This document shows positions 1-45,869 of a stretch of DNA of 45,869 nucleotides, in pieces; within the stretch, counting starts at the first letter, position 1; each line of letters starts with the position of its first letter. The notes below the pieces were generated by a model. The model was not told the origin of the DNA, searched no databases, and saw only the letters and a program-made list of their open reading frames with translations. The position numbers and the translations under genes were made by a program. Location: positions 1-45,869 of the IMG/VR virus record IMGVR_UViG_3300035698_018074, one strand, 5' to 3'. Source of the stretch: a virus.

Positions 1-290
1 GCTAACGATGTAAATCTGTGCATGATATCGTACCCCCATCCGTCCACACACCTGTACCCACACCTAATATACACCTACATTTACACATGTTGCACTTTTA
101 CATAGTGCGCACACATGTACGTATCTTTAGCGCCACGCAAAACACAAGTAAAGGGCCAACTTAATTACGACATATATTAGGCTACTTGCAACCACTCCGG
201 GTTGGATGTAGCCATCGATACAAGTATCTGATATCATAAGCGTTTTGGTGGAATAGGAGAGGGGTGAAAGAGTTAAAGTTACTATATAGC
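1..290. other. Non-coding left end
   Basis: No gene with a start and ribosome site is visible here. The stretch is A/T and C/A rich, with loose repeats of an ACACATGT-like word around 84-120. A hairpin at 180-213 has outer arms GGCTAC/GTAGCC and inner arms CAACC/GGTTG. If the genome is circular or permuted, this joins the region upstream of the late operon and could hold its promoter. I see no clear -35/-10 pair. Confidence 0.5.
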
Positions 291-360
291 TTTATGCTAC
301 TGAAATAACTATAAATATGAGTTGGTCGGATATAAACAAGATGTAGTTGTAGTCGGGTTG

Positions 361-476
361 GCGGTTGGCGGTTGGTGGCTGGCGGTTGGTGCTGGCGGTT
401 GGTGGTTGGTGGTTGGTGCTGGTGGCTGGTGGTTGGTGGTTGGTGGTTGGCGGTTGGTGGCTGGTGGCTGGTGGGA
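361..476. repeat. TGG-rich minisatellite
   Basis: Tandem, slightly degenerate units built from GGTTGGTG, GGCTGGTG and GGCGGTTGG fill about 115 bp, so the + strand is nearly pure G and T with regular GG pairs. It lies just beyond the terminator of the leftward operon and has no plausible gene. The open frames across it are repeat artefacts. The regular GG runs could form a two-tier G-quadruplex (inference). Confidence 0.85.
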
Positions 477-478
477 GC

Positions 479-515
479 AAAAAAAAACCCCTGCCTTTTC
501 CAGAGGGCAGGGGTT
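479..515 (-). terminator. Rho-independent terminator of the leftward operon
   Basis: Read on the minus strand there is a perfect 10-bp stem (AACCCCTGCC / GGCAGGGGTT, arms at 506-515 and 486-495) with a 10-nt loop, followed by at least nine T residues. It sits 27 bp past the stop of the last leftward gene, which is the expected place. Confidence 0.9.
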
Positions 516-541
516 CAAAATCGGCAAAATCGGGATTAAGG

Positions 542-1588
542 CTAATAATCGGCAATGTCACGTATCAAGCAATTTAACTGGTGTTGGGCGGCCTGTATCG
601 TCTTTAAATTCGACCCCGGCAAAGTTCGGGCCCGCTCTGCTGCGTCCACTTGAGCTTGCACTTTTCCCTCGGCCCCGTAGTATCCCCAGCACGACGCGAT
701 ATCAACCCCGCACACTTTTACGATATACCCCCAGACCTCCCCGGCATTATACGCGTTTCGCTCATATTCGCGAGGGCAGTCAAACAGTATCCGAGGATCC
801 CCCGCGCACTCATCCGGTACAATACAGATCATAACAGGGTCAACTTCCCTTACGGGCTTTATATTTTCTTTAGCCACGGTTCCCCTGATATACAATTGTA
901 CTTGATCACCCTCACCCCCACCGTCAAAATACCCAACCAGAAAATCACTTCTTGGAATACCCGTAGCGGTACAGTACTCCGACAAGTCTGCACGGCTGTA
1001 AAAACACTTATCCGGGTAGTATCCGAGCCCCGTATATCGATCATGCGCGGATGGAGCAAAATCAAATTTAATCCACAAGATCAGGCGGTTATCATCACCG
1101 CACTGAATTAAAAAATCCGGTCTTGTGGGGTACTCCCGACGGTAGTACTTAAATAAAGCCTCAAGCCCCAGAAACTCGTGCTGGTCCCGGATAAATCCGG
1201 CCTCCCCTAACGGGAGCAACCACTTTTCGCCCTTTTCAAGGCACGCGCTCCCGGCACTCTCGACCAGCCGAGCAAAAGTATCGACGGCATTACCAAACGC
1301 GCAATGCCAGCAACTTATCTCCCCACCGTATAGAAAATACTCCTGGAAAGAGTAGTTTCCAGTGTCTATAGCCCGCCCGCAATCCCCGCACCGCGCCGTG
1401 GTGTCTGGCCAGTCGCAGACATAACCGAGGCGGCCGAAAAAAGTCTCAAACCAAGGGTAGGCGTCCCAATCCATCACGATTACCGGTTCGTCTTCCCCTC
1501 CGTAACAATACCCGCCCCAAAAAACATCAAAGTCTATGTTTTTGCGCTCAAAGTGTGACAGTAAACCCTTGACTATCTCGTTTTTCAT
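542..1588 (-). CDS. Hypothetical protein with two CxxC pairs (348 aa)
   Basis: Unrecognised protein, the last gene of the leftward operon. The start at 1588 is chosen because AAGGAGAAG lies about 7-9 nt upstream; an in-frame start at 1672 would overlap the preceding gene much further. Residues C67/C70 and C93/C96 form two CxxC pairs about 23 residues apart, which suggests a zinc knuckle. The protein is rich in W, Y, F and D. Near its 3' end a 37-bp stretch (841-877) is a 34/37 match to the start of the upstream ribbon-helix-helix gene. No function is assigned. Confidence 0.75.
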   Translation of the reverse strand: MKNEIVKGLLSHFERKNIDFDVFWGGYCYGGEDEPVIVMDWDAYPWFETFFGRLGYVCDWPDTTARCGDCGRAIDTGNYSFQEYFLYGGEISCWHCAFGNAVDTFARLVESAGSACLEKGEKWLLPLGEAGFIRDQHEFLGLEALFKYYRREYPTRPDFLIQCGDDNRLILWIKFDFAPSAHDRYTGLGYYPDKCFYSRADLSEYCTATGIPRSDFLVGYFDGGGEGDQVQLYIRGTVAKENIKPVREVDPVMICIVPDECAGDPRILFDCPREYERNAYNAGEVWGYIVKVCGVDIASCWGYYGAEGKVQAQVDAAERARTLPGSNLKTIQAAQHQLNCLIRDIADY

Positions 1589-1739
1589 TCTCGACCTTCT
1601 CCTTTTCTGCCAGCAGTAGTTTAAGTGCTCTTTCAATAATCGCCCCCATGGGAACGTCCTCCTCAAGCGCAATATGTCTCATCTTGCGCCACAATGTGTC
1701 ATCAACTTCCCTTACGTGCTTTATATTTTCCTTACCCAC
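1548..1739 (-). CDS. Ribbon-helix-helix-like small protein (63 aa)
   Basis: The central sequence HVREVDDTLWRKMRHIALEE, followed by MGAIIERALKLLL, has the strand-helix-helix pattern of the Arc/CopG/MetJ fold, so a DNA-binding role (local repressor) is inferred. The GTG start at 1739 is preceded by a run of eight G. It sits inside the stop region of the upstream gene (GTGGGTAA), so translation is probably coupled. A longer TTG start at 1778 is possible. It overlaps the downstream 348-aa gene by 41 bp. Confidence 0.6.
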   Translation of the reverse strand: MGKENIKHVREVDDTLWRKMRHIALEEDVPMGAIIERALKLLLAEKEKVENEKRDSQGFTVTL

Positions 1740-1968
1740 AATTCCCCCCCCGAACACGTTTAAATGTGTCGCGGTCAAAATAGGCGGAGGCTTTAAGCCC
1801 GTCTTTTACGGGCTTTTTCCGCCACAATTCCCAAACCTTGACCCCCTTGACTATAGCTAACCTGCATCTATAGTTTTCCATTGTGTCGCCGAAAAAATCC
1901 ATGCTACTACGGTCAAAAAAGTATGACCCGGTCGCTGTAACCCTGCGCTTTAACTCAGTTGGTGTCAT
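1732..1968 (-). CDS. Hypothetical protein (78 aa)
   Basis: Unrecognised, basic protein. The ATG is preceded by GGAGGGGG at good spacing. Its first bases overlap the end of the upstream gene by 14 bp and its stop overlaps the start of the ribbon-helix-helix gene, so it lies in a tightly coupled string. The sequence includes YFFDRSSMDFFGDTMENY and a VKVWELWRKK segment, but no motif that names a family. Confidence 0.65.
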   Translation of the reverse strand: MTPTELKRRVTATGSYFFDRSSMDFFGDTMENYRCRLAIVKGVKVWELWRKKPVKDGLKASAYFDRDTFKRVRGGNCG

Positions 1969-2239
1969 GACTCACCCCCTCCTTCGGGACTAGCCATAGA
2001 TCCATGTCATGGTAAAGATAGTATTCCACACCCTCCAAAACACAACTAAAGTTATCGAGTAACCGGGCCCAACTTTCGTCATAGTGTTCGTGTTCAGGGT
2101 CAGCCAGCTCGACATAATCCGCTTTTTTTAAGCTGCTCAAATCCCAGTTAAAAGACTCGTAGAATTCACAAGGGATATACACGCCCCGTAAGCTATCAAG
2201 GCAAAAAAGAGCGCCTTTGGGTAGTCCGAAATCCTCCAT
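1955..2239 (-). CDS. Hypothetical acidic protein (94 aa)
   Basis: Unrecognised. I start it at the internal ATG at 2239 because GGAGGGG precedes that codon and because the longer frame to 2440 would run through the preceding gene. The protein is acidic and rich in Y, E and D (LADPEHEHYDESWARLL), a composition seen in DNA-mimic phage proteins. That is only a resemblance in composition, and no function is claimed. Confidence 0.65.
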   Translation of the reverse strand: MEDFGLPKGALFCLDSLRGVYIPCEFYESFNWDLSSLKKADYVELADPEHEHYDESWARLLDNFSCVLEGVEYYLYHDMDLWLVPKEGVSHDTN

Positions 2240-2240
2240 T

Positions 2241-2624
2241 TTAGCCCCTCCCCGACGTGTATATCTGAGGATATAAATAACCCTGCCGTCTAGCAAAAGT
2301 ATCAAGCAAATAACTAATGTCGCGATGCTCAGTCCCTGTAAAACCCCCAAGCCCGAAAACTCGAAAAAAGTAGTTAACGATATCCGAATGATATTGGTTG
2401 GTTTTGTAGTAATCGAAAATATCAACTCTGTTCCGCTCATCGCTGACCCGGATAACCCCCAGACATCGTGCTTGAGTGTCGTAAAAGTCTAAGCTAACAA
2501 TGCGGATAACTTGATTTTTATATGCTACAAAAATGGAAATATTCGAAGTAAAATTGTGGTTGGCCTTCCTCTCTCTCCCTACCACATCCGAACCTTGGAA
2601 CCTGTAATCTTTTAATCTATACAT
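2241..2624 (-). CDS. Hypothetical protein (127 aa)
   Basis: Unrecognised. The start at 2624 follows GGAGGAGGAATAAC, an excellent ribosome site. The stop is 1 bp before the next start at 2239. The C-terminal half (DIVNYFFRVFGLGGFTGTEH) looks like a folded globular domain rather than a coiled or membrane segment. Confidence 0.7.
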   Translation of the reverse strand: MYRLKDYRFQGSDVVGRERKANHNFTSNISIFVAYKNQVIRIVSLDFYDTQARCLGVIRVSDERNRVDIFDYYKTNQYHSDIVNYFFRVFGLGGFTGTEHRDISYLLDTFARRQGYLYPQIYTSGRG

Positions 2625-2625
2625 G

Positions 2626-3099
2626 TTATTCCTCCTCCTCACAGTTTAAAAATTCGTTGAAGTAACACCCGAAAAAAGAACGTAGTTTTTCAGTTTCGGT
2701 TAGACACGCGCGGAAAATCTTTTCCGCGCGTCTAGAATCCAAGTTATACCCTAAATCATCCGCCCACAAAAAAAAACCACTTTCCGTAAATCCCGCGCCG
2801 AGCTCGATGCACAATGCATCTTGACGCAGACACTCAAGCAAAGCAAGCAATCCCGGTTTCCGCCCCTCCAAACCACTTCCACAAGAGTAGAAAAACGTAG
2901 TTGTTTTGGGCGAATTACTACCCTCAATCGGCCGGCATAACGTGCATCTCCAATGGTCCGCGCTGTCGGGCATGAGATTATCAGGCCGGGAGTTAATTTG
3001 CGAGGCCCTAAGCAAAAGCCCGATTCGATTAGCGAAAACGGATAGACTTTTCCCCTCTCCCTCGATTGCCAGTACAGCGTTGATTTTCATGGTTTCCAT
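2626..3099 (-). CDS. Hypothetical protein (157 aa)
   Basis: Unrecognised. Begins MKINAVLAIEGEGKSLSVFA after a possible second start three codons in; AAGGA lies upstream of the first ATG. It contains one CTLC pair near residue 54. The end overlaps the ribosome site of the next gene, so the two are probably co-translated. The C-terminus is acidic (four terminal Glu). Confidence 0.65.
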   Translation of the reverse strand: METMKINAVLAIEGEGKSLSVFANRIGLLLRASQINSRPDNLMPDSADHWRCTLCRPIEGSNSPKTTTFFYSCGSGLEGRKPGLLALLECLRQDALCIELGAGFTESGFFLWADDLGYNLDSRRAEKIFRACLTETEKLRSFFGCYFNEFLNCEEEE

Positions 3100-3128
3100 G
3101 GTTTCCGATCCTTTTTTATTTTTGATGC

Positions 3129-3147
3129 CCGGAATTCCTCCGGGCTT
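3129..3147. other. Short GC hairpin between leftward genes
   Basis: GCCCGGA and TCCGGGC arms flank a 5-nt loop in the 59-bp gap between two leftward genes. No T-run follows on the minus strand, so it is better read as an mRNA stem or operator-like palindrome than as a terminator. Confidence 0.4.
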
Positions 3148-3158
3148 ATTTCGTAAAT

Positions 3159-3605
3159 TTATTCTCCGTAATTTGACCTTAAAAACTCTCCCCGAAGGTC
3201 TTCAATTTCTCCCGAAACATCACAATCAGGATCAGCGCACACGAGGCGGATGCAGTCTTCAATGTCGAGCATATCTCCAGCATCACACCCGGCAACATCC
3301 GATACAACCTTGTGTTTTCCGGATTCCTCAATAAATTCGGTCCAACCCTCGGCATAAAAATCGAGGCTCATATTTGCGGTTCCCGGGCACTCGATCCTGA
3401 TAACCGGCTTTTCGTCGTCGTCGATCTCGGAACCGACATCCTGCCCGATTAAAAAAGATCCGTCCTTATATATCCCCGCGAAATTTCCGGAATCTGCGGT
3501 GAGGTATTGATATAACTGGCTCTCTGTGATTGATCTTTCGATCAGGGCTTTTTTTGCATGCATTTCCGTGGTTGTTCTTTTCAATTCTGTTTTCAATGTT
3601 TTCAT
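3159..3605 (-). CDS. Hypothetical acidic protein (148 aa)
   Basis: Unrecognised. AAGGAG precedes the ATG. The N-terminal 25 residues are basic and helical (KTLKTELKRTTTEMHAKKA); the rest is strongly acidic and contains several Cys (DVAGCDAGDMLDIEDCIRL). It is followed by an unusual hairpin gap and preceded by another small gene with the same spacing, so it is part of the same transcript. Confidence 0.65.
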   Translation of the reverse strand: MKTLKTELKRTTTEMHAKKALIERSITESQLYQYLTADSGNFAGIYKDGSFLIGQDVGSEIDDDEKPVIRIECPGTANMSLDFYAEGWTEFIEESGKHKVVSDVAGCDAGDMLDIEDCIRLVCADPDCDVSGEIEDLRGEFLRSNYGE

Positions 3606-3634
3606 TTTGTGGCTCCTTTTTTTATTTAATGCGA

Positions 3635-3889
3635 TTAATAATCGGTCTCAATGACGGGGCCGAACTCGACAGATACCGAGCTGCTATACTTCACTGAATC
3701 GATCAATTCGTCGGACGTGTCTGTACCCAGCATTTCGGCTATATCGAGTCTGTCATAATGGATACGCCCGCAGTCCGGCCCTGTGGACGTGAAATCAACG
3801 TCCATCCCGGAATTATTAAGCGCCTTTTCCATGTTTTCGCCTTCAATTTCTTTGAAAAAAATGTTGTTTATTCTGATGTCGTATTTCAT
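3635..3889 (-). CDS. Hypothetical protein (84 aa)
   Basis: Unrecognised. Ribosome site AAGGAG lies 9 nt upstream of the ATG. The protein is acidic, with the start MKYDIRINNIFFKEIEGENM and a hydrophilic C-terminus. A 29-bp gap separates it from the next gene. Confidence 0.65.
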   Translation of the reverse strand: MKYDIRINNIFFKEIEGENMEKALNNSGMDVDFTSTGPDCGRIHYDRLDIAEMLGTDTSDELIDSVKYSSSVSVEFGPVIETDY

Positions 3890-3934
3890 AGTTTCAATCT
3901 CCTTGGTGTTTTTGGTTTTGTTTTCTTCCTCGTT

Positions 3935-4012
3935 CTATACCGACGCAATCAGCGCCCACAATAAAACTGCATACATCGTTAATATGATTGATATTACTAC
4001 GTCCTCGAACAT
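3935..4012 (-). CDS. Putative 25-residue single-span membrane peptide
   Basis: ATG at 4012 is preceded by AAAGGGG and overlaps the end of the upstream 93-aa gene by 16 bp. The product begins MFEDVV and is then almost entirely hydrophobic (ISIILTMYAVLLWALIASV), long enough for one membrane helix. Small phage membrane peptides often act as toxins, lysis helpers or exclusion factors, but no role can be read from the sequence. The call rests on the ribosome site, the gene overlap and the clean helix. Confidence 0.45.
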   Translation of the reverse strand: MFEDVVISIILTMYAVLLWALIASV

Positions 4013-4278
4013 TTTAACCCCTTTAGCGACCTTCCGCCAATTTCAATCTCGGCCCCCGGAGGTAGCCGCATCGAGGGTAGTAACCCGTCGATGCCCACAA
4101 CCCCCCGGCCCTCTGAAAATGCGCACATTACCCCGCCAGAAGAAAAGAATATCGTCTCTTGTCCGTCGGAAAAAACCCTGACAACGCAAGTATGGGGGGA
4201 GGGAGCAAATGCGGCAAGAACTTTTTTAACTCCCCCGACATTGTGTAACGGTCTGTTTTGGCAAGTTAGTGTTTGCAT
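3997..4278 (-). CDS. Hypothetical protein (93 aa)
   Basis: Unrecognised. A GGGGGAGGG ribosome site lies upstream of the ATG. The protein has a Gly/Pro-rich C-terminal half (RLPPGAEIEIGGRSLKGLKC) that looks beta-rich. It is preceded closely by a 30-residue gene and overlaps the 25-residue membrane peptide. Confidence 0.6.
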   Translation of the reverse strand: MQTLTCQNRPLHNVGGVKKVLAAFAPSPHTCVVRVFSDGQETIFFSSGGVMCAFSEGRGVVGIDGLLPSMRLPPGAEIEIGGRSLKGLKCSRT

Positions 4279-4299
4279 CGTTAACCACCCTCCCCCTTT

Positions 4300-4392
4300 T
4301 TAGATTGCTTGTTTTTTTAGGCTGTACCCGGGGACATAACCCGGAATTTTGACTGGTTTTCTTTTATCCTCAATATCGATATTCCGTTTCAT
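4300..4392 (-). CDS. Putative 30-residue basic peptide, first leftward gene
   Basis: ATG at 4392 has a textbook AAAGGAG ribosome site 7 nt upstream. The product starts MKRNIDIEDKRKPVKIPGYV and is strongly basic with no hydrophobic span. It would be the first gene transcribed leftward from the control region. It has no family, and the call rests on the ribosome site and position. Confidence 0.5.
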   Translation of the reverse strand: MKRNIDIEDKRKPVKIPGYVPGYSLKKQAI

Positions 4393-4831
4393 GTGCCGTC
4401 TCCTTTGTCGTTGTTTTCGTTTTGTTCCGTTTCGTTGTTTTCTTGTCAACTCTCTATTGCATATCGTGTGCCAACTGTAACACTTGTATACGTGGACGGG
4501 TAAAAAATAAGCGTATACCTTATATACGTTTCAATCAATCAATCACAGACCAACCCCTGCACAAGTTTACCTACAACCGTAAAACGGTGAAAAGTACAAC
4601 CGTAAAACAGTGAAAAATGCAAGTGTAGAACAAGCCCCGAAAATCCGTACTACCCCCCAACCAATAAAAAAGCCATTTAAATTTTTTTTTCTACCCTCAG
4701 AAGAAGGAACCAGCATGAAGATCCAGACGGCGGAGACGGGTGGCTGGCGTGGGCCGCTGCATCCGGCATTACGTCAAGCCTTTTTGTTCAATCCCATTGA
4801 ATTTTTATTTTATCCCATTGATTTTTTCTTC
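4393..4831. promoter_or_regulatory. Divergent early control region with operator-like repeats
   Basis: This 440-bp gap separates the leftward and rightward operons. It holds an inverted repeat CGTATA-5-TATACG at 4512-4528. A 22-bp direct repeat with one mismatch lies at 4572-4593 and 4595-4616, and its first copy contains a palindrome ACCGT-AAA-ACGGT. Two T-rich direct repeats around ATCCCATTGA lie at about 4790-4829, and scattered ATCCGG words run toward the promoter at 4832. A TTGACA on the minus strand near 4446 lacks a clear -10. These are reasonable sites for the two HTH regulators, but binding is inferred. Confidence 0.6.
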
Positions 4832-4860
4832 TTGACATCCGGATTCGGCTGGATTAATAT
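4832..4860 (+). promoter_or_regulatory. Sigma70-type promoter for the repressor-like gene
   Basis: TTGACA at 4832-4837, a 17-bp spacer and TAATAT at 4855-4860 match the consensus at 11 of 12 positions. The expected start of transcription is at about 4867, at or 1 nt before the ATG at 4868, so the message would be leaderless. ATCCGGAT and ATATCCGGAA half-site-like words overlap the promoter and could be operators. Confidence 0.75.
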
Positions 4861-4867
4861 CCGGAAT

Positions 4868-5107
4868 ATGAAAACAAACGGAACGGAAATTAAATCGTAT
4901 TTCAAACAAAAGGATATCGCTGATGCCGCCGGGATCGCTTGTGGGTATCTGTCTATGATATTAAATCGTAAGCATCCCTATATTAGGCCGTCGTGGAGCG
5001 TCGCGGTTAGGTTAGGTAAGGCAACCGGGACAGACGAAAGATGGTGGGCCGATAAAGAAATTGATAAAATATTGGCGGTAATTAATATCAACGTTAAAAA
5101 TTGTTAA
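4868..5107 (+). CDS. Cro/CI-like HTH regulator (79 aa)
   Basis: Small helix-turn-helix protein of the XRE/Cro type: FKQKDIADAAGIACGYLSMI (about residues 12-31) followed by NRKHPYIRPSWSVAVRLGKATG is the usual five-helix layout. It is the first gene of the rightward operon, so it probably controls the switch at the divergent region. The ATG at 4868 has no good ribosome site, but the promoter lies so close that a leaderless mRNA is expected, as for lambda cI from PRM. An open frame continues upstream with a start at 4715 (ribosome site GAAGGA), but that would place the promoter inside the gene; I prefer 4868. Confidence 0.8.
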   Translation: MKTNGTEIKSYFKQKDIADAAGIACGYLSMILNRKHPYIRPSWSVAVRLGKATGTDERWWADKEIDKILAVININVKNC

Positions 5108-5127
5108 GGCTAAAAAGGAGCTTGAAA

Positions 5128-5184
5128 ATGCAACAGGAAAAGCTGGTCAATCGGATCAATTCGTGCTTTGTGACGGAAAATTGA
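5128..5184 (+). CDS. Possible 18-residue leader peptide
   Basis: ATG with a strong AAAAAGGAG ribosome site, coding MQQEKLVNRINSCFVTEN. Its stop overlaps the start of the next tiny frame (TGATG), so it may serve to couple translation of the membrane peptide rather than act itself. Confidence 0.35.
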   Translation: MQQEKLVNRINSCFVTEN

Positions 5185-5270
5185 TGAAAAAAATATCTGA
5201 ATTTTACGCGAAAATAACCGGTCCCGTTTGCTTTATTTTGGTGGGCGTTGTCTTGGGGTACGGTTGGTGA
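5184..5270 (+). CDS. Putative 28-residue single-span membrane peptide
   Basis: Starts MKKISEFYAKITG and continues with a hydrophobic stretch (PVCFILVGVVLGYGW) to the stop, as expected for a one-helix membrane peptide with its basic end inside. The start codon overlaps the stop of the preceding 18-residue frame and there is no independent ribosome site, so expression by coupling is inferred. No family is recognised. Confidence 0.45.
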   Translation: MKKISEFYAKITGPVCFILVGVVLGYGW

Positions 5271-5299
5271 TTGTTGGCTTTAAATAAAGGAGATTGATT

Positions 5300-6232
5300 A
5301 TGTTGACTTATCCGATTAAGCCGATCAAACCAGGATTTTATCCGAACCTTTCACATTCGGATTATATCAATGATCCCGCCCTGTCGAAAGGCCGAATTTG
5401 TGACGTACTGGACTCACCGGCCCACTTCAGGCAAAAGGCCTCAAAAACAGCGACAAGCAATATGGACGAAGGAACCGGGCTGCATATGGCCTTACTTGAG
5501 CCTGATAGGTTCCTTAAAGTCGTAAAAACCGATGGCCCCTGCCGTCAGCAATACGATAGTTTCAAAAGCCTGAAAAAACCCGGCTTAAAAAAATTAATCG
5601 ATGCTGGAATTGATCAATTTAATCCGTTGGCACTTGGAAAGCTTGCGGAAAAATGGGTGAAGTATTTCCCAGAAGATCCGGTACCTTTCGAAATTCCGGC
5701 GACCGACGAAATGATCTTTACCGATTCGCAGTATCGTCATATCTGTTGTGCCCGTGATGCCGTCTTGTCCGATCCGGAAGCAGCACGATATCTCACAGGA
5801 GGAATTCCGGAAAGTTCTTTTTTCATCTACAACGAAGATCTTGGAATTATGGAAAAATGTCGGCCCGATTATTTACCCGGTGGAGCGGTCACTACCGACG
5901 TGAAAAAAACAGTTGATGCCTCCTACGGGGGGTTCCCACGGCAGATTCACAAATTCGATTATGATATTCAGGTGGTGCATTATTGCGACGTGGTGACGGC
6001 CCACACCGGCGTACACCATGAATATGAGGACTTTGTTTTTATTGCCGTGGAAATCGAACCGCCCTATGAAGTCGGGATATTCTCCATCGATTCGAGATCA
6101 GCAGCCCGGGCGAAATTGAAAATGGATCAGGCGAAAAGGGCATATTCTGAATGCCTAAAGTCCGACCTATGGCATAAACATTCTGGGCGATACCCCAAAG
6201 GACGGCAATGCCTGAGCGTTCCGGGTTGGTAA
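5300..6232 (+). CDS. RecE-like / YqaJ-type PD-(D/E)xK exonuclease (310 aa)
   Basis: Phage exonuclease of the RecE C-terminal/DUF3799 type, which degrades 5' ends of double-stranded DNA to give single strands for annealing. Visible marks are the N-terminal SHSDYINDPALSKG, GTGLHMALLEPDRF with the conserved His near residue 62, CRPDYL, and TDVKKT giving the acid-x-Lys of the nuclease core near residues 187-204. The length fits the family. The ATG at 5300 has AAAGGAG 7 nt upstream. It is followed 26 bp later by a RecT-like gene, the classic exonuclease-annealase pair of phage recombination. Confidence 0.85.
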   Translation: MLTYPIKPIKPGFYPNLSHSDYINDPALSKGRICDVLDSPAHFRQKASKTATSNMDEGTGLHMALLEPDRFLKVVKTDGPCRQQYDSFKSLKKPGLKKLIDAGIDQFNPLALGKLAEKWVKYFPEDPVPFEIPATDEMIFTDSQYRHICCARDAVLSDPEAARYLTGGIPESSFFIYNEDLGIMEKCRPDYLPGGAVTTDVKKTVDASYGGFPRQIHKFDYDIQVVHYCDVVTAHTGVHHEYEDFVFIAVEIEPPYEVGIFSIDSRSAARAKLKMDQAKRAYSECLKSDLWHKHSGRYPKGRQCLSVPGW

Positions 6233-6258
6233 AAACTTTTTAAAAGGAGATTAAACAA

Positions 6259-7392
6259 ATGAAAAATGAGATAGTTAAAACACCAGCATTTTTAGCGAAC
6301 ATCGACATGAAAGCAATGGAAAAGGCTTCGGAAAGCCTTGACGAGGTAGTTAACTATTGCGTTCCGTTTGCCGGAACTGCGATAACTTCGTTCAAGGACG
6401 GGTTTATCATCGCCAAGGGAATTGAGGCCTTGAGAGTCATCCTCGATCAACCCGAAATCCGTGCGACAGTCGAAGCAATGCAAGATTCACCCCTCGGGTT
6501 CATCACGGACCGGTCACCGGCGGCAATCGCTGCGGCAAAGGGGGCATATAAGCCGAAAACTATAATCCCGTATACGTACAATGAGGTCAAGGAATGCTGC
6601 ATTGAAGGGATGATGAAGGGGTACCGTATCGCCGGGGGTGAATTCAACATTATCGCTTCACGTTTTTACCCTGGGAAAGATGGAAAATATCGGAAAATAG
6701 TTGAATTTAAAGACGTTTTTGATTTTACATTCCAAAATACAACCCCGATATTTGACACAGAGGAGCGGCATCAATGGAAAAAAATTGAAACCGTCTCGTT
6801 TGCTAAAGTTCAGTGCTATGCGCAGTGGAAAAAAGGTGGTAAAGACTTTACAATCGGTCATGGAGAAGACAAATTGTTTTTTAAGATCAAGGTCAATTCC
6901 GGTATGGGTGACGATGGGGTTGTTGGTAAAGCACTTTCAAAACTCTTTTCGCGGGTGCTTGCACGGATTTCCGGAACAACTGTTTCGGATGCTGATATTG
7001 ACGATTCACAACTTTTACCCAGACTCGATACAAAAGCACTGCCGGCATCTCCGGTGGTCGGAGTGGATATCTACGCCAAGACCAACCAGCCCACAACTCA
7101 GGGCGGAGGAGCAGATCCCACCGAAGCATTCGACGTTTTAGCCGGCAACCCTGAAATGAAACAAGTTTACCGAACCAGCCCAGGACCCGAAAAATACCCA
7201 AAGCTTGAAAATATGCTCCCCAAAGTAGCGGACAAGGACTTACAGCCGATGTATTCCGTAGCATGGAAACTGAGCGAAAAAGAGATCAGGCAGATTGCGT
7301 TTGAAATATGTGATTTGAACGCATTGACCGCAGCGGATATGCGGTTCATCTTGCACTCTTTAAATGTGATCAGTACGGCAAAGAGTTTATAA
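6259..7392 (+). CDS. RecT-like single-strand annealing protein (377 aa)
   Basis: Probable phage recombinase that binds single-stranded DNA and anneals complementary strands. The central block MKGYRIAGGEFNIIASRFYP (residues about 120-140), an aromatic/basic middle region and the KALSKLFSRVLARI helix resemble RecT/RecT-like proteins of phages. The last 100 residues are low-complexity then helical, as in RecT tails. It follows the exonuclease gene with its own AAAAGGAG ribosome site, so the two likely act together. An Erf-type or other annealase family is the alternative. Confidence 0.75.
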   Translation: MKNEIVKTPAFLANIDMKAMEKASESLDEVVNYCVPFAGTAITSFKDGFIIAKGIEALRVILDQPEIRATVEAMQDSPLGFITDRSPAAIAAAKGAYKPKTIIPYTYNEVKECCIEGMMKGYRIAGGEFNIIASRFYPGKDGKYRKIVEFKDVFDFTFQNTTPIFDTEERHQWKKIETVSFAKVQCYAQWKKGGKDFTIGHGEDKLFFKIKVNSGMGDDGVVGKALSKLFSRVLARISGTTVSDADIDDSQLLPRLDTKALPASPVVGVDIYAKTNQPTTQGGGADPTEAFDVLAGNPEMKQVYRTSPGPEKYPKLENMLPKVADKDLQPMYSVAWKLSEKEIRQIAFEICDLNALTAADMRFILHSLNVISTAKSL

Positions 7393-7421
7393 AGCACGAT
7401 CAACTGCAAAAGGATAAACAC

Positions 7422-7520
7422 ATGATCAAGAAATACAACATACGGATGACGGCAAGGGCGAAGGCGGCTAAGGCTGAGGCGCGGGCGCGGGCGGCGAAAC
7501 TGATAAAACTTAAAACTTAA
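7422..7520 (+). CDS. Putative 32-residue Ala/Lys/Arg-rich peptide
   Basis: ATG at 7422 preceded by AAAGGAT. The product is MIKKYNIRMTARAKAAKAEA followed by more Ala/Arg/Lys residues. The strong positive charge and helical composition suggest a nucleic-acid-binding tail-like peptide. It lies 29 bp after the annealase gene on the same strand. No family is recognised. Confidence 0.45.
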   Translation: MIKKYNIRMTARAKAAKAEARARAAKLIKLKT

Positions 7521-7542
7521 AATTATTGAATAAAGTTAATTC

Positions 7543-7567
7543 CCCCCGTTTTAAACAGGAACGGGGG
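7543..7567 (+). other. Stem-loop CCCCCGTT/AACGGGGG
   Basis: Perfect 8-bp stem with a 9-nt loop in the gap after the 32-residue gene. No T-run follows, so it is more likely an mRNA-stabilising or processing stem than a full terminator. The word GTTATAC at 7603-7609 further downstream resembles an integron core site. Confidence 0.5.
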
Positions 7568-7632
7568 AGCTGGCGATTAAATAGATATTGACCTGATAAT
7601 AAATTGTTATACAGCTTTAATGAAAGGTAATC

Positions 7633-7875
7633 ATGAAAAACTGGAAGGATGAAAAAAGCGGTGGGAAAAGATGTTCTTCTATCCTTGAGATAGGTAGATT
7701 TAAGCTGATTGTTCATAATTATGTAGGTAGTGGAGATCAATTATTCGTATCTTGTTACGGACTCTTTAACAAAATCGGCATCACGGCAACGGACTATCCG
7801 TCCGCAAGATGTGTTGCTATTGACATGCTCAAAGATGTGCTCGAAAATACACTTAATGAAATTAACGATGTATAA
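7633..7875 (+). CDS. Hypothetical protein (80 aa)
   Basis: Unrecognised. GAAAGG precedes the ATG. A compact alpha/beta domain is likely (ILEIGRFKLIVHNYVGSG then ARCVAIDMLKDVLENTLNEI). Its stop codon lies inside the first arm of the attC-like stem-loop at 7871-7964, which is how integron cassette genes usually end. Confidence 0.7.
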   Translation: MKNWKDEKSGGKRCSSILEIGRFKLIVHNYVGSGDQLFVSCYGLFNKIGITATDYPSARCVAIDMLKDVLENTLNEINDV

Positions 7876-7964
7876 CAAGGTAATTCACACAGACAAAAGC
7901 CGCAGTCATTTTTCACAATATGGCTTAATCGTGCGGCTTTTGCAGGTGATTACCGGCGTTATAT
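7871..7964 (+). other. attC-like recombination-site candidate 1
   Basis: About 94 bp that folds on itself in the order of an integron attC site. Outer arms TATAAC (7871-7876) and GTTATA (7958-7963) are followed inward by GGTAATTCAC against GTGATTACC with one extra unpaired T. A perfect 10-bp inner stem AAAAGCCGCA (7895-7904) / TGCGGCTTTT (7932-7941) closes a 27-nt loop. The stop codon of the upstream gene is in the first arm. The GTTAT core fits Vibrio-type attC ends rather than the strict GTTRRRY consensus. It could also be a plain structured RNA. Confidence 0.5.
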
Positions 7965-7986
7965 TGCAAAACAATAGGAGATGCAA

Positions 7987-8190
7987 ATGACTGCAAAAAA
8001 ATGTTTAGATGGAGAGTTTACGCATTGTGCCAATGCACCTGATAAGTACGATACTTATTTAGTCCACACAGAAGAGGGCTGCAAGGACTTTGCCCATTTC
8101 AATGGTGAGGGATGGCATCCGGGGAGTATGTCTGATGGGACTCCGCAATATTGGATGCCCATTCCACAGTTGCCGGTATGGATGGCATAA
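7987..8190 (+). CDS. DUF551-like small protein (67 aa)
   Basis: The pattern DTYLVHTEEGCKDFAHFNGE then GWHPG and a final YWMPIPQLP matches small phage proteins of the DUF551 type, whose function is unknown. The start at 7987 is used because TAGGAG is 6 nt upstream; an ATG at 7981 is too close to that site. The gene lies exactly between two attC-like stem-loops, in the layout of one integron cassette. Confidence 0.7.
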   Translation: MTAKKCLDGEFTHCANAPDKYDTYLVHTEEGCKDFAHFNGEGWHPGSMSDGTPQYWMPIPQLPVWMA

Positions 8191-8192
8191 AA

Positions 8193-8248
8193 TATAACCA
8201 GTCAGTCCAGCCGACCTCGAAACTCGGCGGCTGACTTAAAACGTTATG
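8193..8248 (+). other. attC-like recombination-site candidate 2
   Basis: About 56 bp, the length of the shortest known attC sites. Outer arms are ATAAC (8194-8198) and GTTAT (8243-8247); inner arms are AGTCAG and GCCGA against TCGGC and CTGACT, with unpaired bases TCCA opposite GG, and a small loop. The next gene starts inside the last arm (GTTATG). Together with the first site it brackets a single small gene. Confidence 0.5.
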
Positions 8249-8425
8249 AGGGTATTAATTGTTGCAAAGGATAAAATAGACTCCAACAATGCATCGAATT
8301 ACTTTCTAAATAAAAAGGACTGTGAAGAGGCATTCCGGAAAATTTGTCTTGAAAGAGTTGTGTCTTTATCGGGAGCTGTAGGTAAGTTGGCGGGGAATGC
8401 GTTGCAAAATGACCGTTGCAAGTAA
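8246..8425 (+). CDS. Hypothetical protein (59 aa)
   Basis: Unrecognised. ATG at 8246 is part of the second attC-like arm and has no ribosome site, as in many cassette genes. The product starts MRVLIVAKDKIDSNNASNYF and continues with a helical Cys-containing middle (CEEAFRKICLERVV). The frame is clean for 59 residues and stops 86 bp before ssb. Confidence 0.5.
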   Translation: MRVLIVAKDKIDSNNASNYFLNKKDCEEAFRKICLERVVSLSGAVGKLAGNALQNDRCK

Positions 8426-8445
8426 GCGAAGAAACAGAGTATAAT
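8416..8445 (+). promoter_or_regulatory. Possible promoter ahead of ssb
   Basis: TTGCAA at 8416-8421, an 18-bp spacer and a perfect TATAAT at 8440-8445 precede the ssb gene. The -35 overlaps the end of the 59-residue gene. The start of transcription would fall inside or just before the hairpin at 8451-8484. Confidence 0.5.
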
Positions 8446-8450
8446 CCAAC

Positions 8451-8484
8451 TCCACACCCGCGAGGCCACTTTAGCGGGTGTGGA
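8451..8484 (+). promoter_or_regulatory. 11-bp perfect stem-loop in the ssb leader
   Basis: TCCACACCCGC and GCGGGTGTGGA pair perfectly around a 12-nt loop, 26 bp before the ssb start. It is too far from the start to hide the ribosome site itself and has no T-run. An mRNA-stability or translational-control stem is likely. Confidence 0.6.
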
Positions 8485-8510
8485 ATAAAAGGAACACGAA
8501 AGGATGTAAA

Positions 8511-8924
8511 ATGTCAGTAAATAAAGTGATAATCCTCGGAAGACTGGGCCAGGACCCGGAACTTAAATACACACAATCTGGAATGGCGGTATGTAAATTT
8601 TCCCTTGCGACTTCCAAAAAAAAGAAAGACGGAACGGAAGTGACAGCATGGCACAGATGCACAGCTTTCGATAAACGCGGCGAAGTCATCGCACAATATT
8701 TAAGCAAGGGGCGAATGCTGTATATCGAAGGAGAATTGTCCTATGGTCAATATGAAAAGGATGGGCAAAAGCATTATACGACTGATATTATTGTGAATAC
8801 TTTTTCTTTCGTGGACTCGAAAGGTGATCGGGCCACGGAGCGGAAACAACCGCAGGATTCGGGGAACGAGTATCAAGGGCCGGGGCAAAATCAGGAAGTT
8901 GCTGAAGATGATATGCCGTTTTGA
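8511..8924 (+). CDS. ssb: Single-stranded DNA-binding protein
   Basis: Clear SSB. It has an OB-fold of about 105 residues with VNKVIILGRLGQDPELKYTQ, AWHRCTAF and GRMLYIEGEL, then a polar Q/G-rich linker, and the acidic tip EDDMPF that recruits partner proteins. At 137 residues it is slightly shorter than cellular SSB, which is usual for phages. AAAGGATG precedes the start at 8511. It coats single strands made by the exonuclease and at forks, and fits with the recombination genes upstream and the replication genes downstream. Confidence 0.95.
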   Translation: MSVNKVIILGRLGQDPELKYTQSGMAVCKFSLATSKKKKDGTEVTAWHRCTAFDKRGEVIAQYLSKGRMLYIEGELSYGQYEKDGQKHYTTDIIVNTFSFVDSKGDRATERKQPQDSGNEYQGPGQNQEVAEDDMPF

Positions 8925-8933
8925 GAGGATGAA

Positions 8934-9344
8934 ATGTTAAAAGAACTTATCAAAAAAAGAGGGTGGACGCAAAAAACATTTGCTGAAGCCGTCGGGGTTG
9001 GGATACCTATCATTAACAGGTATATAAACCGGAAAGCAAAGCCGGGCCAACTATTGCGGAAAAGAATTGCTCTCAAACTCGGGGTTGAGGACCACGCTCT
9101 GTTCGATTTTTTTAACAGTTTTGATCTATCCAAATATAAAAAGGAGGGTAAAAAGCTCGAACGGTTAAGGATGGCTATAACACTGAGCAAAACAGAACTG
9201 GCCCAAAGAATCGGGGTAACGCACTCTTGCATTGCCAATTATGAGGCCGGAAGAACAAAACCAGCGAAGAAGTATTTCGCCTCTTTAGGCCGGGCCCTGG
9301 GGGTTGATATCGGCACAATATATGGTGCTGATAGGGATTTCTAA
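8934..9344 (+). CDS. Tandem double HTH (XRE-type) regulator (136 aa)
   Basis: Two helix-turn-helix domains in one chain. Residues about 1-58 hold the first, with GWTQKTFAEAVGVGIPIINR; residues about 78-133 hold the second, with SKTELAQRIGVTHSCIANYE and AGRTKP, the standard XRE form. A Lys-rich linker separates them. It starts 9 bp after ssb with GAGAGG upstream. Such a protein could bind two half-sites at once; operators are unknown. It may act as the second regulator of the genetic switch or of the replication genes. Confidence 0.8.
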   Translation: MLKELIKKRGWTQKTFAEAVGVGIPIINRYINRKAKPGQLLRKRIALKLGVEDHALFDFFNSFDLSKYKKEGKKLERLRMAITLSKTELAQRIGVTHSCIANYEAGRTKPAKKYFASLGRALGVDIGTIYGADRDF

Positions 9345-9563
9345 AGGATTATCCAGCCAACACCAACAAAACTGGTTCATGGTCAGCTTGATTTTGCTTG
9401 TTATACCCAATGACAAAACATTCAAGATGACCGGCTAAAATATGGCCGGTCAGCGTTGATCGAATTGACAAATATTATTTGACTGTTGCTGTGTCGGCCT
9501 TGATTCTCCATACCGATTCAGGGCCGGGGATAAAAACAATTTAATAGAAAGGAGAAAAATGAA
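9345..9563 (+). other. Intergenic region with two stem-loops
   Basis: No supported gene. It contains an 8-bp stem TGACCGGC/GCCGGTCA at 9428-9452 and the first copy of a 37-bp hairpin repeat at 9495-9531. GTTATACCC near 9400 resembles the core of the attC-like sites, but no convincing partner arm was found. Confidence 0.5.
9495..9531 (+). repeat. 37-bp hairpin repeat, copy 1
   Basis: Identical to 10699-10735. The ends pair (CGGCC against GGCCG) around a TTGATTCTCC...TTCAG loop. It lies 32 bp before a methyltransferase-like gene, as does its twin before the second methyltransferase gene. Confidence 0.9.
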
Positions 9564-10187
9564 ATGGGTAGTGATAAAATAATTTTGCATCTTTGTGCCG
9601 ACATAGGATCTGACACCCTTCCTTTTAAAAGTGCAGGTTATGATGTAAGGCTTATTGGGTCAGATATTGGAGTTGAAAATTACCACCCACCAAAAAAGGT
9701 TTATGGTATTATTGCAAATCCGGTCTGTACCCAATTCAGTATAGCCACCGGTTTTAAAAAGACAGCGGATCAATGCTCTGGTGGGATGTTCTTGGTTAAC
9801 GAATGCATACGCATAATAAACGAATGCGCCCCTGAGTTCTGGGTTATCGAAAACCCGGCTACTGGTAAGCTTAAAGATTTTATAGGAAAGCCGGCACAAA
9901 CCTATGAACCGTGGGAATACGGTGATCCGTGGACTAAAATAACAGCATTATGGGGTAAATTCATCATGCCAGAAAAGCTATACACTAAGTGGGATGATGT
10001 CCCAAAAAATGACAAGCTATACATTAGGCCTGGCAGACCGAAACCGGGATTTGCATTTTTGCACAAATCAGCAATTCACAACATACCAGAGTTCAAGCCG
10101 TTTATAGATCATGTTAAAAATGATGCTGATTTCAGGTCATTATGTTCTCAGGGGTTTGCGACAGCATTTTTTAGCGTCAACACATAA
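9564..10187 (+). CDS. C5-cytosine methyltransferase-like protein (207 aa)
   Basis: Rossmann-type methyltransferase fold without a target-recognition domain. LHLCADIGSDTLPFKSAGYD (residues 9-28) fits motif I, IIANPVCTQFS (49-59) motif IV with the likely catalytic Cys55, and WVIENPATG (93-101) motif VI. The usual PPC is PVC, and motif I is loose, so activity is uncertain. Proteins like this occur widely in phages, often labelled DNA cytosine methyltransferase. AAAGGAG precedes the start. It probably protects or marks phage DNA, alone or with the second methyltransferase. Confidence 0.7.
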   Translation: MGSDKIILHLCADIGSDTLPFKSAGYDVRLIGSDIGVENYHPPKKVYGIIANPVCTQFSIATGFKKTADQCSGGMFLVNECIRIINECAPEFWVIENPATGKLKDFIGKPAQTYEPWEYGDPWTKITALWGKFIMPEKLYTKWDDVPKNDKLYIRPGRPKPGFAFLHKSAIHNIPEFKPFIDHVKNDADFRSLCSQGFATAFFSVNT

Positions 10188-10232
10188 AAAACAAACGCCA
10201 AGTTCTGAGGAATTGTGTTCTTCCGGAGTTGG
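10184..10232 (+). repeat. 49-bp perfect direct repeat, copy 1
   Basis: Identical over 49 bp to 10612-10660. It begins at the stop of the methyltransferase-like gene. GCCAA and TTGGC form weak outer arms, and GGAG near its end may serve as ribosome site for the next small gene. Confidence 0.95.
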
Positions 10233-10238
10233 CGGCGT

Positions 10239-10358
10239 ATGAAAGTGATTATCGACAAAAAACAGATGTCGAGACTAAAATCCGAATTGAGTAACAGAGT
10301 TTCGGCCCTTATGGTGGCAATAGAGACGCGAGAACTTCAGAGAATCGAAAGGGTTTAA
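10239..10358 (+). CDS. Putative 39-residue basic peptide
   Basis: ATG just after the 49-bp repeat. The product MKVIIDKKQMSRLKSELSNR and its continuation are helical and basic, probably a short coiled-coil. The stop is 1 bp before the next gene. No family is recognised. Confidence 0.45.
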   Translation: MKVIIDKKQMSRLKSELSNRVSALMVAIETRELQRIERV

Positions 10359-10359
10359 A

Positions 10360-10566
10360 ATGGATAAAGAATTAAGAGCAATAGAATTTGAAGCATTGGT
10401 GAATGAAGCACAGATTATTTGTATTGAGGTTCAGGGGATGAGATACGAAAATGAAGCCCGCATCTTCCAGCAACAAGATATGGCATATTATGAAAATTCT
10501 TTCGCTATTAAGGCGGTAGAATTGCGGGAAATAACAAAAAGCATGAGAGGTCTATCAAGAAGATAA
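10360..10566 (+). CDS. Hypothetical helical protein (68 aa)
   Basis: Unrecognised. GAAAGGG lies upstream and the start is 1 bp after the previous stop. The sequence is highly helical and amphipathic (MDKELRAIEFEALVNEAQII), with many Glu, Gln and Arg. With the 39-residue gene it forms the whole coding content of the 428-bp unit bounded by the 49-bp repeats. Confidence 0.6.
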   Translation: MDKELRAIEFEALVNEAQIICIEVQGMRYENEARIFQQQDMAYYENSFAIKAVELREITKSMRGLSRR

Positions 10567-10611
10567 CATGTCGAAAGGGGGCTTAAACCACTGGGAACAT
10601 ACGAGTCAGAA

Positions 10612-10660
10612 ATAAAAAACAAACGCCAAGTTCTGAGGAATTGTGTTCTTCCGGAGTTGG
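10612..10660 (+). repeat. 49-bp perfect direct repeat, copy 2
   Basis: Second exact copy of 10184-10232. No gene with a start codon follows this copy, unlike the first, so its ribosome-site-like GGAG is orphaned. The stretch to 10817 carries the second hairpin repeat and no supported gene. Confidence 0.95.
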
Positions 10661-10692
10661 GGAAATATATATTAGACAGCCTCATGACATAA

Positions 10693-10736
10693 GATCCCCG
10701 GCCTTGATTCTCCATACCGATTCAGGGCCGGGGATC
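10693..10736 (+). repeat. 37-bp hairpin repeat, copy 2, within an 11-bp perfect stem
   Basis: The shared 37 bp are 10699-10735. In this copy flanking bases extend the stem to a perfect GATCCCCGGCC / GGCCGGGGATC with a 22-nt loop. It is 82 bp before the second methyltransferase gene. A transcription stem or an operator for methyltransferase self-control is possible (inference). Confidence 0.85.
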
Positions 10737-10817
10737 AACACATTAGCTCAGGACGCAAACAGCCGCGCCAGGCTAATCAACTGCATGAACCGGATGAGCT
10801 GGTTATAGGAGGGGAAG

Positions 10818-11489
10818 ATGAGACTTTTAGATTTATTTTGCGGCGCTGGTGGAGCTGGTATGGGGTATTCTCTTGCCGGATATGAAGTTGTTGGCGTAGA
10901 TATCTCACATCAAAAAGAATATCCTTTCGAGTTCATAGAGGGAGACGCTATTGAATATGCCCTAACTCACTGGCCTGAGTTTGACGTTATTCACGCAAGC
11001 CCTCCATGCCAGCATTTTACCAAATATAAAAATTGTAGGAAAGACCTGAAAGACCGATATCAAAATCTTTTAGATCCGACCCGGGATGTTTTGGAGGATA
11101 GTGGGTTGCCTTACGTTATTGAAAATGTTGTAGGAGCTCCGTTAGTAGATCCAATTGTACTATGTGGGTCAATGTTTGGCCTTGATGTTCAAAGACATAG
11201 ATTGTTTGAAAGTAACATGGGTATCAAGCCACCGTCAAAGTGCAACCATAAAGTATGGGAGCCGAACAGATTCCCAGGTGGCCGGTCAAGAGAGCGTGGA
11301 GGTCCTCGTGTTCTTTGTAGAGGCACTGTCGAGGTCGGGCGGTGGAATATAAAAATTGACGTGCAGCAAAAAGCAATGGGTATCAACTGGATTAAAGATC
11401 TTAGGATGCTTTCACAATCTATCCCACCAGCTTATACAAAATGGATTGGTTCAGAGATCAAAAGGTGTGTCGCAGGGCTAACCCGCTAA
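10818..11489 (+). CDS. DNA (cytosine-5) methyltransferase (223 aa)
   Basis: All core motifs of the C5-methyltransferase fold are present: LLDLFCGAGGAGMGY (residues 3-17, SAM-binding motif I), ASPPCQHFT (60-68, catalytic Cys64), YVIENV (99-104, motif VI), QRHRLFE (125-131, motif VIII) and IPPAYTKWIG near the end (motif X). At 223 residues it is short, with almost no target-recognition domain, which is the common phage form. AGGAGGGG precedes the ATG. It likely methylates phage DNA against host restriction. The recognition site cannot be read from the sequence. Confidence 0.88.
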   Translation: MRLLDLFCGAGGAGMGYSLAGYEVVGVDISHQKEYPFEFIEGDAIEYALTHWPEFDVIHASPPCQHFTKYKNCRKDLKDRYQNLLDPTRDVLEDSGLPYVIENVVGAPLVDPIVLCGSMFGLDVQRHRLFESNMGIKPPSKCNHKVWEPNRFPGGRSRERGGPRVLCRGTVEVGRWNIKIDVQQKAMGINWIKDLRMLSQSIPPAYTKWIGSEIKRCVAGLTR

Positions 11490-11559
11490 TCAGCAGTTGC
11501 AGCATGCAGAAAAAGCCCTGCTGCTGAACAGCATATTATACCTTAAAGGAGACTTTAAA

Positions 11560-11841
11560 ATGATTGACCGTAAATTCAAATTTGTAGCAACGAACCCATG
11601 CAAGAACAGCGTTTATACCGAAGAAAATGCAGTGGTATTCTGCGCCAAAGACAAAGCAGTACCAAGTATGTTAACAGCCTACATCAAAGAGTGTGAAAAA
11701 ATTGGTTGCGGTGACGAGCATCTGGAGGCCATCCGTCTAATGAGGGGTAGAATCATTCAATATCAAATAGAAAACGAAAGTCGAATACCAGACACAGAAA
11801 CGGATTGCGAAATAGATCGTTGTATCGGTGGAAATGTATAA
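11560..11841 (+). CDS. Conserved-looking hypothetical phage protein (93 aa)
   Basis: Not assigned. Begins MIDRKFKFVATNPCKNSVYT, with a ribosome site TAAAGGAG 8 nt upstream; an in-frame start at 11497 lacks one. It has five or six Cys residues scattered over the chain (CEKIGCGDEH, DCEIDRCIGG) that could bind metal. It follows the methyltransferase gene by 70 bp, and in that gap CAGCAG and CTGCTG form a small stem. Confidence 0.6.
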   Translation: MIDRKFKFVATNPCKNSVYTEENAVVFCAKDKAVPSMLTAYIKECEKIGCGDEHLEAIRLMRGRIIQYQIENESRIPDTETDCEIDRCIGGNV

Positions 11842-11915
11842 TAAAATAATTCTATGGTCGTCGCTTCGCTTGCCACAGATCATTGACATTATGTTTCTAA
11901 TCGGAGGAACTTAGA

Positions 11916-12086
11916 ATGAAAAATTTTACAAACGAACAGCTAACGGATGAGCTTGAAAAACGAGCGGCGATCAAAGCAAAAGAGGAAAAGCCTGAGCAGG
12001 TCCCGGTTTTTGATCCGGCCCCATTGCGGAAAATATGTCAAGATTATATTGATGCAATTTCTTCTGACGGCTATGCCGGTCCTTGA
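11916..12086 (+). CDS. Hypothetical helical protein (56 aa)
   Basis: GGAGGAAC precedes the ATG. The product MKNFTNEQLTDELEKRAAIK continues through a basic/acidic helix to a short DGYAGP end. It overlaps the next small frame by 14 bp. The two together read like one small protein split by a frame change. Confidence 0.5.
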   Translation: MKNFTNEQLTDELEKRAAIKAKEEKPEQVPVFDPAPLRKICQDYIDAISSDGYAGP

Positions 12087-12171
12087 CGATAATGGCAGGG
12101 AACTCCTCACCGATCAGATGAACCGGAGATTGTCGGAAATGATCGATATTATTGATGAAGAAAAAGGTTGA
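12073..12171 (+). CDS. Hypothetical 32-residue frame, possible frameshift tail
   Basis: Starts MPVLDDNGRELLTDQMNRRL inside the end of the preceding gene, without its own ribosome site. Either it is translated by coupling, or it is the natural C-terminus of the 56-residue protein reached by a frameshift (programmed, mutational or a base error). Confidence 0.35.
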   Translation: MPVLDDNGRELLTDQMNRRLSEMIDIIDEEKG

Positions 12172-12196
12172 CAATCATATTTTTACACATTATACA
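12168..12196 (+). promoter_or_regulatory. Probable promoter of the replication genes
   Basis: A perfect TTGACA at 12168-12173 (overlapping the previous stop), a 17-bp A/T-rich spacer and TATACA at 12191-12196. It lies 35 bp before the small GTG-start gene that leads into the iterons and the organiser gene. Confidence 0.6.
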
Positions 12197-12230
12197 TATT
12201 TAAACATTAATTTACACAAGGAGGTTTACC

Positions 12231-12377
12231 GTGATAAAGCGTATTTCTGGGTCACTCGATTTGGAGACTTACGAAAAATGGAAAAAGGTTATGAAGCTTG
12301 ACGGGTTCAATGGTTTTTGGACTTGGGTTGCTTGGGTGATGAATCGATATTGCGACGACCGGGAGAGGGCGGCTTGA
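12231..12377 (+). CDS. Small RHH-like protein (48 aa)
   Basis: GTG start with a very strong AAGGAGG site 6 nt upstream. The product MIKRISGSLDLETYEKWKKV then FWTWVAWVMNRYCDD has the length and pattern of a minimal ribbon-helix-helix protein: short strand, helix, turn, helix. As it sits directly before the iterons, it may bind there and control replication (inference). Confidence 0.55.
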   Translation: MIKRISGSLDLETYEKWKKVMKLDGFNGFWTWVAWVMNRYCDDRERAA

Positions 12378-12405
12378 TATGAATAAAAAAATGTTGGCGA
12401 TCACG

Positions 12406-12482
12406 TCTCGCGACACGTCTCGCGACACGTCTCGCGACACTCTCGCGACACTCTCGCGACACTCTCGCGACACTCTCGCGAG
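12406..12482 (+). repeat. Iteron array, probable replication origin
   Basis: Seven head-to-tail units of 11-12 bp share TCTCGCGA, each holding the palindrome TCGCGA: two units of TCTCGCGACACG, four ending CGACAC, and a last TCTCGCGAG. They lie just before the replisome-organiser gene, and two more CTCGCGACAC copies lie inside it at about 12855-12876. Organiser-type initiator plus iterons is the usual phage origin layout (lambda ori is similar). A 38-residue frame through the repeats is judged non-coding. Confidence 0.7.
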
Positions 12483-12512
12483 TCCACATCTATAAAATTA
12501 AGGCCGTCAAAC

Positions 12513-13280
12513 ATGGCTCGATCACGAATGATTAAACCTGAATTTTTCGACGACGAAAAGCTTGCAAGCGTATCAAGAGACTGCCGATTGTTTTTTATCG
12601 GGCTATGGAAATGCTCAGATGATTTTGGAAATGTCAAGGGGCACCCTGTCTGGTTGAAAAACAATATCTTTCCCTATGACGAGGACATTGGGCGAAAGGT
12701 TGTAGATGGGTGGATACGCGACCTTGAGGGGATCGGGGCAATAACAACTTACTCACACAGCAACGAGATTTTTTATAATATTGTCCATTTCCTGAAGCAC
12801 CAAAAGGTTGACAGGCCGTCAAAACAGAGGAACCCGGAACCTGATTCCGACACACTCGCGACACACTCGCGACACATTTCCGAGCCCTCGACAATTCCCA
12901 TCGACGAAACAGAAACAGAAACAGAAACAGAAACAGAAACAGAAACAGAAACAGAAACAGAAATGAAACCAAAAAAGAAAAAATTTCAACCCCCCACACT
13001 CGAAGATGTTATTAGTTTTTTTCTTGAAAACGATTTCCCGGGTGACCTCGGAAGAAAGGCCTTCGAATATTACGCAGAGGCCGAATGGAAAGATTCGAAA
13101 GGGAATCAGGTTAAGAACTGGAAACAGAAAATGAGGGGCGTATGGTTCAGGGATGATCAAAAGCAAGGGCAACGGGCTGAAACGATGAGCAAACAAGAAA
13201 CACAGAGACAGGATGCTTTTAAAAACTTTTTAAGCAAGGAGATCCCAATTGACACCGACGGACCAGCTCAAATTTGCTAA
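12513..13280 (+). CDS. Phage replisome organiser / DnaD-like replication protein (255 aa)
   Basis: The N-terminal 110 residues are a winged-helix domain of the phage replisome organiser type: MIKPEFFDDEKLASVSRDCR, FFIGLWKCSDDFGNVKG, and the FLKHQKVDRPSKQR end that is typical of the family. An (ET)9 linker coded by nine GAAACA units follows, then a C-terminal domain (QPPTLEDVISFFLENDFPGD, WKQKMRGVWFRDD) like other phage organisers. It should bind the iterons and load the host helicase with the next two proteins. Only a weak ribosome site (AAGG) is seen. Confidence 0.85.
   Translation: MARSRMIKPEFFDDEKLASVSRDCRLFFIGLWKCSDDFGNVKGHPVWLKNNIFPYDEDIGRKVVDGWIRDLEGIGAITTYSHSNEIFYNIVHFLKHQKVDRPSKQRNPEPDSDTLATHSRHISEPSTIPIDETETETETETETETETETEMKPKKKKFQPPTLEDVISFFLENDFPGDLGRKAFEYYAEAEWKDSKGNQVKNWKQKMRGVWFRDDQKQGQRAETMSKQETQRQDAFKNFLSKEIPIDTDGPAQIC
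12906..12959 (+). repeat. (GAAACA)9 in-frame hexanucleotide repeat
   Basis: Nine perfect GAAACA units code the Glu-Thr linker of the replisome organiser. A gain or loss of whole units keeps the frame and would only change linker length. Confidence 0.95.
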
Positions 13281-13587
13281 AATTATGTATGCCCTGGCAG
13301 GTGAGTACCAGGGAACACCTACGGCGGAAAACCTCGAAATGAAATTCAAAGTTCTTTCAGACATGAAAATCGAGGAGATCCAGACAGCGGCCCGACACAT
13401 TATAAACACGCGGACGGCCACATATCCGAACGTTCCAACTGTTTCGGAGATCCGACAGGCGTTTAGAGATGCGGGTGGGGTGAGCGCTGAAGAGGGGGCT
13501 ATGAAACTTTTCCTGTGTGGGAAAACTGATGAATACATAAAATTTTGTGAGTCAAATAATATTGACTCGAAGGGATTGATTGAATGA
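13249..13587 (+). CDS. Helicase-loader-like (G39P-type) protein, first copy (112 aa)
   Basis: The layout LKFAKIMYALAGEYQGT, then helices ending in YPNVPTVSEIRQAF, matches the N-terminal domain of phage helicase loaders such as SPP1 G39P. This is by pattern only. The TTG start at 13249 is chosen for its AAGGAG site 8 nt upstream, and it overlaps the organiser gene by 32 bp. It likely carries the host replicative helicase to the origin. Confidence 0.6.
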   Translation: MTPTDQLKFAKIMYALAGEYQGTPTAENLEMKFKVLSDMKIEEIQTAARHIINTRTATYPNVPTVSEIRQAFRDAGGVSAEEGAMKLFLCGKTDEYIKFCESNNIDSKGLIE

Positions 13588-14156
13588 ACGCAAACACCTT
13601 TGATTATTTCATAAATGATCTTTTTGAATATTTCGGCAGAAAGCAGCCGACGAAGAACCAAGTCGGGCAATGGTATGACAAGGTCAAACACCTCGACTCG
13701 GGCGCAATAGCGTATGTTAAGGAGGACTTTGAGAACAATCTCGATAAGATCCCTGGCAACCTCCCGAAGGCCATCAAGGCCTCTTGTCAGCACTGGATGA
13801 CCGATCACCCCCAAGAGGCCGGGGCCGTCAATTGCGAGTTCTGCGAAGGGTCGGGAGCATTGAGAGGTGAATACAGGATCAAGAACCCGGTTTACGGGCG
13901 TTTGAGATCAAAAGGTCCGCAGATACAGACCGAGACAAGAAAGCCTCTTTATGGGCTCAATGCGCTCGTTCCAAGGCTTAAACCGTCGGGGGCGATGGAC
14001 TTCACGGTTCCGGAATTTACAACGCAGGTTATGGTTGCCCGATGCGGCCATTGTGGAGGCGTTGAACAGTTTGGGACGAGATCAATCTGCAACCCGATGA
14101 TGATTGACGAGTTCAACGCGTTGCGGGATTCGCTGGATGTCGTGGTGATCGGGTAG
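13584..14156 (+). CDS. Loader-like protein with C-terminal zinc-binding region (190 aa)
   Basis: Starts by a 4-bp overlap with the previous gene. Residues 1-65 (FINDLFEYFGRKQPTKNQVG, then AIAYVKEDFENNLDKIPGNL) look like a second G39P-type helical domain. After it come CEFCEGSGALRGEY and ARCGHCGG, two CxxC pairs about 70 residues apart that can form one zinc site. Phage helicase loaders of the DnaC/lambda P class can carry such Cys pairs. It has no ATPase motif, so a non-ATPase loader or adaptor is inferred. Confidence 0.55.
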   Translation: MNANTFDYFINDLFEYFGRKQPTKNQVGQWYDKVKHLDSGAIAYVKEDFENNLDKIPGNLPKAIKASCQHWMTDHPQEAGAVNCEFCEGSGALRGEYRIKNPVYGRLRSKGPQIQTETRKPLYGLNALVPRLKPSGAMDFTVPEFTTQVMVARCGHCGGVEQFGTRSICNPMMIDEFNALRDSLDVVVIG

Positions 14157-14201
14157 GCAGCGGAAAACTGAGATGGTTGAAGAATTGGAGGAATCGGGGG
14201 C

Positions 14202-14921
14202 ATGAAAAATTATTTATCTTTCGGCGGCGGGGTTAATTCTGTAGCAATGTATCTCTATCTTGTTGAGTCGGAAGTAAAATTCGAGGCTGTTTTCGTTAAC
14301 CACGGCACGGACTGGCCCGAAACCTACGAATATTTCGAAAAGTTTCAGGAATGGGCCAGGCTCCACGGATACCCTAAAATCACTGTCTTGTTGCCAGAGC
14401 AGCAAGGCTTTTCGAACCTATACGACTATGCGTTAAGCAAATCTATGGTTCCCAGCATGATGATAAGGTGGTGTACTACACAATTCAAAATAAACCCAAT
14501 TATGAAGTACTATCAAAAACCATGTTTTAACATGATAGGTATAGACATGGACGAAATTAAAAGGGCGAAAATAAGCATTGTAAATGGGGTTGAAAATAGG
14601 TTTCCATTGCTTGAGGCTGAAATGAGCAGACAAGATTGTAAGCAGTTGATTAAAAGGCATGGTCTTGACGTTCCGATAAAGTCAGGGTGTTACATTTGCC
14701 CTTTCCAAAGGCGCGCGCAATGGGTTGAGTTAAGGATGTGCCACCCCCATCTATTTTGTAAAGCTCAAAAATTAGAATCAAAAAACATGGAATATCGAGA
14801 GGCTAAAGGGAAAAGGCCGTTGTCGCTGGTCAAAGGCGGCAGATTGGAGTCAATCGTTGACGGAAAACAGTACGTATTGTTCGATGTTGACCGGTATCCA
14901 CCATGCAACTGCGTTGATTAA
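14202..14921 (+). CDS. PAPS-reductase / PP-loop family protein (239 aa)
   Basis: SFGGGVNS (residues 6-13) is the PP-loop that binds ATP or PAPS; VNHGTDWPETYEYF, RWCTTQFKINPI (Cys91) and SGCYICPFQRRAQW (Cys163/Cys166) are further family marks. Phage members are often labelled phosphoadenosine phosphosulfate reductase, but their real substrates are mostly unknown. DNA phosphorothioation (DndC-like) and modified-base roles have been suggested for relatives. Sulfur or base modification of phage DNA next to two methyltransferase genes is plausible (inference). A Gly/Ala-rich GAGGAATCGGGGG site lies upstream. Confidence 0.8.
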   Translation: MKNYLSFGGGVNSVAMYLYLVESEVKFEAVFVNHGTDWPETYEYFEKFQEWARLHGYPKITVLLPEQQGFSNLYDYALSKSMVPSMMIRWCTTQFKINPIMKYYQKPCFNMIGIDMDEIKRAKISIVNGVENRFPLLEAEMSRQDCKQLIKRHGLDVPIKSGCYICPFQRRAQWVELRMCHPHLFCKAQKLESKNMEYREAKGKRPLSLVKGGRLESIVDGKQYVLFDVDRYPPCNCVD

Positions 14922-14958
14922 TTATAGTATAATAACGGAAAAAATGGAGAAGGTAGAC

Positions 14959-15129
14959 ATGACAAAAGAACAGATTAATTATGCAATAATAAAAAACGCG
15001 GTTAATATAATCGCGGTTTTAAATGCTGCGGATTCGAATAAGATTATTGATCTTCTTTCTAAATATTTATGGGAGGATCATGAAGTCGAAGGCATAAAAG
15101 AAAGTTCTGGGGAAATGGTGATATCGTGA
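14959..15129 (+). CDS. Hypothetical protein (56 aa)
   Basis: Unrecognised. GGAGAAGG lies upstream of the ATG at 14959; a start at 14944 is possible. The product MTKEQINYAIIKNAVNIIAV is helical and mostly hydrophobic at first, with an acidic C-terminus. Its end overlaps the next gene by 4 bp (GTGA). Confidence 0.55.
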   Translation: MTKEQINYAIIKNAVNIIAVLNAADSNKIIDLLSKYLWEDHEVEGIKESSGEMVIS

Positions 15130-15524
15130 CTAAAAAATACATTGTAAAACTTGAAGAAGGCGTATGGATAGCTCCCTGGGACGGCGACCCAGGCAGAACA
15201 CTTATCAAATCATCAGCCGAAGCATTCGGTACAAAGGCACAGGCTTACAGGGCGATAGCCGAGGCGTTAGACTACCGTCCTTTTAAAAACCCTGTTGTTG
15301 AGCCGGTTATGTCTGAAAGCGTGGATACAGAAAAACTCTATTATAAAATGTATCAGGACAAAGAATCCACTAATTTTAATCTTATCATCATGACACCGGC
15401 AAAAATGAATGAAGAAGTCGGTCTATTTTTTAAGGATGATCAGGGATTCGGTCCGCCTATTTTTGAGCCGGTTATGATGGCGGAGGCAGAATTTAACCGA
15501 CAACCAAAATTTATGGGGTTTTAG
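15126..15524 (+). CDS. Hypothetical protein (132 aa)
   Basis: Unrecognised. GTG start in a 4-bp overlap with the previous stop. Two loose repeats are seen in it: NPVVEPVMSESVDTEKLYY and FEPVMMAEAEFNR share an EPVM core about 75 residues apart. The N-terminal part (YIVKLEEGVWIAPWDGDPGR) looks like a small beta domain that phages often carry. Confidence 0.6.
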   Translation: MTKKYIVKLEEGVWIAPWDGDPGRTLIKSSAEAFGTKAQAYRAIAEALDYRPFKNPVVEPVMSESVDTEKLYYKMYQDKESTNFNLIIMTPAKMNEEVGLFFKDDQGFGPPIFEPVMMAEAEFNRQPKFMGF

Positions 15525-15532
15525 GGGGATAA

Positions 15533-15703
15533 ATGAAAAACGATGATTTTTGTGATGACTGCCGGAAAAAACTTGAGACACCGCTCCCCACTTACGACGG
15601 AAAAATTGTGTGTGCCTCGTGTGCCGTTGATCGTGGAATGTCTGGTGATCTCGGAACATGGCCTAAATTGTGGGAGGCTGTTCCGTCTCCTTTTAGGCTC
15701 TAA
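15533..15703 (+). CDS. Zinc-ribbon-like small protein (56 aa)
   Basis: AGGGGG precedes the ATG. MKNDDFCDDCRKKLETPLPT then DGKIVCASCAVDRG gives a C7/C10...C27/C30 pair set, a minimal four-Cys zinc ribbon. A 20-residue frame at 15705-15767 follows directly but is not well supported. The partner is unknown. Confidence 0.6.
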   Translation: MKNDDFCDDCRKKLETPLPTYDGKIVCASCAVDRGMSGDLGTWPKLWEAVPSPFRL

Positions 15704-15750
15704 AATGGCACGTTGTCTAAATTTATTTATGAATGATAAAAGGGTGAGAT

Positions 15751-15990
15751 GTGATTTTTATAAGTAAACTAACACTGGCAAAAATTAGAAAAGAATTTAA
15801 GAAGAGATGCGAATCGCTCACTATTGCAATAGAGCAGCGGGAACTTATAAATGACTCAGAGGGGGCAACGGCTGGTTCTGTATGGGTCGAGCCTCGCAAG
15901 GTGTGTGTTATAAATTCGGATATCGCAGATATAAGGCTTGCAATCGATGATATCGAGTCTATTCTAAACGTAGTTAAAAAGCTAAGATAA
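15751..15990 (+). CDS. Hypothetical helical protein (79 aa)
   Basis: Unrecognised. GTG start with AAGGGTGAG upstream. The sequence is mostly helical and charged (LAKIRKEFKKRCESLTIAIE) and ends IDDIESILNVVKKLR, which could form a coiled coil. A 6-bp gap separates it from the next small gene. Confidence 0.55.
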   Translation: MIFISKLTLAKIRKEFKKRCESLTIAIEQRELINDSEGATAGSVWVEPRKVCVINSDIADIRLAIDDIESILNVVKKLR

Positions 15991-15996
15991 GGCGAT

Positions 15997-16164
15997 ATGA
16001 AATTTCCAAAAAAACGGCAATGGATCATAAAATGGAAAAACCTTAATACAGGGCTTGAGGGCCAGGGTATGCCCAGCGATTACAAGTGGCAGATCGAGGA
16101 AATTGTGAAGAACAGTAATAAAAAGTTTCCAGTGGCGGTTCATTGGATTGAGGAAGTAAAATAG
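15997..16164 (+). CDS. Hypothetical basic protein (55 aa)
   Basis: Unrecognised. AAGG lies 6 nt upstream. MKFPKKRQWIIKWKNLNTGL has many Lys and Trp. A beta-rich small domain is likely. It lies in a string of small genes read together. Confidence 0.5.
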   Translation: MKFPKKRQWIIKWKNLNTGLEGQGMPSDYKWQIEEIVKNSNKKFPVAVHWIEEVK

Positions 16165-16172
16165 GTGGAATA

Positions 16173-16391
16173 ATGCAATTAAAACTGTTCGAAAAATTCG
16201 ATGAAACGAGGCCAGGGAAAGGTGAATTCTGCCGGACTTGCAAGCATCGTCAACGATGGGCACAGGGTCTAAGGATAATACAATATTGTGGTATTATTCA
16301 GAGTGGACGAACGCAAAATCTGAAATTGAAAATCAAGGTCATAAATCCGGCTTGTGGCTTGTATGAAAAGATAGTAAAGCAAAAGGAGTAA
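16173..16391 (+). CDS. Four-Cys small protein (72 aa)
   Basis: Cysteines at 20, 23, 39 and 61 (FCRTCKHRQRW ... QYCGIIQ ... PACGLYEKI) suggest one zinc site. The N-terminal MQLKLFEKFDETRPGKGEFC is typical of small phage proteins of this kind. AGGTGGA is the ribosome site. Function is unknown. Confidence 0.6.
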   Translation: MQLKLFEKFDETRPGKGEFCRTCKHRQRWAQGLRIIQYCGIIQSGRTQNLKLKIKVINPACGLYEKIVKQKE

Positions 16392-16394
16392 AGA

Positions 16395-16664
16395 ATGCTT
16401 AAAGAAGGCGATACCGTCCAGAGTATTCACACAGGGGAGTGTTTTAAGATTGAATCAATCGAGGTGCTAACCGCCTACACGCTAAGCGATGGACATACGC
16501 GAGGCCCCACCACCATGCTTAATCATTACAAAAAAGTCGAGGATGAAAACAATGGGAAAAAAAGGACAAAAATTTCAGGATTTGATAGTCAATTCATGCG
16601 AAAAACAGGGTCTAATGTGCATTCGGATGAAAGACGGTTCCACAAGGACCGGCCCCGACGGTAA
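16395..16664 (+). CDS. Hypothetical protein (89 aa)
   Basis: AAAAGGAG lies upstream. The first 50 residues (MLKEGDTVQSIHTGECFKIE, then a TLSDGHTRGPTTMLNHYKKV part) look like a small beta-barrel. The last 40 residues are basic and low in pattern, and run out of frame over the start of the nuclease gene for 113 bp. The real protein may end earlier by a base error, or the overlap is genuine. Confidence 0.5.
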   Translation: MLKEGDTVQSIHTGECFKIESIEVLTAYTLSDGHTRGPTTMLNHYKKVEDENNGKKRTKISGFDSQFMRKTGSNVHSDERRFHKDRPRR

Positions 16665-17070
16665 GATGATCCGGCTGAAGACAAGCAACCCTGCGGATAT
16701 GATCATTTTCGGGGATAAATCGGTTCTATTTTTGGAGGCTAAAGAGCTAAAATCGAATAATTTCCCTTTTACTCGGGTTTCTTCCGGAGACCCGAAAAAC
16801 CCGGGCCAGCTTGAAATGATGGAAAAACTTTCCGCGCTTGAAACGAAGAATACACATTTCGGGTTTCTGATCCAGATTGATGGATTTGAGTGGTATATTG
16901 ACCATCGCGACATGAGGCGAAAAATTGAAACTATTGGCAAAAAAAGCCTTAACGAGTGCGACATAATGAGGATTTCATTTTCCGTCAATATGTTTCTCCC
17001 CGACAGATGCAGGAAAAGGAGGATTGATATTAAATGGTTGATGGACTATTTGGTGACGTTGTGGCCGTGA
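16552..17070 (+). CDS. RecU/Hjc-like Holliday-junction resolvase-like nuclease (172 aa)
   Basis: PD-(D/E)xK nuclease core: FQDLIVNSCEKQG in helix 1, PADMIIFGDKSVLFLEAKE (Asp49, Glu62 and Lys64 as the metal and catalytic set), FTRVSSGDPKNPGQLEMM and a C-terminal helix. The order resembles phage RecU and archaeal-type resolvases, which cut four-way DNA junctions. I start it at 16552 because GAGG is about 10 nt upstream; ATG 16543 sits too near. It would resolve joint molecules from the recombination genes before packaging. Confidence 0.65.
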   Translation: MGKKGQKFQDLIVNSCEKQGLMCIRMKDGSTRTGPDGKMIRLKTSNPADMIIFGDKSVLFLEAKELKSNNFPFTRVSSGDPKNPGQLEMMEKLSALETKNTHFGFLIQIDGFEWYIDHRDMRRKIETIGKKSLNECDIMRISFSVNMFLPDRCRKRRIDIKWLMDYLVTLWP

Positions 17071-17249
17071 CCGAAAAAGTCAGGCTTTCCGAAAAATGCC
17101 CCGCTCGCGATACCGATACGAGGCGGTGTCATGGGAGATCGTGGTTTACTGGAAAGGGAGCAAAGTCGATGCCTTGCCAAGGTCGCCAATGTCCTTGGAA
17201 AGATAAAGTAATTGAGCATTTTAAAAGAAAGGAAAGGAAAACAAAATGA
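17034..17249 (+). CDS. Four-Cys small protein (71 aa)
   Basis: AAGGAGG is about 11 nt upstream of ATG 17034. Cys at 22, 32, 48 and 53 (EKCPARDTDTRRC ... MPCQGRQCPWKD) form a probable zinc site, with a very basic C-terminus. Overlaps the nuclease gene by 37 bp, so it is likely made with it. Late-early phage genes near resolvases often code small DNA-binding zinc proteins; this is the limit of what I can claim. Confidence 0.6.
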   Translation: MVDGLFGDVVAVTEKVRLSEKCPARDTDTRRCHGRSWFTGKGAKSMPCQGRQCPWKDKVIEHFKRKERKTK

Positions 17250-17824
17250 AGATGACAGAAATCAAAAAGATTTGCGAAGCTTATAGGATCGGATACGAAA
17301 AAGGGAAGAATGACGAAATTGATAAACTTCATAGAACCGAAAAGGCGGATATTTCTACGTTAAGAGAAAAACCGATTACGGTTTCCTCGGAAGAGTCAAG
17401 AAGTGTATTTGGTCTGACAGCTAATTGGCGACCGGCCCACTACATTACTAATAAGTTTCAGAATAACGGCGACGGTACGATTTTAGATTCTACAACCGGT
17501 TTGATGTGGGAACAATCCGGCTCGGAGAAAGGGCTATGTCTCAAGGACGTGCCAGCTTATGTGAAAGAAATGAATATAAAAAAACTCGGGGGGTTCAAAG
17601 ATTGGCGACTGCCTACCATGGAAGAATTGCTGTCGTTGATGGAGATAGGAGCGAATAAGTGGGGTTTACATATCAACCTGATTTTCGATGAGGAACAATG
17701 GTGGATTTGGAGTTCCGATTTACGTTCCGGGGGCGGGGCGTGGGTCGTCTATTTCAGCAACGGCCTCGTCTACTGGTATAAGCTCAGCGTCAGTTTCGTT
17801 CGTTTAGTTCGCCGCGGACAATGA
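17246..17824 (+). CDS. DUF1566 protein, DGR target 1 (192 aa)
   Basis: Residues about 58-190 form a DUF1566 (C-type-lectin-like) domain: NWRPAHYITNKFQNNGDGTI, TTGLMWEQSGSEKG, KDWRLPTMEELLSL, and the conserved end VRLVRRGQ. The N-terminal 37 residues are helical and charged. The last 18 codons before the conserved end (17744-17797) are a DGR variable region. Lectin-like DUF1566 folds are a known type of DGR target whose surface loops bind ligands. AAAGGAAAGG precedes the start. It lies in the early region, away from tail genes. Confidence 0.85.
   Translation: MKMTEIKKICEAYRIGYEKGKNDEIDKLHRTEKADISTLREKPITVSSEESRSVFGLTANWRPAHYITNKFQNNGDGTILDSTTGLMWEQSGSEKGLCLKDVPAYVKEMNIKKLGGFKDWRLPTMEELLSLMEIGANKWGLHINLIFDEEQWWIWSSDLRSGGGAWVVYFSNGLVYWYKLSVSFVRLVRRGQ
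17744..17797 (+). other. DGR variable region 1 (18 codons)
   Basis: Aligned codon by codon with 18825-18878, twelve of 18 codons differ, by 18 base changes, and every change is at codon position 1 or 2. The other codons are identical. That is expected if both derive from a template with AAC, AAT and AAG codons and the adenines were randomised. Confidence 0.85.
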
Positions 17825-17853
17825 TGGATCATTCGGCAATTTGAGTCATTTGA
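17798..17853 (+). repeat. Shared 56-bp tail after variable region 1 (IMH-like)
   Basis: Identical to 18879-18934, beginning in the conserved C-terminal codons, running through the stop and including AATGATGGATCATT, a near-palindrome. In DGRs an initiation-of-mutagenic-homing (IMH) element, with a nearby hairpin, stands at this position. Confidence 0.7.
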
Positions 17854-17894
17854 CTATTTTTTTTTGGAATTTGGTTAAAGAAAGGAAAAAATCA

Positions 17895-18905
17895 ATGAAC
17901 GGCAAGGTGATAATTAACATGAACTTGGAAGAGTTCGAGAAATACTGTAAAAGTGCCGGACCTGAAGTCGAAATAAAGATCAGAAAACAGGCGATTGGGT
18001 CTGCCGTAAAAGCATTGTCGAAAAGAATGTTATCTGAAGATGAAAAAAAGTATGTTGAAATCACTGTTAAAAAAAATGTTGGATTGATGATCGGAGGTAT
18101 CGCCGACAGTTTGCAGGGCAAAAAATTGAGGGAAGGCCTTGAAGATTCTCAGGAATTCAGAGACCTGTCACATCATTACAATCGTATTGTAACCGAAACA
18201 ACAAAGGATTTTCTACGAAAAAAATTCACACAGCAAAGCATAACGGAAAAAATCTTGTCGATCGCTGATAAATTTATTGAAAGGGTTGGAGTTGACTTAA
18301 TCGACGAGCATATAAGTTCTGTTGTTAAAGGTTTTTTTGGGGGAATAATGAGGACTTTCGAACTTAGAGTAGATAAACTTCCGAAAAGAGGGCCGCTGAT
18401 AAAAACAACAGAAAGCGAAAAGATTGAGATAGCTCTCCCATTGCGAGAAAAACCGATTACTGTTTCCTCGGAAGAGTCAAAAAGTGTATTCGATCTGACA
18501 GCTAATTGGCGACCGGCCCACTACACTGCTAATGAGTTTCAGGATAACGGGGACGGTACAATTACCGATTTTAAAACCGGTTTGATGTGGGAACAATCCG
18601 GCTCGGATAAAGGGCTATGTCTCAAGGACGTGCCGGCTTATGTGAAAGAAATGAATATAAAAAAACTCGGGGGGTTCAAAGATTGGCGACTGCCTACCAT
18701 GGAAGAATTGCTGTCGTTGATGGAGATAGGAGCGAATATGTGGGGTTTACATATCAACCTGATTTTCGATGAGGAACAATGGTGGATTTGGAGTTCCGAT
18801 TTACGTTCCGGGGGCGGGGCGTGGTACGTCTATTTCGACCTCGGCCGCGTCGGCTGGGGTGAGGGCAACGGCCGTTGCGTTCGTTTAGTTCGCCGCGGAC
18901 AATGA
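17895..18905 (+). CDS. DUF1566 protein, DGR target 2 with helical N-domain (336 aa)
   Basis: The C-terminal 140 residues are nearly identical to target 1 up to the variable region, with only a few base changes outside it. The N-terminal 185 residues are different: an alpha-helical, charged domain (MNGKVIINMNLEEFEKYCKS ... KFTQQSITEKILSIADKFIE) that I do not recognise, without a signal peptide. The same lectin-like head is thus presented on two different stalks. AAAGGAAAAAA lies upstream of ATG 17895; an earlier in-frame start at 17841 is weaker. Confidence 0.85.
   Translation: MNGKVIINMNLEEFEKYCKSAGPEVEIKIRKQAIGSAVKALSKRMLSEDEKKYVEITVKKNVGLMIGGIADSLQGKKLREGLEDSQEFRDLSHHYNRIVTETTKDFLRKKFTQQSITEKILSIADKFIERVGVDLIDEHISSVVKGFFGGIMRTFELRVDKLPKRGPLIKTTESEKIEIALPLREKPITVSSEESKSVFDLTANWRPAHYTANEFQDNGDGTITDFKTGLMWEQSGSDKGLCLKDVPAYVKEMNIKKLGGFKDWRLPTMEELLSLMEIGANMWGLHINLIFDEEQWWIWSSDLRSGGGAWYVYFDLGRVGWGEGNGRCVRLVRRGQ
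18825..18878 (+). other. DGR variable region 2 (18 codons)
   Basis: Counterpart of 17744-17797. The codons read TAC, GAC, CTC, CGC, GGC, GGT, GAG, GGC, AAC, GGC, CGT and TGC where target 1 has GTC, AGC, AAC, CTC, TAC, TAT, AAG, CTC, AGC, GTC, AGT and TTC. Third bases always agree. Confidence 0.85.
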
Positions 18906-18934
18906 TGGATCATTCGGCAATTTGAGTCATTTGA
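18879..18934 (+). repeat. Shared 56-bp tail after variable region 2 (IMH-like)
   Basis: Exact copy of 17798-17853. Downstream the sequences diverge at once, so the conserved block ends close to the hairpin-like palindrome. Confidence 0.7.
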
Positions 18935-18964
18935 TCATTTTAAAAAATAAAAAGGAGAACAGCA

Positions 18965-19119
18965 ATGACGATTATTTCTGTATTGCGAGATAAACCAATT
19001 ATGGTTTCCCCGGAAGAGTTTATAAAAAAATTCGATCTGACAGCTAATTGGCGACCGGCCCACTACACTGCTAATGAGTTTCAGGATAACGGGGACGGTA
19101 CAATTACCGATTTTAAAAC
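18965..19119 (+). pseudogene. Truncated third DUF1566 gene
   Basis: Begins with AAAGGAG and ATG, coding MTIISVLRDKPIMVSPEEFI and then the DUF1566 start. 19030-19119 is identical to 18488-18577 over 90 bp. Similarity stops exactly at 19119, in the middle of the domain, and unrelated sequence follows. The variable region and C-terminus are absent. The frame runs on in unrelated sequence to 19264, giving a 99-residue product that is not a sensible protein. Confidence 0.8.
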
Positions 19120-19437
19120 TATATGCCAGTCTTTGCGACCCGGCGCTCCCCCCGCAGATTGTTCGGCGCGGGCAGACCATCGCCCGCGCCGAGGGTCTGC
19201 AAAAGAGGTATCCTGGGATAACGAACCACATCCACGTCGAAGTGCGTCTGGTGCAGCGCGGTAACCTTTTGGTTGACCCAACTGAAATGTTCTTCCCGCA
19301 TAGGAGCCTAACCCGAGAGGCAGTAGCTTTTAGTCACTTCGATGCTTGGACAGCGTTTCCAGCAGAATTACAGACTCCTGAACATGCATATGCTCTCTTC
19401 CTCCTCATGGCATCCGAGATTAAGATCTTGTTTCCAT
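19120..19437 (+). pseudogene. 3' remnant of an M23-type peptidase gene
   Basis: In the frame that starts 19074 the sequence after the junction reads LYASLCDP, QIVRRGQTIARAEG and NHIHVEVRLVQRGNLLVDPT, which fits the second half of an M23 metallopeptidase domain (a YAHL-like motif, a G-rich loop and the HxH ligands). The first catalytic half is missing. The segment is visibly more G+C rich than its left neighbour. An M23 endolysin or spike protein is likely. Its end overlaps the last late gene on the other strand. Confidence 0.65.
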
Positions 19438-19683
19438 GTCCAGGCGGGACTCGATCCTCGCGATGGCCTGAAGAACTTCAGTGATCCGTGCATCCATCCG
19501 ATCCAGATGCTCCACCGTTCGCTCTTGGTTGCGCCTGTCGTTTGCATGTTGGCGGTCGCAGCCATCCGAACTCACTTTTTTGCCGATCTCGTCCCACACG
19601 TCGTCAAATCGGCGGAACACCAGTAAGAACAAAAACCCTGCTACGGTTGAGCATGCACCTGCCAAATAGTATGACACCGGCAT
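19420..19683 (-). CDS. Small membrane-anchored coiled-coil protein (87 aa)
   Basis: An N-terminal span (YYLAGACSTVAGFLFLLVFR) is followed by a charged helix (HANDRRNQERTVEHLDRMDA). This layout is seen in holin-like or Rz/spanin-like proteins but also in other virion accessory proteins. A very strong AAGGAGG site lies inside the end of the upstream gene, which it overlaps by a few bases. It is the last gene of the late operon, a usual place for a lysis gene. Holin or i-spanin is only a suggestion. Confidence 0.6.
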   Translation of the reverse strand: MPVSYYLAGACSTVAGFLFLLVFRRFDDVWDEIGKKVSSDGCDRQHANDRRNQERTVEHLDRMDARITEVLQAIARIESRLDMETRS

Positions 19684-20397
19684 TTAGGCCTCCTTCATAG
19701 TACCGCTTATTCTAACGATCTCCAAATAGGCATCCTTATGTCTCTCGTACATCCGGTCCAGAAATTCGTAGAGGTGAGATATGCCAGGTGGGTTGGTGAG
19801 ACGCTGTAACGAAATAAAATACTCCTCCAAGTCCTTCAACGCTACCTGCGGGTGTATCCCGCACTGTTCGAAGTATTCTATAACCCCGTGACCAAGTCTG
19901 CTCCCAACGGAGATATCGCGGTACCCCAATCTAAACGCGCACTGAAGATGGTGCTTAATCTCAGATGCCTCGATCAGTTCGGGCGTTAGTTCCGTGATTC
20001 CATTGTTGACCTTGATATTCTCAATGATTTGGTTTAACTTCCGGACCTCTTCAAGGCTCGCTGTAACAGGTGCCGAAAGTGCTTGGATGTCAGTTTCAAG
20101 TTCCTCGATCTCGATGTCGGTTTCAGGGTTCACAGGTAAAGACCGTAGCTTGTCGAGTTTAACCTGGTGCTTCCGGACGAAAAAGTACTTCTCCCGGATA
20201 GCGTCGATGTTACTCTGCATCTTTGCGTAAAGGCATCGTATTTGTCTGCACGGATTCCCGGCTGGTGTGAGCATTATCGGCATCCTGAGTTCAAGCTCCG
20301 TGCTAGAGTTCTGACGGCCCGTGAAGCATGCAATGTCGCTCTTGACGACGGGGGTATTCATAAGCTCATTTATCTGTTGGTAGGGCACCATTTTCAT
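19684..20397 (-). CDS. Hypothetical late protein (237 aa)
   Basis: Unrecognised. GAGGAGG lies upstream of the ATG. The middle (residues about 65-140) is helical and likely coiled-coil (EELETDIQALSAPVTASLEE). A C-terminal helical part contains LQRLTNPPGISHLYEFLDRM. It lies between the propeller-fibre genes and the last membrane gene, so a distal tail or lysis-control role is possible. Confidence 0.65.
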   Translation of the reverse strand: MKMVPYQQINELMNTPVVKSDIACFTGRQNSSTELELRMPIMLTPAGNPCRQIRCLYAKMQSNIDAIREKYFFVRKHQVKLDKLRSLPVNPETDIEIEELETDIQALSAPVTASLEEVRKLNQIIENIKVNNGITELTPELIEASEIKHHLQCAFRLGYRDISVGSRLGHGVIEYFEQCGIHPQVALKDLEEYFISLQRLTNPPGISHLYEFLDRMYERHKDAYLEIVRISGTMKEA

Positions 20398-20426
20398 TCT
20401 TTTTCCTCCTCTATTGTGGCTAAGTT

Positions 20427-20837
20427 TTAGTCAGGGACAGCACCGTTGCTAATCCACCTTGTGTTTCCGCCGTCCCCCGTAGTCAGTACTTCATCCCCGT
20501 TGTCAGTGTACCCTGAACCTGCGGTAAGATATCGGTATAGTCGGTCAGTCTCGTCGCAGTACCGAAGTGAGGTCTCGCCCCCCGATTCAACCCTCATCAG
20601 AGTTATGGTCGTTATCCGCATCCCAAATGTCGCTGCGACTGTCGTCGCTGATGAGGTCGCCGTTGCAGTATTGGCGGCGACGCTGACTCCGAGGCCGTTT
20701 ACCTCGGTCGATAGGGCATTCATCTGAGGTATCATTGCTTTCTCTTCAGAAAAGCGGGTGTTCAGGGCGGCGACCAAATCCGTTTGCCCTTCCAGCACGT
20801 CTGGGTCTGTAGTTAGTGGGCTTATCTGTGCGGTCAC
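20427..20837 (-). CDS. Short paralog of the propeller tail protein's stem (136 aa)
   Basis: Residues about 74-133 (TTITLMRVESGGETSLRYCD, then DRLYRYLTAGSGYTDNGDEV and GDGGNTRWISNGA) match residues 155-215 of the following 501-aa protein with the same spacing of Tyr, Trp and Gly. The N-terminus (helix plus NALSTEVNGLG) matches its start. It lacks the whole propeller. GTG start with AGGAGGTAGAAGC upstream. It may be a tail-tip or fibre-stem subunit. Confidence 0.7.
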   Translation of the reverse strand: MTAQISPLTTDPDVLEGQTDLVAALNTRFSEEKAMIPQMNALSTEVNGLGVSVAANTATATSSATTVAATFGMRITTITLMRVESGGETSLRYCDETDRLYRYLTAGSGYTDNGDEVLTTGDGGNTRWISNGAVPD

Positions 20838-20848
20838 GCTTCTACCTC

Positions 20849-22354
20849 CTATGAATTTGATGTCGCGGCAAGGCCTACTTTCGCAACTATCAATTCGCCA
20901 AAGTCCGTCGCCGCCCCTGCGCTGTTTATGGTCATGTACGATATTGTGTCATATTTAATAGTAGCGGTTACGTCTGCCCCGCCGGCTATCACGGCCCTTT
21001 CATTGGTTCCGTTTGACGTGGCGGAAAGGAGCTGCTTCGCCGTCGTAATATCGTGGAAGTTCTGGGCGTTGCCTGTTGTGCTGATCGCTACGTATTCCAC
21101 GGTCGCGACTATGGCACTGCCGTTGTACCCAGCGATAAAAAGCCCTCGGTCATTTCTCCCGTTTGACGTTGATGCAAGCGATCCAGTCACCGTTGTCAGG
21201 TCCCCGAAAGAGGATACCGTGCTCCCTGTGCTGATCGTCATCCACTCTATAGTAGCTACAACAATTGTGGCCCCCCATCCACCGCCAACCACCCCACGGT
21301 CAAGTGCTGCATTCGATGTGCAACCGCAGACAAACAGTGGACGAGCTAAGGAACCCCAATACGTGGCGGCACCTCCACTGCTTATGGTAATCACATCTAT
21401 GAAGTTCATTCGTGTTGGGTACTCGAACCCGCCTACAAAAATGCCTATGTCTCCTGTGTTATTAGAGGTTCCAGCAAGGTACTGCCTCGCAGCGTACAAA
21501 TTACCCCACTCTGTAGCGTTGCTAGCCGTGTCTATAGTAATCCAGTCTATAATGTCTGACACTGCCGACGTTCCATATCCCCCGGCAAAAACGCCTTTGC
21601 CAGTCCCGCCATTCGATGTCGCGGCCAGGTATTCCCTTACCGCGTACAAATCACCAAAGTTCGTGACAGTTCCAGCCGTACTAATCGTAATATACTCTAT
21701 ATTACCGACCGTTACGGTTGACAACCCCCCGCCGAAGACCCCTATATCTCCAAAGCTGGGTACAGCCGGGGTAGCGCCAAAGCGCAACCATCTCGTATTC
21801 CCGCCATTTCCGGTGATGAGGATATAGTTATCATCTACCATGTAGGTAGGCGCTGATGTTTCGTACCGGTAGAGCCAATCGTTCTCCGCGCAATATTTAA
21901 GCGTTGTTTGGTCCGCCAAGGTGACGACCTTCAAAAGAGCTATAGTGGAAATTATGAGGCCAAGTTCCACGCGGGCAAGCTCGGACCATACGGAGATCCA
22001 GCTCCCAGGCTCAAATATGTAGAGGGGGTCTGTAACTACGCCTTCAGCCTTCCACAGCTTATCATCATGGAGGACTATGCCGCCCACGGGGACTGTCGTA
22101 TTAGCGAGTTCATTCCACGGGCCATAGTAGTCAGGTATATCCGTAAGTATTGATGCAAGAGCGTCGTCGGTATCGGATGAGTACCCATTTATATCAGTAG
22201 AAAGCCCGTTTAACTGTGTGACCATTGCATTGACCTCCCCCAGGTAGGCTGTACCTATCTCAGAAAGCCTCGTGTCACGCGCGGTCTTAAAGGTCGCGTC
22301 GAAAGGCGGCCTTTCCGGTACCAATGTAAGTTCAGTAATTTGGGTAGTTGCCAT
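20849..22354 (-). CDS. Tail fibre/receptor-binding protein with six Kelch-like repeats (501 aa)
   Basis: Residues about 1-215 form a stem with a small trimer-like domain (LKYCAENDWLYRYETSAPTY, GGNTRWLRFG). Residues about 220-501 hold six repeats of about 47 residues, each R/D-G-(V/I)-F-(A/V)-GG ... I-(E/D)-(Y/W)-(I/M)-T-I-(S/D) ... FGDL-T ... LA-(A/S)-TSN. This is the signature of a Kelch-type beta-propeller. Propellers bind sugars or proteins, so this is the best candidate for the receptor-binding tip. The start overlaps the upstream stop (TAATG), so it is coupled to the distal tail gene. Confidence 0.8.
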   Translation of the reverse strand: MATTQITELTLVPERPPFDATFKTARDTRLSEIGTAYLGEVNAMVTQLNGLSTDINGYSSDTDDALASILTDIPDYYGPWNELANTTVPVGGIVLHDDKLWKAEGVVTDPLYIFEPGSWISVWSELARVELGLIISTIALLKVVTLADQTTLKYCAENDWLYRYETSAPTYMVDDNYILITGNGGNTRWLRFGATPAVPSFGDIGVFGGGLSTVTVGNIEYITISTAGTVTNFGDLYAVREYLAATSNGGTGKGVFAGGYGTSAVSDIIDWITIDTASNATEWGNLYAARQYLAGTSNNTGDIGIFVGGFEYPTRMNFIDVITISSGGAATYWGSLARPLFVCGCTSNAALDRGVVGGGWGATIVVATIEWMTISTGSTVSSFGDLTTVTGSLASTSNGRNDRGLFIAGYNGSAIVATVEYVAISTTGNAQNFHDITTAKQLLSATSNGTNERAVIAGGADVTATIKYDTISYMTINSAGAATDFGELIVAKVGLAATSNS

Positions 22355-23502
22355 TATGTTGTCCCTATGATTTCAATGTCAAATATATCCCTCTTCGGCT
22401 GAGATATGTCTATTCTAAATTTCCAGCAGAAACCGTGGATATAGGTATTAGAGTAGTCCACTCCGGCTATCCATAGTGCATTGGCTGATAAGTATTTAGT
22501 GGCGATCCTCTCCGTTTCTATAGCTTGAGCATTGCTCATGGACAGCTTAGCTTGCATCTTCTTTGCGCTGTTCCCTGATGTTAAGGTGTAGTTACCAAAG
22601 ACGTCCTTCGTTCTCCTCGTACTGCTTCTCACTTCCCTGATGACTCCCCATAAGGTCTTGCCGATGAAGGTGCTTTGCCCGACGATGCACGACCCGCATT
22701 TGGCTAAAGTGTTTGTTATTGTGATCGTGACTATGCAGGTTTCGTCAGGTGGAATACCTTCGAAGTAAAAGTCCGTTTTGGCTACGTCGGCCCCGTACAG
22801 ATACTCCCATACGTTGAGCACGGTTGACCCGGTTGACTCTGTTCCGCTCTGAGTCTCGTTGAACGTTTCGACGGCGCTGACCGTAACGGTAACATTAACC
22901 GAAGCGGCCTCAGTATTCAGTAACGTAACGGAGTCAATGGCCCCAGGCCCAAGGACAACGACTATGCTCGTTGCATTTTCAGTCTGTGTTCCTACCACTG
23001 CGTCGAACATCAACCACGGGTTGGTGGCTCCGATCTCCAACCAACTCGGCGATGCCAGCAGCACATCACCCGGAGGAAACTTTAAGGTATTCCCTGCTAT
23101 CAAGGATTGGTACACTTTGTGGTACTTGTTCGCCGGGTACAGTACCACAATTTGGGGGAACACGGCCCCTTGATCAGCGAGTTTGGCTGGCGTACCCGTG
23201 ACGCCGATTATCTCGTCCAGCGTGAAGGCACCTGATCTATCCCTGATTTTGTACGTTGTCGTGGATGTTTTCTCTACCACGTATGCCGTCTGTCCGCTGG
23301 TCGTCCCAGTGATCAGGTCTCCCGCCGCCCACGCGGTTGCCGGAGCGACATCGAGCCATAGACTCTCTGACACTGTTGTGACCTGACAGTAGTCGTCTTC
23401 AGCAAAAGTCGCGCTCATCGTGAATTCAGTGTAGTCCGCTTCAGCGACCGTAGACGAGGTGAAGTTAACGTCCGTTATTTCTATTGGCTCTATTACGTAC
23501 AT
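22354..23502 (-). CDS. Distal tail / baseplate-like protein (382 aa)
   Basis: Follows the tape measure gene directly (TAATG overlap), the usual position for the distal tail protein. The N-terminus (MYVIEPIEITDVNFTSSTVA) begins beta-rich. Residues 50-100 resemble a carbohydrate-binding-like insert, and residues 185-270 hold a CECIVTITIT-like beta sandwich. The C-terminus (CWKFRIDISQPKRDIFDIEI) is also beta-rich. No enzymatic motif is seen. The exact class is inferred from position. Confidence 0.6.
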   Translation of the reverse strand: MYVIEPIEITDVNFTSSTVAEADYTEFTMSATFAEDDYCQVTTVSESLWLDVAPATAWAAGDLITGTTSGQTAYVVEKTSTTTYKIRDRSGAFTLDEIIGVTGTPAKLADQGAVFPQIVVLYPANKYHKVYQSLIAGNTLKFPPGDVLLASPSWLEIGATNPWLMFDAVVGTQTENATSIVVVLGPGAIDSVTLLNTEAASVNVTVTVSAVETFNETQSGTESTGSTVLNVWEYLYGADVAKTDFYFEGIPPDETCIVTITITNTLAKCGSCIVGQSTFIGKTLWGVIREVRSSTRRTKDVFGNYTLTSGNSAKKMQAKLSMSNAQAIETERIATKYLSANALWIAGVDYSNTYIHGFCWKFRIDISQPKRDIFDIEIIGTT

Positions 23503-26500
23503 TAGGATGTCACCAAAGTTATGCTTTTAGTTATCTCAACGGGGAAACTTCCTTCGACCGCGTACCCCTCAAGGGCGTCGGCAACGTCGAGAGTATTTTG
23601 GCGGATGGCTGCTTGGGTTACCGCCAACTCCGCCCGGAGTAGCTTCAACTCGGCTATAATATCTGCGGTACTGCCTACGTCTGAACTGACGTACACATTG
23701 GGCGAGTACACTGGCGCCCTATCGAGGGCCAGTGTCGCTTCGAGAATGTCCTCTTGCACGGACAGAGAGTCGATTTGAAAAGCGTTGGTCTTTTCAACGG
23801 CGGACTGGGGTCCCATAACAATCTCGTCAAGGGCCTCCAACTTGATCCTCGCTTTGTAAAAGTCCCTCTTGTAGTCAGTCTCACTTGTGTACAGGTTGCT
23901 GTTATCTCTGCCAAGTGGCCCGAGATTACCCCTTAGCCCTTCTACCCCTGAAAGATCCCCGGTCTTCGCTGACGCAAGCGCTGCGTCGAGGTTCTTTAAG
24001 GCGTCTCGGTACTCCATGCCCTCGGTCCCGGCCAGAGTCATGGACTCCCGAGCATCAGATATGAAGCTGAAGTGGTCTTTACGCGCCTGGTCAAGGTCCA
24101 CCCCTCCGGCTGCGATCATCAAATTGGCGCGGTCAGCCGTCTGGTTAATATCACTGAGACCGTCCCAGGCCTCCCACAAGCCGGATATGATGTCATCCAC
24201 CTGTTTCTCATAGCTCGACATGCCCGCCTGTCTCAAGGTCGTCCAGTAGGGCTGATCGAAGGCCCTCATCTCTTCGGCCATGACATCCATGGCACCCGCA
24301 AGCTCGACCCGAATGACATCAAGGAGACCAGGGAACTTCGTATTAAGTAGCCAATCCATGTTCATGCCGATGTCAACAGCCGCGTCTCCGATCCGGGTCC
24401 ACTTGTTTATGATCGCCGTAACTGGGTCAACGGAGGCGTCTGCTGCACTGTCCATGTAGGTTTGGATCTCTGCTATGGTATCCTGGGAACGCTTGGCTAA
24501 GGCCGCTCGTTCGCCGTTCTGGACCTCCATCATCTTTGCCCAGGCGGCAATGGCCAGGGTCGATTTTTCAGTGGCACTTATGACCTCGGCTGTCCCTTCG
24601 TCCGTCTTTTTAGCCCAATAGTGGTAAGCCGCCTTTATAGCGGCAGCATTCTTTCCGGCATTGGTTAGGGCATCTGCGTTTAATTTATCAACGAATTCGA
24701 TATAAAGAGCGGCCTTCTTCATCTCCGGAGTAATACCACCCTCGATTCCCTCCTCCCCCATCTTGAGGAGCGTGGAGTTGACGTCATGCATCTGGAAGGG
24801 GCTATCACCCATGATCGCTTTCTGATTGGCGAGGTATTCGTTCTCCCGGATCTTTACCAGATTCTCCTCAGAGAGTTGCAGTTTTTTTCCGGCTTTGTAC
24901 AGGGCATTGAAGGAGGTCTCTATGCCACGGAGGGTTGTCGCTAATTCGGAGGTTTGACCCTTGTCAATCTCCTCCATCACTCTACCCACCAGGGCCATGT
25001 TTTCGAGGACGTCGAGCATGCCGCCAGCATCGATCTTTTCGAGGTTTAGCTTAGCACCCTCAGCGGACAAATCGTCGAATGCCCCGGATCCCTTAGCAGC
25101 GGATGCAAATGCGTTTCCGTAGGCTTTCAGGATCTCCGCTGTCTGAGCTTCTACACCCCCTTCGATGTTGGCATCCCTGAGGATTTTCCCGAAGTCATCC
25201 AAGTGTGCCGTCAGACTCCCGTTGGACAGCACTTTATTGATGTCAGTGCCAAACTGTTCGTTGATACTATCGAATACCCCGTCCAGGTATTCGACCATGG
25301 ACATGTTAATGGTACGTCCTTCTTGTTCGAGCCCTTGTTTATATGCATCTCCAGTAATTGAAGCATAGTCGTACTTGCTGCTCGCCCGCGTCTGTAGCTC
25401 ATCCGATTTCTTGTTGATGATCTGCGATTCTATCTCGCCGTAGGCCGTCTGCTGCATGTATGTTTTTGACCCGAACTGAATATACTGGTCGAGGTCGTTG
25501 GTAACTTTGTCCTTGGTTTTGCCAAGAGCAGCCCCAATAGCACTCCCGACAGTCGCACCCAGGATCATGCCAAGCGGACCTCCACCTACCCCGAGATAAG
25601 CGCCAAACGCCCCGCCAGCAGCGAAGCCAAGTTTCTCACCTTCATTCTCTGAGTTAAAGGTCTTGATAGCATTCAAGGCGAAAACACCACCTGCGAGGGC
25701 CATTTGTGGGGTCACTCCTGACATTGCGCTCTGAAGGGCATTGGGCTGGGGCATCAGCCCAATGCCCTGCCGTGGGAAGTTCTGTGAACTACCGCCCACG
25801 GCAGGGAGAAAGCTCGAGGTCTGGAAACTCATCGGCCCGGAAACCGGGGGACCCCTGAAGGAGCTGAACCAAGCTCCGATGTCCCCGAAGACTGATCCCC
25901 CGTCAGGTACACCATTCTTTGCGTTTACACCGAGCGATCCAACAACCTTCTTTATGCTGTCCTCCACGAACTCTTCGTACAGAGCCTTGGCGAAGACCCG
26001 CTTGAACGTGTCTTCAATCTTATCTCCAAGCTTATCAAAGCCCTTCTCGAAATCCCCAAGCATATCGTAGATTGCGTCGGTGCCGGAAGACTTGATGCCC
26101 CTCATCAGATCATCGAACTCCGCCTTCGTCTCCCGGTACCTCTCCAGGTCTGCGTCGAGCGCGTCGTCTTTGATTTTCTGAAGCTCTGCTTCGTTCTCAC
26201 GTACCGCCTTAGAATGCAGGGCTTCAGCCTCTAATCTGGCCTTTGACTTTCTGTTGTGGTAGTCGGCCTCCTGATCAGATAGCTTTTGCAGCCTTTTCAG
26301 CTCTACGTCAGAGACAGGGGGTTTCTTGGGCTTGTTATCGGGGAAACCGTCATCTTTAGACCTCAATTTATACGCTGCGTACTCCCTTTTGTATTCCATT
26401 TCAGCAGCGGCCAGGGTATCCGCATACTGCTTTTTCATCTTCGATATATACTCGGCGTTTGGGCTTGGCCCGGCCAATGCCTCCAATGCATCCTGGGCGC

Positions 26501-27917
26501 GTTTGAGATTGTCGGCGTAAAATTTAGTCAGGTGATCCGTAAGGCCAGGCTCATTGAAGCTCTCTCGCGCAATCTGTATATTATGCTCGGCTTTAGCGAT
26601 CTTAGCGAGTTCGGCATTTGCCTTTTCCAGGTTTGCAACATGGATCGTATATTGCTCATACGAGGCGCCTATGTTAGTCGCACCGATCTGGGATTTTTGA
26701 GCGCTCTCACGAAGGATCTTGATTCGCGCAGCGAGTCGAGCTTCAGGGGGTTCCTCATACGTGGTGGCGGTATCCAGGTCCTTGATCTTCTTCTTTATGT
26801 CATACAGGTCCATCTGGTATTTCATTACCACGGGGGCTTCCTGGGCCAGCTTTATCATGCCGGTCAGTTGTTCACGGTTCATTGCCCCCAGTGCTTCTCT
26901 GGCATCCTCACTCACGAAAGCCAAAGACGCTATTTTATCCACCATCTTATCTTCTACCGTACCGAAGTCAGTGACCCAGTCAAGAAACATTGGACCCGGC
27001 AAGTAGGACAGGACCGTCCCAATCACCTTTAGCGTATCCCAGGCTACCTTTAGATAATCCTTCGCTATTTCTGTTTTGGCGAGTAGCGCCTCATTCTCTT
27101 TAACGAGGTAGTCGTCAAGACTTTTCACAGCTTCTTTAAAAAAGCTTAGCTCCGTGACACCGGCCTTCAGCAGCTCGATGTGTTTATCCAGGGACATGTT
27201 AATCCCGTCCCAGGACTCTGCGTACCTTGCCGCGCCACCCTCGAACTTCGTCCCCATGCCTTCCCACAGCACGTCAATGACTTCGGATATGGCTATCCCG
27301 GAGGCTTGAATCTGCTTGACGCTCTTATCTCCGAATGCGTCGGCCAGCATCTCCTTAGCGTTGATCCCGACTTCAGACAATTGGTTAAGCTCTTCCGCCG
27401 AGAGCTTGCCCAGAGAGGCCATGTCACCGAGGGCCTTACTGACCCGTTTCAGAGCATCGTCCCCCAGGACAGACGCAACGTCGGTTAAAATGGTCATCTT
27501 CTTAGCGGTTGGGTCGAGCCCACGGGCTTGCATTGAAACAAAAGCATTAGTGGCGGAGCTGATCGTGACAGGCATATCGTCAGCCCAACTTTTGATCGCG
27601 CCGAAGATCTGCTTGCCCTGGCCCTTATTTAGGGTGTCCAGCTTCAACTCAAGACGCTCAAAGTCTGCCGCTGCCCTGACAAAGGACTTTCCCACTGAGT
27701 AGGCTTCCAGGGTAATAGCCCGTAGCCCGTAGAGGATGCCCCCAGACTGAATAATGTTAGCCATCTGATTCAGGGATCTGTTGGCGACGTTGAAAGAAGA
27801 TTCCATCTTCCGACCGGTCTTGGCTGCCATGCCCTCCATCTGGTTCAACTGTCGCTCAAGCCCTTTTAGGTCGGCCCTGATTGCGACGTATGCATTCATC
27901 AGACTTCTATTACTCAT
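23502..27917 (-). CDS. Tail tape measure protein (1471 aa)
   Basis: The longest gene. The N-terminal region (residues 1-250, with SVGKSFVRAAADFERLELKL, and LGDMASLGKLSAEELNQLSE) is the TMP domain common to siphovirus tape measures. A long helical middle follows, then a Gly-rich hydrophobic stretch near residues 735-790 (AAGGAFGAYLGVGGGPLGMI) that likely crosses the inner membrane on DNA entry. At about 0.15 nm per residue the tail would be around 220 nm. It follows the overlapping chaperone genes, as expected. Confidence 0.93.
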   Translation of the reverse strand: MSNRSLMNAYVAIRADLKGLERQLNQMEGMAAKTGRKMESSFNVANRSLNQMANIIQSGGILYGLRAITLEAYSVGKSFVRAAADFERLELKLDTLNKGQGKQIFGAIKSWADDMPVTISSATNAFVSMQARGLDPTAKKMTILTDVASVLGDDALKRVSKALGDMASLGKLSAEELNQLSEVGINAKEMLADAFGDKSVKQIQASGIAISEVIDVLWEGMGTKFEGGAARYAESWDGINMSLDKHIELLKAGVTELSFFKEAVKSLDDYLVKENEALLAKTEIAKDYLKVAWDTLKVIGTVLSYLPGPMFLDWVTDFGTVEDKMVDKIASLAFVSEDAREALGAMNREQLTGMIKLAQEAPVVMKYQMDLYDIKKKIKDLDTATTYEEPPEARLAARIKILRESAQKSQIGATNIGASYEQYTIHVANLEKANAELAKIAKAEHNIQIARESFNEPGLTDHLTKFYADNLKRAQDALEALAGPSPNAEYISKMKKQYADTLAAAEMEYKREYAAYKLRSKDDGFPDNKPKKPPVSDVELKRLQKLSDQEADYHNRKSKARLEAEALHSKAVRENEAELQKIKDDALDADLERYRETKAEFDDLMRGIKSSGTDAIYDMLGDFEKGFDKLGDKIEDTFKRVFAKALYEEFVEDSIKKVVGSLGVNAKNGVPDGGSVFGDIGAWFSSFRGPPVSGPMSFQTSSFLPAVGGSSQNFPRQGIGLMPQPNALQSAMSGVTPQMALAGGVFALNAIKTFNSENEGEKLGFAAGGAFGAYLGVGGGPLGMILGATVGSAIGAALGKTKDKVTNDLDQYIQFGSKTYMQQTAYGEIESQIINKKSDELQTRASSKYDYASITGDAYKQGLEQEGRTINMSMVEYLDGVFDSINEQFGTDINKVLSNGSLTAHLDDFGKILRDANIEGGVEAQTAEILKAYGNAFASAAKGSGAFDDLSAEGAKLNLEKIDAGGMLDVLENMALVGRVMEEIDKGQTSELATTLRGIETSFNALYKAGKKLQLSEENLVKIRENEYLANQKAIMGDSPFQMHDVNSTLLKMGEEGIEGGITPEMKKAALYIEFVDKLNADALTNAGKNAAAIKAAYHYWAKKTDEGTAEVISATEKSTLAIAAWAKMMEVQNGERAALAKRSQDTIAEIQTYMDSAADASVDPVTAIINKWTRIGDAAVDIGMNMDWLLNTKFPGLLDVIRVELAGAMDVMAEEMRAFDQPYWTTLRQAGMSSYEKQVDDIISGLWEAWDGLSDINQTADRANLMIAAGGVDLDQARKDHFSFISDARESMTLAGTEGMEYRDALKNLDAALASAKTGDLSGVEGLRGNLGPLGRDNSNLYTSETDYKRDFYKARIKLEALDEIVMGPQSAVEKTNAFQIDSLSVQEDILEATLALDRAPVYSPNVYVSSDVGSTADIIAELKLLRAELAVTQAAIRQNTLDVADALEGYAVEGSFPVEITKSITLVTS

Positions 27918-28281
27918 TGGTCCCCCCTGCCTCTGCGTCCGCCATCCACTGATCCATTGCGCTTTTTTCCCCGCTCCTGGAAGCTATGTCCTCTGCCACC
28001 AGACCGTCAAGTTGATCCAGAATCCAGGGCTGATCCTCTTGCGGGAATCCCATCCGGTCCATCCACTGAAAAACTGCAACATGGTTCAGCCCCACCGGCC
28101 CGGAAAAACTCATGATCAACTGCCCTGACACACGCCGATACAGGAGCAGTAACTTTCTGTTTTCGGGCCATATCAGAGGCATGCACTCGCCACACGGCGG
28201 GGTTGATTGCTGGAGCTTGTGGGTATCTCTGCAATCCTGGCAATCCGGCTTATCCCGCAGCCTCTCTACGACCCCTATAAG
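27910..28281 (-). CDS. Tail assembly chaperone extension, -1 frame (T part of G-T)
   Basis: Read in the -1 frame from the slippery site, this adds 123 residues to the G protein. It begins with a linker holding CQDCRDTHKLQQ ... CGEC, four cysteines in two CxxC pairs. PLIWPENRKLLLLYRRVSGQ then follows, with the Trp-Pro-Glu-Asn start seen in tail assembly chaperones of the DUF1799 type. The fusion would be 265 residues. A separate ATG at 28182 has no ribosome site. The stop overlaps the tape measure start by 8 bp. Confidence 0.75.
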   Translation of the reverse strand, partial: LIGVVERLRDKPDCQDCRDTHKLQQSTPPCGECMPLIWPENRKLLLLYRRVSGQLIMSFSGPVGLNHVAVFQWMDRMGFPQEDQPWILDQLDGLVAEDIASRSGEKSAMDQWMADAEAGGTNE

Positions 28282-28706
28282 TTTTTTGCTTGCGCCTTGA
28301 GCTTTTCGTCCAATTCCAGGCCAAGGGCTTTGATCTTGCCCTCTACGAAAGCATTGAATAGCGGATCACCCTTCATCAAAGCCACCTTATTCCCTCTCGT
28401 ACAGGGAAGAGGATTAGACGCCTCGTCGGTAAAGTCCCAGGATACAATAGCATAGTCCCAGAAATCATGCATGACCTCAATGCCACCGGGCTTGCGAGTG
28501 TCGATTCTTTGGGTAGTCCCGTCCTCTTCCCACTGCTTCATCTCGATATTCCAAGTTTTACTGGGGACAAAATCCGTTTCAGTTTTAGCCCTGGTATCAT
28601 GGATTTCCATGGAAACGACGGGAGGGACCTTCCGAAGAACCACGGTCCCTCCCTCTGGGTAGGGGTACGAAGTTCCGGGGTTTAAGTTCGATATGTTGAC
28701 TTGCAT
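28275..28706 (-). CDS. Tail assembly chaperone (G-like, 143 aa)
   Basis: Beta-rich N-terminus (MQVNISNLNPGTSYPYPEGG), then a helical tail that ends in the slippery run coding KAQAKNL. It follows the tail tube gene with AAGGAGAGC upstream, and lies before the tape measure gene, the fixed place of the G and G-T chaperones that coat the tape measure before tail tube assembly. Function comes mainly from position and the frameshift. Confidence 0.75.
   Translation of the reverse strand: MQVNISNLNPGTSYPYPEGGTVVLRKVPPVVSMEIHDTRAKTETDFVPSKTWNIEMKQWEEDGTTQRIDTRKPGGIEVMHDFWDYAIVSWDFTDEASNPLPCTRGNKVALMKGDPLFNAFVEGKIKALGLELDEKLKAQAKNL
28281..28287 (-). promoter_or_regulatory. Programmed -1 frameshift site A-AAA-AAC
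   Basis: The zero frame reads GCA AAA AAC TTA TAG; the heptamer fits X-XXY-YYZ exactly. A slip back by one base leads into a frame that stays open for 124 codons (including stop). GGCT/AGCC arms about 20 nt downstream could form a small stem. Confidence 0.8.
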
Positions 28707-28724
28707 GAGCTCTCCTTTTTAAGT

Positions 28725-28755
28725 CCCTGCGTAAGGCCGAAGCCGATACGCAGGG
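28725..28755 (-). other. Stem-loop between tail tube and chaperone genes
   Basis: Nine-bp perfect stem (CCCTGCGTA/TACGCAGGG) with an inner GGC-cgaa-GCC. No T-run follows, so it may be a weak terminator or stabiliser that keeps tail tube mRNA above chaperone mRNA. Confidence 0.6.
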
Positions 28756-28765
28756 TGTGAAGTGT

Positions 28766-29224
28766 TTAGATCAAAACCAAGGGCCCGGAAATCACAAACG
28801 TCATAGAACACGTGGCTAATCCAGATTTATCAGCCCCCATGTCTATGGTCTCTATGTTCGCGTGGGCCACCTCGGTGGAGGCCCCTGTAGTCGTCCACGG
28901 GCTAAAATACCCGGTAGTTTGACACAGTTCGAAGTACGAGGTATCGTTCACGTAGACTCGAAGATTGGATATGTCGGTCCCTTCCACCTGCAAGCGTCGA
29001 AGCTCAGTCTGCCCAGCCGTGTCGAGCAATAGCAAGAGTCCGTTCATGCTCACGGTACCGCCGTCTTTCAGGCTCAGGCAATACTGCTTCCACTCGTTCC
29101 CGAATTCTGTCTCCTCCAACCGGTCCAGGGTAACGCCCGACATCTGAACAGAGAACATTCCTACGACCTTTTTCGCTCCCAGGGTAACTTTGAACTTCTT
29201 CCCTTTATGATACTTAGTTGCCAT
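28766..29224 (-). CDS. Major tail tube protein (152 aa)
   Basis: The length, position before the chaperones and sequence (KFKVTLGAKKVVGMFSVQMS; GLLLLLDTAGQTELRRL; the beta-rich end TCSMTFVISGPLVLI) fit the tube protein of long-tailed phages. A GGAGGAGG site is about 13 nt upstream. Its 3' stem-loop supports high expression. It would polymerise into the hollow tube around the tape measure protein. Confidence 0.75.
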   Translation of the reverse strand: MATKYHKGKKFKVTLGAKKVVGMFSVQMSGVTLDRLEETEFGNEWKQYCLSLKDGGTVSMNGLLLLLDTAGQTELRRLQVEGTDISNLRVYVNDTSYFELCQTTGYFSPWTTTGASTEVAHANIETIDMGADKSGLATCSMTFVISGPLVLI

Positions 29225-29246
29225 TTTTTAGCTGCACCTCCTCCCC

Positions 29247-29708
29247 CTAAACTAACTTTTGTACGGGGACTTTAGTTAACTTCCCGTATGTGTGTATGAC
29301 ATTAGGCCCAGAATGTATGTCGTGATTATCTCCACTGAATAATGCCTGTATGTCGTATAGAGCGCGGTACTCCTCAACCTGGTAGTAGAGCCACGAATTC
29401 AGGTTCCACAGGGATACGTGGTAGGGGTCCTGGAAAGCTCCACGGCCATCAGTCGACGGGGTGAAGTGCTCGAAGATCCCCCCCATCTTCAATACACGAT
29501 GTACCTCCTGGATGAAGGGCACCGTCTGATCCGGGTTTCGCAGATGCTCAAGGAAATCGAAAGCCCGAACAGCGTCGACTGTCCCCTCTTCAAACGGTAG
29601 CCCCTGAGTAACATCGCAGCAAAGATCCGGGGCCATTGAGAGTCGGTTATCTATGTTTACGTACCCCTTTAATTTCCGCATCCCGCAGCCAACGTTAAGC
29701 CTCGGCAT
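29247..29708 (-). CDS. Class I SAM-dependent methyltransferase (153 aa)
   Basis: RLNVGCGMRKLKGYVNIDN (residues 3-21) is a SAM-binding motif I with the acid at the end of strand 2; LPFEEGTVDAVRAFDFLEHL (37-56) fits motifs II-III of the Methyltransf_11 type, and EVHRVLKMGGIF (67-78) is typical of this family. Relatives often lie in sugar-synthesis clusters. As it overlaps a two-domain glycosyltransferase gene by 14 bp, O-methylation of a virion-linked sugar is inferred. Small, but complete for the fold. Confidence 0.8.
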   Translation of the reverse strand: MPRLNVGCGMRKLKGYVNIDNRLSMAPDLCCDVTQGLPFEEGTVDAVRAFDFLEHLRNPDQTVPFIQEVHRVLKMGGIFEHFTPSTDGRGAFQDPYHVSLWNLNSWLYYQVEEYRALYDIQALFSGDNHDIHSGPNVIHTYGKLTKVPVQKLV

Positions 29709-31002
29709 CTGTAGCTCCAGTGTCCTGTTTAGCTGCCCATTCGCAGAATAGTCCGTACATGTGCGAAAAATTTCGGTCGATGGTGAATGTTCGGTTATGC
29801 CCCACCTGAATAGACGTGTCTATCAAGATTTCGAATCCAGCAGTCCTCGCCCTCGAACAGAAGCCGATGTCCTCCCCGATGGTCTGCCCTCTGCTCCCTC
29901 GACCGATGATAAAGGGGTTCCCACCCAAAGCCCGAAAAACTGCGGTGTCTATTCTTAGGCACCCAGTTCCAGTGGCATCTACCTTGATTACGTCTCCTGA
30001 ATACGCCTCCTCCTTGGGAACAAGCGTGTAGCTTTCCAGGGTCCCGCGTCTTAGCACTACGTCGAATGGCTTCCACCGACGATGTACAGGTGCTCCGACT
30101 ATGAAACTGCTGATCGCCATTAACTTGGTGACAGTGTCAGGGGCGTATGTTTGGTCGGTGTCCATGAAAATCACGTCCGTGCAGCCGTTCTGCAACGCCT
30201 GACGAACCATATTCGTGCGAACGTCTGCGATATCCCTGTAACCTTCGCTCGGACGATGCTCGGGGAAAAGCATCTCGGACACCGTGGATAGGTCCATGCC
30301 CAACAGGCTCTTCATGAAATCCACAGAGACCTTTTCATCGGTTATGGGAAAAGCCAGAGCCACACGCCTGTGCTTCGGTTGCCGGGCGGCTCGACGCTCA
30401 ATCAAACGCCTGGTGTACGTCGCCCGGTCGATCCCGAAAGATGCCTGATTGGTCTCAGAGGACGACCGACTCCAAAGGACCTCGCTATCGGAATCGGAGT
30501 CAAGGACTTTGTGATCGTGAAGGACAACGGCCTTTTCAGCGTAGACGTATCGCCCAAGTTCCTCCGCGATATCCCACAGTTCGTTATCGCAGAAATTGTG
30601 TGTATATGCGGTAGAGAAGAAGTCCCCGCCGGTGAATTCAAGGAGTTTCTTGTGCGCGATCCAATGCGTCGGATTCCTGCGTCCGGACTTGTCGTTCAGC
30701 CCCACCAGGCCCCAAGCACGAGAATCTATGACATCGACTTGGTCCGTGAGAGTCTGCATAGCTGCGATAGCCTCGACCAAGAACCCCGGCTGCGGTGACG
30801 TATCATCCCCGATAAAGCAGACGAGCTCATACTGCGTTCTCGCGACGAGCCTCTTTACCATTTCAGGACACCCGATACTATCGACATCCTCTTCCCACAG
30901 GACCTCTATTTCACATGGCTGAAGGCCCGAGTTATCATGGACCTGCTGAACAAGCTTTTCTATGTTCTCCGGCCTAACGACCGGAATTATCACTGATATC
31001 AT
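29695..31002 (-). CDS. Two-domain family-2-type glycosyltransferase (435 aa)
   Basis: N-terminal domain: MISVIIPVVRPENIEKLVQQ with FIGDDTSPQPGF (acid set 65-67). C-terminal domain: VALAFPITDEKVSVDFMKSL, then VIFMDTDQTYAPDTV with a DxD set at 281-283. Each is a GT-A fold with nucleotide-sugar binding acids. The start at 31002 follows GGAGGTACAT. It could build a two-sugar chain on a tail or head protein, or change host surface sugars (inference). Confidence 0.8.
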   Translation of the reverse strand: MISVIIPVVRPENIEKLVQQVHDNSGLQPCEIEVLWEEDVDSIGCPEMVKRLVARTQYELVCFIGDDTSPQPGFLVEAIAAMQTLTDQVDVIDSRAWGLVGLNDKSGRRNPTHWIAHKKLLEFTGGDFFSTAYTHNFCDNELWDIAEELGRYVYAEKAVVLHDHKVLDSDSDSEVLWSRSSSETNQASFGIDRATYTRRLIERRAARQPKHRRVALAFPITDEKVSVDFMKSLLGMDLSTVSEMLFPEHRPSEGYRDIADVRTNMVRQALQNGCTDVIFMDTDQTYAPDTVTKLMAISSFIVGAPVHRRWKPFDVVLRRGTLESYTLVPKEEAYSGDVIKVDATGTGCLRIDTAVFRALGGNPFIIGRGSRGQTIGEDIGFCSRARTAGFEILIDTSIQVGHNRTFTIDRNFSHMYGLFCEWAAKQDTGATDAEA

Positions 31003-31058
31003 ATGTACCTCCAAGGTAAGTTATTATAGTTCCTACATAGGCACTGCAAGTACCATGC

Positions 31059-31454
31059 CTATTCGCAATACGCCCCCTCATAAAAGATAGTGTACTGCCA
31101 TACGCCATCCTGCGGGAATTCCTCTATCCTCCCGCCTGATACGCGCTCAATGAATTGGGATGTGAGACCAGCGTAAGTGAGTTCCGCGTCATCGAACAAA
31201 GCCGTCAGGGACCTCTTGTAGGTATGAATACTTTGGCTGCTCTTCTCCTGCGCGTATAGGGTGAACAGTAAGTCGTATTCTTCGTACCCATCCCCCCCTA
31301 ACAGGTATTCTGGACCCTCGCCCACCTCAGTCACGACGCAGTACGGATAAGTGGCGTTGGTAGGGGCCGTCGTGTTATACAGTCGGCCCCCGAGATACGT
31401 GCTCAGGGCACTCCCATAGAACAGGGCGGATAGGGCTTTGAAAACTAAGTCCAC
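31059..31454 (-). CDS. Tail terminator/completion protein (131 aa)
   Basis: Alpha/beta protein of the DUF3168/gpU class by layout: FKALSALFYGSALSTYLGGR, PYCVVTEVGEG, LFTLYAQEKSSQSIHTY, FYEGAYCE. Its position, after the HK97 gp10-like gene and before the tail tube gene, is the usual one. GTG start with GGGGGTAAC upstream. It caps the tail tube and joins it to the head. Confidence 0.7.
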   Translation of the reverse strand: MDLVFKALSALFYGSALSTYLGGRLYNTTAPTNATYPYCVVTEVGEGPEYLLGGDGYEEYDLLFTLYAQEKSSQSIHTYKRSLTALFDDAELTYAGLTSQFIERVSGGRIEEFPQDGVWQYTIFYEGAYCE

Positions 31455-31825
31455 GTTACCCCCTTCTCTTTCAGTCGTCTCTGGAATATGTCCCGGATCT
31501 TCTTCTTCCGCCGTTTGATCGCAGGACGGAGGTATGGAGTACCCGGCCTTTTTGTGGTCCCCAGTTCAACATGGATGGCGTAGTATCGTGTGTAGTTCCC
31601 GCTGGCCTGGGCCTCAATCACATACCCGTCTTTTTTCCCTTGCTTTACGTGTATGCTGATCTCAGAGGCTAAGGTACCAGAGGATGCAGGAGCAATGCGC
31701 TCTAAGTTCTGTTTTGCGGCTTCGGCGACGATCTCTGCACCCTCTTTCGCTGCATCCATGGCGACGTCCTTGACGCTGTCCATCCAAGCTTTCAAAACAT
31801 GCGGATTGACCTTAACTCGTGCCAC
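31445..31825 (-). CDS. HK97 gp10-like tail/neck protein (126 aa)
   Basis: Residues 20-110 (DAAKEGAEIVAEAAKQNLER, SSGTLASEISI, YYAIHVELGTTKRPGTPYLR) match the HK97-gp10 family with its conserved HVELGT...P(Y/F)LRPA. GTG start at 31825 with GGGAGGAGGG upstream; a longer frame would run into the preceding glycosyltransferase. It belongs with the terminator in tail completion. Confidence 0.8.
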   Translation of the reverse strand: MARVKVNPHVLKAWMDSVKDVAMDAAKEGAEIVAEAAKQNLERIAPASSGTLASEISIHVKQGKKDGYVIEAQASGNYTRYYAIHVELGTTKRPGTPYLRPAIKRRKKKIRDIFQRRLKEKGVTWT

Positions 31826-32519
31826 TAATACCCTCCTCCCGGTTGTGCTTGGCTCGCCCGGACAATTCGTGGTACTCAAGATCTATGTCTTCCCGGTACT
31901 GGTTGAAGTCCTGCATGTCTAAAAGGTCTACCCACACATCTTGGAGGAAGCCTTTTTTCCACCCCTGATTAAGGGCTTGCAAAGTCCACCAAGCGCTAAG
32001 ACCCTCATTCACCAGTTTTGGCGCGCCTATCCTGTCACGTCTCAAGACCACCCCTGATCCGCCTACCGCAGGGCGGACTATGACATCTCCATAGGTACTG
32101 GACAGGCAGGGACTTTTAACCTTCATCTCTGCGAAAGAGCCATAGTTCCGGTCCACGATTGCGTGGTTCGCCTGTAAAACTTCGAAGTCAGTTTCGAGGA
32201 GCGCTGCATGAAGACGCTCAAGCCACTGCGGCTGGACAAGGGTATCGTTGTCCACTTTAGCCACCACCTGAGCATTCGGGGTAGCCGCAAAAAGAGCATT
32301 CATGGCACCCGCGATACCCCCGTTCTTCGAGTGCAGTTTTAGGTAAAACCCTGAACTGCCAGCCAACAGAGATCTTAGATACGGAACTGTGCCATCGGTA
32401 GACCCATTATCAACCACCATTATTTGGCCTTCTGGGGTATTTTGGAGGAGGGCTGGCAGTGTTTTTTTCGTGTACTCAAGTCGGTTGAACGTCGTGTACA
32501 ACACAGGTATTTGTCCCAC
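31812..32519 (-). CDS. Family-2-type glycosyltransferase (235 aa)
   Basis: GT-A fold: PVLYTTFNRLEYTKKTLPAL, VVDNGSTDGTVPYLRSLL (acid at about 37), NGGIAGAMNALF, and VVAKVDNDTLVQPQWLERLH with the DxD-like set near 89-91. The GTG start at 32519 has AGGAG 7 nt upstream, and the previous connector gene stops 10 bp earlier. It lies between connector and tail genes, where glycosyltransferases are not part of normal assembly, so sugar decoration of virion proteins is inferred. Confidence 0.8.
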   Translation of the reverse strand: MGQIPVLYTTFNRLEYTKKTLPALLQNTPEGQIMVVDNGSTDGTVPYLRSLLAGSSGFYLKLHSKNGGIAGAMNALFAATPNAQVVAKVDNDTLVQPQWLERLHAALLETDFEVLQANHAIVDRNYGSFAEMKVKSPCLSSTYGDVIVRPAVGGSGVVLRRDRIGAPKLVNEGLSAWWTLQALNQGWKKGFLQDVWVDLLDMQDFNQYREDIDLEYHELSGRAKHNREEGISGTS

Positions 32520-32529
32520 GGGATCTCTC

Positions 32530-32865
32530 CTATACCCCAACTTCACGGGCGATTATTTTTAGGTACTCATTAGCCTCTTCGACGTTCAGGGCTTTCTGTA
32601 TGTCGAAAATCCTTGCCCCGAAGAGAACCCTGTCCTTCGGCGTTATCCCGGATCGATACCGGACCTGGATAGCATGCGACACGTCATAGTTCTGCTTCTG
32701 GTACCATTCCTGCTCTCTCCCTGGCAGGGGGCGGATGGAGGCAGATATGGTCATTTTCGTGCTCCAAACTTCAGTGGAGCCCATGAGACCATCAGGCACC
32801 AGCTTTTTTTCTTGGATAGAGATCCGACGGTTATATGCACCAGCCCCAGGCGGCACGGTCAACAT
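32530..32865 (-). CDS. Head-tail adaptor / head closure protein (111 aa)
   Basis: RRISIQEKKLVPDGLMGSTE, ASIRPLPGREQEWYQKQNYD, HAIQVRYRSGITPKDRVLFG, FDIQKALNVEEANEYLKIIA is the standard pattern of the phage head-tail joining (SPP1 gp16/HK97 gp7-like) family. Overlaps the upstream connector gene by 7 bp. It closes the portal and receives the tail. Confidence 0.88.
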   Translation of the reverse strand: MLTVPPGAGAYNRRISIQEKKLVPDGLMGSTEVWSTKMTISASIRPLPGREQEWYQKQNYDVSHAIQVRYRSGITPKDRVLFGARIFDIQKALNVEEANEYLKIIAREVGV

Positions 32866-33440
32866 ACGTTGAACCCGTTCGAGAACATGAGATATCGGTT
32901 CTCGGTCAATCGCTGTTCTATGGGCGTGGTTCCCATGACGATGATCTTGCTTTCCCGGAAAGATAGGTTGTCAGCACACTCAATAAACATGAGTCGCTTC
33001 AACCCATTGGGGACAATTGAATATCCGACAACATACTGAACGGTGATAGCTTCGCTCTCGTACAGTGACGGGTAGGTAAAAGTGTCCCTGAACCGCACAT
33101 GCCCCTGGTCAGTACCGACGCCACGGAGATCGTAATCAGTCGAGTCAACCGTCTGAGAGGCCTTATTATCGTCCAGATAAGTAACGGACGTGAGGCTCTG
33201 TAATTCACCCATGGGAAAATACGATAGCGCTTCGGCCCAGGTGTCACAGGTAAGTTGCCAAGTCTGATCAACGATCGCTCGTCCGAGCAACGTCTCAAAA
33301 GTATCTGTGGCACCTGCTATGGCCGCGTTCAAGACCGTGTCCCAGGCTGTCTCAGTCAACTCGATCGACATGTAAGGTTTGAGCTCGGCCAAAGTCAACG
33401 GGTACGTCGCCGCCGGTGTTATGAGTTTCTTGGTCAGCAT
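32859..33440 (-). CDS. Head-tail connector, gp6-like (193 aa)
   Basis: Helical protein of the HK97 gp6/phiE125 gp8 class: TLAELKPYMSIELTETAWDT, LNAAIAGATDTFETLLGRAI, a beta part with ITVQYVVGYS and a C-terminal helix. GAGGGGTGAT precedes the ATG. It forms the first ring below the portal. Confidence 0.85.
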   Translation of the reverse strand: MLTKKLITPAATYPLTLAELKPYMSIELTETAWDTVLNAAIAGATDTFETLLGRAIVDQTWQLTCDTWAEALSYFPMGELQSLTSVTYLDDNKASQTVDSTDYDLRGVGTDQGHVRFRDTFTYPSLYESEAITVQYVVGYSIVPNGLKRLMFIECADNLSFRESKIIVMGTTPIEQRLTENRYLMFSNGFNVC

Positions 33441-33441
33441 A

Positions 33442-34062
33442 TCACCCCTCGTAGGTATGCAACCCCAACATGAAATCCAGGGTCGCGCTGTCTGTCTCGC
33501 ATGCGAGTTTCACCCATAGCTTATTCGTACATGGGACGCATTGGGTAGTGAAAATGATGGCTGAGACGGAGCCCTTTTTCGGGAAAAACCCCACCACCTC
33601 GGATTGAAAAGTAGCAGAACCTACGTCATCCGTGGCTCCGCTCCAAAGCTGAAGTCTGTAGATTTTATCCTCCGTACCCACATCAGTCACCAGCAACTTA
33701 TGCACATGGAAATTAACAGCGTCGGCGTCCACAGCCTGAATTTCGTCCCCGTCTGAAATTTTAAGTGGCGTCCCAAAAGCTTCCCCTGTTCCTGCCGTAA
33801 CCTGAAACTCCGTTAAGGATGCCGGGTCTAAAAAACCATCCCCCGCCGCCTTACCGAACCATAGTTCGGCTGCGTGTCCACGCCGACAGATCCCCTTCAG
33901 CATGTACCCGACGCTCCACTGACGAGCATGGAGACCGTCCGAAACAACGTTATCGAAATCGTTGCCCGAAGCCTGAACACGTGACGATATGAGGGTTGTC
34001 ATCGCGAGGAAAACCCAGACGGACACGAGAAAACCTATGACTGCTTTATCGATCTTGCTCAT
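33442..34062 (-). CDS. Virion-region protein with N-terminal membrane/signal segment (206 aa)
   Basis: MSKIDKAVIGFLVSVWVFLA gives a short positive start and one hydrophobic span; VQA at 29-31 could be a signal peptidase site. The rest is beta-rich (VNFHVHKLLVTDVGTEDKIY, FQSEVVGFFPKKGSVSAII) and has two CxxC-like Cys near QCVPCTNKLW. AAGGGG is the ribosome site. It sits between head and connector genes. An exported or membrane-bound phage protein inside this operon is unusual. Confidence 0.65.
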   Translation of the reverse strand: MSKIDKAVIGFLVSVWVFLAMTTLISSRVQASGNDFDNVVSDGLHARQWSVGYMLKGICRRGHAAELWFGKAAGDGFLDPASLTEFQVTAGTGEAFGTPLKISDGDEIQAVDADAVNFHVHKLLVTDVGTEDKIYRLQLWSGATDDVGSATFQSEVVGFFPKKGSVSAIIFTTQCVPCTNKLWVKLACETDSATLDFMLGLHTYEG

Positions 34063-34406
34063 GTGATGTCCCCTTGTGCTATAATGCATATGTTCCCTGC
34101 CCCGGAAGCATCCACCGTAAGATCCGTGGCTTCCGTGCATTGGAGTGGTGGGTTGAAGGTAAATTGAACAAAGGACGCTGCCCCCATGGAAATGGGGCCG
34201 ATAAGGGCCGTTGTAACCGCCCCTGCTGTCTCGCCATCCCCTATTGTTATGCTGATTGCGTCCTCCGAGTAGATCGTGATCGACCTAAGCTTAATTGTTT
34301 TAGCTGCAACGAAGGGTACGACAATCTCACATCCGCTTGCATCTGCCGATACAGCATTCTTTAAGAAACCCTGTCTATTGACAGGGGAAGTTATGGTAAT
34401 AGACAT
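34059..34406 (-). CDS. Beta-rich structural-region protein (115 aa)
   Basis: Unrecognised. Residues 1-115 are all beta-like (MSITITSPVNRQGFLKNAVS, TIKLRSITIYSEDAISITIG), with no charge clusters. AAGGAGAAC precedes the ATG. Its end overlaps the next gene by 4 bp. A decoration or minor head protein is likely from location only. Confidence 0.6.
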   Translation of the reverse strand: MSITITSPVNRQGFLKNAVSADASGCEIVVPFVAAKTIKLRSITIYSEDAISITIGDGETAGAVTTALIGPISMGAASFVQFTFNPPLQCTEATDLTVDASGAGNICIIAQGDIT

Positions 34407-34415
34407 CAGTTCTCC

Positions 34416-34739
34416 TTATAGCCCGTCGTAGCACTTGAAATGAATTGTTCCGACCCACACGTCCCCCGTCGTGGTTGTTGCAGCACAAATCAGGATATAC
34501 GAAGTGCCGCTCACCCCTCCTATGACATAGGGCTTCATCAGCGTGTCTGTGAAGGTGCTTAAATCAGAATCAACGACCTCATCCGTGGCACTCTCACCGG
34601 AGGCGGTCACCGCCGAAAAAGTGACCCCTGAAATGGTGTCAGACCCAAGCCATGTTTCGAGGTCAATGTCAATGGCATACTTATCCCCAGGGGATTTATA
34701 CGGAATGACCATGCCACTTTTATCCATGAGAATGCTCAT
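34416..34739 (-). CDS. Ig-like structural-region protein (107 aa)
   Basis: Starts MSILMDKSGMVIPYKSPGDK and is a compact beta sandwich (LGSDTISGVTFSAVTASGES, TLMKPYVIGGVSGTSYILIC). The pattern resembles phage proteins that decorate heads or act as adaptors. ATG 34739 has GGAGAGGG upstream. The start lies 2 bp after the previous stop. Confidence 0.6.
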   Translation of the reverse strand: MSILMDKSGMVIPYKSPGDKYAIDIDLETWLGSDTISGVTFSAVTASGESATDEVVDSDLSTFTDTLMKPYVIGGVSGTSYILICAATTTTGDVWVGTIHFKCYDGL

Positions 34740-34741
34740 GC

Positions 34742-35188
34742 TCACGCCCTCTCCACTGTTAAGGTCCACGTCGTTGTGAGAGTGTCGTTAATACTTTTTT
34801 TTAAGCTCGTACCTGCCGAGTCGTAACAAACAAGACCCGTGTCCTCGGACGCAGAATTAGACGTTCCGATCTCCTCTATGTCACCAGTACCGACCCCTGG
34901 CCCCATTATACAGGTCATTGTAAGTACCCCGGATAGTTGGGTCTTGGTAGTGAGGGCCGTCCGAGAACTCGCGATGGGGGCTGCAAGCCCGGCATCCGTG
35001 AGGCCTTGCCCGGAGCCTGTTCCTACTTCCATCCAACCCGGGGTTGCTATGGTAGGTGAGGATAGCAACTGATCCATGATCATCGCGAGTCCAAAGTCCG
35101 TCACCAAGTTAAAGTTCTTCTGTACAGCCTTAACCTTTCCGTCCTGATCAAAAAGTATCTTGGATATAAAACCCTTAACCTTTAGCAT
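34742..35188 (-). CDS. Structural-region protein (148 aa)
   Basis: Unrecognised as a family. The chain GKVKAVQKNFNLVTDFGLAM, LLSSPTIATPGWMEVGTGSG and TTTWTLTVERA is typical of small phage head or tail proteins that lie next to Ig-like ones. GAAGGGAC lies before the ATG. Confidence 0.6.
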   Translation of the reverse strand: MLKVKGFISKILFDQDGKVKAVQKNFNLVTDFGLAMIMDQLLSSPTIATPGWMEVGTGSGQGLTDAGLAAPIASSRTALTTKTQLSGVLTMTCIMGPGVGTGDIEEIGTSNSASEDTGLVCYDSAGTSLKKSINDTLTTTWTLTVERA

Positions 35189-35194
35189 GTCCCT

Positions 35195-35464
35195 TCAAAC
35201 CTCGCTGAGAACTCTAAAATTTGGTTTAGCACTTACCTCGAATGTGCTCTTTGTCATACCCACCTTAAATGCGTACCTCGATTGAGGTAGAACTAAATTA
35301 AGATCATCAGTGAGGGTAATCGCATCCGCCCGCCCCATCTCAAAACTCCTGGAGGCTACATCCGACACCTCGATTAAATCAGACAGAAACAGCGTATGCA
35401 GTACTGGTGCCGCCGGTTGAAAGGCTCCGATTGCCGTACTGTGCTGAAACGCCCCAATTGCCAT
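35195..35464 (-). CDS. Small protein with AIGAFQ repeat (89 aa)
   Basis: The start is MAIGAFQHSTAIGAFQPAAP, two AIGAFQ units 10 residues apart. A hydrophobic, then acidic stretch and a beta-like end follow. Such repeated AIG(A/T)FQ starts are seen in phage structural regions. Ribosome site GGGGTCGGA. No function is assigned. Confidence 0.6.
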   Translation of the reverse strand: MAIGAFQHSTAIGAFQPAAPVLHTLFLSDLIEVSDVASRSFEMGRADAITLTDDLNLVLPQSRYAFKVGMTKSTFEVSAKPNFRVLSEV

Positions 35465-36457
35465 TTATCCGACCCCTAAGTCGAGGAGTTTGTCTTTCCC
35501 TTCCATAGGGTTCGGGCTTGCCCATGAAAAATTACCGTTTGCGGCGTCCACATATGCTGGATCTACTGATATGGAATTAGGTCCTTTAGCGGAATTATTT
35601 TCGCTTGCTCCATTATCCCATGACATGTCTTTTGTGTTGCCGAAGTAATTGTTGTAGTCATCCATGAATGGAACGACTACAACACCAGCATTGTCGAACA
35701 ATATTCCGGTCGTGTTGTTGGTTATACTGTTATTAAATGCGAGTAGCCCTAAGTCTCTACCTTTTATTCCAATAGTATTGCCATAAATTGTGTTATTCCT
35801 GACCGTGCCTGCATAATGAGCGAAAATCCCGGTTCCGTTGCCGGAAAAAATGCTATTCTGGATTACTTTATCACCCCTGGTTGTGTACGCACCTATGGCG
35901 GAATCGTGGCACCAGCATTCAGATATTTTGCCACCTACACTTGTTTTAATCGCGTATCCAAGCGTAGAAATTGCCTCGCAAAATAAGAATTCAGACCCTG
36001 TTCCGCCAGCGCTGAAACCGGACCTTAACGCTACTCCTGAAGAATTTGAAGCATAGCAATTATAGCACTTACTATATTTGTCGAAAGCAAAAGCAGTAAT
36101 TCCTGTGCATGTCGCTCTTAGGTTGTAAAGGTTCCAATACTCATCCACCTGAAATCGATAAGCTCCACATGCAAAAAGTGGTCTGTTGACACCTGACGCA
36201 TGATCAGCATTGGTCGGTGGCTCCGCTGTTGTTCCAGTGTTGACACCTATTATTACTGCCGGAAGTGCCTCTGCTCCGTCCCTTGGAGATAAAAGGCTTG
36301 CCGTAAGAGTATAAGTCCCTCCGGCCACAAAATATATATCGCCGGCTGCGGTTGTTGACAGTAAATGCGCCATCAATTCAACGATGCTAAAAGCATTCGC
36401 CCAATTAGCCCCGGTCTTAGCACCGGATCCCGCCGGGGTAGCATAAAAAAAGGACAT
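35465..36457 (-). CDS. Right-handed beta-helix protein (330 aa)
   Basis: Residues about 1-110 form a cap (FFYATPAGSGAKTGANWANA). Residues about 110-310 are repeated short strands with Asn/Gly turns (NSIFSGNGTGIFAHYAGTVR, NNTIYGNTIGIKGRDLG, NNSITNNTTGILFDNAG), the mark of a pectate-lyase-like beta-helix. Such folds serve as phage tail spikes and glycan depolymerases. Here the gene lies in the head region, so a head fibre or spike is possible. Confidence 0.75.
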   Translation of the reverse strand: MSFFYATPAGSGAKTGANWANAFSIVELMAHLLSTTAAGDIYFVAGGTYTLTASLLSPRDGAEALPAVIIGVNTGTTAEPPTNADHASGVNRPLFACGAYRFQVDEYWNLYNLRATCTGITAFAFDKYSKCYNCYASNSSGVALRSGFSAGGTGSEFLFCEAISTLGYAIKTSVGGKISECWCHDSAIGAYTTRGDKVIQNSIFSGNGTGIFAHYAGTVRNNTIYGNTIGIKGRDLGLLAFNNSITNNTTGILFDNAGVVVVPFMDDYNNYFGNTKDMSWDNGASENNSAKGPNSISVDPAYVDAANGNFSWASPNPMEGKDKLLDLGVG

Positions 36458-36464
36458 TAATTAA

Positions 36465-36800
36465 TTACCCCCATAAAAAAGTCTTGCCGTCCAGTTCAAT
36501 GTTCTTCGCGTCCTCATCAACGTCAACCATCCCTTTTTTACCTTTAACGATAACTTCCCGCTGAATGATTTTTCTTTTACACGAGCACACTCCGACTGTG
36601 TTTTCGGTCGGAATAAAAACGTTGTCAAGATTGCAACGCAGGAATTCAACGTCTTTTATCTCGGGGAAAACCTCGGTGTCGGGCGTCCCCTCTTGGTAAA
36701 AACAACTGCCAATAATAGTCGTTCCGCTGAATTCTGCCGGATCAATATCCAGGAACTTTTTACCCGTGAAATCTTTGTATGAATATTTTTCGTTTGTCAT
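36465..36800 (-). CDS. Conserved-looking phage protein (111 aa)
   Basis: The chain FSGTTIIGSCFYQEGTPDTE, DVEFLRCNLDNVFIPTENTV, then CSCKRKI resembles small phage proteins with a pentapeptide-like beta core and a Cys-rich turn. The start overlaps the previous stop. AGGGATGG lies upstream. Its role is unknown; the place suggests a head accessory protein. Confidence 0.6.
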   Translation of the reverse strand: MTNEKYSYKDFTGKKFLDIDPAEFSGTTIIGSCFYQEGTPDTEVFPEIKDVEFLRCNLDNVFIPTENTVGVCSCKRKIIQREVIVKGKKGMVDVDEDAKNIELDGKTFLWG

Positions 36801-36967
36801 GCCTGGCCATCCCTGTCATGGGCAAAGCCATCTTTAAACGCCCCACCGAACCATGTTCGGCGAGGCTCAGTGGAGGTGGCATACTCCGTAGGGATAAACC
36901 GAATATCTGCGGGTTCGACCCTATCCACGACCGCCTTGTCTGGCCTTCGATTCTGGTCTTCTCTCAC
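36797..36967 (-). CDS. Hypothetical basic/acidic small protein (56 aa)
   Basis: GTG at 36967 follows GGAGGTGGAC; a possible ATG at 36979 has no such site. The product is hydrophilic (REDQNRRPDKAVVDRVEPAD) with no clear fold. Linked by overlap to the next gene. Confidence 0.5.
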   Translation of the reverse strand: MREDQNRRPDKAVVDRVEPADIRFIPTEYATSTEPRRTWFGGAFKDGFAHDRDGQA

Positions 36968-36991
36968 GTCCACCTCCATCTTTACTCACGT

Positions 36992-38443
36992 TTAAAGCGT
37001 CCCGCCAGCGCCCACAACGGCTGACCCTGCGGAATCGAGTGCTTCCCACCACATATGTACAATAATCGTGCCATCACTGATGGCTGCCGCCCCAATCGTA
37101 TATCCGACATCCGCACCCTGAAAGACACAGAAGTCCAGGACCGCTCCCGAAATGGCTACCGGGCTCACGTCCGCAGGAGAGGCATCGACCCAAAGCTCCC
37201 CCGCATCTAGCTGGTTCGCCGCACCAGAGCCCCCGGCTGAAGTCGAAGCGATGATCCCTGCGGGGGTAATTTCATCCCCGAAGGTCAGGGTAGCAGTATC
37301 GGCGGCATCAGTCAGCGTCTCGGTACACTCGATGAGTACCCTCAAACGGATATTCCCAGTGACGGTCAGGACTTCATGGGAAGCTGCGGTGTTCCAGGTT
37401 GCGTTCGATAGGTCCACGGTAAGGGCTATGTAGTTCCTCGAACCGGCTGAATACTCGGCTTGTGGCACGGAACTACCTAAGACTTCCAAACTGGCGGAGT
37501 CAACGACACCTACGGTATCTACTGACCTTAACCACCCGGTTTCGGTCCCGAGTAACTGAACTGCATACCCGGTGCCTTTGTAGTTATAAATGTGGCTACC
37601 AGAAATCTCTATCCGGGTCCCGGAACCGTTACTCATGACTCCGGCAGTCCCGTAGTCCCCTATCAGTGTTGAACCCGTAAGGACCACTTTGTCTGGGTTC
37701 GTAATACCGAAAGAGAGGGCGGCAGTTGTGCCGACGTCGTCCGTGCCAGTGAACGTAACATTGTCGAAGGTTGCTCGATCCGCGTTGGCGTCGAGCAGAA
37801 CCCCGAGAGTCGCCTGTCCGCTCGCGTCGCCCGTGATAACCTCACAGCCTTTGAGTAGAAATCCGGCGGCGTTGATATCCAGGCCAGCCACAACAGCGTC
37901 AATGCCTGTCATATCGAGGACGATGTTTTCGAGGGTGATATTCGCCGCGTCAACATCGATATCGGCATTGACGCTCGTGCTCAGGGTAATGGTGGGTCGG
38001 TCTCTCCCGATACCGTGACCAATGATCCGTATATTGGCAACATCCAGGTCAAGACCGCCAGCAGTAATGACCGCCTCGGCATGACCCTCAACAACAATGA
38101 TCCAATCACCAGAGCTTGCGAGCCCAATACAGTAATCAAGCGTAGCACATGGGCGGTTGATATCGGACCCGTATCCAGCCGCGTCGAGAGCCTGGGAGTG
38201 GTTCGAATCAACGTACCATTTATCGCCGGTGGATTCCAATGCGTTTGTCTGTGACCAATTACCTCCTGGAATTCTCGTATCGTACATGCCGGTGCGTGTG
38301 CCTGTCTGGTCCCAGGCGTTGGCGTTGCTGAAAGATAGGGCGGATAGGACAACTACGCAGAATACAATCGCCGCTATCAACCCCCAATCTAATCTTCCGC
38401 CCCCTTCTTCCCACCGCCAGACTGATCTTTTGTTCTCTCCCAT
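36992..38443 (-). CDS. Beta-helix protein with signal-peptide-like start (483 aa)
   Basis: Residues 1-43: charged start, a hydrophobic span (GLIAAIVFCVVVLSALSFSN) and ANA, a good signal peptidase site. After it come Asp-rich, short-strand repeats (LDLDVANIRIIGHGIGRDRP, DIDVDAANITLENIVLDMTG), a right-handed beta-helix, then a beta-sandwich end (ISDGTIIVHMWWEALDSAGS). GGGAGGATTC is the ribosome site. It looks like a secreted or virion-surface protein, not an internal head part. Confidence 0.7.
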   Translation of the reverse strand: MGENKRSVWRWEEGGGRLDWGLIAAIVFCVVVLSALSFSNANAWDQTGTRTGMYDTRIPGGNWSQTNALESTGDKWYVDSNHSQALDAAGYGSDINRPCATLDYCIGLASSGDWIIVVEGHAEAVITAGGLDLDVANIRIIGHGIGRDRPTITLSTSVNADIDVDAANITLENIVLDMTGIDAVVAGLDINAAGFLLKGCEVITGDASGQATLGVLLDANADRATFDNVTFTGTDDVGTTAALSFGITNPDKVVLTGSTLIGDYGTAGVMSNGSGTRIEISGSHIYNYKGTGYAVQLLGTETGWLRSVDTVGVVDSASLEVLGSSVPQAEYSAGSRNYIALTVDLSNATWNTAASHEVLTVTGNIRLRVLIECTETLTDAADTATLTFGDEITPAGIIASTSAGGSGAANQLDAGELWVDASPADVSPVAISGAVLDFCVFQGADVGYTIGAAAISDGTIIVHMWWEALDSAGSAVVGAGGTL

Positions 38444-38476
38444 TCCGAATCCTCCCTTGTTAGCGACAGTTAAAAA

Positions 38477-38941
38477 TTAAGCCAAGACCGAAGGTGACTT
38501 ATCCTTCGTATGGCGGGGATCCAGCAGACACATTATAGTACATGGTCCCGAATCAGCCGCGTCACTTAGCGCCAACGTCAACCAAGGCTCCCCCTCAGTC
38601 AGCTTGTCATTCTCGATCTCAACTATCAACATCTTGTCTGTGTAGGTTGCTGCGGTCAGGGTCAACGTAGCGGCTGACGTGGTATCTCCAATAACGTCAC
38701 AGCCGGCAGAACCGAGAGCAGCCGACCCGAGGGCATATTTAAAAGTAAGGGCGGTAGTCTTAACACCGTCCGTTGCCCCTGAGTTGAGCGTCAAAACGGC
38801 GTCACCTGCCAAAGTACCGAAGAGAATAACAAACATGGCTCTGAAAGCCTTTGCCATATTAACACTGTCCGCGTCAACTCCGGCGTTGATGTCCGTAGAC
38901 ATCAACAGCGGCGCGACTTTTTTGATCTCCGATTGGTTCAT
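38477..38941 (-). CDS. Capsid-adjacent protein, possible decoration protein (154 aa)
   Basis: Lies directly after the capsid gene. The N-terminal part is helical (MNQSEIKKVAPLLMSTDINA), the rest a beta sandwich (LTLAALSDAAD-type pattern near 125). AGGAGATAGC precedes the ATG. The location and beta-rich form suggest a head decoration protein; no family match is claimed. Confidence 0.6.
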   Translation of the reverse strand: MNQSEIKKVAPLLMSTDINAGVDADSVNMAKAFRAMFVILFGTLAGDAVLTLNSGATDGVKTTALTFKYALGSAALGSAGCDVIGDTTSAATLTLTAATYTDKMLIVEIENDKLTEGEPWLTLALSDAADSGPCTIMCLLDPRHTKDKSPSVLA

Positions 38942-38953
38942 GCTATCTCCTGT

Positions 38954-38976
38954 GAGGGCGCGTTGTGTGCGCCCTC
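38954..38976 (-). other. Stem-loop after the major capsid gene
   Basis: Perfect 8-bp stem GAGGGCGC/GCGCCCTC with a 7-nt loop lies in the 69-bp gap after the capsid stop and before the next ribosome site. Without a T-run it may stabilise capsid mRNA or reduce downstream transcription. Confidence 0.6.
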
Positions 38977-39010
38977 TGTAAAAAGTCTGCTTCTATTCTG
39001 TCTTTACCGG

Positions 39011-40402
39011 CTATCTTGCAGCCAAAGTGACCATCGGTGAAATGGTGTTCGTACCATTGGCCGGGGTGAGTGGGGACAACCACCTGGGCTGTCCGTCAAA
39101 CATGAGCACCGACCGGAAAGCCCTTTCATCCGTCATCCAGTGTACGTGGATGCTGGTCTCTTCCCGCATTGAACCCGTGTCCACTGTATAATACTGGGAA
39201 AGATCACACAGTATGATGTCCCCGACCGTACCAAGAGTAGACGCTTGCTCAATCACGTAGCAGGGGAGGCCGTTGAGAGTTTTAGTCCTCACTCCCATGC
39301 TGTACTCATTTTTGAACAGGGGTACCCGCTCTCCTCCTGTGCCAACGCTAATTGACAACTGCGTGAGTTGTTTCTGGGTGTCGCGGTTAATGAAGTAAGC
39401 GAGACTGGACGACTCGTTGGAAATTCTGGACTCCATATCAAGGATGTTGTCGAGCACTATCGTTTTGGCTGCTTGGCCTGACACTTTAGGTACAGTGACC
39501 AGGCATGGTGCATTCAACAACCCCTGGGCTTCCCGCACACCTGTTCCACGAAAAACAAGGTCCTGCGTTTTATACGCATACTCTTCCCGGAAAAGTCCCT
39601 GGACCTCTTGCCCTAAGAAAGTCACGTTGCGGAGCATCAGTTCGGAGACAGTCCAGTGACCTGTCAACGCGCTTGGCTCGATCCGAATTTTATTGAATTT
39701 CGTCTTTGAACTGGTGAACTCCTCTAACTCAGATTGTGTGTATACACGAATTCCACCCCCGCGAGACCCCGTAACCCGGCTGGTTTCGTCAATTCCGACG
39801 ACCTCCAAGAACTGGGTTCCAGGAGACAGGGTACGCTTACGTGTCCGTTTCAGGGCTTCAGAGTTGTTGTATCCCTGGTGAATCAGGTCCATAGCAACTT
39901 CACCCTGAAGTGCAATAGATCCGTCCGAAGGTGCGCCATAGGTGAAACCACCGACACTGGCCGCACGGGTCTCTTCATTTTCCGTTTTGCGGGTCTCCGC
40001 GTACTTTGCTTGATTGCGCTTTTCACATTGCTGTAACCGCGAACGGGCCTCTTTAAGCGTGGTTCGGTCAGTGTCCAGGCTACTGACTGTGCGAATGTCA
40101 CATAAGTTGAGGCCCAACTTATGCGCAGTGGAACCCCGGTAAATCTCCTGGTCCGGGGCCGTGATTGCCCGTTGATCCTCAGCCGCAGGGGGCAAGTCAC
40201 CATACTCATCCAGACTAACTCGGAACGCGTCCCGCTCCTCCTTCTCCTTCAGCGCCCTAAGTCCAGCGTCGGCGGCTTTCATCCCGTCGAAAGCTACACC
40301 CTCTGCCGTTCGCTCCTCTGCCGTCAATTCGGTCTTGGCTCGGAGTTCATCGTACTTCAACTTGTGAGCCCGAAGCTCTGCTATTAACTCTGCATACGTC
40401 AT
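39011..40402 (-). CDS. HK97-type major capsid protein (463 aa)
   Basis: Residues 1-150 are a charged coiled-coil delta domain (scaffold part; TYAELIAELRAHKLKYDELR) likely removed by the protease near RAASVGG. The rest has the HK97 capsid fold: the SPGTQFLEVVGIDETSRVTG start, HWTVSELMLRNVTFLGQEVQ in the spine helix, the FRGTGVREAQGLLN motif, and the end APMV-type beta strands. It follows protease and portal genes in standard order and overlaps the protease stop. Confidence 0.92.
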   Translation of the reverse strand: MTYAELIAELRAHKLKYDELRAKTELTAEERTAEGVAFDGMKAADAGLRALKEKEERDAFRVSLDEYGDLPPAAEDQRAITAPDQEIYRGSTAHKLGLNLCDIRTVSSLDTDRTTLKEARSRLQQCEKRNQAKYAETRKTENEETRAASVGGFTYGAPSDGSIALQGEVAMDLIHQGYNNSEALKRTRKRTLSPGTQFLEVVGIDETSRVTGSRGGGIRVYTQSELEEFTSSKTKFNKIRIEPSALTGHWTVSELMLRNVTFLGQEVQGLFREEYAYKTQDLVFRGTGVREAQGLLNAPCLVTVPKVSGQAAKTIVLDNILDMESRISNESSSLAYFINRDTQKQLTQLSISVGTGGERVPLFKNEYSMGVRTKTLNGLPCYVIEQASTLGTVGDIILCDLSQYYTVDTGSMREETSIHVHWMTDERAFRSVLMFDGQPRWLSPLTPANGTNTISPMVTLAAR

Positions 40403-41052
40403 TACTCAATCCCCCACTCACGGCAAATCCGGGCCGCGTCCGTCTCTCGCTTCTCCATTAAACTAAACGCCTCGTCACCAAAGGACCTCTGGTTAACTGC
40501 ACCACTAAAGACGTAAGCCGGGTTCACAACCCAGGAAACATCGTATAGGTTTTCACAGCCGTCTTTCTTGAGTATCCTGGTTTCCGTCCGCTCTATACGA
40601 TTCCAAATGTACTTATCACCATCATCCTCGTCTGTCGCGCCACGTTTCACGCGAAAGTGGAACGAGCAACCCCGGAGCATCTTTGCCTGAATCGGGGCTA
40701 TCAGAAGATCTTTGATGGTGGATGTGTCTAAAGGGGCAGTCTCATACCTAAGCCCGATAGCATCCTCCTCTAACTTCAGCCACCCGGTTTTGCCCTCTGC
40801 ACCCTGTCGAGCACCCATAAACATGGGGTTGTGGTCAATCACAGCCGGAGTTTCCATTTTTGCAATCGCAGACGCGAAGAATCCAGGCTCTATGTACTCA
40901 CGATAGCGGCCCTGGATAAATGGGAGGTTGAATTTGGCAAAGTAGCCAAACAAAATTAAGGGCTGGTTGTCGGTGGCCGCCCTTACCTCAAGGTCCCCTG
41001 CGCCAAGGAACAGATGGCGCTTCTCTTTGTCGTTAGGCTCTCTCTTTGCCAT
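40402..41052 (-). CDS. Prohead protease, HK97/U35 type (216 aa)
   Basis: Serine protease that matures the capsid. AVIDHNPMF carries the catalytic His at residue 74 and GCSFHFRV the catalytic Ser at 130; LILFGYFAKFNLPFIQGRYR and YDVSWVVNPAYVFSGA fit the family start and end. I use the start at 41052, about 9 nt after GAGG; an ATG at 41061 lies too close to its site. Overlaps the portal gene by 20 bp. Confidence 0.92.
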   Translation of the reverse strand: MAKREPNDKEKRHLFLGAGDLEVRAATDNQPLILFGYFAKFNLPFIQGRYREYIEPGFFASAIAKMETPAVIDHNPMFMGARQGAEGKTGWLKLEEDAIGLRYETAPLDTSTIKDLLIAPIQAKMLRGCSFHFRVKRGATDEDDGDKYIWNRIERTETRILKKDGCENLYDVSWVVNPAYVFSGAVNQRSFGDEAFSLMEKRETDAARICREWGIE

Positions 41053-42298
41053 TTTCCTCATCCTCCTCCAGTGTTTCTACAGGAATGACCGGGCCAGTGT
41101 TTACTTGGACGCGGCCTATGTCGCCACCCTGAACGGGATTCATGTCTTCAAGCTCAAGGATTCGGTTCAGCGGGAACCCCATACGCCATAGTTTCTCGAA
41201 CTTCATCATACGGGCCTTCGTGTCGGACTGAAGGGCCGCTGACATATTGTACCGGATGCGAAGGCCTCTCTTGGTCTCCGCCGGTGTAAGGAGCTTGTGC
41301 GTTAGTTCCTGTTCGTCTATGGATGTTCGAGGCAACAAAGCACTACCGTAATACCGGATCGTTTCCTGTTCTGAGTTATTGTAGTTGGTATTGGATTCCG
41401 AAACAGAACCCCGTGAAAGAGGAACACCGAAAATACCGAAGACATCTGTCTGGGACATCCGGAGGAGTTCAACGAATTGCTGATCAGCCATTTTGGCTTC
41501 AAAGGCCCTAAATATGGCCCCGTTTTCAAGTGTCATCGGGACCTTGGATTTAAAGTTCCCTCCGAACTTTCGTTCCAATGCCTCTCGGAACTTGGCCTCG
41601 TTTTTACCCAATGAAACCCCGGCAGGGAACTCTATGGTACCGCCAGGGTTCATGCCGTTCTTAAAAAAGTTCCCCTCGAATCTGCCCATTTCGTACAGTA
41701 GTCCAACTTGCTCCTTGACATACTGCCGAATGACTGAATCTCCCCATACGGGGGATTGGAGCGACCACCCGCGAGAATGGATAATGTCCTTCTCTGGCAC
41801 CACCCTATACATCCAGCCATCATGGACCTTGTAGAAAAGGTCCTGCCTTTCGAACGTCCGTTCCTCAAATACTCCGCCCCATTTGTCTGAAACCTGTGCG
41901 TTAAGAGGGTGGATGCGCCTCAACTCCTTAGCTTCTCCACTACGAGATCTTGCGATGTACCCCACAGAATTACCCTCCGTGAGCCAATCCATCATACGCT
42001 GTTTTTTCCACAGTGTGGAGGACCATCGACTTGAGGGTCGTTGCTTGAGGAGATAGGACAAGTTGCCCAAGACCTCAATCTTACCCATGTTGGGAATTTT
42101 GCGAATCACCCTGAGAGGTAGTGTGGAGATGTCATCCGATATGGCGTTTGCACACGTGTAGACGGCACTAACGCCAAGGGACTGGTGCATCTGTAGCGGA
42201 GGTCCGGCATGCGAACTCGCAGAGAAAGTGAAGCCTGACCAAAAGCGGTCATCATTGGGATCACCTGAGCGTCGTTCAGAGAAGTCGAAAAGCGCCAT
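41033..42298 (-). CDS. Portal protein, HK97 type (421 aa)
   Basis: The family pattern is complete: SLGVSAVYTCANAISDDIST, then NSVGYIARSRSGEAKELRRI, GDSVIRQYVKEQVGLLYEMG, FFKNGMNPGGTIEFPAGVSL, GVPLSRGSVSESNTNYNNSE and a final NPVQGGDIGRVQVN. It builds the twelve-fold ring through which DNA enters the head. The start overlaps the stop of a small membrane gene (TAATG), a common coupling in this operon. Confidence 0.93.
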   Translation of the reverse strand: MALFDFSERRSGDPNDDRFWSGFTFSASSHAGPPLQMHQSLGVSAVYTCANAISDDISTLPLRVIRKIPNMGKIEVLGNLSYLLKQRPSSRWSSTLWKKQRMMDWLTEGNSVGYIARSRSGEAKELRRIHPLNAQVSDKWGGVFEERTFERQDLFYKVHDGWMYRVVPEKDIIHSRGWSLQSPVWGDSVIRQYVKEQVGLLYEMGRFEGNFFKNGMNPGGTIEFPAGVSLGKNEAKFREALERKFGGNFKSKVPMTLENGAIFRAFEAKMADQQFVELLRMSQTDVFGIFGVPLSRGSVSESNTNYNNSEQETIRYYGSALLPRTSIDEQELTHKLLTPAETKRGLRIRYNMSAALQSDTKARMMKFEKLWRMGFPLNRILELEDMNPVQGGDIGRVQVNTGPVIPVETLEEDEENGKERA

Positions 42299-42489
42299 TA
42301 TGTTTTCTTTCTCTTCGGGGACATCGCTATTCCGAGAATCAGGGCCAGGCTGCCGAAGGTGAGGAACGCAGGTCCAGTGCCGTACATAAGGTAGATTCCG
42401 ATAGTGATATCGACGGTCCCGGTCACTATCAACGTGTCAGGGAACGTAATATCAGACAGCGCCAGTTGCAATGCGTTTTTAGGTTTCAC
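42298..42489 (-). CDS. Small two-span membrane protein (63 aa)
   Basis: GTG start with a strong AAGGAGGTACA site. Two hydrophobic stretches (TGTVDITIGIYLMYG and AFLTFGSLALILGIAM) and a basic end (SPKRKKT) point to a short membrane protein. Small membrane genes between large terminase and portal genes are known in phages, but their role is not clear. Confidence 0.7.
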   Translation of the reverse strand: MKPKNALQLALSDITFPDTLIVTGTVDITIGIYLMYGTGPAFLTFGSLALILGIAMSPKRKKT

Positions 42490-42502
42490 TGTACCTCCTT
42501 GT

Positions 42503-42580
42503 GGTTGCGGGGGGGGGCAGAATCGAACTATCGTAAGTAGGCTTATGCGACCTACTATAGAACCAACACCCTCCCCCGCA
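42503..42580 (-). other. tRNA-like fold, degenerate (CAT anticodon?)
   Basis: On the minus strand TGCGGGG pairs with CCCCGCA, followed by A and CCA, as in initiator-type tRNAs. A stem TAGGT/GCCTA encloses CGCATAA with CAT at the anticodon position, and a TTCGATT loop follows. Against a working tRNA: base 33 is G rather than T, the D-arm does not pair, one T-stem pair is bad, and a run of nine C adds about three bases. It is a tRNA remnant or mimic, or chance. Confidence 0.35.
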
Positions 42581-42708
42581 ATAGCTATGATCTTTCTTCG
42601 CCCGTCGCCGTAAGGATCGGCAGTCCGGTGGACATTCGTCCAGGACCAGCCACATCGTCATGCGTTGGGTTACCCTTTCGGTCGTAACATCCGACGGGCG
42701 AAGAAAAA

Positions 42709-44424
42709 TTATACCATACTCCCCGAGTTACCCCCATTCCCCTCTACCCACAACATGGCACGACTGAAGGCCATTATAAGGGCCACGGTTCCGTCGTTCT
42801 TCTTGTCCGCAGACGGTTTACGTGGATAGATGTTCTCCTTGTAATCCCGGATACAGAGCGTATTACTGATCATCCACTTCATGACCGGGTTTGAATCGTG
42901 GTGGAAGACCGAGTCTAAAATTGCGGCCTCGACCTTTTTCATCGGCTCAGACAGTTTCGCGACCTGGTGCTCCACTTTCACTAAAGTAAGACCCTTGTTC
43001 GTCATCCTCGTGGAAAAGGAAGTGGCCTGAAAAGGGTCGTATGTAATTTCCTGCAACGTCGTATCGTCGGCCTCGGCAAAGGCCTCAATGTCGTCTTCAA
43101 TAACCTCGAAATCGATAGTGAATCCGGGAGTCGTTGTTATCAGCCCTTCCGACGCCCACCCATCATACGAAGCGTTACTGCTTAACTGGACGGTTTCCTC
43201 CGGGAGGTAAAAGTCAAAGAAAGCCACATACTCATTCGCTTCCGTCACAAAAAGGTAGACAACTGCGGCCATGTCTTTTAGAGAGGCCAAATCCACCCCG
43301 ATCCAGCATGGGCAGCCGTGAAAGTCCTTCTTCTCTAACTTCGCGTTCCCCCTGGCCTCCCAAGCTTCAGCAGAGACCCATAACTCAGTGGCGTTACACC
43401 ATATATTAAAGTGCTTGGTCAAAACTGAGTTCCTTGCCGAAGGTACATTTATAGCCCTTCTCACTTGACTTAACATGTCGTCCGGGTCCACCGAGATTCC
43501 GTAATTCGGATTTGCCTTTCGCCAGGCCTTCTCCGTCCTCCAATCATCCTCCTTGTCTAAGGTGTAAATGATGGAGAAAAACGTTTCGTCTCGTTCTGTC
43601 CAAGGGGCGGTTAAATTAGTCTCGGCGTAGCCCCGGAGTTCAAAGCATATACCTGCAAAATCCGTGCCAGCCGTTGTGATAAGCCATACTAAACTCTGCT
43701 TGCGTGCCCCGACCCCGGATCGAATCACCTCGTATACGTCCCTTTTCTTGTGCGCGTGGAACTCGTCCACAAGCGCAAAGTGGGGGTTGAGGCCGTCAAG
43801 GGTGTCCCCATCCGAGGACAGCGCCTCAAATACCGAGTCAGTACGTTCTACTGCCAGACTGTACCTGTACGTTTTTACCCCGTAGTGGCTACGAAGGGCC
43901 GAATTCTTACGGACCATTGAGCGGGCGATGTTGAAAGCGATGCGGGCCTGGGTCCGCGTAGTGGCCGCATTATATACCTCGGCCCCGGCCTCGCGGTCTG
44001 CTAAAAACGCGTACAGAGCTACAGCCGCGCTGATCGTGGTCTTCGCGTTTTTCCTCGGTACCTCGAAGTAGACCATTCGAAATCGACGGAACCTGGTTTT
44101 CTTATCTACCCACCCGAAAACCGTGGTAAGGATGAAACACATCCAAGGCGCCATGACCAGGAGCTTAGCTTCAAGTGCCCACTCACCCTTAACGTGGTGT
44201 AGAAGTTCAACGAAACGCACAACGCGGGAGGCGGCCTCCTTGTCGAAGCGCCAGCGAAAATCCTTCCGCTGAAGGTCTTCCACCTGGCGACGGCAAGCGG
44301 CGTGGACCAGTTTTCCGGCATCGACCTTGCCCGAGAGGACATCTTCTATGTACGCATTGGCGACCTTCACAGGCGTGTAATCGCCCTTCAGCGCAGGTTT
44401 CTTCGCCTTACGTATGGAAGCCAT
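42709..44424 (-). CDS. Terminase large subunit, HK97-type (571 aa)
   Basis: DNA-packaging motor with ATPase and nuclease. EVPRKNAKTT (residues 121-130) is the Walker A-like loop, FALVDEFHAH (216-225) the Walker B with its Glu, TTAG (about 250) motif III, and WIGVDLASLKD (374-384) begins the RNase H-like nuclease; IMAFSRAML is near the end. Length and pattern fit Terminase_1. It starts 4 bp after the small subunit stop. Confidence 0.94.
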   Translation of the reverse strand: MASIRKAKKPALKGDYTPVKVANAYIEDVLSGKVDAGKLVHAACRRQVEDLQRKDFRWRFDKEAASRVVRFVELLHHVKGEWALEAKLLVMAPWMCFILTTVFGWVDKKTRFRRFRMVYFEVPRKNAKTTISAAVALYAFLADREAGAEVYNAATTRTQARIAFNIARSMVRKNSALRSHYGVKTYRYSLAVERTDSVFEALSSDGDTLDGLNPHFALVDEFHAHKKRDVYEVIRSGVGARKQSLVWLITTAGTDFAGICFELRGYAETNLTAPWTERDETFFSIIYTLDKEDDWRTEKAWRKANPNYGISVDPDDMLSQVRRAINVPSARNSVLTKHFNIWCNATELWVSAEAWEARGNAKLEKKDFHGCPCWIGVDLASLKDMAAVVYLFVTEANEYVAFFDFYLPEETVQLSSNASYDGWASEGLITTTPGFTIDFEVIEDDIEAFAEADDTTLQEITYDPFQATSFSTRMTNKGLTLVKVEHQVAKLSEPMKKVEAAILDSVFHHDSNPVMKWMISNTLCIRDYKENIYPRKPSADKKNDGTVALIMAFSRAMLWVEGNGGNSGSMV

Positions 44425-44427
44425 GGA

Positions 44428-44886
44428 TCACAGGCCCCCGGCTTTGTACGGATTATCACTCTGCTCATCTGGTAGCTTGATATTCACTCGCCCACGGGAG
44501 GCCGGAGTAAAGCCTAGTTCGATAGCAACCCTCAGGATCTGTTTATACATGGCATTCACTATACCAAGTCGAGGATTCTGGATCAGGTTCCCTGATTTTG
44601 TGGATATCACCGCATCCTCTTTTTCAAGCTTCTTGGTCTCATTGACCCAGAAACCGTAGTAGTAGCAGTATCCACCTATGGCGGCGGCGTCCGTCTGTGC
44701 CAGGAGTCCAGCTTTATCCAGGAGGACCGTGAGTCGGTCCCACTCCTTTTTCGCCGCACCCTTGAGATAGGCCGGGCGGTCGGGAGTTCCCATAATGGGC
44801 TTGAACTCAACACTTAGGTCATTCTTACGGCCAGCGGACGTGGAGGTCCCCTTCTTCTGGGACTTGGTCTTCGGTTTAGGGGCCAT
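44428..44886 (-). CDS. Terminase small subunit, P27 family (152 aa)
   Basis: The basic, Ser/Thr-rich start is followed by PAYLKGAAKKEWDRLTVLLD, AGLLAQTDAAAIGGYCYYYG and GNLIQNPRLGIVNAMYKQIL, the standard P27 pattern. It binds phage DNA at the packaging site and hands it to the large subunit. A ribosome site (AGGGG) is about 13 nt upstream, wider than usual. Confidence 0.92.
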   Translation of the reverse strand: MAPKPKTKSQKKGTSTSAGRKNDLSVEFKPIMGTPDRPAYLKGAAKKEWDRLTVLLDKAGLLAQTDAAAIGGYCYYYGFWVNETKKLEKEDAVISTKSGNLIQNPRLGIVNAMYKQILRVAIELGFTPASRGRVNIKLPDEQSDNPYKAGGL

Positions 44887-44942
44887 AGGTTTTTTTGACC
44901 CCTATGCCTCTGTGCTGGCCCACTCTCGACGCAATTGTCGGT

Positions 44943-45296
44943 TCAGTTCCCATTTCTCTTCCTCCCGTGGATTATTTCATGGTGATCCCGGCAGACCGGA
45001 AGCACGTTTTCCTCGTCGAGTAGCGCCCCGCCCTCCTCTACAGGGACGATGTGGTGGCCCACTGTAGCCACTGAAGAACAGGGTGGGCTACATGCATACC
45101 GGCAGTACCAATTCTCTTCCTTGCATAGTATGTGCTTCCGGAGCTTGTTCCACTGCCGGCCATAGTTCTTATGCTTCCGTGGACCATAGCCCTGTGATCT
45201 CGTCCTCGTGTGTTCCGGGCAGTGGCGAGTGGCACATAGGACGTGGCACCCCGGCTCCCAACACTCGGACAGGGGCAGGGCGTTGGCATTAGTCAC
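44943..45296 (-). CDS. HNH endonuclease (117 aa)
   Basis: The HNH core is complete: VGHHIVPVEEGG (catalytic His at 81-82), ENVLPVCRDHHEIIH with Asn97 and the last His at 105-106, and zinc cysteines before it (CKEENWYC, CSPPC). Phage HNH enzymes next to terminase cut DNA at packaging. The GTG start at 45296 has GGAAG about 7 nt upstream; a longer frame to 45332 overlaps the previous gene. The N-terminal Cys/His set (CHVLCATRHCPEH) may bind a second zinc. Confidence 0.9.
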   Translation of the reverse strand: MTNANALPLSECWEPGCHVLCATRHCPEHTRTRSQGYGPRKHKNYGRQWNKLRKHILCKEENWYCRYACSPPCSSVATVGHHIVPVEEGGALLDEENVLPVCRDHHEIIHGRKRNGN

Positions 45297-45747
45297 TTTT
45301 TGGCTTCCAGGCAGAGCATAGTATATGGACACGGCCTCCGTTCGCTAAGGTACCCGCACAACTGAATCGCCTGTCGCAGGTGACACATAGATCCGAGACG
45401 TCTGGGAGGTCCATAGATTCAAGGGGCGATGCGGGCCGTGTCTCAGGCATCCAGGAGAGCTTCACCCCATTCTCAAGGAGCACTATCTGAGCTTCGGTAA
45501 CCCCGTGGGACTTCTGGAGCTCACGGATCATACGTCGGCGCTCCGTCGGGCCAATGGATACGGGGGAGGAAACGAAGAGATTCCGCTCGGCGGCGAGGGC
45601 GTTGACTGTAATGGACCTACGCCAGCCGAGGTTAGGGAGCGTCGCCCGGAGGACTGTAAATATCCGAAGCTCCCGTATAAACGCCCTAAAACGACCCAGA
45701 AGTGGGACTAAAGCAACCCATATTTCCTTGATTCGAGTGAGATTCAT
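45289..45747 (-). CDS. Hypothetical first late protein with Cys cluster (152 aa)
   Basis: Unrecognised. The first gene of the late operon, AGGAGG about 11 nt upstream. A helical start (residues 1-85, RRRMIRELQKSHGVTEAQIV) and a C-terminal cluster (LCVTCDRRFSCAGTL, ILCSAW) with four to five Cys, which could form a zinc site. It overlaps the HNH gene by 8 bp, so it may serve with it in packaging. Confidence 0.6.
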   Translation of the reverse strand: MNLTRIKEIWVALVPLLGRFRAFIRELRIFTVLRATLPNLGWRRSITVNALAAERNLFVSSPVSIGPTERRRMIRELQKSHGVTEAQIVLLENGVKLSWMPETRPASPLESMDLPDVSDLCVTCDRRFSCAGTLANGGRVHILCSAWKPKSD

Positions 45748-45869
45748 GTGGTTGTGACCTCCTGTAAAAGGTTAAAATAACTCACGGATCTTGCAAAAAC
45801 CGTGCCTGGCAGACAGGTTTCTGACCCCTTTGACCCCCTATGAACGATGTGCGTTCGCCCCTGCAAGCC
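45748..45869. promoter_or_regulatory. Upstream region of the late operon
   Basis: No gene. On the minus strand GGGGTCA occurs twice within about 20 bp (AGGGGGTCAAAGGGGTCAG), and CCTGTCTGCCAGG forms a small stem. A close GGGGTCAAA also lies in the leader of the small terminase gene, so these could be sites for a late activator. No consensus -35/-10 pair was found, as expected for activator-driven late promoters. Confidence 0.4.

Follow-up and report, generated by a model that had tools for sequence, protein, structure and literature searches.

Tandem DUF1566 genes with DGR-type variable repeats in a phage record that lacks a template, a reverse transcriptase and Avd

The diversity-generating retroelement (DGR) of phage BPP-1, arranged as avd-TR-brt with the target Mtd, acts by adenine-directed mutagenic retrohoming on the 3' end of a gene encoding a C-type-lectin-fold protein (PMC12875486). 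The commonest domain reported among DGR targets is DUF1566 (PMC6642488). Here, two tandem genes with this domain are described from IMG/VR record IMGVR_UViG_3300035698_018074, the entire 45,869 bases of which were analysed (the window). They share with the BPP-1 system the lectin-type target, the position of the variable part at the gene 3' end and, probably, the adenine-directed mode of diversification. Mtd is a late-module tail fibre, whereas the window targets end a plus-strand block of early type, convergent with the structural genes.

The record is classed as linear and is given no completeness value. Tailed-phage genes (terminase, portal, capsid, tape measure) occupy the minus strand from about 20 to 45 kb. 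On the plus strand, the part as far as 17 kb carries an exonuclease, an SSB, a replication initiator, methyltransferases and a Holliday-junction-resolvase-like gene, and this block is closed by two Lcl_C (DUF1566) genes and a truncated third copy (Table 1). The 26.9 kb downstream of the second variable repeat (VR2) hold the full structural module as far as the terminase, and close to the right end there is a weak match to an HNH endonuclease; the record thus appears to be near full length. The relatives of the portal and terminase are distant (best about 40-48%), and no DGR was found on the pieces of them that were examined.

Several repeats were observed elsewhere in the window. A GGTTGGT / 27-bp tandem repeat lies close to the left end (356-474). 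Two methyltransferase ORFs (9564-10187 and 10818-11489) are flanked by direct repeats of 44 bp (95%, 9495-9538 and 10699-10742) and 49 bp (100%, 10184-10232 and 10612-10660), which suggests duplication or cassette exchange. Tandem 11-bp repeats (TCTCGCGACAC, 6.7 copies, 12397-12481) are located directly upstream of the replication-initiation ORF at 12513 and are likely origin iterons. Inside this ORF, a perfect GAAACA array of 9.7 copies (12906-12963) encodes a short amino-acid repeat; the A-rich stretch 12887-12963 scores as a template repeat (TR) in a naive scan and is actually this array. The early block also contains a phosphoadenosine phosphosulfate reductase-like gene (14202-14921; PHROG 424, PF01507).

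Table 1. Positions of the target genes, their variable and constant 3' parts and the adjoining truncated copy in the window
Feature	Position	Strand	Description
Target gene 1	17246..17824	+	192 aa; short helical N-terminus, then C-terminal Lcl_C/DUF1566 C-type-lectin-like domain; PF07603 E 2e-21
VR1	17744..17797	+	diversified stretch, 18 codons, 12 unlike VR2
Constant 3' block of gene 1	17798..17853	+	gene end, stop, downstream DNA; 56/56 identical to 18879-18934
Target gene 2	17841..18905	+	354 aa from TTG (336 aa from ATG at 17895); PF07603 E 2e-20
VR2	18825..18878	+	diversified stretch
Constant 3' block of gene 2	18879..18934	+	identical to 17798-17853
Third DUF1566 copy, truncated	18965..19119	+	final 88 bp identical to gene 2 (18490-18577 = 19032-19119), then abrupt break
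Unrelated sequence joined to third copy	19120..19484	+	remnant of another open frame; expected TR-RT site by related phages

Direct comparison of VR1 with VR2, at an offset of 1081, gave 18 substitutions, eight at the first codon position, ten at the second and none at the third. Six codons are altered at both positions, and the amino acid is altered by every changed codon. The 219 bp preceding VR1 (17525-17743) differ from the gene 2 copy at three sites; there is one change in the 191 bp ahead of the VR, and the final 85 bp before the first VR change are identical. These counts bear out the preliminary description, which had claimed 18 base changes in 12 codons, all at positions 1 and 2, between a nearly identical upstream part and an identical 56 bp downstream. 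The start of its interval (17744-18934) also stands. Its end is to be corrected, as 18934 closes the identical 3' block, while VR2 ends at about 18878 and the stop of the second gene is at 18905.

The avoidance of third positions is confined to the VR, because the 339 bp upstream in the same gene pair hold 16 differences distributed 4/6/6 over codon positions 1/2/3 (third-position changes 0/18 versus 6/16; Fisher p = 0.006; (2/3)^18 = 7e-4). Altogether, 18 of the 34 differences across 393 bp fall within 54 bp (binomial p = 7e-8). In comparison, the VR-VR pairs of 32 out of 36 known loci with TR and reverse transcriptase (RT), used as a positive control, show zero to two third-position changes; those in the other four were put down, from their rotated pattern, to a wrong frame call by the script. 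Neither copy has A at 8 of the 18 variable sites, so that, given an A in the template at these sites, both copies would have been rewritten. No enrichment in A was seen at the variable sites (A in one copy at 10/18, near the chance value), which counts against a DGR.

The VRs are followed by a constant 3' end, as is the case in DGR targets with their IMH, here in the form of 56 identical bp with a VR-type GGACA ending. The block ends in GGACAA, where the VRs of relatives read GGACAG and their TRs GGAAAG. It likely contains a putative homing signal of the IMH type. Behind the IMH, no strong hairpin was seen by visual inspection of 17825-17853. Searches of viral contigs and genome contigs with 22 and 20 bases of the VR 3' end gave no exact match.

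An AlphaFold2 model of the target domain, computed with 60 relatives in the input, has pLDDT blocks of 91-98 across residues 71-190 (mostly >90). Its best PDB match is the C-terminal domain of Legionella Lcl (8q4e, prob 1.00), with a Bdellovibrio domain and C-type-lectin folds ranking next; the first three have a prob of 0.99-1.00 with modest E-values. By PF07603, AlphaFold2 and 8q4e, the gene whose 3' end holds the VR thus encodes a C-type-lectin-like domain. The variable residues of protein 1 (167, 171, 172, 174, 176 and 178-184) map to the terminal beta-strands of the predicted domain (165-169, 174-178 and 182-184) or to the stretches between them. By analogy with known DGR targets, they would form a putative ligand-binding face. 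Protein 2 has a distinct N-terminal head of about 180 aa, followed by a linker and an Lcl_C domain as in protein 1. No relative of this head (17895-18440) was found in any collection searched, and single-protein searches of phage records and viral contigs with the DUF1566 gene gave no match. DUF1566 had been named beforehand as a known type of DGR target, and the Lcl_C (DUF1566) domain of both proteins is indeed a standard one.

A template was predicted from the two window VRs alone. In it, each site at which VR1 and VR2 differ is set to A, as are three adjacent positions, which turns the changed codons into AAC or AAT (TGGAACGTCTATTTCAACAACGGCAACGTCAACTGGAATAAGAACAACAACAATTACGTTCGTTTAGTTCGCCGCGGA). 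Seven of 395 Desulfobacterota genomes were matched by this A-template (best E 4e-18, 81% identity over 88 bp), as were 12 of the 258 genomes from the order of the best-matching genome. Eight of the fetched matches adjoin an open frame that contains the GNLTSQ...YxDD signature of DGR RTs, most of them with a VR at most 1.1 kb away; the remaining fetched matches are mostly VRs of similar genes. In contrast, a C-substituted control template matched one of 390 genomes (E 9e-4), and the natural VR1 and VR2 gave fewer and weaker matches as BLAST queries. Loci fetched purely by protein similarity served as a second control set. In six of these loci the A-template falls on the TR coordinates, which are rarely reached by the C, G, T, random and natural VR versions. 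The template with A at the variable sites, suggested as a check in the preliminary description, therefore retrieves genuine TRs beside RT genes in Desulfobacterota. Aligned by codons with the TR of a Desulfobacterota chromosomal DGR (L191), with a one-codon gap placed for best fit, all 18 variable sites are A. With this homologous TR as a proxy, the substitutions are found only at template-A sites. The DGR interpretation of the pair is supported by both results.

VR1 and VR2 are in all probability variable repeats of a DGR. According to the proposed mechanism, an error-prone RT would copy a template with AAC, AAT or AAG codons and insert random bases opposite the template adenines, after which the cDNA would replace the 3' end of each target gene. 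The changes would be limited to codon positions 1 and 2 because adenine-directed copying hits codons of the asparagine and lysine type. Such rewriting would alter the putative binding face of an Lcl_C domain displayed on two different N-terminal heads. Retrohoming is the probable cause of the VR changes. That one template may have rewritten both targets is something we infer from the relatives, because a TR of the exact predicted sequence was not found in the collections searched and the core is absent from the record. It is well supported that the pair represents DGR target genes of a known mechanism, as opposed to a complete DGR.

The three components of a complete cassette, TR, RT and Avd, are absent from the 45.9-kb record, and this absence is the new point here. 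For a DGR-type RT, PF00078 was absent from the record and tblastn with nine DGR RTs gave no match. For Avd, PF22296 and PF05635 were absent, and neither tblastn nor the bAvd profile gave a match. No A-matched repeat was found anywhere in the window by a TR/VR script that recovers TR/VR pairs in most of 50 phage loci with a TR motif. Related phage DGRs are arranged as target-target-(avd)-TR-RT, with all parts on the same strand within a few kb, and the core is in most cases located within about 2.5 kb of the VRs. The open frame at 19120-19484 resembles the end of a peptidase by eye; no family match was obtained. A recent deletion at 19119/19120 would have truncated the third target copy, removing its VR along with TR, RT and avd, and left the two VRs orphaned. 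We propose this deletion tentatively, as the likeliest reason for the missing core, with close to an even chance. Against it, an intact relative was not found for the 19119/19120 junction, and a chimeric assembly join is also conceivable.

Four further viral records (G405, G406, G407 and G408) contain DUF1566 pairs that differ at two codon positions only, with RT absent. In G406 (IMGVR_UViG_3300048597_000667, about 3.5-4.4 kb), two VR genes precede an avd-like gene that shares 66% identity with the one in a phage DGR with tandem targets; unrelated DNA then occupies the expected TR-RT site, and TR and RT are absent. G406 thus becomes the second phage record, after the window, in which a VR pair stands without a complete core. 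G407 (IMGVR_UViG_3300015370_000568), a viral record of 131 kb, has four DUF1566 genes with VR-like variation at its start, at 0.9-5 kb, and no RT. In both G407 and G408 the VRs lie at a contig end or close to one, and these records may simply have been cut.

The identity of the VRs is common to the deletion, to a core supplied in trans and to a core outside the record or a misjoin, and its probability is separate from theirs. A core present in cis, but outside an incomplete or misjoined contig, would agree with the linear class, the missing completeness value and the contig-end VRs of G407 and G408. It is rather unlikely, though a serious candidate, given the near-full-length appearance of the record beyond VR2 and the short distance between core and VRs in most relatives. 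A core acting in trans has a low probability. TR, RT and Avd in a host chromosome or another prophage would then rewrite the phage targets, and remote targets, invisible to surveys searching beside the RT, are known (PMC8144416). In favour of this, the VRs look freshly diversified, with a single change in the preceding 191 bp, in 45.9 kb without a core, and Desulfobacterota genomes contain DGRs with closely similar TRs. However, no host is assigned, the exact 20-base VR 3' end is absent from the genomes searched, and the best TR is just 81% identical over 88 bp. Recombination could also have imported a VR diversified in another phage into a lineage that never had an active DGR, as the missing core would allow. 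Phages are mosaic in general. Because the flanks on either side are shared and almost identical, such an exchange would have had to cover no more than the 54 bp and to stop precisely at their ends, and we consider it very improbable. Finally, an origin without a retroelement, by ordinary point mutations in a binding patch under strong diversifying selection, to which the lectin-like domain and the altered amino acid in all changed codons would be suited, is extremely improbable in view of the third base kept in all changed codons, the six doubly changed codons, the nearly identical flanks and the RT-linked TRs retrieved with the pair-derived A-template.

The comparison of two tandem targets makes DGR activity recognisable without an RT or a template, and the absent template can be predicted well enough to fetch real DGRs. 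Such targets are overlooked by RT-first surveys, as has been stated for remote targets (PMC8144416). If RT-less VR pairs are remnants, phages would lose the system recently and repeatedly; if they are served in trans, hypermutation would be common to phage and host. Of interest are the clean prediction of the absent template and the question of whether RT-less phage VR pairs are leftovers or are served by a host DGR. Phages with DGR targets only, rewritten in trans by the DGR of a host or co-resident prophage, might form a functional non-autonomous class, with the window, G406 and possibly G405 as members, but this proposal is doubtful.

Among the known systems, a published bacterial precedent for the absence of a core is given by Treponema denticola isolates, in which targets without RT and TR were read by the authors as remnants (PMC4891356). 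Those targets are located on a bacterial chromosome and the window is a phage; the likeness rests on the missing core, not on the target proteins. The partial system of G406 has two VR-bearing DUF1566 genes with differences at positions 1 and 2 only and no RT, like the window, but retains its avd-like gene. L191 has, as in the window, a DUF1566 target with a C-terminal VR. Its VR ends in GGACAG and its TR in GGAAAG, and the TR is 81% identical to the predicted window template over 88 bp. Unlike the window, L191 is complete, with a target, an Avd-like gene, a TR and a GNLTSQ-type RT, and is one codon longer. The target arrangement itself is found in seven phage DGRs, where two or three short Lcl_C targets stand in tandem, differ in their N-termini and have their VRs at the gene 3' ends; in these, unlike in the window, the TR and RT (with an avd homologue where compared) follow at most about 2.5 kb downstream.
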